This document shows, in pieces, positions 1 through 64,000 of a DNA stretch of 64,000 nt. Numbering within the stretch: position 1 is the stretch's first letter; each line of letters starts with the position of its first letter. Both the position numbers and the translations under genes were made by a program. Below the pieces are notes generated by a model. The model was not told the DNA's origin. It ran no database searches and saw nothing but the letters and a program-made list of their open reading frames with translations. Source of the DNA: Nitrospirota bacterium. GTDB lineage: Bacteria; Nitrospirota; Thermodesulfovibrionia; UBA6902; JAJYJJ01. Location of the stretch: positions 1 through 64,000 of the forward strand of contig JAJYJJ010000010.1 in NCBI GenBank assembly GCA_021789595.1, written 5' to 3'.

Positions 1-76
1 GCATAGCGCAAAGATTTTGAATAAACCGACAAAGGCAGTGGATGCATGGTATCCCATAAGAGAAGATTACTTATAA
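1..76 (+). CDS. Cupin-domain protein, 3' end only
   Basis: Only the last 24 codons are inside the window, in the frame starting at base 2 and ending with TAA at 74-76. The visible tail ends in the motif K-A-V-D-A-W-Y-P-I-R-E-D-Y, nearly identical in protein and DNA to the end of the complete cupin at 11755-12078. By that homology this is the C-terminal beta-strand of a small single-domain cupin. The two copies are probably paralogous duplicates at the edges of the accessory block. Nothing can be said about its metal ligands, which lie upstream of the window. Confidence 0.75.
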   Translation, partial: HSAKILNKPTKAVDAWYPIREDYL

Positions 77-89
77 AGGAAGGTAACTC

Positions 90-641
90 ATGAAAAAGGC
101 ATTATTGGTTATTGATGTTCAGAATGAATATTTCACAGGCAAGCTGCCGGTGTCCTATCCGGCAGGAAGCCTTGAGAATATCCTGAAGGCGATGGATGCT
201 GCAAATGAATATGGCATTCCGGTAATCGTTATTCAACACACTGCTAAGGCAGCAGACTCTCCTGTCTTTAGGAAGGGACGCCCTGAATGGGAGCTTCATC
301 CTGAGATTGCAAAGCGTCCATATGACATTTTAATAGAAAAGAACTTACCTGGAAGTTTTACCGGCACAATACTGGAATCATGGCTCAGAGAAAGGGATAT
401 TGATACTGTCATAATTTCAGGATACATGACACAGATGTGCTGCGATACTACAGCAAGACAGACATTTCACCTGGGGTTCAATGTAGAGTTTCTTTCCGAT
501 GCCACAGGGACTCTTTCTTTCACAAACAATGCAGGCACTGTCACAGATGAGGAGCTTCACAGGGTAATATTGGTAACCCAGGCTATGCGGTTCAGCAAGG
601 TTATGAAAACCTCGGAGTGGATAAAAAGTCTTAAAGGCTGA
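90..641 (+). CDS. Isochorismatase-family cysteine hydrolase
   Basis: A 183-residue cysteine hydrolase of the isochorismatase/nicotinamidase fold. The expected triad is visible: Asp9 in the first strand (VIDVQNEYF), Lys84 and a cysteine at 117/118 in the strand-turn segment [10 protein letters not shown]. The length is normal for the single-domain family. The family hydrolyses amide or ether bonds (nicotinamide, isochorismate, ureidoacrylate, carbamates), and the substrate cannot be fixed from sequence. It starts 13 bases after the upstream cupin gene behind an AAGG-type ribosome site, so the two may be cotranscribed. A second, only distantly similar member is at 22736. Confidence 0.85.
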
Positions 642-690
642 TGAATTTATACCGGCTGCTTTGTTTAATGCTCAAAAGGACCGAGATTTG

Positions 691-726
691 TTGACATTTT
701 TGTATCCAATTTGTAGACTTATTGTA
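691..726 (+). promoter_or_regulatory. Promoter and phased TTGTA repeats of the toxin-antitoxin operon
   Basis: TTGACA (691-696), a 17-base spacer and TAGACT (714-719) form a good sigma-70 promoter. Overlapping it are three TTGTA direct repeats starting at 700, 711 and 722, spaced exactly 11 bases apart, about one helical turn. They are well placed to act as an autoregulatory operator for the antitoxin or toxin-antitoxin complex. The promoter match is seen directly and the operator role is inferred. Confidence 0.55.
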
Positions 727-748
727 GGACGATTAATGGAGGATGAAA

Positions 749-1036
749 ATGAAATTTGTAACTGTAAGGGATTTCAGGCTGAGGCCTGGCAGTGTATGGA
801 GAAATCTCGAAAAAGAAGAAGATGTTGTAATCACCTCAAAAGGCAAACCCATTGCCATTCTCACAGGCACCAGCGATGTCACCTTTGACGAGACCATCAG
901 TGCCATCCGGCGCTCAAAGGCAGAGCTTTCAGTCTCAAGGATGAGAAAATTAGCGATAAAGAAGGGTTTGTCGGGCATCTCAGAAGAGGAAATTGATGCT
1001 GAAATAAAAGCGGTGCGGAAGGCAAGACGCCGGTGA
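749..1036 (+). CDS. Phd/YefM-type antitoxin
   Basis: A basic protein of 95 residues with an N-terminal Phd/YefM-like fold: a short strand, a helix and the segment VVITSKGKPIAIL typical of these antitoxins. The C-terminal part is charged and helical, as expected for the toxin-neutralising tail. The start at 749 is preferred over the in-frame ATG at 743 because GGAGG (738-742) then sits 6 bases upstream. Its stop overlaps the GTG start of the PIN toxin (GTGA), so the two are translationally coupled. It should repress its own promoter, where 11-base phased repeats are visible. Confidence 0.8.
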   Translation: MKFVTVRDFRLRPGSVWRNLEKEEDVVITSKGKPIAILTGTSDVTFDETISAIRRSKAELSVSRMRKLAIKKGLSGISEEEIDAEIKAVRKARRR

Positions 1037-1443
1037 TCGTAGTTTTAGACACAAACATCCTCGTCTCTGCCCTCATTACACCTTTTGGAAATGCCGCACG
1101 GATTCTTGACCTTGTGTTACGCGACGATATCCGCCTCCTTTACGATGACAGGATACTCTCTGAGTATCGGGAAGTGCTTTTAAGGCCGAAATTCGGATTC
1201 AAGACATCGTATGTGGATATATTGATAGATTATCTGGAAGCTGAGGGAATCAGGATAACGCCTTCCGTAATAAACGAACCCCTTGTTGATAAAGATGACA
1301 TCCCCTTTCTGGAAGTTGCAATAAGCGGAAAGGCAGATGCCCTTATTACAGGCAATAAACGCCATTTTAAAACAAGGACTGCAAAGAGGCTAAAAATAAT
1401 AAATCCTGAGGAGTTTCTGGAGATATGGGGTAAGTTTAAATGA
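1033..1443 (+). CDS. PIN-domain toxin (COG1569-type ribonuclease)
   Basis: A 136-residue PIN-domain protein of the 'putative toxin-antitoxin system toxin component, PIN family'. Acidic metal-binding residues visible are Asp6 (VVLDTNILVSAL), Glu44 (LSEYREVL), the Asp86-Asp89 cluster (DKDDIPFLEVA) and Asp102 (ADALITGN). PIN toxins cleave RNA, often tRNA or rRNA, with Mg2+. It begins with GTG overlapping the antitoxin stop. The usual TGD near the end reads TGN here, which is also common in this subgroup. The role as toxin rests on family and gene order. Confidence 0.85.
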   Translation: MIVVLDTNILVSALITPFGNAARILDLVLRDDIRLLYDDRILSEYREVLLRPKFGFKTSYVDILIDYLEAEGIRITPSVINEPLVDKDDIPFLEVAISGKADALITGNKRHFKTRTAKRLKIINPEEFLEIWGKFK

Positions 1444-1448
1444 TGTGA

Positions 1449-1919
1449 TTATCTTTTCAGGTTAGAACTAATCATTAACAGTGTGATACCGTCTGCAAGG
1501 AGTAAGAGGTTAAGGGTTGCGCTTATTCCATGCAGTTTCCTGAATTTCTTCCTTAAAGGTGATTCCTCAAGGATAGACTCAAACGATTTGATCTCCCTTT
1601 TAACCTCCCTGATCTCTGGATGGAGCTTAAAGCACAAAAAGATATTGATAACAACAGCCGCCCCTATGAGGAAAAGCGATGCCTTATATGCAAAGGCATT
1701 CCTGTCGAGAGCAAATATAATAATGAGGAGACCTGCCAGCACAGAGAGTATAAGGTTATACGGAAAATAAACAGGAAACAACTTACCCACAATCTCACCG
1801 GCAGTGTCCCTCCCGAAGGACCTGAATATAACAGGGGTGATAATAAATGTAAAGATAGATATTCCGCCAACCCAGAGGGCGATGACCAGGTTGTATAGAA
1901 AATATCCCGTTATTTTCAT
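1449..1919 (-). CDS. DUF4149-family membrane protein
   Basis: A 156-residue integral membrane protein with four hydrophobic segments (about 4-28, 48-70, 75-97 and 130-150) and a charged cytoplasmic loop of Glu/Lys/Arg. It fits the DUF4149/TMEM205-like family of short four-helix proteins of unknown function. It converges on the toxin gene with only a 5-base gap. It lies downstream of the HxlR gene on the same strand, 52 bases away, so it may be cotranscribed with that regulator. Confidence 0.7.
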   Translation of the reverse strand: MKITGYFLYNLVIALWVGGISIFTFIITPVIFRSFGRDTAGEIVGKLFPVYFPYNLILSVLAGLLIIIFALDRNAFAYKASLFLIGAAVVINIFLCFKLHPEIREVKREIKSFESILEESPLRKKFRKLHGISATLNLLLLADGITLLMISSNLKR

Positions 1920-1971
1920 GACGAATTATTTTAACGTAATCCGATATTTTTAGACTACATATAAGTTTGAC

Positions 1972-2280
1972 TTATTTTATTCTGCAGCTTTCACCCCACT
2001 CCTTAATGCTTTTAATAATCGCACCGAGGCTCTTGCCCCTTTTGGTCAGACTGTATTCAACTCTCGGAGGCACCTCCGGATAAACTCTTCTTTCAACAAT
2101 GCCCTTTTTCTCTAAATATCGCAACCTGGTAGATAATGTTTTAGGGCTGACTCCTTCCAGAGACTTCCTTAGTTCACCAAATCTCTTCTTCCCTGAAAGA
2201 AGGTCCCTTAGTATCAAAATCGTCCATTTACTTCCAAGAATTTTTAATGCCTTTTCAACAGGGCATGTCTCTCCATCCAT
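1972..2280 (-). CDS. HxlR-family transcriptional regulator
   Basis: A 102-residue winged-helix regulator of the HxlR/DUF24 type. The family hallmarks are visible: a Cys near the N-terminus (residue 6, CPVEKAL), the segment LGSKWTILILRDLL, the recognition region GVSPKTLSTRLRYLEKKGIV and the wing RVYPEVPPRVEYSLTKRG. In related regulators (YodB, HypR, QorR) the N-terminal Cys senses quinones, aldehydes or other electrophiles. It is divergent from the ferredoxin-nitroreductase gene, and the shared intergenic region carries a clear inverted repeat. It probably controls the nitroreductase/OYE operon and itself. Confidence 0.9.
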   Translation of the reverse strand: MDGETCPVEKALKILGSKWTILILRDLLSGKKRFGELRKSLEGVSPKTLSTRLRYLEKKGIVERRVYPEVPPRVEYSLTKRGKSLGAIIKSIKEWGESCRIK

Positions 2281-2333
2281 GATAAACCTCCAATAGTTTA
2301 CTTTTTGAAACTGTATAACCTAAATGTAACTAC

Positions 2334-2369
2334 TTGACAAAGTATACTGATGCTGATATTGTTTGTCAA
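2334..2369 (+). promoter_or_regulatory. Promoter and probable HxlR operator
   Basis: TTGACA (2334-2339), a 17-base spacer and TATTGT (2357-2362) form a strong promoter pointing at the nitroreductase gene. Superimposed are an 8-base perfect inverted repeat, TTGACAAA (2334-2341) and TTTGTCAA (2362-2369), and inside it the 8-base palindrome AGTATACT (2341-2348). HxlR-family operators known from Bacillus contain similar TA(G/C)T...A(G/C)TA cores. A dimer bound here would cover both promoter elements, which predicts repression. The binding assignment is inferred. Confidence 0.6.
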
Positions 2370-2409
2370 TATTAACCCCAAAAGAGGGACAAGAAAGGAG
2401 GAAGAAGTC

Positions 2410-3246
2410 ATGAGCCTGTTTGTAGTAGATAGCGAGAAATGCAAGCGTGATGGTATCTGTGTAGCGGAATGTCCTTTGCAATTAATCGAACTGACGGACA
2501 GGAAGTCAGTCCCCATTCCCATTAACGGGGCCGATGAGATGTGTATTAATTGCGGACATTGTGTTGCCGTCTGCCCACACGGAGCCATGTCTCTTGCGAC
2601 CATGAAATCAGAGGAGTGCACACCTGTGCAGAAGGATTTACTCCCAGGCCCGGAACAAATTGAGCACTTAATGCGGTCTCGCAGATCCATTCGCACTTAC
2701 GAGGACAGGTCTGTAGAGCGTGAGGTCATAGCCAAACTGATAGATGTCGCCCGATATGCCCCCACCGCCATCAACACTCAATTGGTCAGGTGGCTGGTCA
2801 TAAACAATAAGGATGAGATCAGGCGGTTGGCTGGAATTATCATCGACTGGATTAGACATTTACTTAGAGAACAGAACCCTTTTGCAGGCAGGTATCGTTT
2901 AGACCGCGTTGTGGCTGCCTGGGAGTCGGGAGATGACAGGGTCTGCCGCAGTGCGCCTGCCCTCATTGTTACCCATGCCCCAAAAGACTATCCTACTGCC
3001 GCAACCGACTGTGCCATAGCACTTACCTACTTTGAATTGGCAGCTTCGGTCTTTGGCCTTGGCGCCTGCTGGGCAGGATTCGTTTATTTAGTTGCAAACC
3101 AGTTAGTTGCAAACCAATGGCCACCATTGCAGCAGGCCCTCGGACTGCCCGAAGGAGATACATGTTTAGCAATGATGGTCGGCTATCCAAAATACCGCTA
3201 CCACCGGATTCCACAGCGTAATGGGGCTATGGTTGAGTGGCGGTAA
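2410..3246 (+). CDS. Nitroreductase with N-terminal 2[4Fe-4S] ferredoxin domain
   Basis: A 278-residue fusion. Residues 1-60 form a bacterial ferredoxin with cysteine clusters C-x5-C-x3-C-P and C-I-N-C-G-H-C-V-A-V-C-P. The remainder is an FMN nitroreductase fold starting at SRRSIRTYEDRSVE and running through an APTAIN substrate loop and a GLGACWAGF segment. Such fusions can pass electrons from ferredoxin-level donors to FMN for reduction of nitro groups, quinones or enones. The start at 2410 is chosen because an AAGGAGGAAG ribosome site precedes it; an upstream in-frame ATG at 2350 lies inside the promoter. It heads the operon running to at least 7.9 kb. Confidence 0.9.
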   Translation: MSLFVVDSEKCKRDGICVAECPLQLIELTDRKSVPIPINGADEMCINCGHCVAVCPHGAMSLATMKSEECTPVQKDLLPGPEQIEHLMRSRRSIRTYEDRSVEREVIAKLIDVARYAPTAINTQLVRWLVINNKDEIRRLAGIIIDWIRHLLREQNPFAGRYRLDRVVAAWESGDDRVCRSAPALIVTHAPKDYPTAATDCAIALTYFELAASVFGLGACWAGFVYLVANQLVANQWPPLQQALGLPEGDTCLAMMVGYPKYRYHRIPQRNGAMVEWR

Positions 3247-3272
3247 TATTAAAATGAGAAGGAGGAGTAACG

Positions 3273-4376
3273 ATGAGCGAACTTTTTCAGAGAGCATTTA
3301 TAGGAAACATGGAGATGAGAAACCATTTTGTAAGGTCGGCCACATGGGAAGGGATGGTTGGAGAAAACGGTGAAGTAACCGAACCGTTAATTGAAATTTA
3401 CAGAGACCTTGCAAAAGGCGGCGTCGGTTTTATACTTACCGGCTATTCATTTGTCACTAAAAAGGGCAAGGCGCTTTTTGGCAAGCTCGGGGCTGACAAC
3501 GATGCCTTAATCCCCGGCCTTAAACGCCTTACAAATGCAGTCCATGAGCATGGTGGTAAAATTGTACTGCAAATTGCCCATGGCAGCTCGCAGGGCATGT
3601 TTGATACCGGCATGCCGCTTGAAGCTCCGTCTGCTATGAAAGAGAGGGCAACCGGCAATATGCCTTTTGAGATGAGTGCGGATGATATAAAACGTGTTAT
3701 AAATGAATTTGCAGAGGGGGCAAGAAGGGCAAAAGAGGCAGGATTTGATGGTGTGGAGATACACGCTGCTCATGGCTATCTGCTTTCGCAGTTCCTCTCT
3801 CCTTATTCGAATAAACGTACAGATGCGTATGGTGGTTCAATTGAGAACAGGGCAAGGATAATCTTCGAGATATACGATGCTGTAAGAGGAAAAGTCGGCA
3901 GGGACTATCCTGTGATGGTAAAGATAAATTCATCGGACTTTGACGGAGGAGCCGGACTTGCACCTGATGATTCTTTGTGGGTTTGCAAAAAGTTATCAGA
4001 TATGGGTATCGATGCCATTGAATTAAGCGGTGGAATATTTGCATCAGGGGAGCTTATGCCTGCGAGAGCCGGGATTAACAGTCCTGAAAAGGAGGCGTAT
4101 TTCAGGGATTATGCAGGGCAATTCAGGCCTCATTTGAAATGTCCTCTAATCCTCGTTGGCGGCCTCCGTTCGCTTGATGTAATGGAGAGTATTTATCGCA
4201 ATGGAGCAGCGCAATTCTTCAGCATTTCCAGACCTCTTATATCAGAGCCGGGTCTTATAAAGAGATGGCAGTCTGGCGACAGAAAGAAGGCGAGATGCAT
4301 ATCGTGCAATAAATGCTTTGGCGCTGCTATTAATGAAAGGAAGTTTTACTGTGTAGCTTTCAATCAAAAAAGTTGA
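3273..4376 (+). CDS. Old Yellow Enzyme family NADH:flavin oxidoreductase
   Basis: A 367-residue TIM-barrel FMN enzyme of the Old Yellow Enzyme family. Visible features are the N-terminal NHFVRSATWEGM strand, HGGKIVLQIAHG, the active-site region DGVEIHAAHGYLLSQFLSP and SPYSNKRTDAYGGSIENRARI. Near the C-terminus is a CISCNKC cysteine cluster like that which binds 4Fe-4S in the longer 2,4-dienoyl-CoA reductase type. The NAD-binding domain of those longer enzymes is absent. The family reduces activated C=C bonds of enones or enoates. A GGAGG site at 3261-3265 precedes the start; it follows the nitroreductase by 26 bases. Confidence 0.9.
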   Translation: MSELFQRAFIGNMEMRNHFVRSATWEGMVGENGEVTEPLIEIYRDLAKGGVGFILTGYSFVTKKGKALFGKLGADNDALIPGLKRLTNAVHEHGGKIVLQIAHGSSQGMFDTGMPLEAPSAMKERATGNMPFEMSADDIKRVINEFAEGARRAKEAGFDGVEIHAAHGYLLSQFLSPYSNKRTDAYGGSIENRARIIFEIYDAVRGKVGRDYPVMVKINSSDFDGGAGLAPDDSLWVCKKLSDMGIDAIELSGGIFASGELMPARAGINSPEKEAYFRDYAGQFRPHLKCPLILVGGLRSLDVMESIYRNGAAQFFSISRPLISEPGLIKRWQSGDRKKARCISCNKCFGAAINERKFYCVAFNQKS

Positions 4377-4410
4377 TAATTGAAACTGGGCCGTCCCGTA
4401 TTACCAATAC

Positions 4411-4485
4411 ATGGGAGAGAGGGAAAGCTTGATTGAATGGTGCAAAAAGGCAACTGTTACCGGAGAGATTAAGAAGTATATGTAA
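4411..4485 (+). other. Short open frame, possible gene remnant
   Basis: The 136-base gap between the OYE and flavoprotein genes contains an open frame of 24 codons (ATG at 4411, TAA at 4483). It is open upstream to 4384. The peptide is charged and ends in T-G-E-I-K-K-Y-M, which resembles the C-terminal tails of FMN-reductase-like proteins, such as the G-E-I-K-K segment downstream of the TGA in the gene at 7926. No ribosome site is evident. It may be the last piece of a deleted flavoprotein gene or chance. Confidence 0.2.
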
Positions 4486-4512
4486 TTCTTTTGAAAGAAA
4501 TAGGAGGATATC

Positions 4513-5103
4513 ATGGGTAAGAAAATTATGGTTCTCAGTGGAAGTCCAAGAAAAAACGGGAATACGAATACTGTTGTAGGATGGTTCATTGAAGGGGCAA
4601 GGGATGCAGGAGCAGTTGTGGAATTGATAGATGTAGCGAGCTTAAAAAGTAAATTTAACGGCTGTATCGCATGCCTCGGCTGTCAGAAGTCAGACAAATT
4701 TGAATGTGCGGTTGACGATGAAATCAAGCCGGTTCTTGCAAGGATACCGGAGAAGGATGTGCTCGTCTTTACTACGCCGGTATATTTTTACGGGCCGAGC
4801 GCCCAGTTGAAATTGGCTATGGACAGGATGTATTCCCTTGCTAAATTTAATCCGCACACGGGTGAAATATCTCACCCACTTGGACATCTCACCCTCGGAC
4901 TGATCTCTACCGGAGGCGGAGATGTTAACAGAGGGCTGCATATCGTTGAGCAGACTTTTTCAACCCTTGCGACTTCTATCGGCTCCAAGCTGGAATCACT
5001 CCTCGTCCCCTTTGCATCAATGTATTCCGATGATATAAAACACAATGGTGAGCTTCGCGAAAAGGCAATGGCCTTTGGACATAAGCTTTCTGTTACTGAG
5101 TAG
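4513..5103 (+). CDS. NADPH-dependent FMN reductase / iron-sulfur flavoprotein
   Basis: A 196-residue flavodoxin-fold protein with the FMN phosphate loop GSPRKNGNTNT (residues 10-20), the cysteine-rich segment GCIACLGCQKSDKFEC and the flavin-contacting FTTPVYFYGPSAQLKLAMDR. The cysteine spacing (C-x2-C-x2-C then C) is that of archaeal and bacterial Isf-type iron-sulfur flavoproteins, which carry FMN and a 4Fe-4S cluster in electron transfer. GGAGG lies 7 bases before ATG. It sits between an OYE and a nitroreductase, so a shared role in low-potential flavin chemistry is likely. Confidence 0.85.
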   Translation: MGKKIMVLSGSPRKNGNTNTVVGWFIEGARDAGAVVELIDVASLKSKFNGCIACLGCQKSDKFECAVDDEIKPVLARIPEKDVLVFTTPVYFYGPSAQLKLAMDRMYSLAKFNPHTGEISHPLGHLTLGLISTGGGDVNRGLHIVEQTFSTLATSIGSKLESLLVPFASMYSDDIKHNGELREKAMAFGHKLSVTE

Positions 5104-5133
5104 AAATCGTAATAAATTACAAAGGAGGCGGTT

Positions 5134-5703
5134 ATGGACATTTTTGAAGCAATCAGAACAAGGAGAAGCATTCGCAGGTTCATTGATAGACCTGTGGAGG
5201 AGGAAAAAATCAAGGCGATACTTGAGGCCATTCGCATGTCCCCATCATGGGCAAATCTACAGTGTTGGAGATTTATAGTCGTTAAAGACCCTACTACCAG
5301 AGAAAAGATTAGCGAACTATCCTATGTGGAGTCCTTCTTTGTACCAAAGGGTTATAAAGTAAATCCTTCAAAGAAAGGACTTGCTGAAGCGCCGGTTGTA
5401 ATCGTTGCCTGTGCCGACCCCTCCCAATCCGGAGTCCTCTGGGAGCAACACTATTACATGACTGACATGGGTATTGCCGCCCAGAATCTCATGCTTGCTG
5501 CGCGCGGACTTGGACTCGGCACTGTTTTTGTGGGAGTGTTCGATGAGGAAAAACTCCGCAATCTCCTTAATATCCCTTCAAACATCCGCATTGTGGGACT
5601 TTTCCCCATCGGCTATCCTCAAGAAGAAAAGAAGGAAGGGCCATCGAGAAAGCCGCTTAATGAGATTGCCTTTTTTGAAAAATGGGGAGAATTAAATAGA
5701 TGA
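5134..5703 (+). CDS. Nitroreductase-family FMN protein
   Basis: A 189-residue single-domain nitroreductase. It begins [15 protein letters not shown], the FMN-phosphate-binding arginine segment, followed by [17 protein letters not shown] (substrate/FMN loop) and [14 protein letters not shown]. There is no Fe-S domain, unlike the gene at 2410. AAAGGAGG is 6 bases upstream of ATG. It overlaps the next gene's upstream region and probably belongs to the same operon. The family reduces nitroaromatics, quinones or flavins, or acts in dehalogenation; the substrate is not predictable. Confidence 0.88.
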
Positions 5704-5714
5704 GGAGGATGACA

Positions 5715-6119
5715 ATGGAGCATGATCGTTATCAACGGGGATGGGAAAAACTGAAGAAAATAGACGGCGAGGCCGGAGAAAGGGTAATAGAAAGCCTAAA
5801 AGATATTGCGCCTGATTTAGGCCGTTACACTATTGAATTTCCCTTCGGTGATATTTATTCGCGACCTGGACTGGACCTGAAATCAAGGGAGATTGCCACT
5901 GTAGCAGCGCTTACTGCCTTGGGGAATGCTGCACCACAGTTAAAAGTTCATATTAATGCGGCTTTGAATGTAGGTTGCACCCGTGAGGAAATTGTAGAGG
6001 TTATCATGCAGATGACTGTATACGCAGGTTTTCCTGCAGCATTAAATGGCATGTTTGCGGCTAAAGAGGTCTTTAAAGAAAGGGACGGGAAAGTACCGCG
6101 AAGGTACTTAAAGTGGTAA
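5715..6119 (+). CDS. Carboxymuconolactone decarboxylase (CMD)-family protein
   Basis: A 134-residue all-helical protein of the CMD/AhpD-like family. The segment [55 protein letters not shown], given here in part only as [17 protein letters not shown], matches gamma-carboxymuconolactone decarboxylase. One Cys (GCTREE) is present, not the CxxC of AhpD peroxidases. The start at 5715 is preferred because GAGGAGG (5702-5708) lies 6 bases before it. In detoxification operons these proteins are often of unknown activity. Its stop region overlaps the next gene by 7 bases. Confidence 0.85.
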
Positions 6120-6460
6120 TAAGGATATACCTCAATCCAGCGGAACTGGATAAAACGATTGACTTTTATGAAAATATTTTTGGCGAAAAATGTCAGTTAC
6201 GTTTCAAATATTCTGAAGTTAAATTAGAACTTGCAATGGTGGGTTATGTTCTCCTCATTGCAGGCTCGGATGAGGCTCTCAAGCCATTCAGAAATACACA
6301 GGCGACATTTCTCGTTGATTCACTGAATGACTTCAAAGACAAACTTGTGCACCATGGTGCAGTGATATTGAAAGAACCCCAAAATGTCCCCACAGGAATA
6401 AATATGCGGGTAAAGCATCCTGATGGAACAATCATTGAATATGTCGAACACACCTGTTAA
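6113..6460 (+). CDS. VOC / glyoxalase-fold protein
   Basis: A 115-residue vicinal-oxygen-chelate protein. It has the beta-alpha-beta-beta-beta pattern: an initial strand, a helix [16 protein letters not shown], and a terminal [11 protein letters not shown] strand that supplies the usual metal-ligand Glu. It starts with GTG overlapping the end of the CMD gene. Family members include glyoxalases, fosfomycin resistance proteins and extradiol dioxygenases, and many are uncharacterised. The operon context (nitroreductases, OYE) suggests handling of reactive carbonyl or aromatic compounds; that is inference. Confidence 0.8.
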
Positions 6461-6474
6461 ATTAAAGGAGTCAT

Positions 6475-6942
6475 ATGATGCCTGAACAGATACCTATCAC
6501 GGGTAATGAAGATAAAGAAAGTTTGAGCGGCCCTCTCCTTGCCCTTGTAGAATTCTACGACGCCTTTAATAACCGAGATATGGATAAGATGTCAAAGAAC
6601 TGGGCTCAAACAGATGAAATTGCTATGGATAATCCCCTCGGTGGAATTAAACGTGGATGGGAAGAAATCAGGGCGGTATATGAACGAATTTTCACCGGTC
6701 CTGCAAAAGTCTATGTGGAATTCTACGATTATATCATTCACGAAGCCGGAGAAATATTTTATGCAGTCGGCAGGGAGCGTGGTGAATTCCGCATCGGTGA
6801 CAATATTGTCAAACTGGCAATAAGGACTACCAGAATCTTCAAATTATTTGACGGACAGTGGCTGCAGGTTCATCATCACGGTTCAATTGATGATCCAACA
6901 CTTTTGGCTCGCTATCAGACAGCGGTCAGAAATAATGCATAA
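6475..6942 (+). CDS. SnoaL-like / nuclear transport factor 2 fold protein
   Basis: A 155-residue protein of the NTF2/SnoaL-like (DUF4440-type) fold. It opens with a helix LLALVEFYDAFNNRDMDKM, then WAQTDEIAMDNPLGGIKRGWEEIRAVYERIF and strands ending in WLQVHHHGSIDDP. The fold occurs in polyketide cyclases, ketosteroid isomerases and many stress proteins (YybH type). AAAGGAG is 7 bases before ATGATG. It lies in the accessory operon 15 bases after the VOC gene. The activity cannot be assigned. Confidence 0.8.
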   Translation: MMPEQIPITGNEDKESLSGPLLALVEFYDAFNNRDMDKMSKNWAQTDEIAMDNPLGGIKRGWEEIRAVYERIFTGPAKVYVEFYDYIIHEAGEIFYAVGRERGEFRIGDNIVKLAIRTTRIFKLFDGQWLQVHHHGSIDDPTLLARYQTAVRNNA

Positions 6943-6965
6943 ACAAATACAAAGGAGGAATCAAA

Positions 6966-7885
6966 ATGAAAAAGTACAGCAGCATCAAATGGCTGGCAGT
7001 ATTGGTTTTTATAGTTTATGCCGTATTATGCGGAGATGTATTTGCTGCAGAGAAGCTGACAAAGATAGCCGACAATGTTTACTCATATGTTGACACAAAA
7101 AACAGTTCTCCACAAAACAGCTTTGGTGCAAATGCGGGGATTATTATCGGCAGGGATGGAATCGCTGTCATTGATACCCTTACCTCTGCAAAGGAGGCTA
7201 AGAGGTTTATAAATAATATAAGGAAGATTTCAGATAAGCCGATAAAGTATGTCGTCAATACCCATTTCCATCTCGATCACACATTCGGTAATTCAGAATT
7301 CGCAAAGCTCGGGGCAGTAATCATTTCACAAATGAAGGACAATGCAAATTTACATAAAAATGGTGAATCAATCCTTAAAAATGCAGGCATGTATGGCCTT
7401 ACAGAAAGCGATATGGAAGGGACAACGATTGCGTATCCTCAACTAACTTTTAATGATAAATTGGAAATAGATTTGGGTGATCAGAAAGTTGAGCTTATTT
7501 ATCCCGGCCAGTCTCATACAGGCGGGAGCATACTCGTTTACCTGCCAGATAAAAAGATATTATTTGCAGGAGATGTCCTTTTTACTAATTACCATCCTTT
7601 TATCGCGGATGGAGATATAAAAAGCTGGGTGAAAGTTCTTGATTACATTATGAAGATGGATGTTGCGACGATTATCCCGGGCATGGGCCGGTTTCGAATA
7701 AAAAGGATATCACTGACATGAAGAACTATCTCATCGCATTTGATAAAAACGCAAAAAAATTAAGCGCAAAATCAAAGGATGTCGATCATATAGTAACTGA
7801 AATCAAAATGGAATTGCCTCCAAGGGCAGAGTTGGAGGGGATCATAAAAGCAAACATTCAGATGAAATATATTAAGAAACCATAG
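6966..7885 (+). pseudogene. Secreted metallo-beta-lactamase-fold hydrolase, frameshifted
   Basis: A signal peptide (residues 1-27, ending FAA) precedes a metallo-beta-lactamase fold with the zinc motif H-F-H-L-D-H in NTHFHLDHTFGN, a second His in GQSHTGGS and the Asp in LFAGDVLF. The reading frame breaks near 7681: the expected PGHGPV motif would continue if the GGG run had one more G. After that point a second frame stays open to TAG at 7883-7885 and encodes a charged helical tail normal for this SoxH/quinoprotein-like class. It is either a sequencing or assembly indel or a genuine recent inactivation. The protein would be about 306 residues if repaired. Confidence 0.8.
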
Positions 7886-7925
7886 TAACCGGAAAAATGA
7901 TTACACAGAAAAGAGCTGAATAAAT

Positions 7926-8459
7926 ATGAAAATACTTGCCTTAATCGGAAGTCCAAGAAAAGGCGGCAATACTGACGTCCTGGTTGATCAAATTCTTAAG
8001 GGATGTAAAGAACGTGGATATATCTGCGAAAAATTATATCTCTACCAACATAAGATATTCCCCTGTATCGATTGCCGTAATTGCAAGAAAGGAAATTATA
8101 TTTGTACCATAAATGACGGAATGAAGCAGATTTATCCCAAAATGACAGAAGCGGATGTAATCATTTTCGGCACACCCAATTACTGGTATGGCCCTACCGG
8201 AAAGATGAAGCTCTTTATTGATAGGATGAGGCCTTTTATTGAAAACAACAAACTTAGAGGAAAGAAGGGGATCGTTGTAACTCCTTCGGCGGAAGGAACA
8301 AAGGCAAGCAGTCTGATAGTCGAAATGTTTTGACTATCCTTTGATTATATAGGGATGCAATTCGCAGGGAAGATCTTAGCAAAGGCTTATGAAAAGGGAG
8401 AGATTAAGAAAAATAAAAGGGCAATGAAGAGAGCCTATGAATTTGGAATGTCACTATAA
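7926..8459 (+). pseudogene. Flavodoxin-fold NADPH-dependent FMN reductase with in-frame TGA
   Basis: A flavodoxin-fold protein closely related in type to the gene at 4513: FMN loop GSPRKGGNTD, cysteine segment CIDCRNCKKGNYIC and FGTPNYWYGPTGKMKLFIDR. Codon 136 (8331-8333) is TGA, but the same frame then stays open for 41 more codons to TAA at 8457-8459, with a tail of normal family character (FDYIGMQFAGKIL and a basic helical end). A single base change from CGA (Arg) would explain the stop. No SECIS-like hairpin follows and the position is not a family Cys, so selenocysteine is unlikely. Without the tail the product is 135 residues. Confidence 0.75.
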
Positions 8460-8471
8460 CTTGGAGGCATT

Positions 8472-8858
8472 ATGTGGGATGCTGTATTATGGCTGTATCT
8501 GATCAATGGCGTGTTGCTGATTAATCACGAGATTGACTCGGCATACTGGAAAGAGTGGGAACTTTTCAGATTGCCTGGAGGGCATGCAGGATTTCTGATC
8601 CTCCATTTCCCGCTTTTATTCTTAATCCTTTACGGATTGCTCTTAGTTTTCCAGCATTCTTTTGCTGGCCTGGTATTTTCATTGATAGTAAGCTTCGGCG
8701 GCATTTTTGCCTTTTCGATTCACATGTTTTTTATAAAAAGAGGCAGGAATGAATTTAAAACGCCTGTTTCTTTATTCATACTTGCATCGACATTTATTGT
8801 TTCTATAATTCAAATGGCTGTAACATTATATTTCCTTAATAAAGGAGAGACTATATGA
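8472..8858 (+). CDS. Small multispanning membrane protein (DUF6713-like)
   Basis: A 128-residue hydrophobic protein with four predicted membrane helices (about 5-20, 42-62, 64-88 and 98-121). It has a conserved-looking N-terminal segment LINHEIDSAYWKEWELF followed by PGG. It resembles the DUF6713 family of unknown function; that family name is from memory and not verified. GGAGG is 6 bases before ATG. Its stop overlaps the start of the following DUF3795 gene (ATGA), so the two are coupled. Confidence 0.65.
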   Translation: MWDAVLWLYLINGVLLINHEIDSAYWKEWELFRLPGGHAGFLILHFPLLFLILYGLLLVFQHSFAGLVFSLIVSFGGIFAFSIHMFFIKRGRNEFKTPVSLFILASTFIVSIIQMAVTLYFLNKGETI

Positions 8859-9308
8859 AATATGAAGAGATTGTAAAGATACTCGCTCCTTGCGGGCTAA
8901 ACTGCGGTAAATGTCAGGCTTACACTGAGGGCGATATTAAGAAGCATGCGACTGAGCTGAAACGACTCCTCGGCTCCTTTGATAAATATGCTGAGCGGTT
9001 TTCCAGATTCCTTCCGGTATTTAACAACTACCCGTCCTTTAAAGAACTGCTGGATTATTTTGTTCACGCTAACTGCCGTGGATGCCGGAGCGGAGACGGC
9101 AAGTATCCGAATTGCGGTGTTGCCTCCTGCTACAAACAGAAAGGGGTTTGATCTCTGTTTTCAGTGTAATGAATTTCCCTGCGAAAAGACAAACTTTGAC
9201 CTTAACCTCAAACAGCGGTGGCACGCCATGAACCAGCGCATGAAGGAAATAGGAGTAGAGGCTTTTTTTGAAGAAACAAAAGATCTGCCACGCTATATCG
9301 ATATATAA
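8855..9308 (+). pseudogene. DUF3795 cysteine-rich protein, frameshifted
   Basis: The first frame (8855-9151) opens with LAPCGLNCGKCQAY and contains CRGCRSGDGKYPNCGVASCYKQKG, the cysteine-rich metal-binding pattern of DUF3795 proteins. It then hits TGA. The +1 frame continues the family sequence with DLCFQCNEFPCEKTNF and ends at 9308. Removing one G from the GGGG run near 9144-9147 would restore a single protein of about 150 residues. It is the second G-run indel in this block. Function of the family is unknown; the cysteines suggest zinc or Fe-S binding. Confidence 0.75.
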
Positions 9309-9341
9309 TTCTGACAGCATTTTTAGGAGTAGAGGTGAATA

Positions 9342-9674
9342 ATGAGTAGAATCAAAGTTTATTCCAAAAAAGAATTGCCTTTAAAACCCGATATTCCAGG
9401 TGCGAAGATGTGGGCAGTTGGATTGGAGAAAGCCATGCTCGCCTATTTCGATATGGAACCGAACACAAAATTCCCAGAACATTCTCATGAGGCGGAACAG
9501 ATAACGCTGATTCTTGAAGGAGAATTAACTTTTACGTATGATGATAAGGAAGTGGTTTTGAAGGAAGGTGATGTAATTGCAATACCTTCAAATAAAATTC
9601 ATTCGGCCTTTACGGGAGTTAAACCCTGTAAGGCGATAGATGCATGGTCTCCTGTGAGAAAAGAATATTTATGA
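9342..9674 (+). CDS. Cupin-domain protein
   Basis: A 110-residue single-domain cupin. The first motif is FPEHSHEAEQITLILEGELTF (metal ligands His, His, Glu) and the second is LKEGDVIAIPSNKIHSAFTG (ligand His). It ends in KAIDAWSPVRKEYL, the same C-terminal pattern as the cupins at 1 and 11755, so all three belong to one paralogous group. Such stand-alone cupins often bind Fe, Mn or Ni and act as small dioxygenases, isomerases or sensors. GGAG at 9328-9331 lies 10 bases upstream of ATG, at the wide end of normal spacing. Confidence 0.85.
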   Translation: MSRIKVYSKKELPLKPDIPGAKMWAVGLEKAMLAYFDMEPNTKFPEHSHEAEQITLILEGELTFTYDDKEVVLKEGDVIAIPSNKIHSAFTGVKPCKAIDAWSPVRKEYL

Positions 9675-9755
9675 AACAGATATCGGCTAAGATGCGAGCG
9701 GCAAAACTTGAGGATATGCGCTTCATTTTCTGAATGCGAGGAAGGAGGGGGTATA

Positions 9756-10814
9756 ATGAAGATAACGCTTCTTTGTGCTGCACTGGTAGGTATTGTCATC
9801 AGTACGAGTATTGTCGTGGCATGGGGATCTTCTGAAGAAAAAGGAAGCCCCAGCGGGAAAAATTTTCGAGTCACGGTTCAAGGGATCGAAGACAAGAAGG
9901 GCAAAAAAGGAGAATTTGTTTACGGACCGGGAGAGTACGGCCGTGAACTGAAGGCGGGTGGCCGTTCGCGTTTTTATGAGCTCCATGTGCCCTCCAGTTA
10001 TGATTCGTCAAAGCCTGTCCCGGTTGTTTTGGTATTTCACGGAGGCGGCGGAGACCCCGGCACCATTCGGTATGAATCGGGCATGGACCGCACGTCCGAC
10101 CGGGAGGGTTTTATCGTGGTCTACGCTGCGGGGACGCCCACAAAATGGTTATTTAAGAAACGGTTACTTACCTGGAATGACGGCAGACCGTATCAGGACG
10201 GAACGCCCAATACTGCCGATGATGTTGGCTATGTTGCTGCTTTACTGGATGACCTCGCAACACTGTTCAGGATCGACAAAAAAAGAGTCTATGCATGCGG
10301 ATATTCGAATGGTGGCCAGTTCACGTACCGGCTGTCAAAACGGATGACCGACAGAATTGCCGCCATCGCCACCGTTGCCGGACAGCGACCCGTAAAAGAT
10401 GATTTTGACGCACCTCCATCGAGGCCTCTATCAATAATGCAATTCTCCGGTTTACAGGATCCACTTGCTCCCTATGGAGGAGGACCTCCGAAAATCGGTA
10501 AACCGGGAATCAAAGCCAACGCATATCCCGTTCAGAAGTCGATCGAATCATGGGTAGCTTTTGACAGATGTCCGTCAAAACCCGCAGAGACGAAAAGAAT
10601 CGGCAAAGCGGTGATGAACCGCTATGGGCCGTGCCAGGACGGCACCGAAGTGGTGCTTTGGACCCTTGAGGACAGCGGACATACCTGGCCGGGCGGCAGG
10701 ATTGTGCCACAGGTGAAAATGCTGGGATTGGGTGAAATGGGGAATGTCAACCAGGATATCAATGCCTCTGATCTCATGTGGGAATTTTTTAAGGAACATC
10801 CGCTGGAAAAATGA
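9756..10814 (+). CDS. Secreted PHB depolymerase / feruloyl esterase-type hydrolase (LpqC-like)
   Basis: A 352-residue exported alpha/beta hydrolase. An N-terminal signal peptide (about 1-25) is followed by the oxyanion segment VLVFHGGGGDPG, the nucleophile motif GYSNGG (G-x-S-x-G) and the histidine region DSGHTWPGG. This pattern is that of the polyhydroxybutyrate depolymerase/LpqC/feruloyl esterase family. The substrate is an ester in the periplasm or outside the cell. The ATG at 9756 follows GGAGGGGG and starts the signal peptide cleanly, unlike the longer open frame from 9708. GC content looks higher than in its neighbours, which hints at separate acquisition. Confidence 0.85.
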   Translation: MKITLLCAALVGIVISTSIVVAWGSSEEKGSPSGKNFRVTVQGIEDKKGKKGEFVYGPGEYGRELKAGGRSRFYELHVPSSYDSSKPVPVVLVFHGGGGDPGTIRYESGMDRTSDREGFIVVYAAGTPTKWLFKKRLLTWNDGRPYQDGTPNTADDVGYVAALLDDLATLFRIDKKRVYACGYSNGGQFTYRLSKRMTDRIAAIATVAGQRPVKDDFDAPPSRPLSIMQFSGLQDPLAPYGGGPPKIGKPGIKANAYPVQKSIESWVAFDRCPSKPAETKRIGKAVMNRYGPCQDGTEVVLWTLEDSGHTWPGGRIVPQVKMLGLGEMGNVNQDINASDLMWEFFKEHPLEK

Positions 10815-10828
10815 CTGAAGATAAGGTA

Positions 10829-11255
10829 ATGAAAAATAAAGCATTATCGCATTTGAGAATTATTGATTTAACCCATCACAAAAGAATGCATTGAACGATT
10901 CCGGCTGGATGATGAGAATCTAAACTACAATCAGTTTGTGGTTGCAGTTGACGGAGACGATATTGTAGGCTTTGGAAGGATCAGACCGCATAAAGAAGTC
11001 TACGAACTCGGTTGTGTGGGAGTTCTTGAGAACAGAAGAAACCAGGGTATAGGGAGAATAATTGTTAAACATCTGATAAATATATTTCCAACAAGCGATG
11101 TTTATATCACAACTGATATGCCGGATTATTTTAAGAGTTTTGGTTTTAGAAAAATCGAAACCGGACCAAAAGAGTTAATCGAAAAACTTAAGAGAGTGTG
11201 TAAATCCAAATGTCGAGAAGAGGCAGTGGTAATGGTCTATAATAAAGAAATATAA
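10829..11255 (+). pseudogene. GNAT acetyltransferase, N-terminal frameshift
   Basis: From about 10876 the frame encodes an acetyltransferase core: FVVAVDGDDIVGFGRI, then ELGCVGVLENRRNQGIGRIIVKHL, the acetyl-CoA-binding R-x2-G-x-G/A loop, and DYFKSFGFRKIE. The frame has no good start. Reading from ATG 10829 gives KALSHLRIIDLT in another frame, and one extra C in the CCC run at 10872-10874 would join the two as DLTPITKECIERF. I therefore read it as one gene of about 142 residues broken by a one-base homopolymer indel. A GTG at 10938 could only start a truncated form. Confidence 0.7.
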
Positions 11256-11261
11256 AAAACC

Positions 11262-11753
11262 ATGATCAGGCAATGTAACGGAAAAGACTTTGAGACAATC
11301 TACTCAATTATCAACGATGCGGCCCGGGCATATAAGGGTGTGATCCCTGCTGATTGCTGGAAGGAACCATATATGTCGAGGGAATATCTCAGACATGAAA
11401 TAGAGGCAGGTGTAGTATTCTGGGGATATGAAGAAGAGGGCGAACTTATGGGGGTGATGGGGATTCAGGATATCCGGGATATAACACTTATCAGACATGC
11501 CTATGTTTGTACTTCAAGGAGGAATCAAGGTATTGGAAGTAAATTGATTTTGTATCTTAAAACATTGACAGATAAGCCGACCTTGGTCGGTACATGGGCG
11601 GATGCCATATGGGCAATCCGGTTTTATGAAAAACATGGATTCAGATTAGTCTCATGGGAAGAAAAGGAAAAGTTGCTCAGAAAATACTGGTCGATTTCTG
11701 AACGGCAGATTGAAACATCTGTGGTTCTTGCAGACAAAAGATGGGAGGAGTGA
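11262..11753 (+). CDS. GNAT-family N-acetyltransferase
   Basis: A 163-residue acetyltransferase. It has the N-terminal IRQCNGKDFETIYSIINDAA strand-helix, the core strand GELMGVMGIQDI, the CoA loop RRNQGIGSKLI and FYEKHGFRLVSWEEKEKLL near the end. The segment TLVGTWADAIWAIRFYEKHGF is typical of GNATs with Trp-rich substrate pockets; substrate unknown. It starts 6 bases after the preceding, frameshifted GNAT gene and ends 1 base before the cupin, so these genes form one transcript. Confidence 0.88.
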   Translation: MIRQCNGKDFETIYSIINDAARAYKGVIPADCWKEPYMSREYLRHEIEAGVVFWGYEEEGELMGVMGIQDIRDITLIRHAYVCTSRRNQGIGSKLILYLKTLTDKPTLVGTWADAIWAIRFYEKHGFRLVSWEEKEKLLRKYWSISERQIETSVVLADKRWEE

Positions 11754-11754
11754 A

Positions 11755-12078
11755 ATGAATTTCTTCAAAGGATCAGACTTAAAGTCAAAACAAATCCTCG
11801 AAGGCATCACGCTCAGGGCTGTTTCAGGTGATAAAACCATGATGACATTCTTTGAGTTTGAGCCCAATGCCATAATTCCACATCACAAGCATCCCCATGA
11901 GCAGATAACATATGTTATTGAAGGTGAGATGGAGTTTACTGTCGAAGATGAAACGAGGATTTTGAAGAAAGGGGAAGGTGTTGTAATCTACTCCAATCAG
12001 GAGCACAGTGCAAAGGTGTTGGCTAAACCCACAAAGGCAGTGGATGCATGGTATCCGATAAGGGAGGATTACAGATAA
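11755..12078 (+). CDS. Cupin-domain protein
   Basis: A 107-residue cupin with motif 1 PHHKHPHEQITYVIEGEMEF (ligands His, His, Glu) and motif 2 LKKGEGVVIYSNQEHSAKV (ligand His). The C-terminus is nearly identical to that of the partial cupin at the left edge of the window, also at DNA level over about 45 bases. The start at 11755 is set by GGGAGGAG 4 bases before ATG. It is the last gene of the accessory block before tRNA-Ala. Confidence 0.88.
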   Translation: MNFFKGSDLKSKQILEGITLRAVSGDKTMMTFFEFEPNAIIPHHKHPHEQITYVIEGEMEFTVEDETRILKKGEGVVIYSNQEHSAKVLAKPTKAVDAWYPIREDYR

Positions 12079-12099
12079 CTTACAGACAGCCCAGAAAAA

Positions 12100-12127
12100 T
12101 TGACAATATTTAAATATTGCTTATTTA
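12100..12127 (+). promoter_or_regulatory. Promoter with 16-base perfect palindrome
   Basis: TTGACA (12100-12105) and TATTTA (12122-12127) form a promoter with a 16-base spacer. A perfect 16-base palindrome, CAATATTTAAATATTG (12104-12119), fills the spacer. AT-rich palindromes of this kind are typical operators of ArsR/SmtB regulators, and the ArsR gene at 59324 has a similar ATATT-TG-AATAT upstream. Downstream lies only a 19-codon open frame, so this looks like a regulated promoter whose gene has been lost, or one that drives a leader peptide. Confidence 0.5.
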
Positions 12128-12148
12128 AACAATCAGGAGGTGTGAGAG

Positions 12149-12208
12149 ATGGGAAAACTGATTGTAGAATTCCCACGCCTGTGGAAGACAGAACAGATAA
12201 ACCCTTGA
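12149..12208 (+). CDS. 19-codon open frame behind a strong ribosome site
   Basis: ATG at 12149 is preceded by AGGAGGT (12135-12141) with ideal spacing and by a palindromic promoter. The product is MGKLIVEFPRLWKTEQINP. It has no recognisable domain. It could be a short regulatory peptide or the 5' remnant of a gene truncated at the boundary next to tRNA-Ala. The signals are clear but the biology is unknown. Confidence 0.35.
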   Translation: MGKLIVEFPRLWKTEQINP

Positions 12209-12215
12209 AAATACC

Positions 12216-12291
12216 TGGTGGACGGTAGGGGAGTCGAACCCCTGGCCTCCAGAGTGCGATTCTGGCGCTCTCCCAACTGAGCTAACCGCCC
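12216..12291 (-). tRNA. tRNA-Ala (CGC)
   Basis: A 76-base cloverleaf on the reverse strand with encoded CCA. The acceptor stem GGGCGGT/ACCGTCC contains the G3:U70 pair that defines alanine tRNAs. D-arm TAGCTCAGTTGGGAGAGC and T-loop GGTTCGACTCC are standard. The seven-base anticodon loop ATCGCAC between CCAGA and TCTGG gives anticodon CGC, reading GCG. Its 3' end faces the accessory block on the left, the usual orientation for an island insertion site. Confidence 0.95.
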
Positions 12292-12299
12292 ATTGTCTT

Positions 12300-12328
12300 T
12301 TATAAATGTATTTGGACTTTAATGTCAA
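12300..12328 (-). promoter_or_regulatory. tRNA-Ala promoter
   Basis: On the reverse strand, TTGACA (12328-12323), a 17-base spacer and TTATAA (12305-12300) give a near-consensus sigma-70 promoter. It ends 8 bases before the first tRNA base, consistent with a tRNA start a few bases upstream of the mature 5' end. Confidence 0.75.
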
Positions 12329-12411
12329 GTTCAGAGTTTATTCTACAAGACATCAATTAAGTCGCACATTGTTTTCTTTAGCGATGTTATTAGCAACAGG
12401 CAATTCAAAAA

Positions 12412-12441
12412 TTGACTTATTATGCATGCTGTTCTTAAAAT
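12412..12441 (+). promoter_or_regulatory. Probable galE promoter
   Basis: TTGACT (12412-12417), an 18-base spacer and TAAAAT (12436-12441) lie about 70 bases before galE on the plus strand. The rest of the 12292-12512 intergenic space shows no other gene. Confidence 0.45.
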
Positions 12442-12503
12442 AGCATTTTTAAGATGGATGTATTGCTGATGTATTCTCTGCGGACATCATAAACGGCATA
12501 TAG

Positions 12504-13481
<978 letters not shown>

Positions 13482-13550
13482 TCTGGTTACCGGCCCTCAG
13501 CAAAGATAGGCTAAGGTTTGACTTAATGTCTAAAGAGTTGTATACGGGAG

Positions 13551-14744
13551 CTAACTGCTGTTCTTAAAACTGCCTGCGTGGATAATTTCCCCTCTCTTAA
13601 AGAGTATCTCATTTAATCTATAGATGCCCATGACTGCCAGTACAAAGAATCCTGCTGATGCCAGGTAAAGCCTGTGTTCAAAGATGACATCTGGAAGCAC
13701 AGCTATGCTCGATGTTGGCATGAGTATCAGGAAGAACCAGAGGATGAAGAAGGTAACGAGCCGCTGCCTCTTATACACCCATACTGCAAAGGATAGTATC
13801 AGGAGTATCCCCATAAATGATATAAATGTGTATGGCTCAAAAATAGAGTGCGACAGGGGATAGTCGTAGTCGAGGTTCTGATTTATTGGGAGGATGAGGA
13901 GCCTTATATATGTCCAGAATACCCTGAACTGTGTAAGAAGGTAAGTCATCTGTGTTATTGGCTGAAAGACCTTGTCCCCCGGGTTTCCCTGCATTGCCGG
14001 TCTTGTGAGGGCATCTGTTATCTGTGGCCATGAGAGGTAGATAAGGAAGCCCCAGCTTGCAAAAAAGGGGATATGCATCTTCCATCTCTTTAATAACCCC
14101 TTGATGCTGCCACTTGAGATAAAGAAAAAATCATAAAGCAATAACATTACCGGGATGGTAACAGCTATCTCCTTGGAACCTATTGCTAAGAATGATGAGA
14201 TTATGGCAAGGAGATAGTAGATAAGATTATTTCTCTTACTGCTGATTGAGAATAAGACCAAGGTCAACATATAGAACATAGATGCAAGGCTTTCAGCGCG
14301 CTGAACAATATAGGTCACTGCCTGGGTCTGGATCGGATGTACGGCAAATATGAGGGATGAGAACAATGCTATCTCGTAAGTCTTATCCGGCATAAAATCC
14401 CTGATTGTGATATACAGGAAGAGGTACAAACATATACTTGTGATTATGTGTATGAGGAAGTTGAATATGTGATAGCTGATAGGGTCAAGCCCGCTTAGAT
14501 AAAAATTAATGGCAAAGCTTGCCAGTGCAACCGGCCTGTTTGTCAATGGCCTGCCGTTGAAGTAGAACATCCTGGGGATATTGTCGAGAGATTTAATATA
14601 AGGGTTCTCTATGATGGAATCATAGTCATCAAAGTGAAAATTTACATGGAATGTATTTGAGTATGCGATATATGTGAGTATGACTATTGCAAATAGGGCG
14701 AACAGATGCCTTATATTGCCATATTTAAGGTTTGATCTGTCCAT
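13551..14744 (-). CDS. TMTC-like membrane mannosyltransferase, N-terminal membrane half
   Basis: A 397-residue multispanning protein with about nine hydrophobic helices. The first luminal loop carries the GT-C acidic pair in FHFDDYDSIIENPYI, then GRPLTNRPVALASFAINF. The DUF1736-like region includes QAVTYIVQRAESLASMFYMLTL and a final FEHRLYLASAGFF segment. This is the N-terminal part of TMTC-type O-mannosyltransferases. Normally a last helix and TPR repeats follow in the same chain; here the protein ends instead, and that C-terminal part is encoded upstream at 14725-15222. The start overlaps the upstream gene by 20 bases. Confidence 0.8.
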   Translation of the reverse strand: MDRSNLKYGNIRHLFALFAIVILTYIAYSNTFHVNFHFDDYDSIIENPYIKSLDNIPRMFYFNGRPLTNRPVALASFAINFYLSGLDPISYHIFNFLIHIITSICLYLFLYITIRDFMPDKTYEIALFSSLIFAVHPIQTQAVTYIVQRAESLASMFYMLTLVLFSISSKRNNLIYYLLAIISSFLAIGSKEIAVTIPVMLLLYDFFFISSGSIKGLLKRWKMHIPFFASWGFLIYLSWPQITDALTRPAMQGNPGDKVFQPITQMTYLLTQFRVFWTYIRLLILPINQNLDYDYPLSHSIFEPYTFISFMGILLILSFAVWVYKRQRLVTFFILWFFLILMPTSSIAVLPDVIFEHRLYLASAGFFVLAVMGIYRLNEILFKRGEIIHAGSFKNSS

Positions 14745-15222
14745 TTTTTTCCATCAGATCAAGTAGTGTTAATGTAAATGGCACATTGGAGCCAAGTGGG
14801 TCAAGTTGGATATACCTTCTAAACAGGATATAGGCATCCATATAATCCCCCTGCGAATAGAGGTAAAAACCAAAGTTGTAGTATAAAGGGGTATGCCACG
14901 GTATAAGTTCTAATGCCTTTTTATAGTAGAAGATGGTCATGTCCTTCCTACCCAGCCTTCCGTATGATACTGCAAGATTCTCATAGGACAGACCATAATT
15001 TGGGTCAATGGCGATTGCCTTTAGATATTCCTTTATAGCCTTATCTTCTATCCACATTGCGCCATATGCCCTTCCGAGATTATTATGCGCCCTTGCCTTA
15101 TTGGGCGATTTTGCAACAACATCCTTCCACAGGGTAATGTCATCCTGCCATACATAGTTTCTCTGGTGTGTGGCGAAGATCAATACTACGATGATAATGC
15201 CGAGCAGGATTCGAGGAGCCAC
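14725..15222 (-). CDS. TMTC-like protein, C-terminal helix plus TPR half
   Basis: A 165-residue protein starting with GTG. One membrane helix (about 4-18) leads into HQRNYVWQDDITLWKDVV and KSPNKARAHNNLG, the exact junction motif found in the middle of TMTC-type proteins, followed by about three TPR units (AIKEYLKAIAIDPNYGLSY, MTIFYYKKALELIP and others). It therefore looks like the C-terminal half of the protein whose N-terminal half is encoded immediately downstream. GTG follows the stop of the DUF2304 gene by 2 bases, implying coupled translation. Confidence 0.8.
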   Translation of the reverse strand: MAPRILLGIIIVVLIFATHQRNYVWQDDITLWKDVVAKSPNKARAHNNLGRAYGAMWIEDKAIKEYLKAIAIDPNYGLSYENLAVSYGRLGRKDMTIFYYKKALELIPWHTPLYYNFGFYLYSQGDYMDAYILFRRYIQLDPLGSNVPFTLTLLDLMEKNGQIKP

Positions 15223-15224
15223 TG

Positions 15225-15572
15225 CTAATCCTTTTGTTTATTCTTTATCGTAAGCTTTAGTATTCCAATCTCCTGTGCCAGGCGTTTGTTCTCCTCGCTC
15301 AGAGCGGATATGATTACAGAGAAGTATAGCAGGATGAGCATCAGAAACACAAAACCGACAAGGAATAACAGCGACGGAGGATAATAAAACCCGATGAACA
15401 GGGCAATCCTGTCAAGGAGCCTCTCCCAGATAGAGAGGATGAGAAGTATAATAGAGGCGGCAAGCCACAGGATTGCATATCGCTCCTTTAACCGATTGCG
15501 CCGTATAAGCTCAATTATTATTATAAATATTGCTGAACTTGAGACAATGGCTATTAACCTCAGGAGTGTCAT
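15225..15572 (-). CDS. DUF2304-family membrane protein
   Basis: A 115-residue protein with three hydrophobic segments (about 3-22, 32-48 and 65-92), the motif LKERYAILWLAASIILLILS and a C-terminal coiled coil (ALSEENKRLAQEIGILKL). This matches DUF2304, almost always found beside dolichyl-phosphate-mannose-synthase-like glycosyltransferases, as here: the GT2 gene lies 8 bases upstream. It may anchor or modulate that enzyme; the role is inferred from synteny. Confidence 0.85.
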   Translation of the reverse strand: MTLLRLIAIVSSSAIFIIIIELIRRNRLKERYAILWLAASIILLILSIWERLLDRIALFIGFYYPPSLLFLVGFVFLMLILLYFSVIISALSEENKRLAQEIGILKLTIKNKQKD

Positions 15573-15580
15573 TCTCAGGT

Positions 15581-16276
15581 TTACCTCACCTTCTTTATCA
15601 AATCAATCCCGACAGCCAGAGCTACCTTTATCATATAGTATACTGCCTCGACTGCGGTAATGGAAGACTTCCCCTTTGTACGCTCCCTCATTGATACAGG
15701 CACCTCTTTTATAGTCAACCCTTTTTTATGGAGAAGTATTAATGCCTCTACCTCAGGGTAATCCTCTGGATAATTCGAGTTAAAGAATTCTATTGCCCTC
15801 TTGTTATAGACCCGAAAGCCTGATGTTGCATCGGTTATCCTTTGTCCAAGTATTGCAGAGACCATGGAGGAGAAGAAATAAATACCTGTTTTTCTTGGAA
15901 GGGTAGCCTCATAGGCGGACTCGGATAGAAACCTCGAACCAACAACCATATCTGCCTCCCCATCCATGGCGGGTTTTAATATGTTCATTATCTGATCTGC
16001 CCGGTGCTGGCCATCGCCGTCAAACTGTATTGCGAAATCATAGTTGTTGAGCCATGCATATCTCAGGCCTGTCTGAACTGCAGCGCCGATCCCAAGATTA
16101 TATGGCAGGTCTATAACCTTTATCCCAAGCCCTGATGCAGCACGGGATGTATTATCCTCAGAGCCGTCATTTACTACAAGGATGTCAGGCTCAATCAGAT
16201 TTTTCTTCAGGTCGGTTATCACAGATGGGAGATTTTCCTCTTCGTTAAATGCCGGAATGACAATTAATGTTCGCAT
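15581..16276 (-). CDS. GT2 glycosyltransferase, polyprenyl-phosphate mannose synthase-like
   Basis: A 231-residue family 2 glycosyltransferase. It has the nucleotide-sugar strand TLIVIPAFNEEENLPSVI, the VVNDGSEDNT motif, the DxD-type AIQFDGDGQHRADQI and MVVGSRFL. The length and the lack of a membrane tail fit polyprenyl-phosphate mannose/glucose synthases. It is the first gene of the reverse-strand operon and would supply a lipid-linked sugar donor for the TMTC-like membrane enzyme encoded downstream. Confidence 0.88.
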   Translation of the reverse strand: MRTLIVIPAFNEEENLPSVITDLKKNLIEPDILVVNDGSEDNTSRAASGLGIKVIDLPYNLGIGAAVQTGLRYAWLNNYDFAIQFDGDGQHRADQIMNILKPAMDGEADMVVGSRFLSESAYEATLPRKTGIYFFSSMVSAILGQRITDATSGFRVYNKRAIEFFNSNYPEDYPEVEALILLHKKGLTIKEVPVSMRERTKGKSSITAVEAVYYMIKVALAVGIDLIKKVR

Positions 16277-16364
16277 TACGCTATATTTTATCCGATTTTA
16301 TCTCAAAATAGAATAGGACACCCTTTTGATCTGCGTTTAAGATGCCCCACCCCTTTCGGGAATC

Positions 16365-16394
16365 TTTACAAGATTAATTATTAGGAGTTATAAT
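16365..16394 (+). promoter_or_regulatory. Promoter of the HtrA gene, probably leaderless
   Basis: TTTACA (16365-16370), an 18-base spacer and a perfect TATAAT (16389-16394) precede the ATG at 16401 by only 6 bases. Transcription would begin at or next to the start codon, giving a leaderless mRNA. An AGGAG at 16383-16387 is 13 bases from ATG and lies inside the promoter, so it is unlikely to act as a ribosome site. Confidence 0.55.
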
Positions 16395-16400
16395 ATTAAA

Positions 16401-17867
16401 ATGAAAAAGGTTATAGTTATAATCCTTATAGCGTTAGCTCTTATAACGGGCATTATCCTGGGTAATTACTGGCAGGATTTCTTCCCCCAGCCAAGACCGT
16501 TTAGCCCTCTGCCGCCAAAGGTAAGCAAAGAGATTGCTAAAACGAGCGAGGCATTTGCCGAGATTGTTAAGGCAGATAGCCCTGCTGTAGTAAATATCTC
16601 GACAACAAAAACCATAAGGCAGGCGCCTCTCCCGTTTCTTGGAGACCCTTTCTTCAGAGACTTCTTTGGAGAACCTTTTGATTTCGGCCATCCAAGGAAA
16701 TACAAGGAACAGAGCCTCGGCTCTGGCGTCATTGTCTCTCCTGACGGGTATATTATTACAAACTACCATGTTATAAAAGAGGCAGATGAGATAAAGGTCA
16801 CGCTCTATGACAAAAGGGATTTTAAGGGTATTGTTGTAGGCTCAGATCCAAAGACCGATATAGCCGTTATAAGGATAAATACGAGGAACCTCCCTACGAT
16901 ACCATGGGGGGATTCTGACAAGCTTCAGGTGGGGGAATTCGTTCTTGCAATAGGGAATCCCTTCGGCCTTAGCCATACTGTAACAATGGGGATTGTTAGT
17001 GCTGTCGGAAGGGCAAATGTTGGGATTGCCGATTATGAAGACTTTATACAGACAGATGCAGCGATAAACCCCGGTAACTCTGGAGGCCCATTGGTAAATA
17101 TAAGGGGTGAGTTGATTGGTATAAATACAGCCATCTTTTCAAAAAGTGGTGGTTATCAAGGTATTGGTTTTGCCGTCCCGAGCAATATGGCAAGGACAGT
17201 TATGGAAGAGCTTATAAAGAAGGGTAAGGTCATCAGAGGCTGGCTTGGTGTAAGCATCCAGGAAGTTACACCTGAACTTGCCAGAGAATTCGGGACAAAG
17301 ACCCTTAAGGGTGCGCTCGTCGCTGATGTAAGTAAGGGCAGCCCTGCTGACAGGGCGGGCATCCGCAGAGGTGATATAATTATCGAATTTGATGGGAAAG
17401 AGATTGAGGATGTTGGCTCTCTCAGGAATATGGCAGCCAGGGCTACTGTTGGAAATACTGTAAGGGTAAAACTGATACGGAATAGGAATATAATGACTGT
17501 CAATGTGACTATTGCTGAACTGCCAAAGGAGATTTCAGAGGCAACACCTTCTCAAGGCATGAGCGGTGGTGAACAGGAAAATGCCCTTGCAGGACTTACT
17601 GTTATGGATCTCACGAAAGATATTGCCAAACAGCTTAATCTCCCAAAGACAGAGAGAGGGGTAGTAGTTGTAAGGGTTGAACCCGACAGTGCGGGAGCGG
17701 ATGCAGGCCTTAAAAAAGGGGATGTAATCGAGGAGATAAACAGAAAGAGGATTGGGGGTATGGCTGACTTTGATAAGGCTGCACAAGGCATTCATGAGGG
17801 AGATACCGTTCTTATATTTATAAATAGAGCTGGGAAGAAATTCTACATAACCCTTAAGGCTTCTTAG
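16401..17867 (+). CDS. degP: Periplasmic Do/HtrA serine protease
   Basis: A 488-residue trypsin-fold envelope protease with an N-terminal signal or anchor (about 3-22). The catalytic triad is visible: His in GYIITNYHVI, Asp in DPKTDIAVIRI and Ser in INPGNSGGPL. Two PDZ domains follow, each with a carboxylate loop region (KGSPADRAGIRRGDIIIEFDG, shown in part, and SAGADAGLKKGDVIEEIN). It degrades or refolds misfolded envelope proteins. The promoter overlaps the start so closely that the mRNA is probably leaderless. Whether it is DegP- or DegQ-like cannot be settled here. Confidence 0.93.
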   Translation: MKKVIVIILIALALITGIILGNYWQDFFPQPRPFSPLPPKVSKEIAKTSEAFAEIVKADSPAVVNISTTKTIRQAPLPFLGDPFFRDFFGEPFDFGHPRKYKEQSLGSGVIVSPDGYIITNYHVIKEADEIKVTLYDKRDFKGIVVGSDPKTDIAVIRINTRNLPTIPWGDSDKLQVGEFVLAIGNPFGLSHTVTMGIVSAVGRANVGIADYEDFIQTDAAINPGNSGGPLVNIRGELIGINTAIFSKSGGYQGIGFAVPSNMARTVMEELIKKGKVIRGWLGVSIQEVTPELAREFGTKTLKGALVADVSKGSPADRAGIRRGDIIIEFDGKEIEDVGSLRNMAARATVGNTVRVKLIRNRNIMTVNVTIAELPKEISEATPSQGMSGGEQENALAGLTVMDLTKDIAKQLNLPKTERGVVVVRVEPDSAGADAGLKKGDVIEEINRKRIGGMADFDKAAQGIHEGDTVLIFINRAGKKFYITLKAS

Positions 17868-17882
17868 AAAGGGGGTGAAAAA

Positions 17883-18884
17883 ATGTTATATCGCCTTATA
17901 TTACTGGGATTTTTTTCTTTTCTTGGCTACCTATTTGGCATAAAATCAGGCCAGCCTTTAGAAGGGACTGCCTTAGGTATTGCCCTTGGAGGCCTTGCAA
18001 TAATCCTTGAATCACTTCTCAGCAAGGCAAGGATTGGCAGCCTTATTGGTGGAATAATAGGACTGGGGCTGGGCATTATTGCAGCAAGACTTCTTTACTA
18101 TCCCTTTAAACTTATACCAGGATTTGAGGAGTCATATATACCGGTAATACTCGGTACAATCTTAGGTTATAGCGGATTTGTTCTTGGTATCAAAAAGGGT
18201 AGTAGCCTTTCCTTTGCTGAGATAACGAGGATTTTTAAGGGACAGGCCGCAGAAGAACACATAAAACTCCTTGACACAAGCGTGATAATAGACGGAAGAA
18301 TAGCTGATGTATGTGAGGCAGGCTTTATCGAGGGCACCTTTATAGTCCCGCAGTTTATCCTGCAGGAGCTACAGTATATAGCAGATTCAACGGATTCCCT
18401 CAAAAGGGCAAGGGGCAGAAGGGGGCTTGATATCCTGCATAAGATTCAAAAGATGTCTAATGTGGTTGTAAAGATAGTTGAAGAGGATTTCCCAAAGATA
18501 AAGGAGGTTGATGCAAAGCTCGTTGCCCTTGCCAAGATGCTCAGTGCCAAGATAATTACCAACGACTTTAATCTCAACAAGGTAGCGGCCCTTCAGGGCG
18601 TCTCTGTCTTAAATATAAACGAACTTGCCAATGCCCTGAAACCCGTGGTTCTTCCAGGGGAATCCATGGGTGTTTTTGTGACAAAGGAGGGCAAGGAGAT
18701 AAACCAGGGGGTCGCATATCTTGATGACGGCACCATGGTTGTTATAGAAAACGCAAGGAGACTCATTGGCAAGAATGTTGATGTAACAGTAACCAGCGTT
18801 CTTCAGACAACTGCAGGCAGGATGATATTTGCCAAGCTAAAGGAGGACTATGAGAAAGAAGAATACAGGGTAGTAAGGGGATGA
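17883..18884 (+). CDS. PIN-TRAM membrane protein (YacL-like)
   Basis: A 333-residue protein with about four N-terminal membrane helices (1-100), a PIN ribonuclease-like domain starting [15 protein letters not shown] with acidic residues Asp in LDTS, Glu in FILQELQ and Asp in TNDFNLN, and a C-terminal TRAM domain ([19 protein letters not shown]). This architecture is that of YacL/ PilT-N-terminal TRAM proteins. In many bacteria it precedes ispD, as here, with which it overlaps by 4 bases. Its biochemical function is not established. Confidence 0.9.
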
Positions 18885-19573
18885 GGATTACAGCCCTTGT
18901 TCCCTCTGCAGGTGTTGGAAAGAGATTTGGCCAGGGTATAAAGAAACCCTTTGCTGCAATGATGGGAAAGCCGATATTGCTTCACACCGTCCAGAGGCTT
19001 CAGGACATAGAGGCAATCAGTGAGATCATACCCATCCTCAGACATGAGGATATGGAAGAGGGGCTGAAATTATTTGAAAGTGCTGGCATTCACAAGGTCA
19101 GAAAAATAGCAGCAGGGGGGAAAGAGAGGCAGGATTCTGTCAATAACGCCCTTAAGCTTGTAGATGAAAAGACCCAATATGTCCTTATTCACGACGGGGT
19201 GAGGCCGCTTATAACAGGCAGGCTTGTAACAACTGCTATCCAATTAATAGCAGTTGAGAAATGCGACGGTGTTGTCCTCGGCGTACCTGTAAAAGATACA
19301 ATAAAAGAGATTATGGATGACGGCACTGTGAAAGTGACCTTGAACAGGGAACCATTATGGGCAATCCAGACACCGCAGGTATTTCCATACGATGTAATCA
19401 GTCATGCCTATGAGAAGGCATACGAAGATGGATTTTATGCAACCGATGATTCTGCCCTTGTGGAGAGGATGGGTGCAAAGGTGAAGGTGATACCCGGCTC
19501 TTATTACAATATAAAGATCACAACGCCTGAGGATCTGATACTTGTTGAAGCGCTCATGGACAAGATCATTTAG
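18881..19573 (+). CDS. ispD: 2-C-methyl-D-erythritol 4-phosphate cytidylyltransferase
   Basis: A 230-residue nucleotidyltransferase of the non-mevalonate isoprenoid pathway, converting MEP and CTP to CDP-ME. It begins [20 protein letters not shown], the G-x-G-x-R CTP-binding loop with Lys, and contains [23 protein letters not shown] and [10 protein letters not shown]. The start ATGA overlaps the PIN-TRAM stop and the gene ends directly before ispF, so the two consecutive enzymes of the methylerythritol pathway flank the missing ispE, as is common. Confidence 0.95.
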
Positions 19574-20050
19574 ATGACAATAGGTTTTGGCTTTGACTCG
19601 CATCGCCTTGTTAGCGGCAGAAGGCTTATCATAGGCGGCGTGGAAATACCCAATAATAATATCGGGCCGATAGGCCACTCTGATGGCGATGCACTTATAC
19701 ATGCTGTTATAGATGCCATCCTTGGCGGTTTGGGTCTTGGGGATATAGGAAGACATTTCCCGGATTCTGAGGACAGATGGAGGGATGCAGCAAGCACCTC
19801 CCTGCTGTCAATAATCAGGAATATGCTGATAGAGAACTCCTTTGAAGTAGAATGGATTGACTCTACGGTTATCCTTGAAAAACCCAGGCTTTCACCGTAT
19901 ATAGAAGAGATGCGGGCAAGAATCGGCTCATGCCTTGATATCGGCGCAGAGAGGATAAACATAAAGACAAAGACTGCAGAGGGTATGGGCCTTATCGGCA
20001 GCGGCGAGGGTATTGCCTGCTTTGCAGTCTGTCTTCTAAAGAGGATATAA
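19574..20050 (+). CDS. ispF: 2-C-methyl-D-erythritol 2,4-cyclodiphosphate synthase
   Basis: A 158-residue trimeric zinc enzyme that cyclises CDP-ME 2-phosphate. The metal and substrate motifs are present: GFGFDSHRLVSG (Asp and His ligands), IGHSDGDALIHAVIDAILGG (His ligand) and DIGRHFPDS, with KTKTAEGMGLIGSGEGI at the end. It starts at the base after the ispD stop. The gene ends 20 bases before the end of the convergent Nramp gene. Confidence 0.96.
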   Translation: MTIGFGFDSHRLVSGRRLIIGGVEIPNNNIGPIGHSDGDALIHAVIDAILGGLGLGDIGRHFPDSEDRWRDAASTSLLSIIRNMLIENSFEVEWIDSTVILEKPRLSPYIEEMRARIGSCLDIGAERINIKTKTAEGMGLIGSGEGIACFAVCLLKRI

Positions 20051-20069
20051 AAAAAACTCTCCCCGTAAC

Positions 20070-21293
20070 TTATATAAACATAGACACCACAAACATCCCT
20101 GTTAAGGCAATCATTATCAGAGTTGTCGCCCATGCAATAATATTAAATGCCTTCGTATTTATATAATCACCCATCAATCCCTTTTTGTTTATTAAAGAAA
20201 GCATAAAGATAAGCACAAATGGCAGCATGACGCCGTTTATCACCTGAGAGATCCACATTATCGAGATAAGTGGTGCATTAGGCATAAGGATTATCAGCGA
20301 GCCGATGGCTATCAAAAGTGTGTAAAGCCACATAAACTGGGGGGCCTCTTTGAAGGTCTTATTCACCCCTGCCTCCCAGCCCATACCCTCGCATATGTAG
20401 TAAGCCGTAGCCAGGGGAAGTATTGAGGCAGAGAAAAGAGATGCATTGGCAAGGCCAATTGCAAATAGGATAGATGCATACCTGCCTGCTATAGGTGCAA
20501 GCGACATTGCAGCTTCTTTGGCGCTATCTATTGTTATCCCTGCCTTAAAAAGGGTAGCACCACATGCAACGATGATGAAGAATGCCACAATGTCTGTCAT
20601 AAAACAACCAAATATTACATCTATTCGTGACGCCCAGTAGTGTTCCTTCCGTACGCCCTTTTCAACAACTGCTGACTGGAGATAAAACTGCATCCATGGC
20701 GTTATCGTAGTGCCTACTACCCCAATGAATGTAAGGATATACGCAGAGTTAAAGTGAAAGGACGGCTTTATTGTTTGTATTGCTACCTGTGACCAATCAG
20801 GCCTTGCCATGATTGCAGATGGGATATATACAAGATATACAGCACATACAAAAAGAAATATCTTTTCAAAAACACGGTATGAACCTTTCACCACAATAAG
20901 CCAGACGAAGATCGCTCCTACTGGCACAGAAATATATTTATTAATCCCAAATATCTCAGTGCTTGCTGCCCATCCTGCAAACTCTGCTGCAGTATTTCCA
21001 AGGTCTGTTATAAGCAAACACGCCATAAGCCAGAAGGTTATCTTAACACCGTAGTTTTCCCTTATGAGGTCTGCAAGTCCTTTTCCAGTAACTGCACCCA
21101 TCCTTGCTGACATCTCCTGAACCACAATAAGCGCAATGGTAGTGGGGATTAATGTCCAGAGAAGGGAATAACCAAAATGGGCACCGGCTATCGAGTATGT
21201 AGCGATGCCGCCAGCATCGTTGTCTATATTTGCTGTTATTATACCAGGGCCTATGATGGATAAAAGAAGAATAATCCTCTTCCAGCGGCTCAC
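20070..21293 (-). CDS. Nramp-family divalent metal transporter
   Basis: A 407-residue transporter with about 11 membrane helices. The first helix holds GPGIITANIDNDAGGIATYS, related to the D-P-G-N metal-binding motif of Nramp proteins but with D-N-D-A-G in place of D-P-G-N, and the sixth contains TPWMQFYLQSA at the place of the usual A/C-x-x-M-P-H segment. These substitutions suggest an Nramp-related (NRMT/Mg-type or other) ion selectivity and not classic Mn/Fe MntH. It overlaps by 4 bases with the upstream CBS/MgtE-N gene and would be cotranslated with it. Confidence 0.85.
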   Translation of the reverse strand: MSRWKRIILLLSIIGPGIITANIDNDAGGIATYSIAGAHFGYSLLWTLIPTTIALIVVQEMSARMGAVTGKGLADLIRENYGVKITFWLMACLLITDLGNTAAEFAGWAASTEIFGINKYISVPVGAIFVWLIVVKGSYRVFEKIFLFVCAVYLVYIPSAIMARPDWSQVAIQTIKPSFHFNSAYILTFIGVVGTTITPWMQFYLQSAVVEKGVRKEHYWASRIDVIFGCFMTDIVAFFIIVACGATLFKAGITIDSAKEAAMSLAPIAGRYASILFAIGLANASLFSASILPLATAYYICEGMGWEAGVNKTFKEAPQFMWLYTLLIAIGSLIILMPNAPLISIMWISQVINGVMLPFVLIFMLSLINKKGLMGDYINTKAFNIIAWATTLIMIALTGMFVVSMFI

Positions 21294-22552
21294 ATCTTCC
21301 TCCTTTTGCGCTTTGCAGCAGGAGGAATGATTCTATCTACAATATCATCGATAGTTACAATGCCGAGAATAAGACCCTCGGCATCAACAACAGGGATGGC
21401 AACAAGATTGTATTTGGAGATGACCTCGGCGACCTCCATCTCATCGGTCTCAGGACTAACTGTCTTCAGCTTTGTCTCCATTATATCCGATAGTTTTGAG
21501 TCGTAATCTGAGAGCAGAAGCTCCCTGAGGGATACAACACCGATTAGTTTCTCATCCTTATCTGCGATGTAGATGTAATATACAGTTTCCACTTCAGGTG
21601 CATTCTGTTTAAATCGTTCAATAGCCTCTCCAACCGTTATCTCTGGAGGATATGTAATGAATTCATTCGTCATAAGACCGCCTGCCGTATCCTCCTCATG
21701 CCCGAGGAGTTCCTGTATATCCTCTGCCTCCTCTTTTTCTATGTGTTCGAGTATCTCCTTTGCTTTTTCTGCTGGCAGGTCGCTAAGAACATCAGCAGCC
21801 TCATCCGGAGGCATCTCCTCTATAATATCTGCTGCCTTATCTGTGTCCATACCGCTTATAATCTCAACCTGTGTTTCTGGTTTAAGCTCTGAAAGGGCCT
21901 CTGCTGCTACATCCACATCAAGGTTTTTGAAAAAGGTGGCACCCTCTTTATGCGGTACCTGGCTTATAATCTCAGCTATATCAGCAGGATGCAGCTCAGA
22001 AACCATCTGCCTTGGGACTGTAAGGGATATTGCTGTAAGTTTTGGGGCGAGCAACTGTATATAATTCCAGCTTATCAGGTTATATTGGAGCTGCGCCCTG
22101 AACATCTTTAAAAAGTCCTCACCTCCCTTCTCAATACCAAGCCTCCTCAGTATCCCCCTCATTCCAACATCAACCGCAATCAGGACTGCATCAGACTTAT
22201 AGCCCTCAAGCTTTATATCATTGACCCTGACAACCTTTGCGCCGTTGGCATCAACTATCTGTTTGTCAAGGATGTCCCTTACAGCAAGAAGGTCATCCTC
22301 TGTTATTTCATAGGGCATAAGGGATTCGCTGTATATAATTGCAGAGATTATCCGTTTATTAAAGATGCTCAGGTCCTTCCATGGAAGCTTATATAGCTGT
22401 TTTCTTCTTTCAATTATAAGGGCATCTATCCTGGGCAGAGGTTCGCCCTTGACGACAATAAGGTCCTTTACCCTGCCGAGTTCCTCACCTTTGGGGTCTA
22501 AAACAGGTTTTTTGATTAAATCACTTAAAAATACATCTCCGACAAATGTCAT
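21290..22552 (-). CDS. PRC-barrel / MgtE-N / CBS regulatory protein
   Basis: A 420-residue soluble protein. Two PRC-barrel-like segments (about 8-75 and 90-160) are followed by the MgtE intracellular N domain (ELHPADIAEIISQVPH, then DAADVLSDL-type superhelical repeats) and two CBS domains at the C-terminus (GGLMTNEFITYPPEITVGEA, IVDRIIPP). There is no membrane domain, so it is not itself MgtE. The overlapping Nramp gene suggests it acts as the Mg2+/nucleotide-sensing cytosolic gate of that transporter. Confidence 0.88.
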   Translation of the reverse strand: MTFVGDVFLSDLIKKPVLDPKGEELGRVKDLIVVKGEPLPRIDALIIERRKQLYKLPWKDLSIFNKRIISAIIYSESLMPYEITEDDLLAVRDILDKQIVDANGAKVVRVNDIKLEGYKSDAVLIAVDVGMRGILRRLGIEKGGEDFLKMFRAQLQYNLISWNYIQLLAPKLTAISLTVPRQMVSELHPADIAEIISQVPHKEGATFFKNLDVDVAAEALSELKPETQVEIISGMDTDKAADIIEEMPPDEAADVLSDLPAEKAKEILEHIEKEEAEDIQELLGHEEDTAGGLMTNEFITYPPEITVGEAIERFKQNAPEVETVYYIYIADKDEKLIGVVSLRELLLSDYDSKLSDIMETKLKTVSPETDEMEVAEVISKYNLVAIPVVDAEGLILGIVTIDDIVDRIIPPAAKRKRRKM

Positions 22553-22735
22553 CTCTATCCATCCCTTCAGGGCATTATTCAGGTATTCTACAGCATCCTT
22601 TTAACGCTTAGTATAACCTACAAAAAAGGTAATATCAATCTGAAATATCCACCCTGTCTGGATAGGCGTCCTGTAGGATTTGTCGTATAATCTAAGGGAT
22701 ACGGATATAAATACAAAAGTTCACCAGGAGGGGTT

Positions 22736-23260
22736 ATGGCAAAGGAGGCGTTGCTTGTAATTGATATGCTGAATGACTTTGTAAGGGAGGGCGCTGCACT
22801 TGAAGTGCCTGAGGCAAGGAAGGTCATTCCAGATATCAGGCATGAGATCGAAACTGCAAGGGCAAAGGGCAATATGGTGGTCTATGTCTGCGATGCCCAC
22901 GGGACAGACGATAAGGAATTTAAGAAATTCGGCTGGCCCCCTCATGCTATAAAGGGCACAGAAGGGGCAAGGATTGTAAAGGAGCTTGAACCCACACCCG
23001 ATGACATAGTCATTGAAAAGACAACATACTCTGGATTCTACAACACAAAACTCGATGAGACCTTGAAAAAGCTCGAAGTTGATTCACTGAGACTCACGGG
23101 GTGTGTGACCCACATCTGCGTGATGTTTACTGCATCAGATGCGGTTCTCAGAGATTATAAGGTGAGCGTTGTAAGTGACGGGGTTGCGGGACTTGCAAAA
23201 GAAGACCACGATGCAGCTTTAAGGATTATGAAAAATGTGTTAGGGGTGAAAATAGTTTAG
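22736..23260 (+). CDS. Isochorismatase/nicotinamidase-family cysteine hydrolase
   Basis: A 174-residue cysteine hydrolase. The triad is visible as Asp9 (LLVIDMLNDFV), a Lys in VIEKTTYSGFYNTKLDE and Cys in RLTGCVTHICVMFTASDA. The metal-site pattern D-x-H of nicotinamidases is partly present (CDAHGTDD). It resembles nicotinamidase PncA-like enzymes more closely than the copy at 90, but the substrate is not certain. GGAGG precedes the ATG at 22736. It is monocistronic and lies before the 6S RNA candidate. Confidence 0.87.
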   Translation: MAKEALLVIDMLNDFVREGAALEVPEARKVIPDIRHEIETARAKGNMVVYVCDAHGTDDKEFKKFGWPPHAIKGTEGARIVKELEPTPDDIVIEKTTYSGFYNTKLDETLKKLEVDSLRLTGCVTHICVMFTASDAVLRDYKVSVVSDGVAGLAKEDHDAALRIMKNVLGVKIV

Positions 23261-23273
23261 CCAAACTTTTCTC

Positions 23274-23302
23274 TTGCAATCTACATCATTTTTTGTTTTA
23301 AT
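23274..23302 (+). promoter_or_regulatory. Promoter of the 6S RNA candidate
   Basis: TTGCAA (23274-23279), a 17-base spacer and TTTAAT (23297-23302) lie about 10-15 bases before the 5' side of the structured RNA. A shifted alternative -10, TATTTA, starts at 23302. Moderate match only. Confidence 0.4.
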
Positions 23303-23317
23303 ATTTATAGGTAATAA

Positions 23318-23471
23318 AGACCTACCTTGTTCGTGATAGGTGAAGATGTTGATCCGGCAATTAGAAAAAATTGGGGGCCATAGAAAGGCAGGTGTGAGCA
23401 TGTCTCCGTTGAGGAGAAAGCCTGATCCTGCCTTAGAGGCGCCCACCTATCCTCTAAGGGATCTACTTTTT
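23318..23471 (+). ncRNA. ssrS: Probable 6S RNA
   Basis: A long irregular hairpin of about 150 bases. From the outside: CCTT (23325) pairs with AAGG (23456); an internal loop has GTTCGT on the 5' side; GATAGGTG (23335-23342) pairs perfectly with CACCTATC (23444-23451); a large asymmetric bubble follows; AAGGCAGG (23385-23392) pairs perfectly with CCTGCCTT (23427-23434); the tip includes TCTCC/GGAGA. It ends in TTTTT at 23467. The GUUCG loop near the base of the closing stem and the open central bubble are 6S RNA traits. Location next to a rny gene is consistent. I infer 6S RNA from structure only. Confidence 0.5.
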
Positions 23472-23964
23472 GCCTACACGGCAGGGTGGGTTTTAACCCA
23501 CAAATATATTTTGTTGGGTCTGATGTCTTCCATCCTTTGGATGGGGAAGGGCCATCGTTTCCTTGGCTCCATCTTGCTGGTATTAACGGCAGTAATATCT
23601 TGGGGAAGGATGATCATAAATTTTTCAGGACAAAAGGGAAAGATTAACAGGCTGTTCTTTATAAGAGAAAATAAAACAGGCTATTTAGCCCAATCTACAG
23701 TCCCGATTATGATACCTCAAGAGTAGTCCTGCCTTAAGCCAGCCGTTAGGAGGGCCCCTGGGGTCTTGCCCAAGGGCCGGTCATGAAGCTTTTTAAGATT
23801 GAAAAGATGGTATCCTCTTGCCTGGAGGATGCGAGTGGCTATAAGTATACGCATAACTTTAAGCGGCATTATGCCGACAAACAAGGACATCTTCCAAGGG
23901 GCGATATATACACAGTCCCCTGGAGGGAGATTATACATGGGAAATAAAGACAGGAGGAATTCAG
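23472..23964 (+). other. Gene-poor, hairpin-rich stretch before ribonuclease Y
   Basis: No convincing gene. A 128-codon frame (23340-23726) starts inside the 6S candidate and lacks a ribosome site; part of it is hydrophobic, so a short membrane protein cannot be fully excluded. From 23753 to 23923 there are four hairpins: GGCCC/GGGCC (23753-23778), ATCCTC/GAGGAT (23812-23830), CGGCA/TGCCG (23874-23886) and CCAAGGGG/CCCCTGG with a bulged A (23894-23923). This may be a second structured RNA or the rny leader. The rny ribosome site AGGAGG ends the stretch. Confidence 0.35.
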
Positions 23965-25530
23965 ATGGATGACATAGTATATATCCTTTTGGCCTCGATT
24001 CTGGGCATTGTCATAGGCGCAGGTATTGCCATTGCATACAGAAAAGGTGCGGCTCAGGAGAAATTGAAGAAGGCAGAGGAGAACGCAGACAGGCTTTTAC
24101 AGGATGCAAAAAGAGAGGCAGACACTATCAAAAAAGAGGCTGCCCTTGAGGCCAAGGATAAGGTCTATCAGGCAAAGGCAGAGGTAGACAAAGAACTTAA
24201 GGAAAGAAGGGCTGAACTAACACAACTTGACAAGAGGCTCAGGCAGCGGGAAGAGGCAATTGAGCGCAAGTTTGACAATCTTGAAAAAAAGGAGCAGGAA
24301 CTAAATAAAAGAGAAAGAGAGGTTCATGGAAAGGAAAAAGGTATTGCAGAGAAGGAAAGCAGGTATGACAACCTTTTAAAGGAGCAATTGCAGGTATTAG
24401 AGAGGATCTCAGGGCTGAGCGAAGAGGCGGCACGAAAGGAGCTTCTCCAAAGGGTTGAGGAGGCATCAAGGTTTGAGGTAGCCAGGACAGCAAAGCGTAT
24501 CGAGGATGAGGCGAGGGAGCTTGCAGACAGAAAGGCAAAGGAGATTATAAGTCTTGCCATTGAGAGGTATGCCAGCGACTATGTTGCAGATGCTACAGTA
24601 ACAGCCGTTAATCTTCCAAGCGATGAGATGAAAGGCAGGATAATAGGCCGTGAGGGAAGGAATATCAGGGCACTTGAGGCAGCAACGGGTATAGACCTGA
24701 TTATCGATGATACCCCTGAGACCGTAATCCTATCAAGTTTTGACCCCGTAAGAAGGGAGATTGCAAGGGTATCGCTTGAGAGATTGATAGCAGATGGGAG
24801 GATCCATCCGGCAAGGATAGAGGAGATAGTAGAGAAGGTAAAAAAGGAGATAGATGCCGCCATCAAGGAGGAGGGAGAAAAGGCAGTTTTCGACCTCGGT
24901 CTTCATGGAATCCATCCTGAACTTGTGAGACTCCTTGGTAAACTCAGATACAGGACATCATATGCCCAGAATGTATTACAGCACTCACGGGAGGTTGCCT
25001 ATCTTGCAGGTATAATGGCAGGTGAGCTTGGGGTAGATGCAAAGCTTGCCAAGAGGGCAGGTCTTCTTCATGATATAGGCAAGGCAATAGACCATGAGGT
25101 CGAGGGCTCACACCAGATGATCGGTGCAAACATTGCAAAGAAATACAATGAGAATTTCAAGGTTGTAAATGCAATCCAGGTACATCACGGCGAGGGCGAG
25201 CCTGCCACTGTTGAGGCAGCACTTGTTGCAGCAGCCGATGCCCTCTCAGCAGCCAGGCCGGGTGCAAGGAAGGAGAGCCTCGAGAGTTATCTGAAGAGGC
25301 TTGAGAAGCTTGAACAGCTTGCCATGTCATTTAAGGGTGTTGACAGATGCTATGCAATACAGGCAGGCAGGGAGATAAGGATCATAGTAAAGCCAGAGGA
25401 TATAAGTGATGAGATATCTGCACAGATCTCAAGGGATCTTGCACGGAGGATAGAAGAGGGACTCACATACCCGGGACAGATAAAGGTCACGGTCATAAGA
25501 GAGACAAGATTTGTAGAGATGGCAAAGTGA
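23965..25530 (+). CDS. rny: Ribonuclease Y
   Basis: A 521-residue membrane-anchored endoribonuclease that initiates mRNA decay. An N-terminal membrane helix (about 5-25) is followed by a long charged coiled coil (30-190), a KH domain ([20 protein letters not shown]) and an HD phosphohydrolase domain with [16 protein letters not shown] and [12 protein letters not shown] as metal ligands. Length is normal for the family. An AGGAGG site lies 8 bases before the ATG. The stop overlaps the start of ymdB by 4 bases, the usual rny-ymdB pair. Confidence 0.96.
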
Positions 25531-26306
25531 AGGTCTTTTTCATAGGGGACATAGTAGGGGATATCGGAAGAAAGATTGTAAAGGATAACCTGCCAAAGAT
25601 TGTAGATAGATACAAGGTTGACCTCGTAATAGCCAACGGCGAGAATTCAGCAGGGGGTTTTGGCATAACACAAAAGGTAGCTGAGGAACTCTTCTCCATG
25701 GGTATCCATATACTCACCTCTGGCAATCATATATGGGATAAAAAGGAGGCCATTGGCTATATAACAAAAGAAAACCGCCTCCTGAGACCTGCAAACTACC
25801 CTCCAATGGTGCCTGGGGTCGGCAGTATTGTCATAAATACACATCCAGGTGAGAAGGCAGCAATCCTCAACCTGTCTGGCAGGACATTTATGCACCCGAT
25901 AGACTGCCCTTTCCAGGTGGCTGAAAAAGAGCTCAGGGAGCTTTCCAAAGAGGTAAAGGTTATTATAGTGGATTTTCATGCAGAGGCTACCTCGGAGAAG
26001 TGGGCAATGGGATGGTTCCTCGACGGGAAGGTAAGCGCAGTAATAGGCACACATACGCATGTCCAGACAGCAGATGAACAGATCCTTCCTGAAGGCACTG
26101 CCTATATAACAGATGTTGGCATGACAGGCCCTGTGCATTCCATTATAGGGATAAAAAAGGAGCAGATTATTGAGCGTTTTCTGACACAGATGCCGAGGCG
26201 TTTTGAGATAGCAAAAGGGCCATCTCTACTATGCGGGATTGTGATAGAGATAGATTCAAAGACAGGAAAGACATTAGCCTTACAGCGGCTTCAGCTTAGG
26301 GATTAG
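25527..26306 (+). CDS. ymdB: YmdB-type metallophosphoesterase
   Basis: A 259-residue dimetal phosphoesterase of the TIGR00282/YmdB family. The metal-binding motifs are in order: [11 protein letters not shown] (Asp), [10 protein letters not shown] (Asn/Glu), [12 protein letters not shown] (Asn-His), [11 protein letters not shown] (His) and [12 protein letters not shown] (His). In Bacillus the family hydrolyses cyclic nucleotides and affects sporulation and biofilm, and it is encoded beside rny. It starts with GTG in the overlap GTGA with the rny stop. Confidence 0.93.
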
Positions 26307-26335
26307 AGGCAATAGGACGGGAATACAAAAATCCA

Positions 26336-27124
26336 CTACTGCAAGAGCTGTATATACCTCTTTGCCTCCTTGCCCTTTTCACTATCAGGCGATAGTTTAA
26401 CTATCTCTTTAAATTCTGTAATGGCCTTCTCTTTATCAGACTTTATCAGGGTCATTGCAAGTTCCCATCTTGCATCAATATAATTTGGATCTAAGGTTAT
26501 TGCCTTTTTGAGGTTTTCTATGGCCTCGCCTGTCTTGTCGAGTTTTAGATACGAAAGGCCAATACCGTAATAGGGCAGAGGGAAGCCTGATGACCGCCTT
26601 ATTGCATCCTTGAATGAATCGATAGCCTTAAGGTAATCACCCTTCTCATAGTAGGCAAATCCCAGATTGTTGAAACTCCTCTCAGGGGTCTTATAGAACT
26701 TATTCTTCAAGGCGCTTTTAAAGGCATCTATAGCCTTATCCCACTCCTTCAGATTTGCATAGGTTACACCAAGATTATGATATGCATCTGAATAGTCAGG
26801 GTCTATCTCTAATGCCTTTTTGAAGGATCTTATGGCATCGTCATACTGCTTGAATCTCTCGGAATATATTACACCAATGGCATTTAATGCCTCCTTATCC
26901 CTTGGATTAAACTCAAGGACCTTTTGAAACTCGACATAGGCAAGTTGGACATTGTTCTCATCGAGATAGGCCAGGCCAAGCTTGAGATGTACACTGGCCT
27001 GTTGCATATTATCAACAGATGATGTTGTTGCACATGAAAGAAGTAATAACGGAAGAATGCCCACAAAAACCAGCAGGCCTCTCAGCATATAATTAGCACC
27101 CTTTCTGTCTACAATATTTATCAT
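26336..27124 (-). CDS. TPR-repeat lipoprotein
   Basis: A 262-residue exported protein with a lipobox LLLSC after a hydrophobic stretch (residues 13-31), then at least five TPR units with the usual alanines and terminal proline (for example AYVEFQKVLEFNPRDKEAL, AIRSFKKALEIDPDYSDAY, AIENLKKAITLDPNYIDAR). It resembles PilW/PilF or NlpI-type outer-membrane scaffolds. The start could also be Met13 (27088), directly before the signal sequence. It forms a run with aroB on the same strand, 40 bases downstream of that gene. Confidence 0.85.
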   Translation of the reverse strand: MINIVDRKGANYMLRGLLVFVGILPLLLLSCATTSSVDNMQQASVHLKLGLAYLDENNVQLAYVEFQKVLEFNPRDKEALNAIGVIYSERFKQYDDAIRSFKKALEIDPDYSDAYHNLGVTYANLKEWDKAIDAFKSALKNKFYKTPERSFNNLGFAYYEKGDYLKAIDSFKDAIRRSSGFPLPYYGIGLSYLKLDKTGEAIENLKKAITLDPNYIDARWELAMTLIKSDKEKAITEFKEIVKLSPDSEKGKEAKRYIQLLQ

Positions 27125-27164
27125 ATCTATGCCTTTTTAAACTTATCAGAAATATCCAACTAAT

Positions 27165-28250
27165 TCAAGGTATAGAATCAAGGCTGACAATACTTACCCT
27201 GCCAATCCCCTCAGGCAGGACCATCCTTATTCTTCCTGCCTTCCTCTTTTTATCCACCTTAACAGCCTCATGAATGGCTGGCACTGAGATATCTTTTGGG
27301 ATCTCATACGGAAGGCCGTAAATCCGGATAAGCGAGGAGATCCTCTTAAATTCATCTTCCTTGAGCATGCCCATGTCTTTAGCAATCCCTGCGGCATAGA
27401 GCATCCCTATGGCCACTGCCTCTCCGTGGAGGAACTCCCTGTAAGCTGTAATAGTCTCAATGGCATGGCCGATTGTGTGACCATAATTAAGGATCGCTCT
27501 GAATCCAGCCTCTTTTTCGTCTGCAGCCACAACCGATGCCTTTATTTCACATGAACGTTTAACTATATAGGTAATCGTATCCGCCTCAAGAGATATAATC
27601 TTTTCTCTGTTATCCTCGAGATACTCAAATAACACACTGTCTGCTATCACGCCGTATTTTATAACCTCTGCAAGCCCTGCTATAAACTCCCTTCTTGGAA
27701 GCGTCTTGAGGGTTGCAATGTCCACCCACACAAGTCTTGGCTGATAGAAAGAGCCTATCATGTTTTTTCCGAGCGGATGATTTATGCCTGTTTTACCTCC
27801 AACAGAGCTGTCAACATGGCTGAGCAGGGTTGTTGGAACCTGAATATAAGGTATTCCCCTCATATATGTAGATGCAACAAAACCAGTTATGTCACCTATA
27901 ACTCCACCGCCAAGGGCGGCTATCGCGGATGACCTATCAAGCCTGTTGCTCAACATCTCTCCATAGATATAGTATGCCCATAAAATATCCTTGTACTGTT
28001 CGCCATCAGGGATGGTTATAAGTATAGGTTCAAAACCTGATGTCCTCAGGGAATCCATCACTGTATGACCGTAATAGTGAGATACCGTTGGATTGGTTAT
28101 AAGTCCTATAACAGGATTTATATCAAGTGGCTTAAGTGCAGGGCCAAGTCCACAAAGGGTATCGGTCCCTATGGAGATATTGTAGCTTCTTTCCCCTAAT
28201 TCTACCTTTACCCTCGCACTATTAGATTGTGCGGGGTTTACCCTTTCCAT
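27165..28250 (-). CDS. aroB: 3-dehydroquinate synthase
   Basis: A 361-residue NAD- and zinc-dependent enzyme, second step of the shikimate pathway, converting DAHP to 3-dehydroquinate. Visible are the NAD/phosphate regions PDGEQYKDI, ALGGGVIGDITGFVASTYMRG and the loop PTTLLSHVDSSVGGKTGINH, then the zinc ligands in LAEVIKYGVI, NYGHTIGHAIE and LHGEAVAIGM. It overlaps the 3' end of aroK by 13 bases, so aroK-aroB are cotranscribed. Confidence 0.96.
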   Translation of the reverse strand: MERVNPAQSNSARVKVELGERSYNISIGTDTLCGLGPALKPLDINPVIGLITNPTVSHYYGHTVMDSLRTSGFEPILITIPDGEQYKDILWAYYIYGEMLSNRLDRSSAIAALGGGVIGDITGFVASTYMRGIPYIQVPTTLLSHVDSSVGGKTGINHPLGKNMIGSFYQPRLVWVDIATLKTLPRREFIAGLAEVIKYGVIADSVLFEYLEDNREKIISLEADTITYIVKRSCEIKASVVAADEKEAGFRAILNYGHTIGHAIETITAYREFLHGEAVAIGMLYAAGIAKDMGMLKEDEFKRISSLIRIYGLPYEIPKDISVPAIHEAVKVDKKRKAGRIRMVLPEGIGRVSIVSLDSIP

Positions 28251-28747
28251 CCAGTCTCCTTTAATATCTTTTCTGCAACCTCTACGGGCGTAAGGCCGTT
28301 AGTTTCTATCCTTATATCTGCCTTTTTGTAAAATGGCATCCTTAGATCTAAAAGCCCCTTTATCCTCTCGATTGGCTCAGGGACATTTAGCAACGGCCTC
28401 TCATTGCTGTTTTTTACCCTTGAGATGATAACCTCAGGCGAGGCAAAGAGCCCTACTATTATCCCATTTCCCCTTAGGTGTTCCATATTCTCCTCTCTGA
28501 GGACCACCCCACCTCCTGTAGATATTACCACATTATCCACCTTTGATATCCGCTCTACCTCCCTTGATTCTGCATCCCTGAAATATTTCTCGCCAAACCT
28601 CTTAAATATCTCTTTAATACTCATGCCCTCGCTTTTTTCTATCTCGGAGTCAAGGTCAATAAACCTCATACCGAGGAGCCTTGAAAGCTCCCTGCCCACC
28701 TCTGTCTTGCCTGTCCCCATAAAGCCCACAAGAACAATATTTTTCAT
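28238..28747 (-). CDS. aroK: Shikimate kinase
   Basis: A 169-residue P-loop kinase phosphorylating shikimate. Walker A is LVGFMGTGKTEVGREL, the shikimate-binding acidic motif is FIDLDSEIEK, and the conserved ISTGGGVVLREEN and RPLLN segments are present. It is the first gene of the aroK-aroB pair, with the TPR lipoprotein gene further downstream on the same strand. Confidence 0.95.
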   Translation of the reverse strand: MKNIVLVGFMGTGKTEVGRELSRLLGMRFIDLDSEIEKSEGMSIKEIFKRFGEKYFRDAESREVERISKVDNVVISTGGGVVLREENMEHLRGNGIIVGLFASPEVIISRVKNSNERPLLNVPEPIERIKGLLDLRMPFYKKADIRIETNGLTPVEVAEKILKETGWKG

Positions 28748-28840
28748 GATGCCAAATTATAATAAATCAAGCTCTTTATTTCCACATGCCCTGCCTCTTG
28801 TCTCAGCATAGTAACATGGTTTAAGATTAAAATACCTTGT

Positions 28841-28854
28841 ATGACTAAAATCAT
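28841..28854. promoter_or_regulatory. Fnr/Crp-type palindrome upstream of nifU-like gene
   Basis: ATGACTAAAATCAT fits the TGA(T/C)-N4-ATCA half-site pattern of Fnr/Dnr-like regulators. It lies 62 bases before the start codon of the NifU-like gene. An equivalent site occurs at 29641 before the DUF1858 gene, which argues for a shared regulator responding to oxygen or nitric oxide. The regulator itself is not in the window. Confidence 0.5.
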
Positions 28855-28916
28855 AGCAGAGGGCAAGCTTATGATGTAAAAATATCATAAGAAAACCAAA
28901 AAGGGAGGACAAAGAC

Positions 28917-29144
28917 ATGTTAAAGGAAAAGGTTGAAGAGGTGTTAAACAGGATAAGGCCGGCCCTTCAGAGGGATGGCGGAGATGTCCAGCTCGTGGAT
29001 GTGGATGAAACAGGAGGGGTTGTGAAGGTCAGACTTATAGGAGCATGTGCAGGTTGTCCCATGTCAACGATGACGCTTAAAAGGGGAATTGAGGCAACCC
29101 TGAAAGAGCAGGTTCCAGGGGTGGCATCTGTAGAGGCAGTGTGA
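28917..29144 (+). CDS. NifU C-terminal domain Fe-S scaffold
   Basis: A 75-residue NifU-type (Nfu) protein, with the helix [25 protein letters not shown] and the cluster-binding C-x-x-C in [18 protein letters not shown]. It carries and delivers 4Fe-4S clusters to target proteins. Strong AGGAGG 9 bases upstream of ATG. A putative Fnr-like site lies upstream. It may serve the Fe-S proteins of the following small operon. Confidence 0.92.
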
Positions 29145-29211
29145 TGGAAATCCTTAATTAAGGTTTGAGGGCGATACACAAATCCATTAAAAAATAACTG
29201 CGGAGGTTATT

Positions 29212-29610
29212 ATGGAAAAGATTATTCTCTGGTATCTGCGGATGAGCCTCATATATCTGCTGCTTGGTGCAGTGCTCGGTGTTGTTATGTTCATTGCACC
29301 TGAGACAGCATCCTACAGATCTATCCACGCACATCTGAACCTCCTCGGGTTTATGGCTATGATGATATACGGCGTTGGATACCACATATTGCCGAGGTTT
29401 AGTGGGAGGATGATATACAGCAATACAATTGTAAGGGTACAGTTCTGGCTTGCCAATATCGGGCTCTGGGGTATGATTGTTTTCTGGCCTGTTGTGATAA
29501 ATGGTGCTGGAGGCATTCCCTCTGCAATGCTTTCTATTTCAGGGGTAGTTGAATCCCTTGCTATACTGCTTTTTGTTTACAACATCATGAAAACGATAAA
29601 GGCGGCCTGA
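29212..29610 (+). CDS. Heme-copper oxidase subunit I-like small membrane protein
   Basis: A 132-residue protein with four membrane helices (about 8-28, 40-60, 75-95 and 102-125). Two histidine-bearing segments, YRSIHAHLNLLGFMAMMIYG and VGYHILPRF, resemble short stand-alone versions of the NnrS/NorB/cytochrome oxidase subunit I fold that bind heme. Too short for an active oxidase, so a heme-binding or nitric oxide-related accessory role is more likely. GGAGG precedes the ATG. Confidence 0.6.
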   Translation: MEKIILWYLRMSLIYLLLGAVLGVVMFIAPETASYRSIHAHLNLLGFMAMMIYGVGYHILPRFSGRMIYSNTIVRVQFWLANIGLWGMIVFWPVVINGAGGIPSAMLSISGVVESLAILLFVYNIMKTIKAA

Positions 29611-29640
29611 AGGGTATTTTTACCAGCCCTATATGATTAT

Positions 29641-29654
29641 ATGATTTAAATCAT
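29641..29654. promoter_or_regulatory. Fnr/Crp-type palindrome upstream of DUF1858 gene
   Basis: ATGATTTAAATCAT is a perfect 14-base palindrome with TGAT-N4-ATCA core, matching the Fnr consensus except for one outer base. A TAATAT (29674-29679) preceded by TG lies 20 bases further on, as expected for an activator-dependent promoter. It matches the site at 28841 in 12 of 14 positions. Confidence 0.55.
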
Positions 29655-29722
29655 GGCAGGCTTCAGCATTCTGTAATATTTTAAAGATAAACCAGAGATG
29701 AATGAGGATTAAGGAGGCTTAG

Positions 29723-29935
29723 ATGAAAACAAAGGTTAAGGTAACAAAAGACAGCGTAATAGGGGATGCAATAAAGTCCATCCCAGGCGCAAAGAATGTA
29801 ATAGAAAAATACTTTGGCAATGGATGTTTCACATGTCCTGGTATGAATATGGAGTCTATCTCATTTGGTTCTATGATGCATAATATTGACCCTGAGGTGG
29901 TTGTTAAGGAGATCAATGACCTGGAGGAGGAATAA
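29723..29935 (+). CDS. DUF1858-domain protein
   Basis: A 70-residue protein matching the DUF1858 domain found alone or at the N-terminus of ScdA/hybrid-cluster-associated proteins. It has the opening VTKDSVIGDAIKSIPGAKNVIEKYF and the cysteine pair GCFTCPG, a likely redox or metal site. Such proteins are associated with nitrosative stress and Fe-S repair. It has AAGGAGG before ATG and an Fnr-like site upstream. The stop overlaps the start of the small zinc-ribbon gene (TAATG). Confidence 0.88.
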   Translation: MKTKVKVTKDSVIGDAIKSIPGAKNVIEKYFGNGCFTCPGMNMESISFGSMMHNIDPEVVVKEINDLEEE

Positions 29936-30063
29936 TGGAACACACCTGTATGAACTGCGGCATCAGTAGCAGCGAAAGAGTCCTTCTAATATGTGAATAT
30001 AAAGGACAAAATGACTGGATATGTGTGAGGTGCCTGCCAGCGCTGATACATGGAGCCCATTAG
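29935..30063 (+). CDS. Small zinc-ribbon protein, 42 residues
   Basis: A short gene missed by length cutoffs. ATG at 29935 overlaps the preceding TAA (TAATG) behind GGAGGAGG. The product begins MEHTCMNCGISSSERVLLIC and contains a second C-V-R-C pair near residue 34, giving a CxxC...C...CxxC pattern typical of zinc ribbons. It ends with TAG at 30061. The coupling to the DUF1858 gene and the cysteine spacing support a genuine gene. Function unknown. Confidence 0.7.
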   Translation: MEHTCMNCGISSSERVLLICEYKGQNDWICVRCLPALIHGAH

Positions 30064-30108
30064 ACTTAAATTTCAATAAGTTAGAGAATAATCCTAAAAG
30101 ATTAGATT

Positions 30109-30132
30109 AAGGGTTGACAGAAAACCCTTTTT
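30109..30132 (+). terminator. Rho-independent terminator after the DUF1858 operon
   Basis: AAGGGTT (30109-30115) and AACCCTT (30123-30129) form a 7-base stem followed by TTTTT (30128-30132). It ends the small operon. The same bases include TTGACA (30114-30119), the -35 of the next promoter. Confidence 0.6.
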
Positions 30133-30142
30133 GGTGTAAAAA
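30114..30142 (+). promoter_or_regulatory. Promoter of the amidase gene, probably leaderless
   Basis: A perfect TTGACA (30114-30119), 17-base spacer and TAAAAA (30137-30142) end 6 bases before the ATG at 30149. No ribosome-binding sequence lies between them, so the transcript would start at or near the start codon. Confidence 0.5.
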
Positions 30143-30148
30143 ATAATC

Positions 30149-31360
30149 ATGCGAAGGGTTTTCATACTCTTAATCGGTCTTTTTTTCTGCGGTATAGTCT
30201 CTGCTGAAGCAGGGGTCCTTATAAAGTCAATACAAAATCTCAGTGAAGAAGGCTCATCAAAGGTAGTCATCGAGCTTTCAGGTCCTGCAGAGTTCAAAAA
30301 GAATCACCTCTCTAATCCAGATCGCATATATTTTGATCTGATGAATGCATCCATACCAAAGGGACTTGTTGGCGAGAGGTTAATAGGCGATGGGATCCTG
30401 AAGGCTATAAGGACATCCCAGTTTAACAAGGATACTGTAAGGGTTGTTGTTGACCTCGACCAGATGAGGGATTTCAAGGCAGAGATCTCTGAAAACCCAT
30501 GGAGGCTTGTTATAGATGTGTTTTCAGATGTCCCCCCAAATCCCATGGAAATGTCTCCTGCTAAACCCTCACAAGATAATCAAGATAATAAGGAGGCCAG
30601 ATCACCTATAAGGGAAAAACAGCCAATACAGTCTCTTACAACAATTAAAACGATAGTTATTGACCCAGGGCATGGAGGTTACGACACCGGTGCAATAGGC
30701 CCGCACGGCCTTTATGAAAAGGATGTTGTCCTGGATATTGCAAAGCGGCTCAAGAGGCTCCTTAATGAAAGATACCCATACATCCGTGTCCTTATGACAA
30801 GGCAGAGCGATGTATTTATTCCACTTAAAGACAGGACAAAATTTGCCAATGACAATAAGGCCGACCTCTTTATCTCCATCCATGCAAATGCAAGCCCAAA
30901 CAGGAATGCAAGGGGCATAGAGACCTATTTTTTAAACTGGACTGATGATGAGGAGGCCATGCGTGTTGCTGCAAGGGAAAATGCTATCTCCCTTGAAAAG
31001 ATGAGGCAGATGCAGGATGAGGTCTCAATTATCCTGAACGACCTTGCAAGGGATCTGAAGAGGGATGAATCCAACAGACTTGCACATCTTGTCCAGATAT
31101 CTATGGCTGATGATCTGGAGGCTAAGTACAAGGGTATATATAACCTTGGGGTAAAACAGGCACTCTTCTATGTCCTTGTTGGCGCAAAGATGCCGTCCAT
31201 CCTTGTAGAGACCTCTTTTATAAGCAATCCTTCTGAAGAAAAAAGGCTCTCGACAGAAGGATATAGAGAAAGGATAGCAAAGGCCATCCTTAGCGGGATA
31301 CAGAAGTATGTAAGTCCGTATGAGCTTGTCAAGAGGGATAATGAAGAGCCTCAGCCCTAA
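30149..31360 (+). CDS. N-acetylmuramoyl-L-alanine amidase with AMIN domain
   Basis: A 403-residue periplasmic peptidoglycan hydrolase of the AmiA/B/C type. It has a signal peptide (1-21), an AMIN localisation domain (about 25-130), a linker, and an Amidase_3 zinc domain with IVIDPGHGGYDTGAIG (His), EKDVVLDIAKRL (Glu) and LFISIHANASPN (His), ending with the catalytic Glu in PSILVETSFISNPSEE. It cleaves the amide between MurNAc and the stem peptide at division. The promoter seems leaderless. It overlaps the next gene's start. Confidence 0.93.
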   Translation: MRRVFILLIGLFFCGIVSAEAGVLIKSIQNLSEEGSSKVVIELSGPAEFKKNHLSNPDRIYFDLMNASIPKGLVGERLIGDGILKAIRTSQFNKDTVRVVVDLDQMRDFKAEISENPWRLVIDVFSDVPPNPMEMSPAKPSQDNQDNKEARSPIREKQPIQSLTTIKTIVIDPGHGGYDTGAIGPHGLYEKDVVLDIAKRLKRLLNERYPYIRVLMTRQSDVFIPLKDRTKFANDNKADLFISIHANASPNRNARGIETYFLNWTDDEEAMRVAARENAISLEKMRQMQDEVSIILNDLARDLKRDESNRLAHLVQISMADDLEAKYKGIYNLGVKQALFYVLVGAKMPSILVETSFISNPSEEKRLSTEGYRERIAKAILSGIQKYVSPYELVKRDNEEPQP

Positions 31361-31955
31361 GACTAAGATCTGCGCATACATTGGAATGATTCTCCTTCTC
31401 TTCTTTACATCTTCGCTGTATCTTTATCTCGGCATCCTGCTATTTATCCTGATACTTCTATTAAACATTCCCATTTCTACCATTAAAAAAGGCTGCATTC
31501 CAATCATCCTTTTTGTACTGTTCACATTTATAGGCAATATCCTTTTTTATCCCGGCAGGATAATTTACAGCATCGGGCCTCTTTCCATAAGCTACGAGGG
31601 ATTAGACAGGGCATCTATCCTGTCGCTCAGGGTCCTCATCATGATACTTGGTGCAAAATTACTGACAGCAACTACTCCAATACAGGATATAATTGATGCC
31701 CTGGGGAAATTCCTCCTGCCCCTTGAGAGGTTAAGGATTCCTGCCCGGGAGTTTGTCCTTATAATGGGGCTTACAATAAAATATCTGCCCCGAATATATA
31801 AGGAATCCGAGGAGCTGTACAGGGATGCAATCAAGGATTATCGGCCAGATGGTATTGTTGCCCGATTGAGTTTCTCTGCAGGTCTGCTTTCCGAGCTTTT
31901 CATAAAAAGCCTTCTGAAAGCGGAGAATTCAGAAGGGGAAGATATTGGTCTTTGA
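31341..31955 (+). CDS. Energy-coupling factor transmembrane protein (EcfT/CbiQ-like)
   Basis: A 204-residue membrane protein with about five helices and the coupling motifs expected in EcfT: AREFVLIMGLTIKYLPRIYKESEEL (the A-R-G-like segment) and a C-terminal helical region. EcfT links substrate-binding S components to two ABC ATPases. None of these is near, so the partner genes must be elsewhere. The start is uncertain: 31341 (ATG, close GAGGG) or 31320, both inside the amidase 3' end. Confidence 0.8.
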   Translation: MKSLSPKTKICAYIGMILLLFFTSSLYLYLGILLFILILLLNIPISTIKKGCIPIILFVLFTFIGNILFYPGRIIYSIGPLSISYEGLDRASILSLRVLIMILGAKLLTATTPIQDIIDALGKFLLPLERLRIPAREFVLIMGLTIKYLPRIYKESEELYRDAIKDYRPDGIVARLSFSAGLLSELFIKSLLKAENSEGEDIGL

Positions 31956-33510
31956 TATCCTGATTAAAGGCGGCATCGTGATAGACGGCTCTTCAAGGCC
32001 GTCTTTTATCTCGGATATAGGGATCAAGGCGAAGAGGATAGAGGCTGTTGGCGATCTCTCAGGCTCGTCTGCAAGGCAGACAATAGATGCTAAAGGGCTT
32101 GTTATATCCCCTGGTTTTATAGATGTCCACTCACACTCAGAGTTTACAATCATTGCTGACCCAAGGGCAGAGGGCAAACTCCTTCAGGGTGTAACAACAG
32201 AGATAAATGGAAACTGCGGCCTGTCTGCTGCTCCGCTTATTGGAAAGGCAATAAAGCAAAGGGAAGACGACCTGAAGGAGCTCGGGATAAAGGAGAGGTG
32301 GAAGGGATTTGACGAGTATTTCTCTATCCTTGAAACCAGAGGGCATGCAATAAACCTTGCAACGCTTGTCGGCCATGGAAACCTGAGGGCATCAGTCATT
32401 GGATTTGATAACAGACCGCCATCGCCAGGTGAAATGGAGAAAATGAAGAGCCTTTTGATAAAAGCTGTTGGTACAGGGGCGATCGGGCTTTCAACAGGCC
32501 TTATCTATCCACCTGGCATATATTCAGATACAATGGAGATTGCTGAACTTGCAAAGAATGTCAGATTATATACAACACACATGAGGAGCGAGGGTGATAG
32601 ACTGATAGAGGCCATTGAGGAAGCAGTCCTCATAGGCAAGATATCAGGGGCGCATGTCCATATATCCCATCTCAAGACAAGCGGAAAAAAGAACTGGGGT
32701 AAGCTCGACATGGCATTTAAACTCATTGAAGAGGCAGGTGCAACCTGTGATAGATACCCTTATACAGCAGCAGGCACAGACCTGGATGCTGTCCTGCCTG
32801 CGTGGGCATATGAAGGAGGCACATCAGAAGAGATAAAGAGGATAAAGGACATCTCTATCAGAGACAGGCTCAGGGAGGATATAATCCATGCACATCCTGA
32901 GCCATCTTACTGGAAAGGGATTATTGTCTCAACAGTGTGTTCTGATAAGAATAGATGGATGGAGGGCAGGTGTCTTTCTGACATTGCAGATAGACTGAGG
33001 CTTGAGCCTGTAGATGCCATGTTTCAGATACTTATTGACGAGAATCTCAGGGTCGGAGCGATATTTATGTCCATGAACGAGGACAACCTCAAGAGGATAT
33101 TAAAGAAACCTTATACAATGATAGGCTCTGACAGCTCTTCAAGGTCAATAGATGGGATAACGGCAAAAGGCAAACCGCATCCAAGAGGCTTTGGAACATT
33201 CCCAAGGGTACTTGATAGATATGTGAGAGGAGGACTGCTCTCATTTGAAGAGGCTATCCACAAGATGACAGGCCTGCCTGCAAGGATATTTCATCTGGAC
33301 AGAAGGGGTCTTCTAAAAGAGGGCTTCTATGCCGATATAGTAATCTTTGACCCAAAGGATATAAAGGACAAGGCAACCTTTAAAGAGCCGTTCCTCTATC
33401 CTGATGGTATATACCATGTCTTTGTAAATGGCAGATTGGCTGTATACGATGGAAGACCCACAGGCAATCACAGCGGGGAGATTATAAAAAATCAGAGATT
33501 TGATCTTTAA
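31945..33510 (+). CDS. N-acyl-D-amino-acid deacylase (D-aminoacylase)-family amidohydrolase
   Basis: A 521-residue amidohydrolase. The metal motif FIDVHSHSEF (H-x-H), the Cys in TEINGNCGLSAAP, THMRSEG, HISHLKTSG and the Asp in MIGSDSSS follow the D-aminoacylase order. The C-terminal beta domain closes with YADIVIFDP. Members deacylate N-acyl-D-amino acids or dipeptide-like compounds such as dihydroorotate analogues. A TTG start at 31945 is preferred because AAGGGG lies 7 bases upstream. It overlaps EcfT and shortly precedes the GATase gene. Confidence 0.88.
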   Translation: MVFDILIKGGIVIDGSSRPSFISDIGIKAKRIEAVGDLSGSSARQTIDAKGLVISPGFIDVHSHSEFTIIADPRAEGKLLQGVTTEINGNCGLSAAPLIGKAIKQREDDLKELGIKERWKGFDEYFSILETRGHAINLATLVGHGNLRASVIGFDNRPPSPGEMEKMKSLLIKAVGTGAIGLSTGLIYPPGIYSDTMEIAELAKNVRLYTTHMRSEGDRLIEAIEEAVLIGKISGAHVHISHLKTSGKKNWGKLDMAFKLIEEAGATCDRYPYTAAGTDLDAVLPAWAYEGGTSEEIKRIKDISIRDRLREDIIHAHPEPSYWKGIIVSTVCSDKNRWMEGRCLSDIADRLRLEPVDAMFQILIDENLRVGAIFMSMNEDNLKRILKKPYTMIGSDSSSRSIDGITAKGKPHPRGFGTFPRVLDRYVRGGLLSFEEAIHKMTGLPARIFHLDRRGLLKEGFYADIVIFDPKDIKDKATFKEPFLYPDGIYHVFVNGRLAVYDGRPTGNHSGEIIKNQRFDL

Positions 33511-33515
33511 TCCCA

Positions 33516-34181
33516 ATGAGACCTCTTATAGGTATTACATCCGATATAAAAGATGGCCGTTGCTTCATAAAGCAGGATTATGCCAGATCAGTAGAAAAGG
33601 CAGGCGCATGCCCTGTAATACTTCAGCCCATAGGCAATATAGAGGCAATCAAGGACATTGCCCATAGACTTAATGGCCTTATAATCTCAGGCGGCGGTGA
33701 TATAGACCCAATCCATTATGGAGAAGAAAGGCAGATTAGCCTTTCCCTTGTATCTGAGGAGAGGTTTGTCTTTGAGAAGGCGCTGTTAAGATCTGCCCTT
33801 GAGCAGAAAATGCCTGTCCTCGGCATATGCTATGGAATGCAATTCTTAAATGTATTTTTGGGCGGAACCCTTTATCAGGACATTGGCCAAATCCCTTCTG
33901 TGCTCGACCATGAAAAGGAACACGAAATAGATGTTTACAAAGATGGCGTCCTGTATTATATTTTAAGTAAGGAATCAATAAGGGTTAACAGCTCCCATCA
34001 TCAGGCGGTAAAGAGACTTGGCACTGGTCTTAGATGCATTGCAGAGGCCAGGGATGGTTTAATCGAGGCTGTTGCGATGGATGATTATCCATTTTTTCTC
34101 GGTGTCCAGTGGCATCCAGAGAGGTTTGATAGCAGCGATTCCGATAGGATATTTAAAGCCTTTATAGAGGTCATTATATGA
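33516..34181 (+). CDS. Class I glutamine amidotransferase-like hydrolase (PuuD/peptidase C26)
   Basis: A 221-residue gamma-glutamyl hydrolase-type protein. The nucleophile elbow is LGICYGMQFLN (Cys), the His-x-Glu pair is in GVQWHPERF, and the substrate-binding GLIISGGGDIDPIHYGEE segment is typical of gamma-glutamyl-GABA hydrolase PuuD and relatives. It probably cleaves a gamma-glutamyl amide. It lies 5 bases after the deacylase and overlaps the next gene by 4 bases. Confidence 0.88.
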   Translation: MRPLIGITSDIKDGRCFIKQDYARSVEKAGACPVILQPIGNIEAIKDIAHRLNGLIISGGGDIDPIHYGEERQISLSLVSEERFVFEKALLRSALEQKMPVLGICYGMQFLNVFLGGTLYQDIGQIPSVLDHEKEHEIDVYKDGVLYYILSKESIRVNSSHHQAVKRLGTGLRCIAEARDGLIEAVAMDDYPFFLGVQWHPERFDSSDSDRIFKAFIEVII

Positions 34182-35236
34182 AACAGGAACAGTTTTACTC
34201 CATTATATCCCTCGCTATCCTCATAGGACTTTTTTATCTGTTTTACAGGATAATGAGCCCATTTATTATGCCTATAGCATGGGCTCTTGTGCTTTCTATT
34301 GTCTTTTATCCCCTCTATCAATTTTTCCACAAAAGATTAAGGAAGAAGGGCCTTTCTGCACTTATTACGCTTGCTTTAATACTATGCGTTATCCTCGGCC
34401 CATTTACCTATATAGCAAGCTCGCTTACAGGCGAGATAATAAACACATACAGTCTTGTGGAAGACAAGGCTGCACAGTTTATATCCAATATAAAGAATGT
34501 CCCATTTGCAGTGAAGATCCTTGAACGGCTTGGCTATAATATCCAGAGCATGGATATAAAGGATATGGTTATTAATGCCACAAAGGCGTTAGGCGCAAAG
34601 ATTGTAAATAACCTGTATGCGGCCCTTCAGAATGTTGTGGCAATCGTATTTAATTTTTTTATGATGTCTCTGTGCACCTTCTATTTTTTAATGGATGGAG
34701 ATGCCCTCATAAGGAGGATAAGGGGGCTTTTACCTTTTTCAGAATCGCATAAGGAAAGGCTCAGCAGGCAGGTAAAAGAGATGATATCTGCCACGCTCTA
34801 TGGCGGTGTGGTTGTGGCTATAATACAGGGGTTCCTTGGCGGTATGGCATTCTTCTTCCTCGGCCTTCCCTCCCCTGTACTCTGGGGTATGGCCATGTCC
34901 ATTGCATCCCTGCTGCCCATCATCGGAACATTCCTTATATGGGGGCCTGCAGGGATTATCCTTATCCTTGGAGGAAATTATCTGAAGGGTATAGGGCTCC
35001 TCCTGTTTGGTTTTCTTGTTATAAGCATGGTGGACAATGTCCTTAAACCCATTCTGATAGGTGGAAAGACGAGGATACATACCCTTATAATATTTCTGAG
35101 CGTACTTGGTGGGATAAGGTTTTTTGGATTCATTGGTTTCATTATGGGCCCTTTGATCGTTGCCCTCTGTATTTCCCTGTTGGAGATATACAGCAGTGAA
35201 CCATCAACAGAAGGAGGTCACAATGTTAAGCCGTAA
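34178..35236 (+). CDS. AI-2E family transporter
   Basis: A 352-residue membrane protein with about eight helices in the 2-4-2 arrangement of the AI-2E/PerM family. Helical hairpins lie near residues 8-80, a soluble middle (85-150), then four helices with PSPVLWGMAMSIASLLPIIG and LLFGFLVISMVDNVLKPILIG. Family members export signals or small ions. It starts at ATGA overlapping the PuuD-like stop and overlaps the following gene by 14 bases. Confidence 0.87.
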   Translation: MKQEQFYSIISLAILIGLFYLFYRIMSPFIMPIAWALVLSIVFYPLYQFFHKRLRKKGLSALITLALILCVILGPFTYIASSLTGEIINTYSLVEDKAAQFISNIKNVPFAVKILERLGYNIQSMDIKDMVINATKALGAKIVNNLYAALQNVVAIVFNFFMMSLCTFYFLMDGDALIRRIRGLLPFSESHKERLSRQVKEMISATLYGGVVVAIIQGFLGGMAFFFLGLPSPVLWGMAMSIASLLPIIGTFLIWGPAGIILILGGNYLKGIGLLLFGFLVISMVDNVLKPILIGGKTRIHTLIIFLSVLGGIRFFGFIGFIMGPLIVALCISLLEIYSSEPSTEGGHNVKP

Positions 35237-36344
35237 GGAGATAAAGGAACTTGCCGCAATCCATGGAGATGGTAATATTTTTGTAAGCCTGTATCTGAAT
35301 GTAAATCCCCTGACAAACCCAAAAGGTGATTACATCATCCACTTCAAAAATATGTTAAAAGGGACGCTGGAGAAAATCGACAAGGAGACTGCCAAGAAGA
35401 TAAAGGATGATATCGAAAAGATAGGCAGCTATCTAAATGCAATCAAACGTGAGTTAAAGAAAGGGCTTGGCCTTATAAGCTCATCACATTCAGGGCTGTG
35501 GAAGGATTACCACCTTGCCATACCTGTAAAGAACGAAATCATCGTAGATAAAACCCCTTATATAAAACCTTTAATAGACATCTTGGACAACTACCAGAGG
35601 TATGCAGTTTTGCTTGTGGATAAGGAATCGGCAAGGCTCTTCCTAATCCACCTCGGAGAGATAGAGGAATACACCGAGGTCTTCACCCCTGATGTCCCTG
35701 GCAGACATAAAAAGGGTGGATGGTTTTCCCTCTCTGAAAGCCGCTATGAGAGACATACGGCCTTCCATGTAGCACTGCACCTGAAGGATGTTGCAAAGGC
35801 CATTGAGGACTTTCTTCCGAAGGAATATATTGGAAGGATTATAGTTGGCGGCTCTGAGGACGCTGTCTTAAGGCTAAAGGCCATGCTTCCGCATACAATC
35901 TCGGAAAAGATTATAGGCACATTTCATGCCGAGATATTCTCAGGTGAAAAGGATATCCTTGAGAGGTCTATGGAAATCATGGAGGCATTTGAGCACAAGA
36001 AAGAGCAGGCAGAGATCGAGGAACTCATAACAAGGGCAATGAAGAATAATCAGGCTGTCATTGGTCTTGAGGATGTCCTTTTAAACCTTCGTGAAGGGAG
36101 GGTGATGAAACTCTTTCTGCTAAAGGATTATTCTGCTTCAGGCTTCAGGTGTGTCAACTGTGGTTATCTAACCTCCTTTATGGTGATCCCCTGTCCATAC
36201 TGCAAGGGTGATATGGAGACTGTAAATTACCTTACAGACCTTGCAGTGCAGAAGGCTGTTGAACAGGGGGCATTGATAGAGGTAGTTTCTGACAATGCAA
36301 GGCTTAAAGAGGCAGGCAGTATAGGGGCATTTTTGAGGTTCTAA
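35223..36344 (+). CDS. Bacterial eRF1-like protein (baeRF-type)
   Basis: A 373-residue protein resembling the bacterial archaeo-eukaryotic release-factor family. It has an N-terminal alpha/beta domain (IFVSLYLNV...), a central domain with YAVLLVDKESARLFLIHLG and a stretch RYERHTAFHVALHLKDVA, a third region and a C-terminal zinc knuckle, CVNCGYLTSFMVIPCPYCKG. Members resemble eRF1/Vms1-like factors acting on ribosomes or tRNA. The true start at 35223 follows GGAGG by 5 bases. The GGQ motif of true release factors is not seen. Its function in bacteria is not settled. Confidence 0.75.
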   Translation: MLSRKEIKELAAIHGDGNIFVSLYLNVNPLTNPKGDYIIHFKNMLKGTLEKIDKETAKKIKDDIEKIGSYLNAIKRELKKGLGLISSSHSGLWKDYHLAIPVKNEIIVDKTPYIKPLIDILDNYQRYAVLLVDKESARLFLIHLGEIEEYTEVFTPDVPGRHKKGGWFSLSESRYERHTAFHVALHLKDVAKAIEDFLPKEYIGRIIVGGSEDAVLRLKAMLPHTISEKIIGTFHAEIFSGEKDILERSMEIMEAFEHKKEQAEIEELITRAMKNNQAVIGLEDVLLNLREGRVMKLFLLKDYSASGFRCVNCGYLTSFMVIPCPYCKGDMETVNYLTDLAVQKAVEQGALIEVVSDNARLKEAGSIGAFLRF

Positions 36345-36374
36345 GAGATAAATTAAGACAGTAATACCACTTAC

Positions 36375-36533
36375 TTGACATAGGACAAGGAGTTCAGAAT
36401 TTTTATAATCGAGGGATTGATTAGAGGGCAAAGCTTAAACCGTTTAATATTAAAGCACATCTGCAAATCCCCAATAGGCCTTTTTTACAAGGAGTCGTAT
36501 AAAAATTCTTCACCTCCCTGTCCTATGTTTAAA
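36375..36533. repeat. MITE-like element with 33-base imperfect inverted repeats
   Basis: The left arm (36375-36407) starts TTGACATAGGACAAGGAG and ends GAATTTTTATA. The right arm (36498-36533) is its near-perfect reverse complement, starting TATAAAAATTC and ending TGTCCTATGTTTAA. About 90 bases lie between them with no open frame. The arms agree over most positions apart from a 10-base middle stretch. The size and structure suit a miniature inverted-repeat element or a large regulatory hairpin. No target duplication could be recognised. Confidence 0.55.
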
Positions 36534-36553
36534 CTGGAGCTGGAGATAGAAGA

Positions 36554-38110
36554 TTGATGCCGCGCCTTTCTCTGATACTTCTGTTAATCCTTATCCTCAG
36601 CTCGTGTCATTTCGATAATAACAGACAGCAGGGGTTCTTGTATCTTAGACTCTCGGCAAACCCGACAACCCTTGACCCGGCGCTGATTGTGGATGTGACA
36701 GGCGGCTCTATAGGGGCAAAGATATTTAATGGGCTTGTCAGATTTGATGAGAATCTCAATGTAATCCCTGATATAGCTGAAAGATGGAATGCATCAAAGG
36801 ATGGCAGGAGTTACACCTTTCATCTTAAAAGGGGGGTAAGGTTTTCCAATGGCCGTGAGGTAAGGGCATCTGATTTCAAATACTCCTTTGAGAGGGTATT
36901 AAACACAAAGACAAAGTCACCAAACACATGGGTCTTTGAAAGGATTTCAGGGGCAAAGGCATATATGGAAGGAAGAGCCACTGATGTTAAAGGCATAAAG
37001 GTTGTGGGTGACTATATCCTTAAAATCCATATCGATAAACCATTTGCGCCTTTTATAGAGCTTCTTGCCATGATAAGTGCCTATGTTGTCCCGAGGGAGG
37101 TTGTAGAGCGTCTCGGGCCTGATTTTGCAGCGCATCCCATTGGCACAGGCCCGTTTTCTCTGAAGCAATGGCATCAAAACCAGTCCCTTGTGCTTTTAGC
37201 AAGGCAGGACTACTTTGGTGGACATCCAAAAATAAAAGGGATAGTCTACAGGATTATCCCCGAGGACCTGACAGCAGTAGCAGAGTTTGAAAATGGCAAT
37301 CTCGACCTGTTGAGTATTCCATCATCTGAGTTCAAGAGATATACCGGGGATAGGAAATGGAAGGGCTTAATAACAAGCTATGTCGCACCGAACACATATT
37401 ACCTCGGACTTAACTGTGAGAGGCCGCCCTTTAACAAACTGCCGCTTAGAAGGGCAATGAATTATGCTATTGATGTGGATAGGATATTAAATACAATCTA
37501 TGAGGGCAGGGGTATCCGTGCCTTAGGCCCTGTCCCGCCACAACTGAGGAAATGGACATTATCAAAGAGGTATAATTATAATCCTGAAAAGGCAAGGGAA
37601 CTAATAAAAGAGGCGGGCTACAGCAATGGGCTTTCAATAAAGATATACCTTACATCCGACCAGGAGGTGCTTGACATACTTGAGGTGATACAGGCGTATC
37701 TTAAGGATGTTGGTATAAAGGCAGAGCTAATACAGCTTGAGTGGAGTGCCTATAAGGAGGCCATAAACAGGGGTGAGGCAGATGCCTTTTATCTTTCATG
37801 GTGGGCAGATTACCCTGATGCAGAGGATTTCCTCTACCCCCTTTTCCACTCATCCAATATCGGCCCTGCGGGCAACAGGGCGAGGTTCAGCGACCCTGAA
37901 GTAGACAGACTCATAGAATCAGGTCAGGCAGCCATGATTCCAAAAGACAGGTGGTATTATTATCAAAAGGCAGAGCAACGGATAGTAGACATGTCGCCCT
38001 GGGTCTTTTTCTGGCACAGGAGGGATTATGTCATCAGGCAGCCGTGGGTAAAGGGTTATAGAATCCATCCCATATACAGCATGGACAAGGGCATGGAGGT
38101 ATCCTTTTGA
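36554..38110 (+). CDS. Peptide/nickel ABC transporter substrate-binding lipoprotein
   Basis: A 518-residue extracellular solute-binding protein (family 5, DppA/OppA). The signal ends in the lipobox LILSSC. Family hallmarks are LRLSANPTTLDPALI, GLVRFDENLNVIPDIAERW, HLKRGVRFSNGREV and the internal LNCERPPFNKLPLRRAMNYAID. It captures oligopeptides or related ligands for the permeases encoded next. TTG 36554 and ATG 36557 are both possible; GGAG at 36542 favours the former. The stop overlaps the next start by 4 bases. Confidence 0.9.
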   Translation: MMPRLSLILLLILILSSCHFDNNRQQGFLYLRLSANPTTLDPALIVDVTGGSIGAKIFNGLVRFDENLNVIPDIAERWNASKDGRSYTFHLKRGVRFSNGREVRASDFKYSFERVLNTKTKSPNTWVFERISGAKAYMEGRATDVKGIKVVGDYILKIHIDKPFAPFIELLAMISAYVVPREVVERLGPDFAAHPIGTGPFSLKQWHQNQSLVLLARQDYFGGHPKIKGIVYRIIPEDLTAVAEFENGNLDLLSIPSSEFKRYTGDRKWKGLITSYVAPNTYYLGLNCERPPFNKLPLRRAMNYAIDVDRILNTIYEGRGIRALGPVPPQLRKWTLSKRYNYNPEKARELIKEAGYSNGLSIKIYLTSDQEVLDILEVIQAYLKDVGIKAELIQLEWSAYKEAINRGEADAFYLSWWADYPDAEDFLYPLFHSSNIGPAGNRARFSDPEVDRLIESGQAAMIPKDRWYYYQKAEQRIVDMSPWVFFWHRRDYVIRQPWVKGYRIHPIYSMDKGMEVSF

Positions 38111-39039
38111 TAGCCTATATCCTCAAGCGATTATCCCTGAGCATTCCACTATTATTGGGTATTACATTTATAACCTTTGCCCTTATCAAGTCCCTTCCAG
38201 GCGATCCAGTGCTCAGTCTTGTTGGTGAAAGGGCAAGTCCGCAGGCCATGGAACAGATAAGAAAGGAGATTGGCACTAACAGACCGTTTATAGCACAGTA
38301 CATAGGCTATCTGAGGTTGCTAATGAAAGGCCAGATGGGCAGGTCATATTTTACCAACAGGCCTGTAATGAGCGACCTTATTGAAAAATTCCCCAATACA
38401 TTGAAACTTGCCCTGGGCGCAATGATATTTGCTATCCCCATTGGTTTTCTTTTGGGGCTTACTGCTGCATTGAATCAGGGGAGATGGGCTGACAGGGCGG
38501 CTTCCCTTATCTCTATTGGAGGCATAAGCCTTCCTGTTTTCTGGATAGGCCTTATACTGATGTCTGTCTTTGCCATGAAATTTAGATGGCTTCCGCCATC
38601 AGGCACAGGGGACATCAGGTATCTGATCCTCCCTGCCATTACCCTTGGCCTTCCTTCATCTGCATCTATTGCAAGGGTCGCACGAACAACTGTCTTTGAT
38701 ATTCTTGGGCAGCCATTTATAAAGGCTGTGCGGGCAAAGGGTATAAGAGAGTCAGGGATAATCTTCAGACATGTGCTGAGAAATGTGATGATACCCCTTG
38801 TCACTATTATCGGACTTGATTTTGGAAGCTATCTGAACGGTGCTGTATTGACAGAGACCATCTTCGGCTACAATGGCATAGGCAGATTCACAATGGAAGG
38901 GATAATAAAAAGGGATTACCCTGTTGTCATGGGCATGCTGCTATTCGGGGCTGTCGTATTTATTGTTATTAATATGATAATGGATATCATTTATCATTAC
39001 ATCGACCCACGGCTTAGGATTTATGGGCATAATAAATAA
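38107..39039 (+). CDS. Dipeptide/oligopeptide ABC transporter permease DppB-type
   Basis: A 310-residue permease with six membrane helices, the N-terminal ITFITFALIKSLPGDPV signature and the EAA loop KAVRAKGIRESGIIFRHVLRN that contacts the ATPase. TTG start overlaps the binding-protein stop. It forms a heterodimer with the DppC-type protein encoded next, whose start overlaps this gene by 17 bases. Confidence 0.93.
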   Translation: MIAYILKRLSLSIPLLLGITFITFALIKSLPGDPVLSLVGERASPQAMEQIRKEIGTNRPFIAQYIGYLRLLMKGQMGRSYFTNRPVMSDLIEKFPNTLKLALGAMIFAIPIGFLLGLTAALNQGRWADRAASLISIGGISLPVFWIGLILMSVFAMKFRWLPPSGTGDIRYLILPAITLGLPSSASIARVARTTVFDILGQPFIKAVRAKGIRESGIIFRHVLRNVMIPLVTIIGLDFGSYLNGAVLTETIFGYNGIGRFTMEGIIKRDYPVVMGMLLFGAVVFIVINMIMDIIYHYIDPRLRIYGHNK

Positions 39040-39826
39040 ACTATCTATCGGGATATTGACCATCGTTATCCTTTCATCTGTCTTTGCACCGTTAATCTCG
39101 CCATACGACCCTTTAAAGATAGACCTGGACAGCATCAAACAGCCGCCGAGCTTCAAGCATCCGTTTGGGACTGATAATAAGGGAAGGGACATATTAAGCA
39201 GGGTTATTTATGGGGGAAGGGTTTCCCTTTGTGTTGCCGCTGTTGCAGGCATCTTATCCCTTGCTATAGGGCTCTTTGTAGGGCTGCTCGCCGGCTATTA
39301 CGGAGGAAGGCTTGATATGGGCATTATGGCCATTGTCGACCTGATCCTTGCCTTTCCATCCCTACTGTTGGCAATAGGGATTTCCGTAATCTTTCCGCCC
39401 GGTATATATACAGTAATGATTGCCATTGCCTCTGTAGGGTGGGCCTCCTTTGCAAGGGTTATAAGGGGCTATGTCCTTACAATAAGGGAGATGTCATTTA
39501 TAGAGGCGGCTATATCAATAGGCTGCTCGGACATAAGAATAATCTTGAAGCATCTCCTGCCGCAGTGTGTTTCCCTCTGTCTTGTATTCCTTGGATTGCG
39601 ACTCGGTGGTTATATCCTTACAGAATCCGCCTTGAGTTTCCTGGGTCTTGGCGCCCAACCGCCAGAGCCGACATGGGGCTCCATGATAAGCCATAACAGG
39701 GTTTATATATCCTCTGCATCGTGGATGGTGTTTTTCCCCGGCCTTGCAATTGCGATTACAACAGTATCACTCAATATTATCGGGGATCTCCTCAGGGATA
39801 AATTCGATGTGAGGCTAAAGGCCTAA
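39023..39826 (+). CDS. Dipeptide/oligopeptide ABC transporter permease DppC-type
   Basis: A 267-residue permease with FGTDNKGRDILSRVIYGGRVS, the family signature after the first helix, six predicted helices and the EAA loop FIEAAISIGCSDIRIILKHLLPQ. It is shorter at the N-terminus than many DppC proteins. No ATPase genes (DppD/DppF) follow; the next gene is convergent and overlaps the stop by 4 bases, so ATPases must be encoded elsewhere. Confidence 0.93.
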   Translation: MGIINKLSIGILTIVILSSVFAPLISPYDPLKIDLDSIKQPPSFKHPFGTDNKGRDILSRVIYGGRVSLCVAAVAGILSLAIGLFVGLLAGYYGGRLDMGIMAIVDLILAFPSLLLAIGISVIFPPGIYTVMIAIASVGWASFARVIRGYVLTIREMSFIEAAISIGCSDIRIILKHLLPQCVSLCLVFLGLRLGGYILTESALSFLGLGAQPPEPTWGSMISHNRVYISSASWMVFFPGLAIAITTVSLNIIGDLLRDKFDVRLKA

Positions 39827-40362
39827 CTGCCTTCCCTCATCCTCTCCTCTTCCTCCTGGAGGGTCTTGCAATCAATGCAAAGGGTTGTTACAGGCCTTGC
39901 AGTAATACGCCTTATATCTATCTCCTCACCGCACATCTCGCATATGCCGAAGGTGCCTGCATCTATCCTCTCTATGGCCTCGTCTATTTTTTTGAGGAGC
40001 TTTCTCTCCCTGCCCCTTAATCTCAACATAAAGTTCCTGTCTATTTCGGCAGTTGCCTGGTCTCCCAGATCAGGGAAGTTTATCTCTCCAGGGAGGGAAT
40101 TAAGGGCATCCTCTGCCTCGGCAAGAAGTGATTTCTTCTGGGCAATAAGCCGTTTCTTTATGTCATTGAGCAGCTTTTTTGTTAGTGTAGATTTCTTCTC
40201 TCCCTTATCAACCCTTGTCTGTTTTAGTCGAGATACCTCTACCGCAGTCTTTTTAGCTGTCTTCGTTAAAGCCTTAGGCTGTAATTTGCCCTTTCTCATC
40301 GAAGAAACAGAAGGGGTTGACTTCTTCGCTGTATTTGTCTTCCTGACAGAAACCTTTTTCAT
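39823..40362 (-). CDS. DksA/TraR-type zinc-finger protein with basic N-terminal extension
   Basis: A 179-residue protein. The C-terminal half is DksA-like: a coiled coil (NDIKKRLIAQKKSLL... to AIERIDAGTFGICEMC) and the zinc knuckle C-E-M-C-G...C-I-D-C with R-R-I-T-A-R-P between. The first 70 residues are a Lys/Thr/Ser-rich, histone-like tail with KKTA-type repeats, unusual for DksA and likely to bind nucleic acid. DksA proteins act in the RNA polymerase secondary channel with ppGpp. A conserved acidic tip like Asp-x-x-Asp/Ala is not clearly identifiable here. Confidence 0.88.
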   Translation of the reverse strand: MKKVSVRKTNTAKKSTPSVSSMRKGKLQPKALTKTAKKTAVEVSRLKQTRVDKGEKKSTLTKKLLNDIKKRLIAQKKSLLAEAEDALNSLPGEINFPDLGDQATAEIDRNFMLRLRGRERKLLKKIDEAIERIDAGTFGICEMCGEEIDIRRITARPVTTLCIDCKTLQEEEERMREGS

Positions 40363-40550
40363 CTTTAAACCCCCAAATAAAATTTCTTTAAAATAGCAGA
40401 ATTAAAGATACCAAGTCAATCTAAAAATAATACGTGCCGATTAAAAATTAAAACGGATGATCAGATCAAGGAACTGATCGAAAAATATTTGAGAAAGGAG
40501 GTGGGAAGAAAGCATCTTCACTTTTGATTTTTAGCTAACAGAAAAATTTA

Positions 40551-41108
40551 CTATCCTGGTGATTTTTTGGCGGAGAGGCAGGGATTCGAACCCTGGGTGG
40601 AGTTGCCCCCACAACGGTTTTCGAGACCGCCCCGTTCAACCGCTCCGGCACCTCTCCGCTCCTGAAAAAACCTCCTCAATATCTCTGAGCATTCGGCTTC
40701 AAGAATACCTGAGACAACCTCTACCTGATGATTAAGCCTCTTATCTGAAAGCAATTCATACAGGCTGTCAACAGCTCCGCCTTTTTCATCCCTGCAGCCA
40801 TAGATGAGTCTTCCAAGCCTTGCATTTACCATGACTCCTGCGCACATTATGCAGGGTTCTTTTGTTACATAGAGCGTAGCATCGGAGAGACGCCAGTTAT
40901 CAATCTTCTTTGCCCCTCTTCTTAAGGCAATAATCTCGGCGTGCCCTGCAGGATCATTGGACATCTCTCTTTTATTGCGGGCCTTTGCAATGACCTTTCC
41001 TTCCATGACAAGGACTGCACCAACAGGCACCTCTCCCTCAATAAAAGCGAGGCTGGCCTGTTTGATGGCCAGCCTCATAAAATATTCATCGTCCTTTCTA
41101 TTCACCAA
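40551..41108 (-). CDS. tadA: tRNA-specific adenosine deaminase; frame runs through tRNA-Ser
   Basis: A cytidine-deaminase-fold zinc enzyme that converts A34 of tRNA-Arg(ACG) to inosine. The active site is visible: HAEIIALRRGAK (His ligand and catalytic Glu) and PCIMCAGVMVNARL (PCxxC ligands), with MRLAIKQASLAFIEGEVPVGAVLV at the N-terminus. The family core ends near RRFFQE at about codon 144, but no stop codon occurs there. The frame reads on through the whole tRNA-Ser gene (40568-40657) to TAG at 40551, adding about 40 tRNA-derived residues. The tRNA-Arg(ACG) substrate gene lies 14 bases upstream. Confidence 0.9.
   Translation of the reverse strand: MVNRKDDEYFMRLAIKQASLAFIEGEVPVGAVLVMEGKVIAKARNKREMSNDPAGHAEIIALRRGAKKIDNWRLSDATLYVTKEPCIMCAGVMVNARLGRLIYGCRDEKGGAVDSLYELLSDKRLNHQVEVVSGILEAECSEILRRFFQERRGAGAVERGGLENRCGGNSTQGSNPCLSAKKSPG
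40568..40657 (-). tRNA. tRNA-Ser (CGA)
   Basis: A 90-base class II tRNA with long variable arm and encoded CCA. Acceptor GGAGAGG/CCTCTCC with discriminator G, T-arm GGTTCGAATCC. The anticodon loop CTCGAAA gives CGA, reading UCG. It is embedded in the same-strand tadA reading frame, so mature tRNA processing must cut the tadA transcript. Confidence 0.95.
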
Positions 41109-41122
41109 TCATTAATCTTAGC

Positions 41123-41199
41123 TGGCGCGCCCAGGAGGATTCGAACCCCCGGCCTACGGATTCGTAGTCCGCCGCTCTATCCAACTGAGCTATGGGCGC
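41123..41199 (-). tRNA. tRNA-Arg (ACG)
   Basis: A 77-base tRNA with encoded CCA. Acceptor GCGCCCA/TGGGCGC, D-arm TAGCTCAGTTGGATAGAGC and T-loop GGTTCGAATCC. The loop CTACGAA gives anticodon ACG. A34 of this tRNA is the known substrate of TadA, encoded 14 bases downstream on the same strand. Confidence 0.95.
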
Positions 41200-41210
41200 A
41201 GCCTTTGCTT

Positions 41211-41732
41211 TTATCCCTTGGGCACTCCCTCTTTCAGGATAAGCCCGTATTTGTCATTCTGGAACGGATGTATTGTGGGGAACTTTGAATAAAGCCAGCC
41301 CTTGAATATCTCCTTGTCTCCCTCATAGACCTTTACCGAAACAGCAGGGTTATTAGGCTGATTCGATGCTGATGTGATTGTTAAACCATCCATCCTGAAG
41401 TCAGGTAGGAAATCTCCCACCTTTATCTTAAGGTCTGACTTCGGAATCTTATATTCACTGCCGAGCTTTACTGTAGCCTCCTGCATCTTCTTTGTCGCTT
41501 TGTCCTCTATGAGAATCTTTACTCCACTCCATTTGCCTTTAACACTCTCAGGGACAACTACCTGTGTCTCGCCCTTAGGCATTGCTATTCCCTCATGCGG
41601 ATTGGCAGCAGGCATACCAGGGGCGGGTATTGCAGGGGTCTGAGGAAGGGGTTGCTCCTCCTTCTTCTTACAGGCGCCAAATGCAGCCATTATGCTGACT
41701 GCTACGACTAAAACAAAAATCTTCTTTATCAT
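41211..41732 (-). CDS. DUF2155-type lipoprotein
   Basis: A 173-residue lipoprotein. The signal sequence ends AAFGAC with a lipobox-like Cys, then a Pro-rich low-complexity linker (about 25-55). The folded part ends with KEIFKGWLYSKFPTIHPFQ and YGLILKEG, the pattern of DUF2155 proteins, whose function is unknown. The start at 41732 follows GGAGG by 6 bases; the longer frame continues upstream through tRNA-Ser(GCT) only because it lacks a stop. It lies between tRNA-Ser and tRNA-Arg and is likely cotranscribed with them. Confidence 0.75.
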   Translation of the reverse strand: MIKKIFVLVVAVSIMAAFGACKKKEEQPLPQTPAIPAPGMPAANPHEGIAMPKGETQVVVPESVKGKWSGVKILIEDKATKKMQEATVKLGSEYKIPKSDLKIKVGDFLPDFRMDGLTITSASNQPNNPAVSVKVYEGDKEIFKGWLYSKFPTIHPFQNDKYGLILKEGVPKG

Positions 41733-41790
41733 CTCTACCTCCTGAGACTGAGATTTTAAGAAAGCAAGGCTTTCTCTATTACCCTGAACA

Positions 41791-41882
41791 TGGCGGAGAG
41801 GCAGGGATTCGAACCCTGGGTGGAGTTTTATCCCCACAACCGCTTAGCAGGCGGCTGCCTTCGACCTCTCGGCCACCTCTCC
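41791..41882 (-). tRNA. tRNA-Ser (GCT)
   Basis: A 92-base class II tRNA with long variable arm and encoded CCA. Acceptor GGAGAGG/CCTCTCC, identical to that of tRNA-Ser(CGA), and T-loop GGTTCGAATCC. The loop CTGCTAA gives anticodon GCT, reading AGC/AGU. It is the first of the reverse-strand series tRNA-Ser, lipoprotein, tRNA-Arg, tadA, tRNA-Ser. Confidence 0.95.
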
Positions 41883-42048
41883 AAAATCCTATTATATTAG
41901 CAATACAATTGGTTTTTTGTAAAGATGTGGGGGAGGTATGGGGAAGCAGCAAAACTTGAGGAGGGTTATAATATGTAACCAGTTGTAACCAGTCCAGGCA
42001 GAGGACTGCCTGGGAGAATTTCATGGATTTATGATATGATATGTGATT

Positions 42049-42786
42049 ATGTTGGAGCGGATTCAAAAGATACTCTCAACGGCAGGCATTGCATCCCGGA
42101 GAAAGGCAGAGCAGCTTATCCTTGAAGGAAGGATAACTGTAAATGGAAGGCCGGCATCTATCGGGATGAAGGCTGACATACAGAAGGATCACATAAAGGT
42201 AGATGGGAAGTTGATTAAGAGGACGCAGCAAAGCCTCTATCTTATGCTTAATAAGCCGAGGGGCTATATTACATCCCTTTCCGACCCTGAAGGCAGGCCG
42301 ACAGTAAGAGACCTGATACAGGGCATCAGACATAGGGTCTATCCTGTCGGAAGGCTTGATTTTGACTCAGAAGGGCTTTTGATACTCACGAATGACGGTG
42401 AACTTACCAATGCAATCCTGCATCCAGGCAGGGAGGTCCCGAAGACCTATGTCGTGAAGGTTAAAGGGGTCCTCGATGATACGGATATAGAGAAACTGCG
42501 AAAGGGCATAAAACTTGAGGATGGTCTCACAGCCCCTGCACAGGTAAGAAGGAAGGGGATTGCAGAGGCAAACTCATGGATAGAGATTACAATATATGAG
42601 GGCAGAAAGCGGCAGATAAGAAGGATGATAGAGAGATTAAACCATTCGGTCATAAGACTGAAGAGGATAGGGATTGACGGCATAGAGCTTGGCAGTCTCC
42701 CCCCCGGGGCATTCAGGTATCTGAGCGCAGATGAGATAAGGAGGCTTAAGAAAGAGGTCATGATGCAGGAGGTAAAGGCAGGATAA
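42049..42786 (+). CDS. rluB: 23S rRNA pseudouridine synthase (RluB/RsuA family)
   Basis: A 245-residue pseudouridine synthase. It has an N-terminal S4 RNA-binding domain ([22 protein letters not shown]) and the catalytic domain with the Asp-containing motif [23 protein letters not shown] and the KRQIRRMIE segment. It modifies the 2600 loop of 23S rRNA in E. coli RluB; RluE/RsuA cannot be excluded. The ATG at 42049 is preferred over an upstream GTG. The stop overlaps the start of aspS (TAATG). Confidence 0.9.
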
Positions 42787-44579
42787 TGAGAAGCCATGGA
42801 TGCGGCGAGCTTGATAAAAAAGAGATAGGCAAAGAGGTTGTTCTGACAGGCTGGACGCATAGGCGCAGGGACCATGGCGGGCTTATATTTATTGATCTGA
42901 GGGACATGACAGGCACTATACAGATAGTCTTCAGTCCAGAGGCCGATGCCTCTACACACAGCCTTGCCCATGCACTAAGGAACGAGTATGTCCTTTATGT
43001 GAAGGGAATGGTAAGGAAGAGGCCTGATGGTACGGAAAACCCATCCATCCCTTCAGGAGATATAGAGGTTGTGGCAGATGAACTCAAGATATTAAACACA
43101 TCCAAACCGCTTCCGTTTATGATAGAGGATGATTCAGATGCATCAGAGAGCCTTCGTCTCAGATACCGCTATCTCGATATGAGAAGGCCTGTTATACAGA
43201 AAAATATCTTATTAAGGCATGATGTAACAAGGATAGTAAGGGACTATCTCAATGAGAAGGCTTTCTTAGAGATAGAAACGCCGATGCTCACAAAGAGCAC
43301 ACCTGAAGGTGCAAGGGATTATCTTGTACCAAGCAGGGTAAACCCCGGCCAGTTCTATGCATTGCCTCAATCACCGCAGTTATTCAAACAGATACTGATG
43401 GTCGCTGGTCTTGAGAGGTATTACCAGATTGCAAGATGCTTCAGGGACGAGGACCTGAGGGCAGACAGGCAGCCAGAGTTCACACAGATAGACATGGAGA
43501 TGTCCTTTGTAACCCCGGAGGATATAATGGGACTGATAGAGGGTATGATGAAGAGGCTCCTCAGTGATGTAATGGATAAGCCATTGGATATTCCCTTTAA
43601 GAGATTTACATACCAGGAGGTCATTGACAGGTTTGGCTCGGACAAGCCTGATATAAGATTTGCCCTTGAGCTTAAGGATGTAGGCGATATTGTGAAGGAC
43701 TCCTCATTCAAGGTCTTTCTTGATACCCTGTCTGAAGGAGGCATGGTCAAGGGCATCAATGCAAAGGGGCTTGCAGGGTATTCAAGAAAAGACATAGACA
43801 TGCTTACAGAGGAGGTAAAGGGCTTTGGCGCAAAGGGTCTTGCATGGATAAGGGTAAAACAGGGGTTTGAATCGCCTATAGCAAAGTTCTTCCCTGAACA
43901 GACACTTAATGCGATTGCAGACAGGTTAGAGGCCAGAGACGGGGACATTCTGCTTTTCATAGCGGACAGGCCAGAGGTTGTTACAGAGGCATTGGGCCGG
44001 CTGAGGCTTGAGCTTGGCAGGAGACTGAATCTCATACGGCATGACGAATTCAATTTTGCATGGATAACAGACTTCCCGCTGCTTGAATGGAATGATGAGG
44101 AGGGCAGGTTGCAGGCCATGCACCACCCCTTTACATCGCCGGTTGACGAGGATATAGAAAAACTCTTTTCAATAAACACCTCTGAGCTCAGAAACCCGAA
44201 ATCTGAGCTTTCCTCTGTTAAGGCAAAGGCATATGACATCGTCCTTAATGGATATGAGATAGGAGGCGGAAGCATCCGTATACACAGTACAGACATCCAG
44301 AAAAGGATGTTTGAGATACTCAATATCTCTGATGAGGATGCGCAGAGGAAATTCGGCTTTCTGCTTGAGGCGCTTGAATATGGTGCGCCTCCCCACGGCG
44401 GCATTGCCCTCGGCCTTGACAGGCTTGTAATGATACTTGCAGGGGCTGATTCCATAAGGGATGTCATTGCATTCCCAAAGACACAAAAGGCGGTCTGTCC
44501 ATTGAGCAATGCCCCGTCTTCTGTAACAGATAAACAACTCAGAGAGCTGCATATAAAACTCGATATACTGACGGAGTGA
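42786..44579 (+). CDS. aspS: Aspartyl-tRNA synthetase
   Basis: A 597-residue class II synthetase of the bacterial long type. The OB-fold anticodon domain starts [15 protein letters not shown], motif 2 is [20 protein letters not shown] and motif 3 is [13 protein letters not shown], with the GAD insertion (about 285-430) between motifs 2 and 3. The last residues contain a normal PxxxxA tail. It overlaps rluB by one base and is followed 3 bases later by a ferredoxin. Whether it is discriminating or charges tRNA-Asn cannot be told. Confidence 0.97.
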
Positions 44580-44582
44580 GGC

Positions 44583-44768
44583 ATGAAGGCCATGGTTGAT
44601 GAGGACAAGTGCATCGGCTGCGGAAACTGTGAGCAGGTCTGTCCTGCTGTATTTCACCTTGAAGAAGAAAAGGCAAAGGTCATAGACCCGGAGGGATGTG
44701 ATTTTGTTGACTGCTGTGAGGCAGCAGCAGAGAACTGTCCTGTTGAGGCAATAGGCATAGTAGAGTGA
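44583..44768 (+). CDS. 4Fe-4S ferredoxin
   Basis: A 61-residue ferredoxin with a single 4Fe-4S motif, C-I-G-C-G-N-C-E-Q-V-C-P near the N-terminus, and later cysteines CDFVDCCEAAAENCP, the pattern of monocluster ferredoxins with a partner Cys at the end. It carries low-potential electrons. It begins 3 bases after aspS and precedes selA by 47 bases, so it may be cotranscribed with these. Confidence 0.9.
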   Translation: MKAMVDEDKCIGCGNCEQVCPAVFHLEEEKAKVIDPEGCDFVDCCEAAAENCPVEAIGIVE

Positions 44769-44815
44769 AGCAGGGCATTACAATAAACCGTTACTGATTG
44801 AGGTAATGAGCATCC

Positions 44816-46228
44816 ATGAATGAAAGGCAGAGGCTTCTTTCCCAGATACCATCTGTTGATGAGCTTTTAAAACTAAAGACAGTAGAGGGCTGGCTGAAGG
44901 CATACCCAAGGGGCGTAGTACTCACGGCCATTAGACATACCCTCGATATAAAGCGGGCATTGATATTAGCGGGTGAGACCCCTGAGATGACAACAGGGGC
45001 GATACTGGATAAGATAGGGGAGTCAATAAAGCGGCTCTCCACCTACAGGCTCAGGCCTCTTATAAACGCCACAGGCATTATCATCCATACCAATCTCGGC
45101 CGCTCCCTGCTTTCAAAAAGGGCAATTGAAAATATATGCAGTATATCCAACAGATACTCAAACCTTGAGTATGACCTGTCGAATGGAAAAAGGGGCAAGA
45201 GATATTCCCACATAAAGGAGATACTCAGGGAGATAACAGGGGCGGAGGATGCTATTGTCGTCAATAACAATGCAGCAGCGGTTCTGCTTTCCCTTAATAC
45301 CATTGCCAAAGGTAAAGAGGTTATCGTCTCAAGGGGCGAGCTTGTTGAGATAGGAGGTTCATTCAGAATCCCCGATGTTATGGCCTCAAGCGGTGCGGTC
45401 ATGAGGGAGGTCGGGACAACAAACAAGACCCATCTCAGGGACTACGAGGATGCCGTAAATGAAAACACCGCACTTTTGCTAAAGGTTCATACAAGCAATT
45501 ACAGGATAATTGGTTTTACAGCAGATGTGCCTGTTGCAGATATTGCGGCGATTGGGGCTGAAAGAGGGATACCAACGATGTTTGATCTCGGAAGCGGATG
45601 CCTTATAGACCTGTCCAGATATGGCATTGATGGAGAGCCAAATGCCAGGGATATAATAAAGGCAGGGGTTGATATTGTAAGCTTCAGCGGCGATAAACTG
45701 CTTGGCGGACCGCAGGGTGGTGTTATTGCAGGCAAGAAACACATCATCGAAAGGCTTGAGAAAAACCCGCTCACAAGGGCGCTCAGGATAGATAAATTGA
45801 CCCTTGCAGCTCTTGAGGCAACTCTGATGGAATACAGAGACGAGCAGAAGGCTGTTGAAAATATCCCGACGCTCAAGATGCTCTTACAGCCGATAAAGGA
45901 GATTAAAAACAGGGCACTCAGGATTGCAAAGGCCATAAAGGGTATCGCCATAAAGGATATCGAGGGGATAGATGTAGATGTCTTTCAGGAGTATTCCCAG
46001 GCAGGGGGCGGTTCACTTCCAGAGGCAGCGCTTCCAACATATGTCGTATCCATCAGGACAGCGGGGCTAACAGTAAATACCATCGAAGAGATATTAAGGA
46101 CTGGAGAGCCGCCTGTCATTGTGAGGATCAAGGATGATGCAGCCCTCTTTGATGCAAGGACAATACAGGATGCTGAGGTAGGAGAATTGGCAGGCCGTAT
46201 TAGATCAGCCCTTCGTGATCGCGATTAG
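44816..46228 (+). CDS. selA: L-seryl-tRNA(Sec) selenium transferase
   Basis: A 470-residue PLP enzyme that converts Ser-tRNA(Sec) to Sec-tRNA(Sec). It begins with the N-terminal [11 protein letters not shown] domain, the fold-type I core contains [20 protein letters not shown], the PLP lysine motif [16 protein letters not shown] and the C-terminal [10 protein letters not shown] segment. It is followed 8 bases later by selB. Its presence shows that the organism makes selenocysteine; a selenoprotein candidate lies at 59708. No selC tRNA was recognised in the window. Confidence 0.96.
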
Positions 46229-46236
46229 ATTGAGAT

Positions 46237-48117
46237 ATGCGATATGTAATACTTGGCACAGCAGGCCATATAGACCACGGTAAAAGCACACTTGTAAAGG
46301 CCCTTACAGGCATAGACCCTGACAGGCTGAAGGAAGAGAAAGAGCGCGGCATTACCATCGACCTGGGCTTTGCCGACCTGTCTTATCCAGATGGATTAAG
46401 GATCGGTATCGTTGATGTCCCCGGGCATGAGAGATTGATAAAGAACATGCTTGCAGGCGCAGGTGGTATTGATATGGTTATCCTCGTCATAGCAGCAGAT
46501 GAGGGGATCATGCCGCAAAGCCGTGAGCACCTGCATATATGCAATCTTCTCAGGATAAAGACAGGGATTATCGCTATCACAAAGGCAGACCTTGTTGATG
46601 AGGAATGGCTTGAACTTGTTACAGGAGAGATAAGGGATTTTGTAAAGGGGACATTCCTTGAAGGGGCAGAGATTATTCCTGTATCAGCAAAGACAGGATA
46701 CAATCTCGATCTCCTGAAGGATAGCATCAGGGATGCGGCTAACAGGGTCGAGCCGAAATCCATCAAGGGCCCTTTCAGGCTGCCTATAGACAGGGTTTTT
46801 ACACTTAAGGGCTTTGGTACAATAATAACAGGCACGGCAGTCTCTGGAGGCATCAGCCTTGATGAAACCATTGATATCCTGCCAAAAGGGCTGAAGGCAA
46901 GGGGCAGGTCTTTACAGAGTCATGGAGAATCTGTAAAGACCGCTTATGCAGGCCAGAGGGTAGCCATAAACATCCAGGGCATAGAAAAAGAGGCCATCCA
47001 GAGGGGGGATGTGATTGCTACCGCAGGCATATTCCATCCAACCACGGTTATCGATGCTAAAGTAGAAATCCTTCCCGATGCCCCCTCTGTAAAGAGCAGA
47101 AGCCTTATCCATTTTCACATAGGCACCTCTGAGATTGTTGCAAGGATAATACTGTATGACAGGGACATACTAAAGGCAGGGCAAGAATCTTACTGTCAGC
47201 TCAGACTCCAGTCACCTGTGATTGCTGTATCAGGCGACAGGTATATCATAAGGCGTTTCTCGCCATTACAGACCATTGGCGGCGGAGATGTCCTTGACCC
47301 TAACCCGAGGAGGAGAAAGAGGACTGAAGGCGTCGAGGATCTGGTTACATATGAGAAAGGCATATTGAAGGGCAAACTCTCTTTCAAGATATTAAAGGCA
47401 GGCATTGCTGGAATGACAGGGTTATCCCTTAATGGCTGGATAAAGGCAGAGCCTGATGCCATAAGTAATGCCGTCAAAGAAATGGAAAGGGATAGTGAGG
47501 TCATTAATCTTGACGATGTCCTTATACACAGGGATTCCTATAATAACTTCAGGGATAAGGCCATAGCATATCTGAGGGATTTTCATAAAGATAATCCATT
47601 AAGATCAGGTGTATCAAAGGAGGAGCTGAGGGCAGTATTCAAGGGCATTGATCAGAGGCTCTTTAACAGCCTCCTCATCTCGTTAAAAGAGACAGTGATA
47701 GAAAAGGATATTGTAAGGCTAAAGGATTTCAGGATAGCCTTAACTGAGGCAGACAAGGGCATAAAGGACAGGATCCTCCAGTTATATAAAAAAGGAGGTT
47801 TTCAGCCGCCTATGAAGGAGGAGCTCTGCCGTGGCCTTTCAATGGACATGAGGGAGGCATCTGACCTGCTCAAGCTCATGGCAAAAGAGGGCCTGCTTGT
47901 AAGGATAACAGATTCCCTTTTTATCACTGCTGAAAACTATGCAGGGATGATGGATGCCCTCAGGAGGTTCTTTGCCGAAAACCAGGAGATGGCTGTTTCA
48001 GAGTTCAGGGACATCCTCGGAACAACCCGCAAATACGCCCTTCCCTTTCTCGAATACCTGGACTCCAGTAAGATTACCATGAGGGTTGGTGATAAAAGGA
48101 GATTTATCGTGAAATAA
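46237..48117 (+). CDS. selB: Selenocysteine-specific elongation factor
   Basis: A 626-residue EF-Tu-like GTPase. P-loop [17 protein letters not shown], switch [10 protein letters not shown], and NKxD-like TKADLV lead the EF-Tu core (1-350). The C-terminal part has four winged-helix domains ending [19 protein letters not shown], which bind the SECIS hairpin of selenoprotein mRNAs. It delivers Sec-tRNA at UGA codons. It ends in a 14-base convergent overlap with uvrA. The gene pair selA-selB is intact. Confidence 0.96.
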
Positions 48118-50830
48118 GCATCTCCCTCAGTGCCCTCCCTGTATAGGATTCCTTTGCTCCTGCCACTGTCTCAGGGGTCCCTTCAGCCACAATTCTTCCT
48201 CCATTATCGCCGCCTTCAGGACCCAGGTCTATGACCCAATCAGCACACTTTATCACATCAAGGTTATGCTCAACAACTACAACTGTATTGCCTGCATCAA
48301 CAAGCTCGTTAAGGACATGGAGGAGTTTTTTAATATCGTCAAAATGAAGGCCGACTGTTGGTTCATCAAGGATATAGAGATAATCCCTTCTCTGCCTTCT
48401 ACCGAGCTCGGCACATATCTTGAGCCTCTGTGCCTCTCCGCCTGAGAGCGTAGTTGCTGACTGACCAAGCCTGAGATAGCCAAGGCCGACATCTGCCATA
48501 AGCTGCAGCCTGCGCTCAAGCCCATGGGTGTCCTTGAAAAACTCGATGGCCTCTGTAACGGTCATATTAAATATCTGATGTATGTCCTTGCCCTTGTATG
48601 TGACTCTTAATGCCTCTGCCTTATACCTCTTCCCGCCGCAATGCTCGCATTTCACATAGAGGTCCTCAAAGAAATACATCTCAAGCCGCTGAAAGCCCTC
48701 GCCCTTGCATGCCTCACACCTTCCGCCAGGCACATTAAAGGAAAAACTTCCCGGGGTATAGCCCAGTGCCTTTGCCTCTGCCTGGGATGAAAAGAGCCTC
48801 CTTATGGCATCAAATGCCTTTATGTATGTCACGGGATTTGACCGTGGGGTCCGACCAATCGGGCTCTGCTGTATAATCTTCACGCCTTTCAAATACTCAA
48901 TGCCCTCAATGCAGTCATAAGGCTGAGGTGTATCGAATCGTATCTTAAATGCCCTTGCCAATGCCTTATAAAGGGTATCCTCAATAAGGGTGCTCTTGCC
49001 AGAACCAGAAACACCTGTAATACAGGTAAGGCCTTGAATGGGGATACGGAGGTCTATTGCCTTGAGATTATTGCCCTTACAGCCGTATAGTCTAAGCCAC
49101 CGCCTATCGCTCTTTCTTCTTATCACTGGAACAGGTATCTCCTCTGCACCCCTTAAATACCTGGCTGTCAGGGTCTTTGCCTGCATGAGGAATTCCTCCG
49201 TTGTCCCTGAAAACATCAGCCTGCCGCCTTTTTCGCCTCCTCCAGGGCCGAGTTCAACAATCCAGTCTGCGGCATTAATCATGCTCCTGTCATGCTCGAC
49301 AATAATAATGGTATTTCCTGCCTTTGAAAGCTCCCTTACAATGGATGCAATCCGCTCTGTGTCTGTCTGATGAAGGCCGACTGTCGGCTCATCAAGGACA
49401 TAGAGGGTGCCTGTGAGCCTTGATGCAAGCTGATTTGCAAGATTTATCCTCTGTGCCTCACCCCCTGAGAGGCTCTTTGAAAGCCTGTCTAAGGTTAAAT
49501 AGCCAAGCTCAACCCTGAGGAGGAAATCAAGCTTAAGCCCTATCTGCCTTAGTATCTCTGAGGAAAGCTGCCTTTCGTGTCCTGTAATATCAAGTCCACT
49601 AAAAAAATCATAAAGCCCCTTTATGGACATGGCTGAAAGCTCTGCGATATTGCGGCCGTTAATCCTATAGCTGAGGGCATCTTTCTTGAGCCTGCTGCCG
49701 CCGCACACAGGGCATGGTACAGCCTTTCTGTAACGGCTCAAAAAGACCCTGACATGGAGCTTGTATTTCCTTTCCTCGAGGTCTTCAAAAAAATCCTTTA
49801 TACCATAAAAATCAGGAGAGCCTTCATGGATAAGCCTTTTTGCCTCATCTGATAAATCCTTATAGGGGATGTTTATGTCTATGCCATAGCCCTTTGCCTT
49901 CTTGAGAAACTGGTTCTTCCACCATCTTGCAGCAGGCTTGTTCCATGGCTCTATTGCCCCTTCCTTGAGCGATAGATCCTTGTCAGGGATTACAAGTTCA
50001 TCATCGTATCTTAGTATATTCCCAAAGCCCTTACATTCAGGGCATGCCCCAATCGGATGATTAAAGGAAAATAAAAGCGGTTGAGGTTTTGGGAGGTCAA
50101 TACCGCATACATCACAGCGAAGCCTGTCAGAGAATCTGATTGAACCCTCTTGCAGCAGATCAATGATCACTGTGCCATTGCCTTGCCTCCATGCAATCTC
50201 TATAGAATCCCCGAGTCTTTGTCCATCCCTTATAACGAGCCTGTCAAGCACAACCTCTATTGGGCTATAGAATTGGACAGTATCCTGATATTTCTCTGTA
50301 ATCTCGCCGTTTATCCTGAAACGGATATAGCCCTTTTTTCTTAGTTCGGCCGTTGTCTCTGAAGATTCAAAGATTACGAGAGCCTTTTTGCCATAATGCC
50401 TTTCGAGGAGTTCCTTAATCACAAGGGAAGCAGACCACTGCCTGAGTTCTCTGCCGCATAAAGGACAATAGGGCCTCCCTATCTTTGCATATAAAAGCCT
50501 GAGATAGTCAAAGACCTCTGTTGATGTCCCAACGGTAGAGCGGGAAGCCTTGTAGGGGTTATGCTGCTCAAGGGCAATAGCAGGCCTGATATTCCTTATG
50601 GAATCAACATCAGGTCTGTCAAGCTTTTCAAGGAAAAGCCTCGCATAGGTAGAAAGGGATTCTATAAACCTCCACTGGCCCTCCACAAAGATCGTATCAA
50701 AGCATAGAGAGGATTTTCCTGAACCCGATACCCCTGTTATGACTATTACCCTGTTATGCGGAAGCCTGAGGTCTATGCCTTTCAGATTATTCTGCCTTGC
50801 ACCTTCTATGATCAGCTCGTCTCTGGACAT
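48104..50830 (-). CDS. uvrA: Excinuclease ABC subunit A
   Basis: A 908-residue DNA-damage recognition ATPase. Two Walker A motifs (GVSGSGKSSLCFD and GVSGSGKSTLIED), two ABC signatures (LSGGEAQR) and zinc modules (CDVCGIDLPKPQ...CPECKGFG; CEACKGEGFQ...CEHCGGKRY) are present. The C-terminus ends soon after the second Walker B region, so the protein is slightly shorter than typical 940-residue forms. It works with UvrB and UvrC in nucleotide excision repair. It overlaps selB convergently by 14 bases. Confidence 0.96.
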   Translation of the reverse strand: MSRDELIIEGARQNNLKGIDLRLPHNRVIVITGVSGSGKSSLCFDTIFVEGQWRFIESLSTYARLFLEKLDRPDVDSIRNIRPAIALEQHNPYKASRSTVGTSTEVFDYLRLLYAKIGRPYCPLCGRELRQWSASLVIKELLERHYGKKALVIFESSETTAELRKKGYIRFRINGEITEKYQDTVQFYSPIEVVLDRLVIRDGQRLGDSIEIAWRQGNGTVIIDLLQEGSIRFSDRLRCDVCGIDLPKPQPLLFSFNHPIGACPECKGFGNILRYDDELVIPDKDLSLKEGAIEPWNKPAARWWKNQFLKKAKGYGIDINIPYKDLSDEAKRLIHEGSPDFYGIKDFFEDLEERKYKLHVRVFLSRYRKAVPCPVCGGSRLKKDALSYRINGRNIAELSAMSIKGLYDFFSGLDITGHERQLSSEILRQIGLKLDFLLRVELGYLTLDRLSKSLSGGEAQRINLANQLASRLTGTLYVLDEPTVGLHQTDTERIASIVRELSKAGNTIIIVEHDRSMINAADWIVELGPGGGEKGGRLMFSGTTEEFLMQAKTLTARYLRGAEEIPVPVIRRKSDRRWLRLYGCKGNNLKAIDLRIPIQGLTCITGVSGSGKSTLIEDTLYKALARAFKIRFDTPQPYDCIEGIEYLKGVKIIQQSPIGRTPRSNPVTYIKAFDAIRRLFSSQAEAKALGYTPGSFSFNVPGGRCEACKGEGFQRLEMYFFEDLYVKCEHCGGKRYKAEALRVTYKGKDIHQIFNMTVTEAIEFFKDTHGLERRLQLMADVGLGYLRLGQSATTLSGGEAQRLKICAELGRRQRRDYLYILDEPTVGLHFDDIKKLLHVLNELVDAGNTVVVVEHNLDVIKCADWVIDLGPEGGDNGGRIVAEGTPETVAGAKESYTGRALREMLISR

Positions 50831-50889
50831 CTTATAATTTTAACATATTGTTGCAACAACCCTGATACCTTTACCTTCGTGGTTGTGTG

Positions 50890-50919
50890 TTGACAACCTT
50901 TTGATATTTTTGCTATGCT
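50890..50919 (+). promoter_or_regulatory. Promoter of the lipoprotein gene
   Basis: TTGACA (50890-50895), 18-base spacer and extended -10 TGCTATGCT, core TATGCT (50914-50919), give a strong promoter 45 bases before the ATG at 50965. Confidence 0.65.
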
Positions 50920-50964
50920 TGAGCAACATTCTGCAGTTGCCTGCTAAAGTTTTGGAGGTAGATG

Positions 50965-51441
50965 ATGAAACGGATCTTTTTATTTGTTCTTATGGGTTTT
51001 TTGGTTGTGTGGGCTGTATCATGTTCAAAGGGAGAAAATACTGCACAACAGCCAGTTCAGCCTCAGGCTAAACCTCAAGCGACAGAGCAGGTACAGGCCA
51101 GCCCTCAGGTGCCGACACCACAGCCGCCTCAACCGAACATAAAGCGAGAAAGGGTTAGGGGCATTGTGAAATCCATTAAGGCATCGAAAAACGAGATGGT
51201 AATGGCTGATGACAGCGGCAAGAAGTTGAGCATAAGGGTTGATAAGGATACAATGATAAGGCTGCACGGCATAAGGAGAGATGAGGCTGGAAAAAGGCAG
51301 GGCCCGGAAATGCGGCATGCAATGCCTACAATCAAGGACATAAAGACAGGGGACAATGTAAGGGTAGATATAGAGGAACGCAATGGCAAAAGGCTTGCCC
51401 TCAGGATAGATGTAATGCCTGAGAGAATCAGAAATCATTAG
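50965..51441 (+). CDS. DUF5666-like lipoprotein
   Basis: A 158-residue lipoprotein. Signal and lipobox (VWAVSC, Cys at about 20), a Gln/Pro-rich linker (25-55), then a small beta-rich domain starting RVRGIVKSIKASKNEMVMAD with KLSIRVDKDTMIR, which resembles periplasmic DUF5666/OB-like domains. ATG 50965 lies 6 bases after GGAGG. It is followed by a secretin-type short domain protein 17 bases later, likely cotranscribed. Function unknown. Confidence 0.65.
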   Translation: MKRIFLFVLMGFLVVWAVSCSKGENTAQQPVQPQAKPQATEQVQASPQVPTPQPPQPNIKRERVRGIVKSIKASKNEMVMADDSGKKLSIRVDKDTMIRLHGIRRDEAGKRQGPEMRHAMPTIKDIKTGDNVRVDIEERNGKRLALRIDVMPERIRNH

Positions 51442-51458
51442 ACTGATTTGACAGGATA

Positions 51459-52088
51459 ATGAATAGCGATTGTATAAAGAGTATTCTAAGCGTCCTGCTA
51501 TTGCTGACAGTGGTTTCATCTGCTTCAGCGGATATGCTTTATAATAAAAAGACAGGCAGGCTTATCATCAAGGGCGATGGTGAACCGATAAAGGATATAC
51601 TTACAGAGATAAGCAGTAAGACAGGTATTACCATCAGTTCAAGCATTCCCATCGAAGGGAATAACTATGCCACATTTGAAAACGCCACAATCGATACAGT
51701 ATTAAAGAAACTTCTTAAACCCATGAGTTACGCCCTGCTCTATAAAAAGGGGACGGTCATCGCTGTCGTGATATTTGAGCGTTCAAAGGAGGCATCAGGC
51801 ACATCTGAGGTGGCACGCACCTACACACCGTCTGCAATTCCCACAGCGCCTTCTCCGATTCAGACAGCGCCGCGGGTTGAATCAACTCCAGTCCCTGCAT
51901 CAAACCCGTCAGCATCCATATCAAGGCAGGAGCAGTTTAAGAGCTATGAGGAGCGATTGAAGCAGAGGGAGGAGATGCGGGCAAAGAGGGAGGCAGAGAG
52001 GAGGGCCATGATGGAGCAAAGGAATACCATGGAAGGGCCCCAGGGGATGATGCGTGGCGGGAAGCGAGGGCATCAATCCGGTGATTAA
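51459..52088 (+). CDS. Exported protein with secretin/TonB short N-terminal (STN) domain
   Basis: A 209-residue exported protein. After the signal (1-25, ASA) comes an STN-like domain, KGDGEPIKDILTEISSKTGITISSS with FENATIDTVLKKLLKPMSYALLYKKG, as found in secretins and TonB receptors. The middle is Ser/Pro-rich and the C-terminal 50 residues are a highly charged Arg/Glu/Met coil with RKxE-type repeats. It may scaffold an outer-membrane machine. The stop overlaps the convergent GT2 gene by 4 bases. Confidence 0.7.
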   Translation: MNSDCIKSILSVLLLLTVVSSASADMLYNKKTGRLIIKGDGEPIKDILTEISSKTGITISSSIPIEGNNYATFENATIDTVLKKLLKPMSYALLYKKGTVIAVVIFERSKEASGTSEVARTYTPSAIPTAPSPIQTAPRVESTPVPASNPSASISRQEQFKSYEERLKQREEMRAKREAERRAMMEQRNTMEGPQGMMRGGKRGHQSGD

Positions 52089-52840
52089 CGGCTGTATCTA
52101 CCTTTTATGCTGTTAATTCTTATCTGCAAAAGCTCTGAAAATGTCTTCAGGCTGTCTTTGAAAGGTTTTACCTTCGAGATGCAGGAATTACGCCAGATTA
52201 TGGGCACTTCTTTAATCTTATAGCCAAGGGTATCAGCGATATAAAGTATTTCCACATCAAAACCAAACCCCTTTAATCTCTGAAGTGGAAATATCTGTTC
52301 TGCTACATCCCTTCTGAAGAGCTTAAACCCACATTGTGTATCCCGTATCTTAAGGAGAAGGAGGCTCCGAACCATAAGGTTAAATACCCTGCCCATCATC
52401 TCCCGATAAAAGGGTTGATGAACCTCTATCCTCGATTCTGCAAGTGTCCTTGAGCCTATGACGATGTCAAAACCCCTTTCTATCCAGGTAAATAGGGTAT
52501 CTATCTCCTCTATGGGTGTTGAGAGGTCTGCGTCGCTGAAAAGTATATACTTACCCCTGGCCTCCATAATACCCCGTTTAACTGCCTCTCCCTTGCCCAT
52601 GTTGATGGGGTTTCTGATGAGCCTTAATCCTGGGAAATCCCTTGATGTGTCTGTCACAATATCCGGGGTCCTGTCATTACTGCCGTCGTCAGCCACTATA
52701 ACCTCTGAAATATAGTCTTTCCCTTCAAGGTATTCCTTAATTGCCTTGAGAGATTCCATGAGCCTTGCCTCCTCATTGTAGGCAGGGATAACTATGGATA
52801 GAAAAACATCCTCTCTGCCTATATCCATGTCGGCATCCAT
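52085..52840 (-). CDS. GT2 glycosyltransferase, dolichyl-phosphate glucose/mannose synthase-like
   Basis: A 251-residue family 2 glycosyltransferase. LSIVIPAYNEEARLMESLKAI, IVADDGSNDRT, LFSDADLSTP (DxD) and VIGSRTLAESRIEV with FRDTQCGFKLF-like CGFKLFRRDVAEQIF are the hallmarks of polyprenyl-phosphate sugar synthases. The start at 52840 or 52828 is chosen because the upstream gene ends at 52819 and earlier codons lie within it. It makes the lipid-linked sugar used by the adjacent PMT-type transferase. Confidence 0.85.
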   Translation of the reverse strand: MDADMDIGREDVFLSIVIPAYNEEARLMESLKAIKEYLEGKDYISEVIVADDGSNDRTPDIVTDTSRDFPGLRLIRNPINMGKGEAVKRGIMEARGKYILFSDADLSTPIEEIDTLFTWIERGFDIVIGSRTLAESRIEVHQPFYREMMGRVFNLMVRSLLLLKIRDTQCGFKLFRRDVAEQIFPLQRLKGFGFDVEILYIADTLGYKIKEVPIIWRNSCISKVKPFKDSLKTFSELLQIRINSIKGRYSR

Positions 52841-54174
52841 ACCCTGAGGCCCCATGCCTTCTGGGATAAGGCGATTCCGTAGGTCAATGGAGAGAAGAAG
52901 ATGAACCCTGATATTACAAGACCCATAAGGGCATATTTTGTCCACAAGGGCATTGTCTTAAGAATGTCTTCAAGAAAGATGGATGTCATAATTATAGCGA
53001 AGACAAGGGCAGTGAGGTAATGATAGAGGAACATGACCCGCCCTATAAAGATGAAGGGCAAAAAGTTTATGAGATAGCCAGGCACTAAGAAGGGGAATGT
53101 CTCTTTTCTCATCTTATCGCTCCTCCAGAGCCTTTTTGAGATAAAGCATATAATCCCTATGGTAGAAAGCCACCATACAAATGGGTTGCCTATAAAATAT
53201 ATACGGGCTGTATCGCCGTTTCCTGTATCTTTAGACCAGTAAAAGATAGGTCTTATCATGAATGGCCAGGTATACCACCTGCTTGAATAGGGATGTGAGG
53301 ATATGCCTTTGTTGACCTCGAACATACGCCTGTTCAACTCCAGGAATTTGGAGGTGAATGAAAGGGTCTTCATCTCTTCTGTTATCCTCGTTCCCTCAAG
53401 GCCTTTCTGAAACTCCCTGCTCATAAAGGCATCGCCAGGCCCGGATTTAGTCAGAAGTGAAAAGTGGATGGCAAAGATAAGGATATAAACCCCTATTGGT
53501 AGCAGTACATAGGAAAGAAAGGCAGATGCTATTCCCTTTGTCTTTGTATCCCAGAGGTAGTGCAGCCATACAAGGCCCAAAAAGCCAAGACCTGTCCACT
53601 TTACCGATGCTGCCATGGCAAGCAGTATCCCTGAGATAATCATATAAAAGATGCCTCCACCCCTTATAGCCCTGAGATAGAGGTAGAGACCAGCAAAACC
53701 GAAGATGAGCATAAAGCTGTCAATCAAGATAAACCTCGACTGGGCGATGAGGGCATTGTCAAAAAGGCACAGGAAGGCTGCAAGAGAGGCTGCCCCCTTA
53801 GATTTACTTATCTCGTATGTGAGCAGGTAGATAACAGGGATCAGCATGGCCCCTGAGATGGCAGGCAAAAGCCTTACGATGATATATGCATTTGACGGAT
53901 ATGGTGTCCCGATCCCTGAGAAGGTGTATCCATTTCCAATACCTGCTATCCACCCTCCTAAGGCGAGGATGAGTTTTCCCAGGGGTGGATGGATGTCAAA
54001 GAAGTAGCGATGGCTCAGGTATCCCTCAAAGAACTTTCCAAAGTGGGTCTCATCAAAGACAACCTCCTTTGGCCGCCAGAGGAAGAGCAGCCTTGTGAGA
54101 AATGAAAAGAATGTCAGGGCAGCGAGAATAATGCCTGAAGTCTTCTTTCTTTCTCTGAAAAATAGGCTCTGCAT
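52819..54174 (-). CDS. PMT-family dolichyl-phosphate-mannose-protein mannosyltransferase-like
   Basis: A 451-residue GT-C membrane glycosyltransferase with about ten helices. The first loop carries the acidic motif VFDETHFGKFFEGYLSHRYF and FDIHPPLGKLILALGGW, characteristic of protein O-mannosyltransferases (PMT1-4). Later come SRFILIDSFMLIF and KWTGLGFLGLVWL. It transfers a lipid-linked sugar to periplasmic proteins or glycans. The start at 54174 is preferred over a TTG at 54243; neither has a good ribosome site. It overlaps the GT2 gene downstream. Confidence 0.88.
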   Translation of the reverse strand: MQSLFFRERKKTSGIILAALTFFSFLTRLLFLWRPKEVVFDETHFGKFFEGYLSHRYFFDIHPPLGKLILALGGWIAGIGNGYTFSGIGTPYPSNAYIIVRLLPAISGAMLIPVIYLLTYEISKSKGAASLAAFLCLFDNALIAQSRFILIDSFMLIFGFAGLYLYLRAIRGGGIFYMIISGILLAMAASVKWTGLGFLGLVWLHYLWDTKTKGIASAFLSYVLLPIGVYILIFAIHFSLLTKSGPGDAFMSREFQKGLEGTRITEEMKTLSFTSKFLELNRRMFEVNKGISSHPYSSRWYTWPFMIRPIFYWSKDTGNGDTARIYFIGNPFVWWLSTIGIICFISKRLWRSDKMRKETFPFLVPGYLINFLPFIFIGRVMFLYHYLTALVFAIIMTSIFLEDILKTMPLWTKYALMGLVISGFIFFSPLTYGIALSQKAWGLRVWMPTWI

Positions 54175-54299
54175 TTTGCATGCAATTTTATCAGGTATAC
54201 AGGTTAAATTGCAAAGTGCCATAACTTTCTGGGCAGGCTGCAATCCTTGACAGCAGGTGAAGCTGCAATGATAATAGAGATGGTCTTTTGGAGAATGAG

Positions 54300-56162
54300 A
54301 TGCTCGGAATAATATTTTTCCTCAGCACATTGCTTTTTGGTTTTGGCCTTTCCTACTATGTCAGGTTTTTTGATGACCTGATAAAGAAGACAGCCTTCTC
54401 TATTATAGCAGGAGCTCTGGCATCATGTTGGATCACCTTTATCTTTTCCTTGCTCCTTGGCAGTATAGATTATGAGGCCATTTTATTTTCCTATACACTT
54501 ATGGCCCTTTCAGGCATTAGCCTCTTATACTTTAAGAAGAAGGATATTAGAAAGGGAATTTCCTTTGAGGCCGACATCTATCTTGTTATAACCTTAGCCA
54601 TACTCCTTCCAATCCTTTACTACTTCAACCATCATGCAATAGGCTATGACAGAAATGGCAACATCATTGCCATTACAAATGTATGGGGGGATTACGCCTT
54701 CCATATGACCCTTATCAACCATCTCCTTGAGGATTTCAATCTCAAGTATCCAATATTAGTTAACACCCCGCTTCATTACCCGTTTATGGTGGACTTCCTC
54801 TCTGCGGTCTACAAAAAGTGCGGTTTAGACCTTATACAGTCTCTGACATGGGTGAATCTCTTATTGCTTTTTGGGCTGCTCCTGACATTATACCTCTTTA
54901 CAAAAGAGGTATTAGGCAAAGGTATAGGGATAATAATCGCACCCCTACTTTTCCTTTTAAACGGCGGCCTGGGCTTCATCTACGCCTCTAAAAAAGGTCT
55001 TAAGGAATTCCTTTATCCAACAATGCCCTATAGCCATCTTCCAGCACAGGGGATTGAGTTTATGAACACCCTGTTTGCCATTTTCATCCCTGAAAGGGGC
55101 ATTATCCTTGGTTTTTCCATAGTCCTGCTCACCTTCCTATTCCTTTATGGCGACATAAAGAAACCCTCTAACACCGACAGCCCTCCAAAGGGGGATAGCA
55201 CCTCTTCGATAATAATGGGTTGTATTGTCGGGCTTTTGCCCTTTATCCATGCCCACTGCTTTCTTGTGGTCTCATTTGTAGCGGCCTTCATTGCCGGCTT
55301 GAACTGCCTGACCTCTTCAGAGCGTCTCAGTGAGTTAAAGAGGTGGGCATATTTTTTTCTCCCCCTTGTAATCCTCTCTTTACCACAGATAATCTTTTTT
55401 ATGAAGGGAAGTTCTACAGGGGTGATCCATCTATCTCCTGGCTGGATGGCAAAGAGCAGCAATGTCCTTGTGGTAGCATCCTTCTGGTTCATGAACATTG
55501 GTGTGCCCCTGATACTTGCAATTATCGGGATATTTATGGCAGATAGGACTATCTTGAGATTTTATCTCCCCTTAACATCTCTGTTTTTGTTGGGCAATAT
55601 CATCTCATTCCAGAACTGGGACTGGGATAATATAAAGATATTTCTCCCCTGGTTTTTCATAACCACTATCCTTGCATCCTACCCTCTGGTAAGGCTCTAC
55701 CAGAGGGGCATCAGAGCCAGGGCTATTGTATTAATGCTGATCTTTTTCTCTATACTTTCAGGCATCCTGACGCTGAACTGGTGGAACAGGGATGTCAATA
55801 TACTCTTTTCAAGCCGCGATATAGCCCTTGCCGATTGGATAAAGGGAAATACACCACCCGATGCGGTGTTTTTAACAGGTGATGCCCATAATCATCCTGT
55901 CCCGTGTCTAACAGGCAGGCAGATAGTTATGGGTTATCCTGCCTGGATCTGGAGCCATGGGCTTGACCCTAAGGAGGTTGAAAGGGATGTAAAGGAGATA
56001 TATAAAACAGGGGATCTATCCCTTCTAAGAAAATACAGGGTTAGATATATTGTGGTCAGTCCATATGAGATGAATCTTAACCCCATTTTCTTTGAGGGCT
56101 TGAAGGATTTTGTTAAGGTCTATGACGACTATAGATACAAGGTGTTTGAGATGGCAAAGTGA
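54300..56162 (+). CDS. Large polytopic membrane glycosyltransferase-like protein
   Basis: A 620-residue protein with at least eleven membrane helices and a C-terminal extracytoplasmic domain (about 500-620). The loop GYDRNGNIIAITNVWGDYAFH with the acidic pair and HYPFMVDFLSAVYKKCG suggest a GT-C type fold. The tail contains FLTGDAHNHPVPCLTGRQIVMGYPAW and RVRYIVVSPYE, features of large polytopic sugar transferases of uncertain substrate. GGAG precedes the ATG at 54300. The gene diverges from the PMT gene, and both may serve the same surface glycan. Confidence 0.65.
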   Translation: MLGIIFFLSTLLFGFGLSYYVRFFDDLIKKTAFSIIAGALASCWITFIFSLLLGSIDYEAILFSYTLMALSGISLLYFKKKDIRKGISFEADIYLVITLAILLPILYYFNHHAIGYDRNGNIIAITNVWGDYAFHMTLINHLLEDFNLKYPILVNTPLHYPFMVDFLSAVYKKCGLDLIQSLTWVNLLLLFGLLLTLYLFTKEVLGKGIGIIIAPLLFLLNGGLGFIYASKKGLKEFLYPTMPYSHLPAQGIEFMNTLFAIFIPERGIILGFSIVLLTFLFLYGDIKKPSNTDSPPKGDSTSSIIMGCIVGLLPFIHAHCFLVVSFVAAFIAGLNCLTSSERLSELKRWAYFFLPLVILSLPQIIFFMKGSSTGVIHLSPGWMAKSSNVLVVASFWFMNIGVPLILAIIGIFMADRTILRFYLPLTSLFLLGNIISFQNWDWDNIKIFLPWFFITTILASYPLVRLYQRGIRARAIVLMLIFFSILSGILTLNWWNRDVNILFSSRDIALADWIKGNTPPDAVFLTGDAHNHPVPCLTGRQIVMGYPAWIWSHGLDPKEVERDVKEIYKTGDLSLLRKYRVRYIVVSPYEMNLNPIFFEGLKDFVKVYDDYRYKVFEMAK

Positions 56163-56192
56163 AGATGGGTTTTGTTATAATCCTTGCAAAGG

Positions 56193-57818
56193 ATGAAGGC
56201 AGCCCAATTATTCATAAGGTGTCTTGAGGCAGAAGATGTCGCCTATATCTTTGGCCTTCCAGGAGAGGAAAATCTCGATATCCTCGATGCCCTATCAGAT
56301 TCGGCTATCAGGTTCATTACCACAAGACATGAGCAGGGCGCTGCATTTATGGCCAATGCCTATGGAAGGTTTACAGGGAAGCCGGGTGTCTGTCTATCAA
56401 CCCTTGGCCCCGGGGCAACAAACCTTATGACAGGCATTGCCGATGCCTTTCTTGACTGTAGCCCGATGGTGGCAATAACAGGCCAGGCAGAGATGCTCAA
56501 ATACCATAAGGAATCCCATCAGTATGTGGATATTGTCTCTGCATTCAGGCCGATAACAAAGTGGAATGTAAGGGTTGAGAAAGGAGCTACAATACCGGAG
56601 ATTGTGAGGAAGGCATTCAGGCTGTCCTCCATTGAAAAATCAGGGCCGACCCATATAGAGCTTCCTGAGGATGTGGCTGCTGAGGATGTAGATGGAACGC
56701 CCATCATGCCATTGCCAATCCATTACCCCCAGCCCGAGCAGATGCACATAGATGAGGCAGTAAAGGCAATAAAGGATGCAGCCTGTCCGATGGTCCTTGC
56801 AGGCAATGGGGTTATAAGATGTGGTGCATCTCAGGCATTGAGGACATTTGTCAGCCGATTAAAGATATGTGCTGCCACATCCTTTATGGGAATGGGCGCT
56901 GTTGCTGCTGACAGTGAGTTTTTCCTTTCCACTGTCGGTCTTCAGGCAAGGGACTATATATCCTGCGGCTTTGAGAAGGCGGACCTCATCATTGCTGTGG
57001 GCTATGACCCAGTGGAATTCAGCCCCAAATACTGGAATCCCAATAAGGACAAGAGGATAATCCACATAGGATCTATACCTGCGGAGGTTGATGCACATTA
57101 TCAGGCCATTGAGCTTATCGGAGAGATAAACACCACACTCAGGCTTTTGACAGATGCCATAGATTTTGGAAAAGACCCTTCTTTCTATTTCAGGCTGAAA
57201 AAGGCAATGAAGACAGGTCTTAATGGCCAGATATCAGGTTTTCCCCTTAAACCCATGAGGATTGTGGATGAGCTGAGGGCTGCCCTTGGAAGGAATGACA
57301 TACTTATCTCGGATGTTGGTGCGCATAAGATATGGATCGCGAGATTTTTTCCTGCTTATGAGCCAAATACAGTAGTCATCTCCAATGGTTTTTCAGCAAT
57401 GGGTATTGCCCTGCCTGCTGCTATTACAGCCAAGATGCTTTACAGGCAAAAGAAGGTCGTGGCTGCTATGGGTGATGGCGGATTCCTTATGGCCTTGCCA
57501 GAGCTTGAAACCGCTGTGAGGCTTGGCCTTCCAATTGTATGCCTCATCTTCAATGATTGTGGCTACGGCCTTATCTCATGGAGACAGAGATTGATCTTTG
57601 GCAGGGAATTTGGCACAAGCTTTGGAAACCCTGATTTTGTGAAGCTTGCCGATTCCTTCGGCGCAAAGGGCTATAGGGTTACATCTGAGGATGAGCTTGG
57701 CCCAATCTTAAAGGATGCCCTGACAAAGGACGTCCCTGTTCTGATCGATTGCCCTGTGGATTATTCTGAGAATATCAGGCTGACAGAGGAACTCGGCAGG
57801 ATAATCTGCCCTGCATAG
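56193..57818 (+). CDS. Acetolactate synthase large subunit-like TPP enzyme
   Basis: A 541-residue thiamine diphosphate enzyme. The catalytic Glu lies in FITTRHEQGAAFMANAYGR, the central FAD-type domain spans about 195-330, and the TPP motif is GDGGFLMALPELETAV with the N about 25 residues on in LIFNDCGYGLISWRQR. The family pattern is that of acetolactate synthase or related 2-oxo acid enzymes. The catabolic AlsS-type is possible since no small subunit gene is near. The gene ends exactly where the convergent rho gene ends. Confidence 0.82.
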   Translation: MKAAQLFIRCLEAEDVAYIFGLPGEENLDILDALSDSAIRFITTRHEQGAAFMANAYGRFTGKPGVCLSTLGPGATNLMTGIADAFLDCSPMVAITGQAEMLKYHKESHQYVDIVSAFRPITKWNVRVEKGATIPEIVRKAFRLSSIEKSGPTHIELPEDVAAEDVDGTPIMPLPIHYPQPEQMHIDEAVKAIKDAACPMVLAGNGVIRCGASQALRTFVSRLKICAATSFMGMGAVAADSEFFLSTVGLQARDYISCGFEKADLIIAVGYDPVEFSPKYWNPNKDKRIIHIGSIPAEVDAHYQAIELIGEINTTLRLLTDAIDFGKDPSFYFRLKKAMKTGLNGQISGFPLKPMRIVDELRAALGRNDILISDVGAHKIWIARFFPAYEPNTVVISNGFSAMGIALPAAITAKMLYRQKKVVAAMGDGGFLMALPELETAVRLGLPIVCLIFNDCGYGLISWRQRLIFGREFGTSFGNPDFVKLADSFGAKGYRVTSEDELGPILKDALTKDVPVLIDCPVDYSENIRLTEELGRIICPA

Positions 57819-59069
57819 CTATTTATTCATCATATCGAGAAATTCCTTGTTGCTCTTTGTCCCGACGAGTTTGCTCATGAGGAACTCCATGCTCTCCACA
57901 GTGCTGAGGGGATTGAGGACCTTCCTTATAATCCACATCTTATTAAGGACATCCTTATCAACAAGGAGCTCTTCCTTCCGCGTCCCTGATGCATTAATAT
58001 CTATACTTGGGAATATCCTCTTGTCAACGAGTTTTCTGTCGAGGTGTAGTTCCATGTTGCCTGTACCCTTGAATTCCTCGAATATGACATCGTCCATACG
58101 GCTGCCTGTATCAACAAGGGCTGTGGCGATGATGGTGAGGCTGCCGCCGTCCTCTATATTTCTTGCTGTGCCAAAGAACCTCTTTGGCTTCTGAAGAGCG
58201 GTAGCATCCAGCCCTCCTGAAAGAACCTTGCCCGATGTCGGGATTATTGCATTATATGCCCTTGCGAGTCTTGTTATGCTGTCAAGCAGGATTACAACAT
58301 CCCTTTTGCTCTCGACAAGCCTCTTTGCCCTTTCAATAACCATCTCTGCAACCTGACAGTGTCTCTGGGGTGGTTCGTCAAAGGTGGAGCTTATTATCTC
58401 GGCTGTGCTTACCTGCCTTTTCCAGTCTGTGACCTCCTCGGGCCTCTCATCTATAAGAAGGATAATCAGGTGTATCTCCGGCTGGTTTTTCTTTGTCCCC
58501 TTTGCTATGGACTGCAGTAACATGGTCTTCCCTGTCCTCGGTGCTGCAACGATCAATCCCCTCTGTCCTTTCCCAATGGGCGTAATCAGCTCCATCACCC
58601 TTGTGGAATAGTCTGTCTGGTCGTATTCAAGACTTATCCTCTCTGTGGGATAATACGGAGTCAGGTTATCGAATAGCGGCCTGTCTATATTTTCCTCAGG
58701 GGACTCGTGGTTTATGGCCTCTACCTTCAGCAGTGCGAAATACCTTTCACTGTCCTTTGGCGGCCTTATCTGTCCTGTTATGAGGTCGCCTGTCCTGAGG
58801 GTGAATCGCCTTATCTGTGATGGGGAGACATATATATCGTCAGGCCCTGGGATATAGCTGTAATCAGGAGAGCGCAGAAAACCAAAACCATCTGGCAGTA
58901 TCTCAAGCACGCCTTCTCCAAAGATGAGCCCTGTTTTTTCTGTCTGGGCCTGGAGGATTGCAAAAATAAGATCCTGCTTTCTGAGTCCTCTTGCACCCTC
59001 AACATTCAATTCCCTTGCTACCCTGGTGAGCTCGTCAATTGTCTTTTCTTTTAATTCTGCGATGTTCAT
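57819..59069 (-). CDS. rho: Transcription termination factor Rho
   Basis: A 416-residue hexameric RNA-DNA helicase. The Rho-N and cold-shock RNA-binding part (1-125) contains [24 protein letters not shown] (shown in part). Walker A is [18 protein letters not shown] without the first G, Walker [17 protein letters not shown], and the Q-loop and R-loop regions follow ([34 protein letters not shown]). It ends with EFLDMMNK. It lies 0 bases from the acetolactate synthase-like gene stop. The 250-base space upstream holds the ArsR promoter. Confidence 0.96.
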
Positions 59070-59266
59070 AAATTACTCCTTTAATTACTTCCCATGGGGA
59101 AACATTAACTTATGGTCTTTACTGGGGATTTCTTAAAGCCTTACCTTCCAAACATTTAGGGTTTAAACTGTAGATGATAAAAGCATACAGTAACAAAACA
59201 AGTTTGTCAATAGCAAATAGATTCATTTAAAAAAATTATAGTTCATTGTAACCTGCAACTTTCCTC

Positions 59267-59323
59267 TTGACAAAACATATAGAAATATAAGAATATTTGA
59301 ATATATTTACAATGGAGGTTGCT
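59267..59323 (+). promoter_or_regulatory. ArsR gene promoter region with inverted repeat
   Basis: TTGACA (59267-59272) is followed by AT-rich DNA in which ATATT-TG-AATAT (59294-59305) forms an inverted repeat typical of ArsR/SmtB operators, and by GGAGG (59314-59318). The -10 element is not clear-cut. Autorepression of the ArsR gene and probably of the downstream DsrE operon is expected. Confidence 0.5.
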
Positions 59324-59665
59324 GTGAGAGCAATTGAGAAACGGATTGAGTTATTAAAGGCGGTTGCACATCCTGTCAGGATAAGGATATTGGAGGAGCT
59401 TACGAAGGGGGTTAAGTGTGTAAGCGACATGGAGGAGTTCCTTGAGATAAGCCAGCCGAACATCTCGCAGCATCTCAGCCTTTTACGGCATTACGGTGTT
59501 ATTGATTATTATGTTGATGGAAGGCTCAGATGCTATTTTCTGAAAGACCCTATTGTGCCTGACCTTATTGAGTTACTACGGAAGGATTATCTTAAAGAAC
59601 TGCCTGCTCCAGCATGCTGTCCTGTGACAAAGAAGGGAAGATATCCAGGGGAAAGGAGGAGATAA
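59324..59665 (+). CDS. ArsR-family regulator of the sulfur-relay operon
   Basis: A 113-residue winged-helix repressor. Starting GTG at 59324 behind GGAGG with 5-base spacing, it contains AVAHPVRIRILEELTKG, VSDMEEFLEISQPNISQHLSLLRHYGVI (recognition helix) and the wing YYVDGRLRCYFL. Cys residues occur at KCVSD and at the C-terminal ACC pair, which could sense metals, sulfide or polysulfide. It lies 42 bases before the DsrE selenoprotein gene. A second ArsR gene is at 62016. Confidence 0.88.
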   Translation: MRAIEKRIELLKAVAHPVRIRILEELTKGVKCVSDMEEFLEISQPNISQHLSLLRHYGVIDYYVDGRLRCYFLKDPIVPDLIELLRKDYLKELPAPACCPVTKKGRYPGERRR

Positions 59666-59707
59666 TCTGTCAAGGCCGAAACGCCTTTAATGAAAGGAGG
59701 TTAAAAA

Positions 59708-60064
59708 ATGGCAAAGAAGATAACATTATTTCTGAACACATCGCCGTACACATACGAGAATACCTACACTGCGATAAGACTGGCAGAGGCAGGACTTGAG
59801 AATGGCCATGAGGTCCGTCTCGTTGCATCTGCCGATGGTGTTTACAACTTTCTAAAAGGACAGAAGGGGAAGGGACTGCCGCATGCAGCAGATAACTTCA
59901 GGACCCTGATGGATAAGGGCATGAAGGTAGACCTCTGAGGGGGCTGTGTAAACTTCCGCAGTGCTGCGGGAGAAAGCTATGTCGAGGGTCCTGAAAAGGG
60001 TTCGCTAAAGGGCCTTTTCAACCTGATGCACCAGTCTGACATCTTTATTAATCTCGGTTTTTAG
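59708..60064 (+). CDS. DsrE/TusD-like sulfur carrier with in-frame TGA (putative selenoprotein)
   Basis: The frame encodes a DsrE-fold protein starting KKITLFLNTSPYTYENTYTA. It meets TGA at codon 77 (59936-59938), then continues uninterrupted for 41 sense codons to TAG at 60062-60064. The junction reads M-K-V-D-L-U-G-G-C-V-N-F-R. In DsrE/TusD proteins the catalytic cysteine lies at about this position (Cys78 in TusD), so TGA would encode selenocysteine in a UxxC motif. A hairpin 59953-59972 has 8 base pairs and a GTGC loop 22 bases after TGA, fitting bacterial SECIS rules. selA and selB lie in the window. With Sec the protein has 118 residues; otherwise it would be cut to 76. Confidence 0.75.
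59953..59972 (+). promoter_or_regulatory. Candidate bacterial SECIS hairpin
   Basis: Pairs C53-G72, T54-A71, T55.G70, C56-G69, C57-G68, G58-C67, C59-G66, A60-T65 (positions 59900+n) close a tetraloop G-T-G-C at 59961-59964. The loop begins with G followed by T, as in the E. coli fdhF SECIS, and begins 22 bases after the TGA codon; known bacterial elements span roughly 16-37 bases. Confidence 0.6.
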
Positions 60065-60073
60065 GAGGGGGAA

Positions 60074-60424
60074 ATGGATAATCTTCTTGTGATATTGAGA
60101 AGGCCGCCATACGGCGTTGTTAATGCAGCAGAGGCCATAAGGCACGCAGGTGGCGCTAAAACATTTGATTACGGGCCGAAATTGTTTCTGATAGACAGTG
60201 GCGTCTGTCTTGCAAAGAAAGGCCAGAATACTGGAGATTCTGGTTTTACAAACCTTGGAGAAAACCTTGATCTCCTCTCAGGAGAGATGGAGATATATGC
60301 AGATGAGGAGTCATTGAAGGAATACAGGATTAATCCTGAAGACCTTGTTGAAGGAGTCAAGGTCGTAAATAAAGAGGCTCTCAGACAGGCATTAAGAGAA
60401 TCTCAGTCAGTGATGATATTTTAA
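60074..60424 (+). CDS. DsrF/TusC-like sulfur relay subunit
   Basis: A 116-residue DsrE/DsrF-fold protein: LLVILRRPPYGVVNAAEAIRHAGG as the first strand-helix and KLFLIDSGVCLAKKGQ as the second, typical of DsrF/TusC. A single Cys at about 43 lies in the second strand. With DsrE and DsrH it would form a hetero-oligomer that passes persulfide sulfur. GGAGGGGG precedes ATG; it begins 9 bases after the selenoprotein gene stop. Confidence 0.85.
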   Translation: MDNLLVILRRPPYGVVNAAEAIRHAGGAKTFDYGPKLFLIDSGVCLAKKGQNTGDSGFTNLGENLDLLSGEMEIYADEESLKEYRINPEDLVEGVKVVNKEALRQALRESQSVMIF

Positions 60425-60451
60425 TGACCTTATAAAAGGAGGGAGGGGAAT

Positions 60452-60715
60452 ATGCTTTTTTTGATCTCAAGTGCACCTGATGCAAAAGAGTTTCAAAGTG
60501 CATATAAACTTGCAAAGGACATGGATGCAGACATATGCCTTTTGCAGAATGCAGTCTATGCAGCAAGGCAGACAAAGGATAATAACATATATGTGCTTGC
60601 TGATGATATGAGGCTAAGGGGAATAGCTGAAACCGAGATAGCAGGCAGGGTTATAGACTACAGCCAGCTTATGGATATGATGGCTGAAGCAGATAAGGTG
60701 GTTGGGATGTTCTAA
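60452..60715 (+). CDS. DsrH/TusB-like sulfur relay subunit
   Basis: An 87-residue protein of the DsrH/TusB family, the smallest subunit of DsrEFH/TusBCD complexes. It begins LFLISSAPDAKEFQSAYKLAK and contains ADICLLQNAVYAAR, in which the family Cys is in ICLLQ, and IAETEIAGRVIDYSQLMDMM. The gene order E-F-H is the same as in sulfur oxidisers, although DsrC and DsrAB are not in the window. GGAGG precedes ATG. Confidence 0.88.
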   Translation: MLFLISSAPDAKEFQSAYKLAKDMDADICLLQNAVYAARQTKDNNIYVLADDMRLRGIAETEIAGRVIDYSQLMDMMAEADKVVGMF

Positions 60716-60819
60716 AAAGTGAATAGTGTCAGTGACTGGTGTCAGCAGAAGAAATTGTTAATGATGATATTGACTACTGACACTTACACTGAACACTGAC
60801 ACTGAACAGTGACACTAAA
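60716..60819. repeat. Short inverted and direct repeats in the DsrH/SQR gap
   Basis: AGTGTCAGTG (60725-60734) is the exact reverse complement of CACTGACACT (60794-60803). Further imperfect copies of the (A)CTGACACT unit fill 60777-60816. RNA from this gap could fold into a long hairpin, possibly modulating downstream expression. No gene is visible in it. Confidence 0.5.
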
Positions 60820-60831
60820 ATGGAGGCAATG

Positions 60832-62019
60832 ATGGCGAAGATAGTAATAATAGGTGGTTCATTCGGAGGGCTCACAGCAGCATTTGAACTAAAAAGGCAC
60901 CTCGGTAAGAAGGCAGATGTGACTGTGGTATGCGATACTGACAGGTTTATCTTCATTCCATCCCTGCCATGGGTATCAATGGGATGGCGCAAGGCTAAAG
61001 ACATCACCCTTTCTCTAAGAGAGATCCTGCTGCTAAAGGATATTAATCTTATCACAGAGGCAGCAGCAGGTGTTGATGCTGATTCATCAAAGGTTGTTAC
61101 AAAAACACAGGAGATTCCATATGACTATCTGGTGGTAGCTACTGGACCACATCTATGCTTTGAGGAGGTCCCGGGATTTAGCCGTGAGAAGGGGTTTATA
61201 GAATGCATCTTTACCCTTGAGCAGGCAGAAAGGGCACATCAGGCATGGAACAGATTTCTCGAAGATCCGGGCAATGTGGTTGTTGGTTCTGTCCAGGGTG
61301 TAAGCTGCTTTGGTCCTCCATACGAGTATGCCTTTGAGATCGACGCAGAACTCAGAAGGAGAAAGATAAGACACAAGGTTCCGATATCCTTTGTGACATC
61401 TGAACCCTATATAGGTCATTTTGGCGTTGGAGGGCTTGGAAAGTCAAAGAGAATTATGGAGGATGAATTCGCAGAAAGGGATATAAAGGTGTTTGTCAAC
61501 CAGGCAGTCGAGGAGTTTACGCCTGAGGATGTAAGGCTCAAGGACGGTACAAAACTGCCTTTTAAGCTGGGCATGTTTGCCCCTGCCATGAAGGGTGTGC
61601 CTGCGGTGGCGCACCTCGGCAATCCAAGGGGTTTTATCCCTGTGGATAAAAACTACAGGCATACAAGATATAAAAACATCTTTGCTGTTGGTGTTGCAGT
61701 TGCCATTGCACCGCCTGAGCCAACGCCTGTGCCAACAGGTGTGCCCAAGACAGGTTATATGACTGTAAAGATGGCAAAAACTTCATCCGTGTCTATTGTA
61801 TCAGATATTACAGGAGGTGTTCCTCCAGAAGGAATTCCTATTGATGTCCTCTGCCTCATGGATATGGGCAATACTGCTGCATACATGAAGGCAAAACCAG
61901 TGCTCCCGCCGAGACAGGAATCTGAACTTAAAAGCGGGATTGTATATAAATGGATGAAGATCGGGTTTGAGAAATATTTTCTGTGGAAGATGAGGAGGGG
62001 GCTGAGCGGATTACCGTGA
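60832..62019 (+). CDS. Sulfide:quinone oxidoreductase-like flavoprotein
   Basis: A 395-residue FAD protein. FAD-binding GGSFGGLTAAFELKRHL (residues 7-23), the second strand VVATGPHL, the conserved SQR-type VQGVSCFGPPYEYAFEIDA and FAVGVAVAIAPPEPTPVPTGVPKTGYM near the C-terminus match SQR/flavocytochrome c-like enzymes. The C-terminal amphipathic tail (KYFLWKMRRGL) may bind the membrane. It would oxidise sulfide or polysulfide and reduce quinone. ATG 60832 is preferred over 60820 on ribosome-site spacing. The stop overlaps the GTG start of the second ArsR gene. Confidence 0.85.
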   Translation: MAKIVIIGGSFGGLTAAFELKRHLGKKADVTVVCDTDRFIFIPSLPWVSMGWRKAKDITLSLREILLLKDINLITEAAAGVDADSSKVVTKTQEIPYDYLVVATGPHLCFEEVPGFSREKGFIECIFTLEQAERAHQAWNRFLEDPGNVVVGSVQGVSCFGPPYEYAFEIDAELRRRKIRHKVPISFVTSEPYIGHFGVGGLGKSKRIMEDEFAERDIKVFVNQAVEEFTPEDVRLKDGTKLPFKLGMFAPAMKGVPAVAHLGNPRGFIPVDKNYRHTRYKNIFAVGVAVAIAPPEPTPVPTGVPKTGYMTVKMAKTSSVSIVSDITGGVPPEGIPIDVLCLMDMGNTAAYMKAKPVLPPRQESELKSGIVYKWMKIGFEKYFLWKMRRGLSGLP

Positions 62020-62357
62020 GAAAAGAGATATTAGAGTTCCATGCAGAATTTTGCAAGACCTTTTCCAACCCTAAAAGGCTTGAGATACTCGACCTTCTTA
62101 AGGCAGGGGAGATAACTGTTGGTGCTATTACTGAAAAGATTGGAGTCTCAAAGGCGAATGTGTCCCAGCATCTGACAATAATGCGTATGATGCGGATCCT
62201 AAAGACAAGAAGGGACGGCACAAAGATTTACTATAGGATAGCCAATGAGAAACTTACTCAGGCCTGCAGTCTTATGCAGGATGCCCTTGCACAGCTTATG
62301 GAAGGTGTCCCTGTGGTTCGAAAACAAGGAACTGTAAATATAAAGGATGGGAGATAA
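62016..62357 (+). CDS. ArsR-family regulator
   Basis: A 113-residue winged-helix regulator: FCKTFSNPKRLEILDLLKAG, then VGAITEKIGVSKANVSQHLTIMRMMRIL as the recognition element and TRRDGTKIYYRIANEKL as wing. It begins with GTG in the overlap GTGA with the SQR stop; a longer frame from 61983 is possible. Cys occurs in FCKTF and in QACSLM. It may sense reactive sulfur or metal and controls the following DsrE-type gene and possibly the whole operon. Confidence 0.87.
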   Translation: MRKEILEFHAEFCKTFSNPKRLEILDLLKAGEITVGAITEKIGVSKANVSQHLTIMRMMRILKTRRDGTKIYYRIANEKLTQACSLMQDALAQLMEGVPVVRKQGTVNIKDGR

Positions 62358-62358
62358 A

Positions 62359-62781
62359 ATGACAAAGATAACTAAGAATGTATCCATAATGTGTTTTCAT
62401 GATGAACTATGTCAGGTCTACAATGCCCTGATGACTGCATTGAGTCTATTGAGGGAGGGTTCAAAGGTTACGATATTTTTTGGTTCAAGAGGTGTAAATG
62501 CAGTACATAAAGAAAAGGTGAAGAACCTGCAGTGCCTTCCCGACCAGCCAAAAGAGATTGGAGATGCAGTAATGAAAAGGATGGAGGAGATGGAACTTCC
62601 GAATGTAGAGGATTTGTTTGTTATGCTTCATATGGAAGGTGCAAGGCTTCTTGCCTGTCCTCTTAATGTTCCTCTTTTTGGAATGAGTGAGACAAATTTC
62701 ATTGAAGGGGTAGAGCTTGCAAACCCTGCTACATACTATAAAGAAGTAGTCATTCAGGCAGATATGAATCTGACTTTTTAA
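62359..62781 (+). CDS. DsrE-family protein
   Basis: A 140-residue protein of the DsrE/peroxiredoxin-like class. It starts with a Cys-bearing strand (VSIMCFHDELCQVYNALMTALSLLREG), has FFGSRGVNAVHKEK, and a segment MEGARLLACPLNVPLFGM with the likely reactive Cys in the position used by DsrE2/YeiE-like sulfur carriers. GGGAG precedes ATG 62359. It is the last gene of the sulfur-relay operon and may be a second sulfur carrier. Confidence 0.8.
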   Translation: MTKITKNVSIMCFHDELCQVYNALMTALSLLREGSKVTIFFGSRGVNAVHKEKVKNLQCLPDQPKEIGDAVMKRMEEMELPNVEDLFVMLHMEGARLLACPLNVPLFGMSETNFIEGVELANPATYYKEVVIQADMNLTF

Positions 62782-62811
62782 AAGACAGCTTATAGATAAG
62801 GCAGCCTAAAA

Positions 62812-62875
62812 TGTCATTCCCGCGCATCGGGAATCTTTCTTAAAAAAGGAGGATTGCGGACAAGCCGCAATGACA
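62812..62875. repeat. Small intergenic palindrome
   Basis: TGTCATT (62812-62818) opens and AATGACA (62869-62875) closes a 64-base stretch that contains CCCGC...GCGGG-like pairing. The ends match those of the larger element at 63787 (TTTGTCATTCC). It is of REP type, a dispersed intergenic repeat. Nothing in the remaining gap to 62984 looks coding. Confidence 0.5.
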
Positions 62876-62984
62876 GGAGTGCAATAATATCGCTTTACGA
62901 AAAATACCAGAATGCCCCGACTTTCAGTCTGGGTTCTTTACTATTTTCCCCTCCCTTGATGGGAGGGGCTGCAGGGGAGGGTGA

Positions 62985-63644
62985 ATGAAAGATGTCACCG
63001 AAGCCTTTGACCATTATGCAGAGGATTACGACAAATGGTTCGATGCCCCAGAGGGTAGGGTGCTTTTTAAAATGGAGATTGAAGCAATAGGGCTTCTTAT
63101 AAGAGACCTCGAAAAACCCTTCCTTGAGATTGGTGTTGGAACAGGGAGGTTTGCAAAGGAATTGGGAATTGAATATGGCATAGAACCAGCTCCTAATGTA
63201 TTAGAGATAGCAGAGAGGCGAGGGATAAAAGTGAAAAAGGCAAGGGGAGAAAAACTTCCCTTTAAAGACGAATCTTTTGGAGGAGTATTTCTGCTCTTTA
63301 CACTCTGTTTTGTAGAAGACCCTAAAAGGGTTTTCTCTGAGTCTAAAAGGGTACTTAAGCAAGGCGGCGGCTTGATTGTAGGAATAATTAATAGAGAAAG
63401 TCTGTGGGGGCAGCTTTATATGAAAAAGAAGACAGAGGATCATCCTATATACAAACATGCACGGTTTTACAGTGTAAAAGAGGTGGTAGAACTGACAGAA
63501 AAGGCAGGATTTGCAGTTGAGGCATATTCATCAACACTCTGCCAGCCTCCGTCTGAAAACCTTTTTAAAGAAACTGTCCACAGCGGATTGGTTGAAGGTG
63601 CAGGGTTTGTGTGTATTCTGGCAAGGAAGACTAATGATGATTAA
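62985..63644 (+). CDS. Class I SAM-dependent methyltransferase
   Basis: A 219-residue methyltransferase. Motif I is PFLEIGVGTGRFAKEL, the post-I acidic Glu follows, and VLKQGGGLIVGIINRESLWGQ is a post-III strand. It begins with AFDHYAEDYDKWF, typical of UbiE/Methyltransf_11-like proteins. The substrate is unknown; the proximity to a sulfur operon might suggest thiol or selenide methylation, but that is speculative. No regulatory link is visible. GGAGGG precedes ATG. Confidence 0.87.
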   Translation: MKDVTEAFDHYAEDYDKWFDAPEGRVLFKMEIEAIGLLIRDLEKPFLEIGVGTGRFAKELGIEYGIEPAPNVLEIAERRGIKVKKARGEKLPFKDESFGGVFLLFTLCFVEDPKRVFSESKRVLKQGGGLIVGIINRESLWGQLYMKKKTEDHPIYKHARFYSVKEVVELTEKAGFAVEAYSSTLCQPPSENLFKETVHSGLVEGAGFVCILARKTNDD

Positions 63645-63786
63645 TAAAAATCAGGGCATATTTTTTGTAGTTTGGGTTTTGCTGGTGGAGCCAGTTCGGG
63701 CAACTTGATAAAAATGATAACATTTATTTCCAGATAAGAGTTTTAACTTGATAATTCCCTGTAGCTTGTTACAAGGTTTTTCCTCA
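63645..63786 (+). other. Non-coding spacer
   Basis: About 140 bases between the methyltransferase stop and the palindromic repeat. No frame with a ribosome site and no hairpin beyond T-rich runs is visible. Confidence 0.4.
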
Positions 63787-63909
63787 TTTGTCATTCCGCA
63801 CGTAATATGCAGCCTGCCCCGTACCTGATACGGGGAATCCAGCCCTCTGTATAGTTCCCTGTTTCCGCAGGGACGGCGTCTGGATTCCTGCCTTTGCAGG
63901 AATGACAAA
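63787..63909. repeat. MITE/REP-like element with 11-base perfect terminal inverted repeats
   Basis: TTTGTCATTCC (63787-63797) and GGAATGACAAA (63899-63909) are exact reverse complements. Inside are further pairs such as CCGTACC/...TACGG and CCTGCC...GCAGG, so the 123-base element can fold back. It shares terminal bases with the 62812 element. Similar TTGTCATTCC...GGAATGACAA elements are common intergenic repeats in several deep-branching bacteria; that is general knowledge. Confidence 0.65.
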
Positions 63910-63941
63910 CAGTTGACTTAAGTTGTTTTGATTTTGATACC

Positions 63942-63958
63942 CTGCGGTCTTACCGCAG
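63942..63958. terminator. Hairpin near the window end
   Basis: CTGCGGT (63942-63948), CTT and ACCGCAG (63952-63958) form a perfect 7-base-pair hairpin. The following sequence is moderately T-rich without a clean T tract, so it may be an attenuator or a weak terminator. Bases 63959-64000 hold no gene. Confidence 0.35.
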
Positions 63959-64000
63959 CGTTCTTCACATTATTTTTAAAACAATTGTTATTTTGTAGTA

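Follow-up and report, generated by a model that had tools for sequence, protein, structure and literature searches.

In Allochromatium vinosum, DsrE binds sulfur at Cys78 and donates it to DsrC, and Cys20 of the DsrH subunit is essential in vivo (PMC3397948). A further complex, DsrEFH type II, which uses Cys67 and belongs to a YTD cluster (PMC13293266, PMC13047784), was described in 2026 from protein HMMs (PMC13293266). A current question is whether sulfate reducers are able to oxidise sulfur as well, with DsrEFH serving as the marker (PMC13293266). DsrE-like selenoproteins with a UxxC motif have appeared in published lists since 2005–2006, so the kind itself is already known: passages of the respective papers list them from the Sargasso Sea (PMC1088965), where they are grouped with redox selenoproteins, from Desulfovibrio vulgaris (PMC1794560) and from GOS (PMC2398784), and a passage of a 2026 review names WP_014524487.1 (PMC13188914). 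Here we report on a selenocysteine (Sec)-containing DsrE encoded at the head of a dsrEFH operon in a Nitrospirota genome. The window, that is, the whole 64-kb stretch of DNA analysed, holds the following features:

44816–46228, + strand: putative selA (selenocysteine synthase), named after an earlier note on this DNA (ORF position)
46237–48117, + strand: selB, Sec-specific elongation factor (TIGR00475, 390 bits, above the curated cut-off)
59297–59665, + strand: ArsR-family regulator with four invariant Cys, start codon uncertain (Pfam HTH_5, 8.8e-12)
59693–59700, + strand: Shine–Dalgarno sequence AAAGGAGG of dsrE, preceding the ATG at 59708 (direct sequence reading)
59708–60064, + strand: dsrE(Sec), operon gene 1, 118 aa with U77 in UGGC (PF02635, conserved TGA, fold match)
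59936–59938, + strand: UGA, almost certainly read as selenocysteine, residue 77 (homolog column, tRNA-Sec UCA, SelB above cut-off)
59953–59972, + strand: SECIS hairpin, stem CUUCCGCA/UGCGGGAG, apical loop GUGC (covarying among Sec forms, lacking from Cys orthologs)
60074–60424, + strand: dsrF-like subunit without conserved Cys (PF02635, 4.3e-13; TIGR03010 TusC, 1.4e-10, below cut-off)
60452–60715, + strand: dsrH-like subunit without conserved Cys (PF04077, 2e-9; TIGR03011, 44.8 bits against a cut-off of 49.2)
60820–62019, + strand: sulfide:quinone reductase (SQR) homolog with three largely conserved Cys, C129, C163 and C345 (phmmer 2.3e-94 to the solved SQR 3sy4)
61983–62357, + strand: second ArsR-family regulator (NF033788, 82 bits, above cut-off)
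62347–62781, + strand: DsrE2-like sulfur carrier, DrsE_2 (PF13686, 5.9e-15)

The dsrE(Sec) frame runs from the ATG at 59708 to a TGA at codon 77, stays open for 41 more codons and closes at a TAG, giving 118 residues. PF02635, the Pfam DsrE family, spans residues 3–115 and hence crosses the TGA (E 3.9e-18; 66 bits against a gathering threshold of 22.7), and the Sec lies within a UxxC motif (UGGC). The earlier note had read the frame, the codon and the L-U-G-G-C context in the same way, and had foreseen the 76-aa product that plain ORF calling indeed returns. The three Dsr proteins score below the curated cut-offs for TusD, TusC and TusB (20/89, 41/94 and 45/49 bits, respectively), and at 1e-5 DsrE(Sec) matched no NCBIfam model; a 76-residue fragment is hence the likely outcome of standard annotation. 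Because ordinary gene calling truncates the protein, the selenium form of DsrE is easily overlooked. A single-TGA readthrough frame does not suffice as evidence, since six other such open frames of similar size, mostly antisense, occur by chance in the window, and the 50-nt stretch folded alone is only mildly special (z −1.72; 11 of 200 shuffles equally good). The case for recoding consequently rests on comparison, and alignment tests were used in place of the single-sequence fold, which is weak evidence for a SECIS element.

The search for relatives covered 120 close genomes and 396 genomes of the phylum; those relatives that have names are Nitrospirota, and several are placed in Thermodesulfovibrionia. 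Across 98 distinct homologous loci, the codon aligned with residue 77 is TGA in 87, TGC in six and TGT in five, and never anything else. Four of the Cys forms (L096–L099, all from one family) are full-length orthologs with LCGTC. Differences between the window and 12 close relatives after the TGA amount to 0.24, 0.07 and 0.49 at codon positions 1, 2 and 3, a pattern by which the region 3' of the TGA can be said to evolve as protein. The earlier note had proposed looking for Cys among homologs in this column and for conservation downstream of it; 11 of the 98 loci carry such a Cys, and second-position differences are low relative to third-position ones. It had also raised the matter of a misread base, and the recurrence of the same codon in dozens of separate genomes shows that the TGA is no such error. 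The protein tree has two label changes between Sec and Cys, which may have run in either direction. On these alignments, Sec at the DsrE column appears to be the rule for DsrEFH of this kind in Nitrospirota.

The hairpin lies 15–34 nt downstream of the TGA, its arms at 59953–59960 and 59965–59972 forming eight pairs around a GTGC loop. The pairs and the loop are those the earlier note had described, and its placing of the start 22 bases downstream suits the loop (at 23 nt from the last TGA base) and not the stem (at 15 nt). In the window, the hairpin exceeds synonymous recodings of its peptide in stability (z −2.9, p 0.008), with mean z values of −2.3 and −1.75 in the Sec groups compared with −0.28 in the Cys orthologs. 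In the main Sec group (n=68) 87% of stem cells are paired, against 47–57% with slid partners, and the corresponding values for a 114-residue Sec paralog group (n=16) are 80% and 24–50%, whereas the four Cys orthologs have lost the upper stem (0/4 at three adjacent pairs). An independent count over 24 sequences gave 87% of cells paired versus 46–58% when slid; 26 cells showed changes in both partners, and none of 500 shuffles reached the observed covariation score of 0.478. In 79/84 Sec forms, versus 3/11 Cys forms, the loop GU is found at an unchanged offset; the loop codon nearly always has T as its third base, be the residue Arg, Gly or Cys, and it is this kept wobble T that retains the GU. 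Conservation across the Sec forms thus sets the hairpin above chance.

The machinery for Sec insertion is present. SelB sits in the window where the earlier note had placed it, and the host genome (99% complete) encodes a tRNA-Sec with anticodon UCA; a weaker second match to the tRNA-Sec model (G000:C33:30449-30543, 55.5 bits) was not called by ARAGORN. The selD gene of the same genome (G000:C11:110795-111715) has a single TGA in frame, as a SelD selenoprotein should, and is a positive control for Sec decoding in this host. SelB scores above cut-off in 49 of 51 Sec-carrier genomes and in one of 11 Cys-carrier genomes (Fisher p 7e-9, indicative only because the carriers are related by descent); two Sec carriers without a full SelB, G155 and G181, probably reflect assembly gaps. 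Taken together, the TGA-or-Cys column, the covarying hairpin, the Sec machinery and the distribution of SelB among carriers make decoding of UGA77 as Sec close to certain on comparative grounds. That the TGA is instead a true stop or a sequencing error, leaving a pseudogene or a 76-residue protein, is what the ordinary ORF call would imply, yet we give this reading practically no chance: TGA recurs at the identical column in 87 loci beside existing Cys orthologs, the protein is conserved beyond it, and both the hairpin and the Sec machinery speak against it. Conservation across homologs excludes a pseudogene, stop or base error.

The gene order around dsrE(Sec) is conserved: four-Cys ArsR, dsrE(Sec), dsrF and dsrH, usually followed by SQR, an arrangement shared by the four Cys orthologs. 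Among Sec loci with enough flanking sequence, dsrF adjoins dsrE(Sec) in 81/82, dsrH follows in 78/79 and 67/80 have an ArsR gene upstream; an SQR homolog was found downstream in 44/54 Sec loci and not in the other ten, and a DrsE_2 gene lies nearby in 22/52 loci. One locus (L040:6001-6354) showed dsrH downstream of dsrE(Sec) but no detectable dsrF, and a second copy in the same assembly (L041) has dsrF. C43, C81, C109 and C110 of the upstream ArsR ORF are invariant in 65/65 orthologs, with the adjacent pair near the C terminus, which suggests a sensor of thiols, persulfides or metalloids. A check of Cys conservation found none conserved in DsrF or DsrH of the Sec operon; an equivalent of Cys20 was not found in its DsrH, where only C29 occurs, mixed with V. 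Within the subfamily, 84/84 Sec forms have the second chalcogen of the UxxC motif, C80, and the four Cys orthologs have CGTC. Since DsrF and DsrH lack conserved Cys, U77 and C80 are the sole conserved chalcogen residues of the complex. The host genome and nearly all other Sec carriers possess dsrA. The host also has a separate Cys-type dsrH-dsrE-dsrF-tusA set on contig C16 (L160:13142-14509), about 12 kb from dsrA, whose DsrE has Cys at the U77 column (motif ACEAC); the Sec complex thus exists alongside a Cys-type one and does not take its place.

Several other Sec forms of DsrE were seen. The paralog group of 113–114 residues (L081, L083, L085-L095, L114, L115 and L134) has the motif IUTGC and a SECIS loop GGUC, with dsrF next and usually dsrH too. 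A 143-residue form (L031:1501-1929, L034:1501-1929, L048:1277-1705 and L072:4374-4802) carries a Cys-containing insert of roughly 25 residues, about 20 residues past UxxC. A distant second DsrE-family selenoprotein candidate, with the motif AUGTC, occurs in genomes of one family, f26 (L107:2998-3339, L108:2998-3339 and L109:220-561), followed downstream by another SQR-like flavoprotein.

An AlphaFold2 model of dsrE(Sec) built from a 46-sequence alignment has a pLDDT of 92, and Foldseek matched it to YchN, DsrF, DsrE, a Sulfolobus DsrE/F and TusD (TM 0.84–0.88 over the query), with values of 0.87–0.88 for YchN and DsrE (2hy5_A: 0.88 over the query). Designed pentatricopeptide proteins among the profile matches are repeat artefacts. 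In the profile alignment U77 falls in the column of the YchN Cys and of Cys78 of Allochromatium DsrE (2hy5_A). The DsrE/TusD-like carrier that the earlier note had proposed is thus borne out in its fold and in the alignment to Cys78 that the note had suggested making, but not as a member of the TusD/DsrE equivalog, for which the protein scores 20 bits against a cut-off of 89.

On balance we think it probable that 59708–60064 is the gene for the DsrE subunit of a sulfur-transfer complex of the DsrEFH type, with selenocysteine as the residue that carries sulfur. This reading draws on the fold and the column shared with DsrE Cys78, the adjacent dsrF and dsrH, the SQR in the operon, the presence of C80 in every Sec form, the lack of any other conserved Cys in DsrF and DsrH, and dsrA in nearly all carriers. 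We infer that sulfur is transferred through the U77 selenol. With UGA77 decoded with the help of the SECIS hairpin, DsrE(Sec) would form a complex with its operon partners DsrF and DsrH; sulfane sulfur from the neighbouring SQR, or arriving via a thiol carrier, would be bound on U77 as a selenopersulfide (Se–S) until an acceptor, for example TusA or DsrC, takes it over; by closing a selenenylsulfide with U77, C80 could aid the release or reset the site. Rising reactive sulfur may switch the operon on through the four-Cys ArsR encoded upstream, and for the Dsr pathway itself the genome would use its other, Cys-type DsrEFH-TusA cluster near dsrAB.

Several observations pull away from a carrier. 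UxxC is a redox motif, and A. vinosum DsrE has no second Cys at that place, so DsrE(Sec) may act in redox catalysis and not as a carrier; moreover, the TusD score is far below cut-off, DsrH appears to lack a Cys20 equivalent and SQR was not detected downstream in 10 of 54 loci. As a redox enzyme, DsrE(Sec) would use a U77–C80 selenenylsulfide to reduce polysulfides, persulfides or peroxides, with DsrFH as scaffolding and sulfur leaving as sulfide. The invariant UxxC and the CGTC of the Cys orthologs fit this proposal, as do the CKTC motif aligned in YchN, the closest solved sequence by profile, the lack of a reactive partner Cys in DsrF and DsrH, and the placing of DsrE-like proteins among redox selenoproteins in the corresponding passage of PMC1088965. 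The order of dsrF and dsrH, however, is that of the carrier complex, U77 occupies the column of the carrier Cys78, and the operon showed no recognisable dedicated reductase; we regard a redox enzyme as unlikely. We hold it less likely still that the operon handles metalloids or selenium, such as arsenic or reactive selenium, with ArsR as a metalloid sensor. Selenols bind soft metals and the regulator has its four invariant Cys, with the adjacent pair near the C terminus; against this, the operon genes that were searched include none for arsenic or mercury, SQR and DsrE2 speak for sulfur, and dsrA occurs in nearly all Sec carriers.

If sulfur is indeed carried on U77, the operon might represent a third, selenium-dependent type of DsrEFH sulfurtransferase, in which SQR supplies sulfane sulfur, a selenopersulfide carries it, and U77 and C80 are the only conserved chalcogens; such a complex would be common among sulfate-reducing Nitrospirota and would escape censuses of called proteins. 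We see the chances for and against this fuller proposal as even. A DsrEFH complex with a selenoprotein as its sulfur-carrying subunit, and Sec as its rule in Nitrospirota, appears to be new, as we did not find it described. In the open-access literature, outside which many subscription papers lie, no description of a Sec DsrE within a DsrEFH operon was found: the nearest text combining selenocysteine and DsrEFH is a study of Sulfobacillus genomes that mentions each term once, selenocysteine with TusD led only to a review of tRNA sulfur, and Nitrospirota with selenoprotein to nothing relevant. The word stem 'selen' is absent from the type II paper (PMC13293266). Among plasmid sequences, protein searches found only distant members of the DsrE family, and a search with DNA found nothing. 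If many Nitrospirota dsrE genes are split by an in-frame UGA, DsrEFH will be undercounted in protein-based censuses, and, if true, the proposed relay would be a rare example of selenium in sulfur carriage instead of redox catalysis. Since the operon occurs in nature with either a Sec or a Cys ortholog, it offers ready pairs for testing what selenium contributes.

In relation to described systems, the DsrE-like selenoproteins share the PF02635 fold, the UxxC Sec and a bacterial SECIS with the protein reported here (compared by description), and the passages on them in PMC1088965, PMC1794560, PMC2398784 and PMC13188914 leave DsrEFH operons, SQR and Nitrospirota unmentioned. A. vinosum DsrEFH (type I) and E. 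coli TusBCD (2hy5, 2d1p) resemble the Sec operon in the adjacency of dsrE, dsrF and dsrH, in fold (TM 0.88) and in the position of U77 at the Cys78 column. The Sec complex differs from them in having Sec for Cys and UxxC for a lone Cys (CVAA, with no second Cys, in A. vinosum DsrE), in a location not beside dsrAB, in an SQR within the operon and in a DsrH without the Cys20 equivalent. Given that UxxC stands where A. vinosum DsrE shows CVAA, E. coli YchN (1jx7) is as close as DsrE: it is the best profile match (E 7.8e-16), with CKTC (CxxC) aligned at the UxxC position, although it has Cys and not Sec, and its likeness rests on fold and sequence. DsrEFH type II is likewise a DsrEFH-like complex of sulfate-reducing lineages including Nitrospirota, and a DsrH-like subunit without Cys20 occurs in cable bacteria (PMC13293266, PMC13047784). 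Type II sits with tusA and yeeE, neither of which occurs among the genes after dsrE(Sec) in the window (yeeE homologs lie on other contigs of the genome), and it uses Cys, whereas the Sec operon has Sec, ArsR and SQR instead. The C16 DsrEFH-TusA cluster of the host is of this general type II kind, and stands in the genome separate from the Sec operon.
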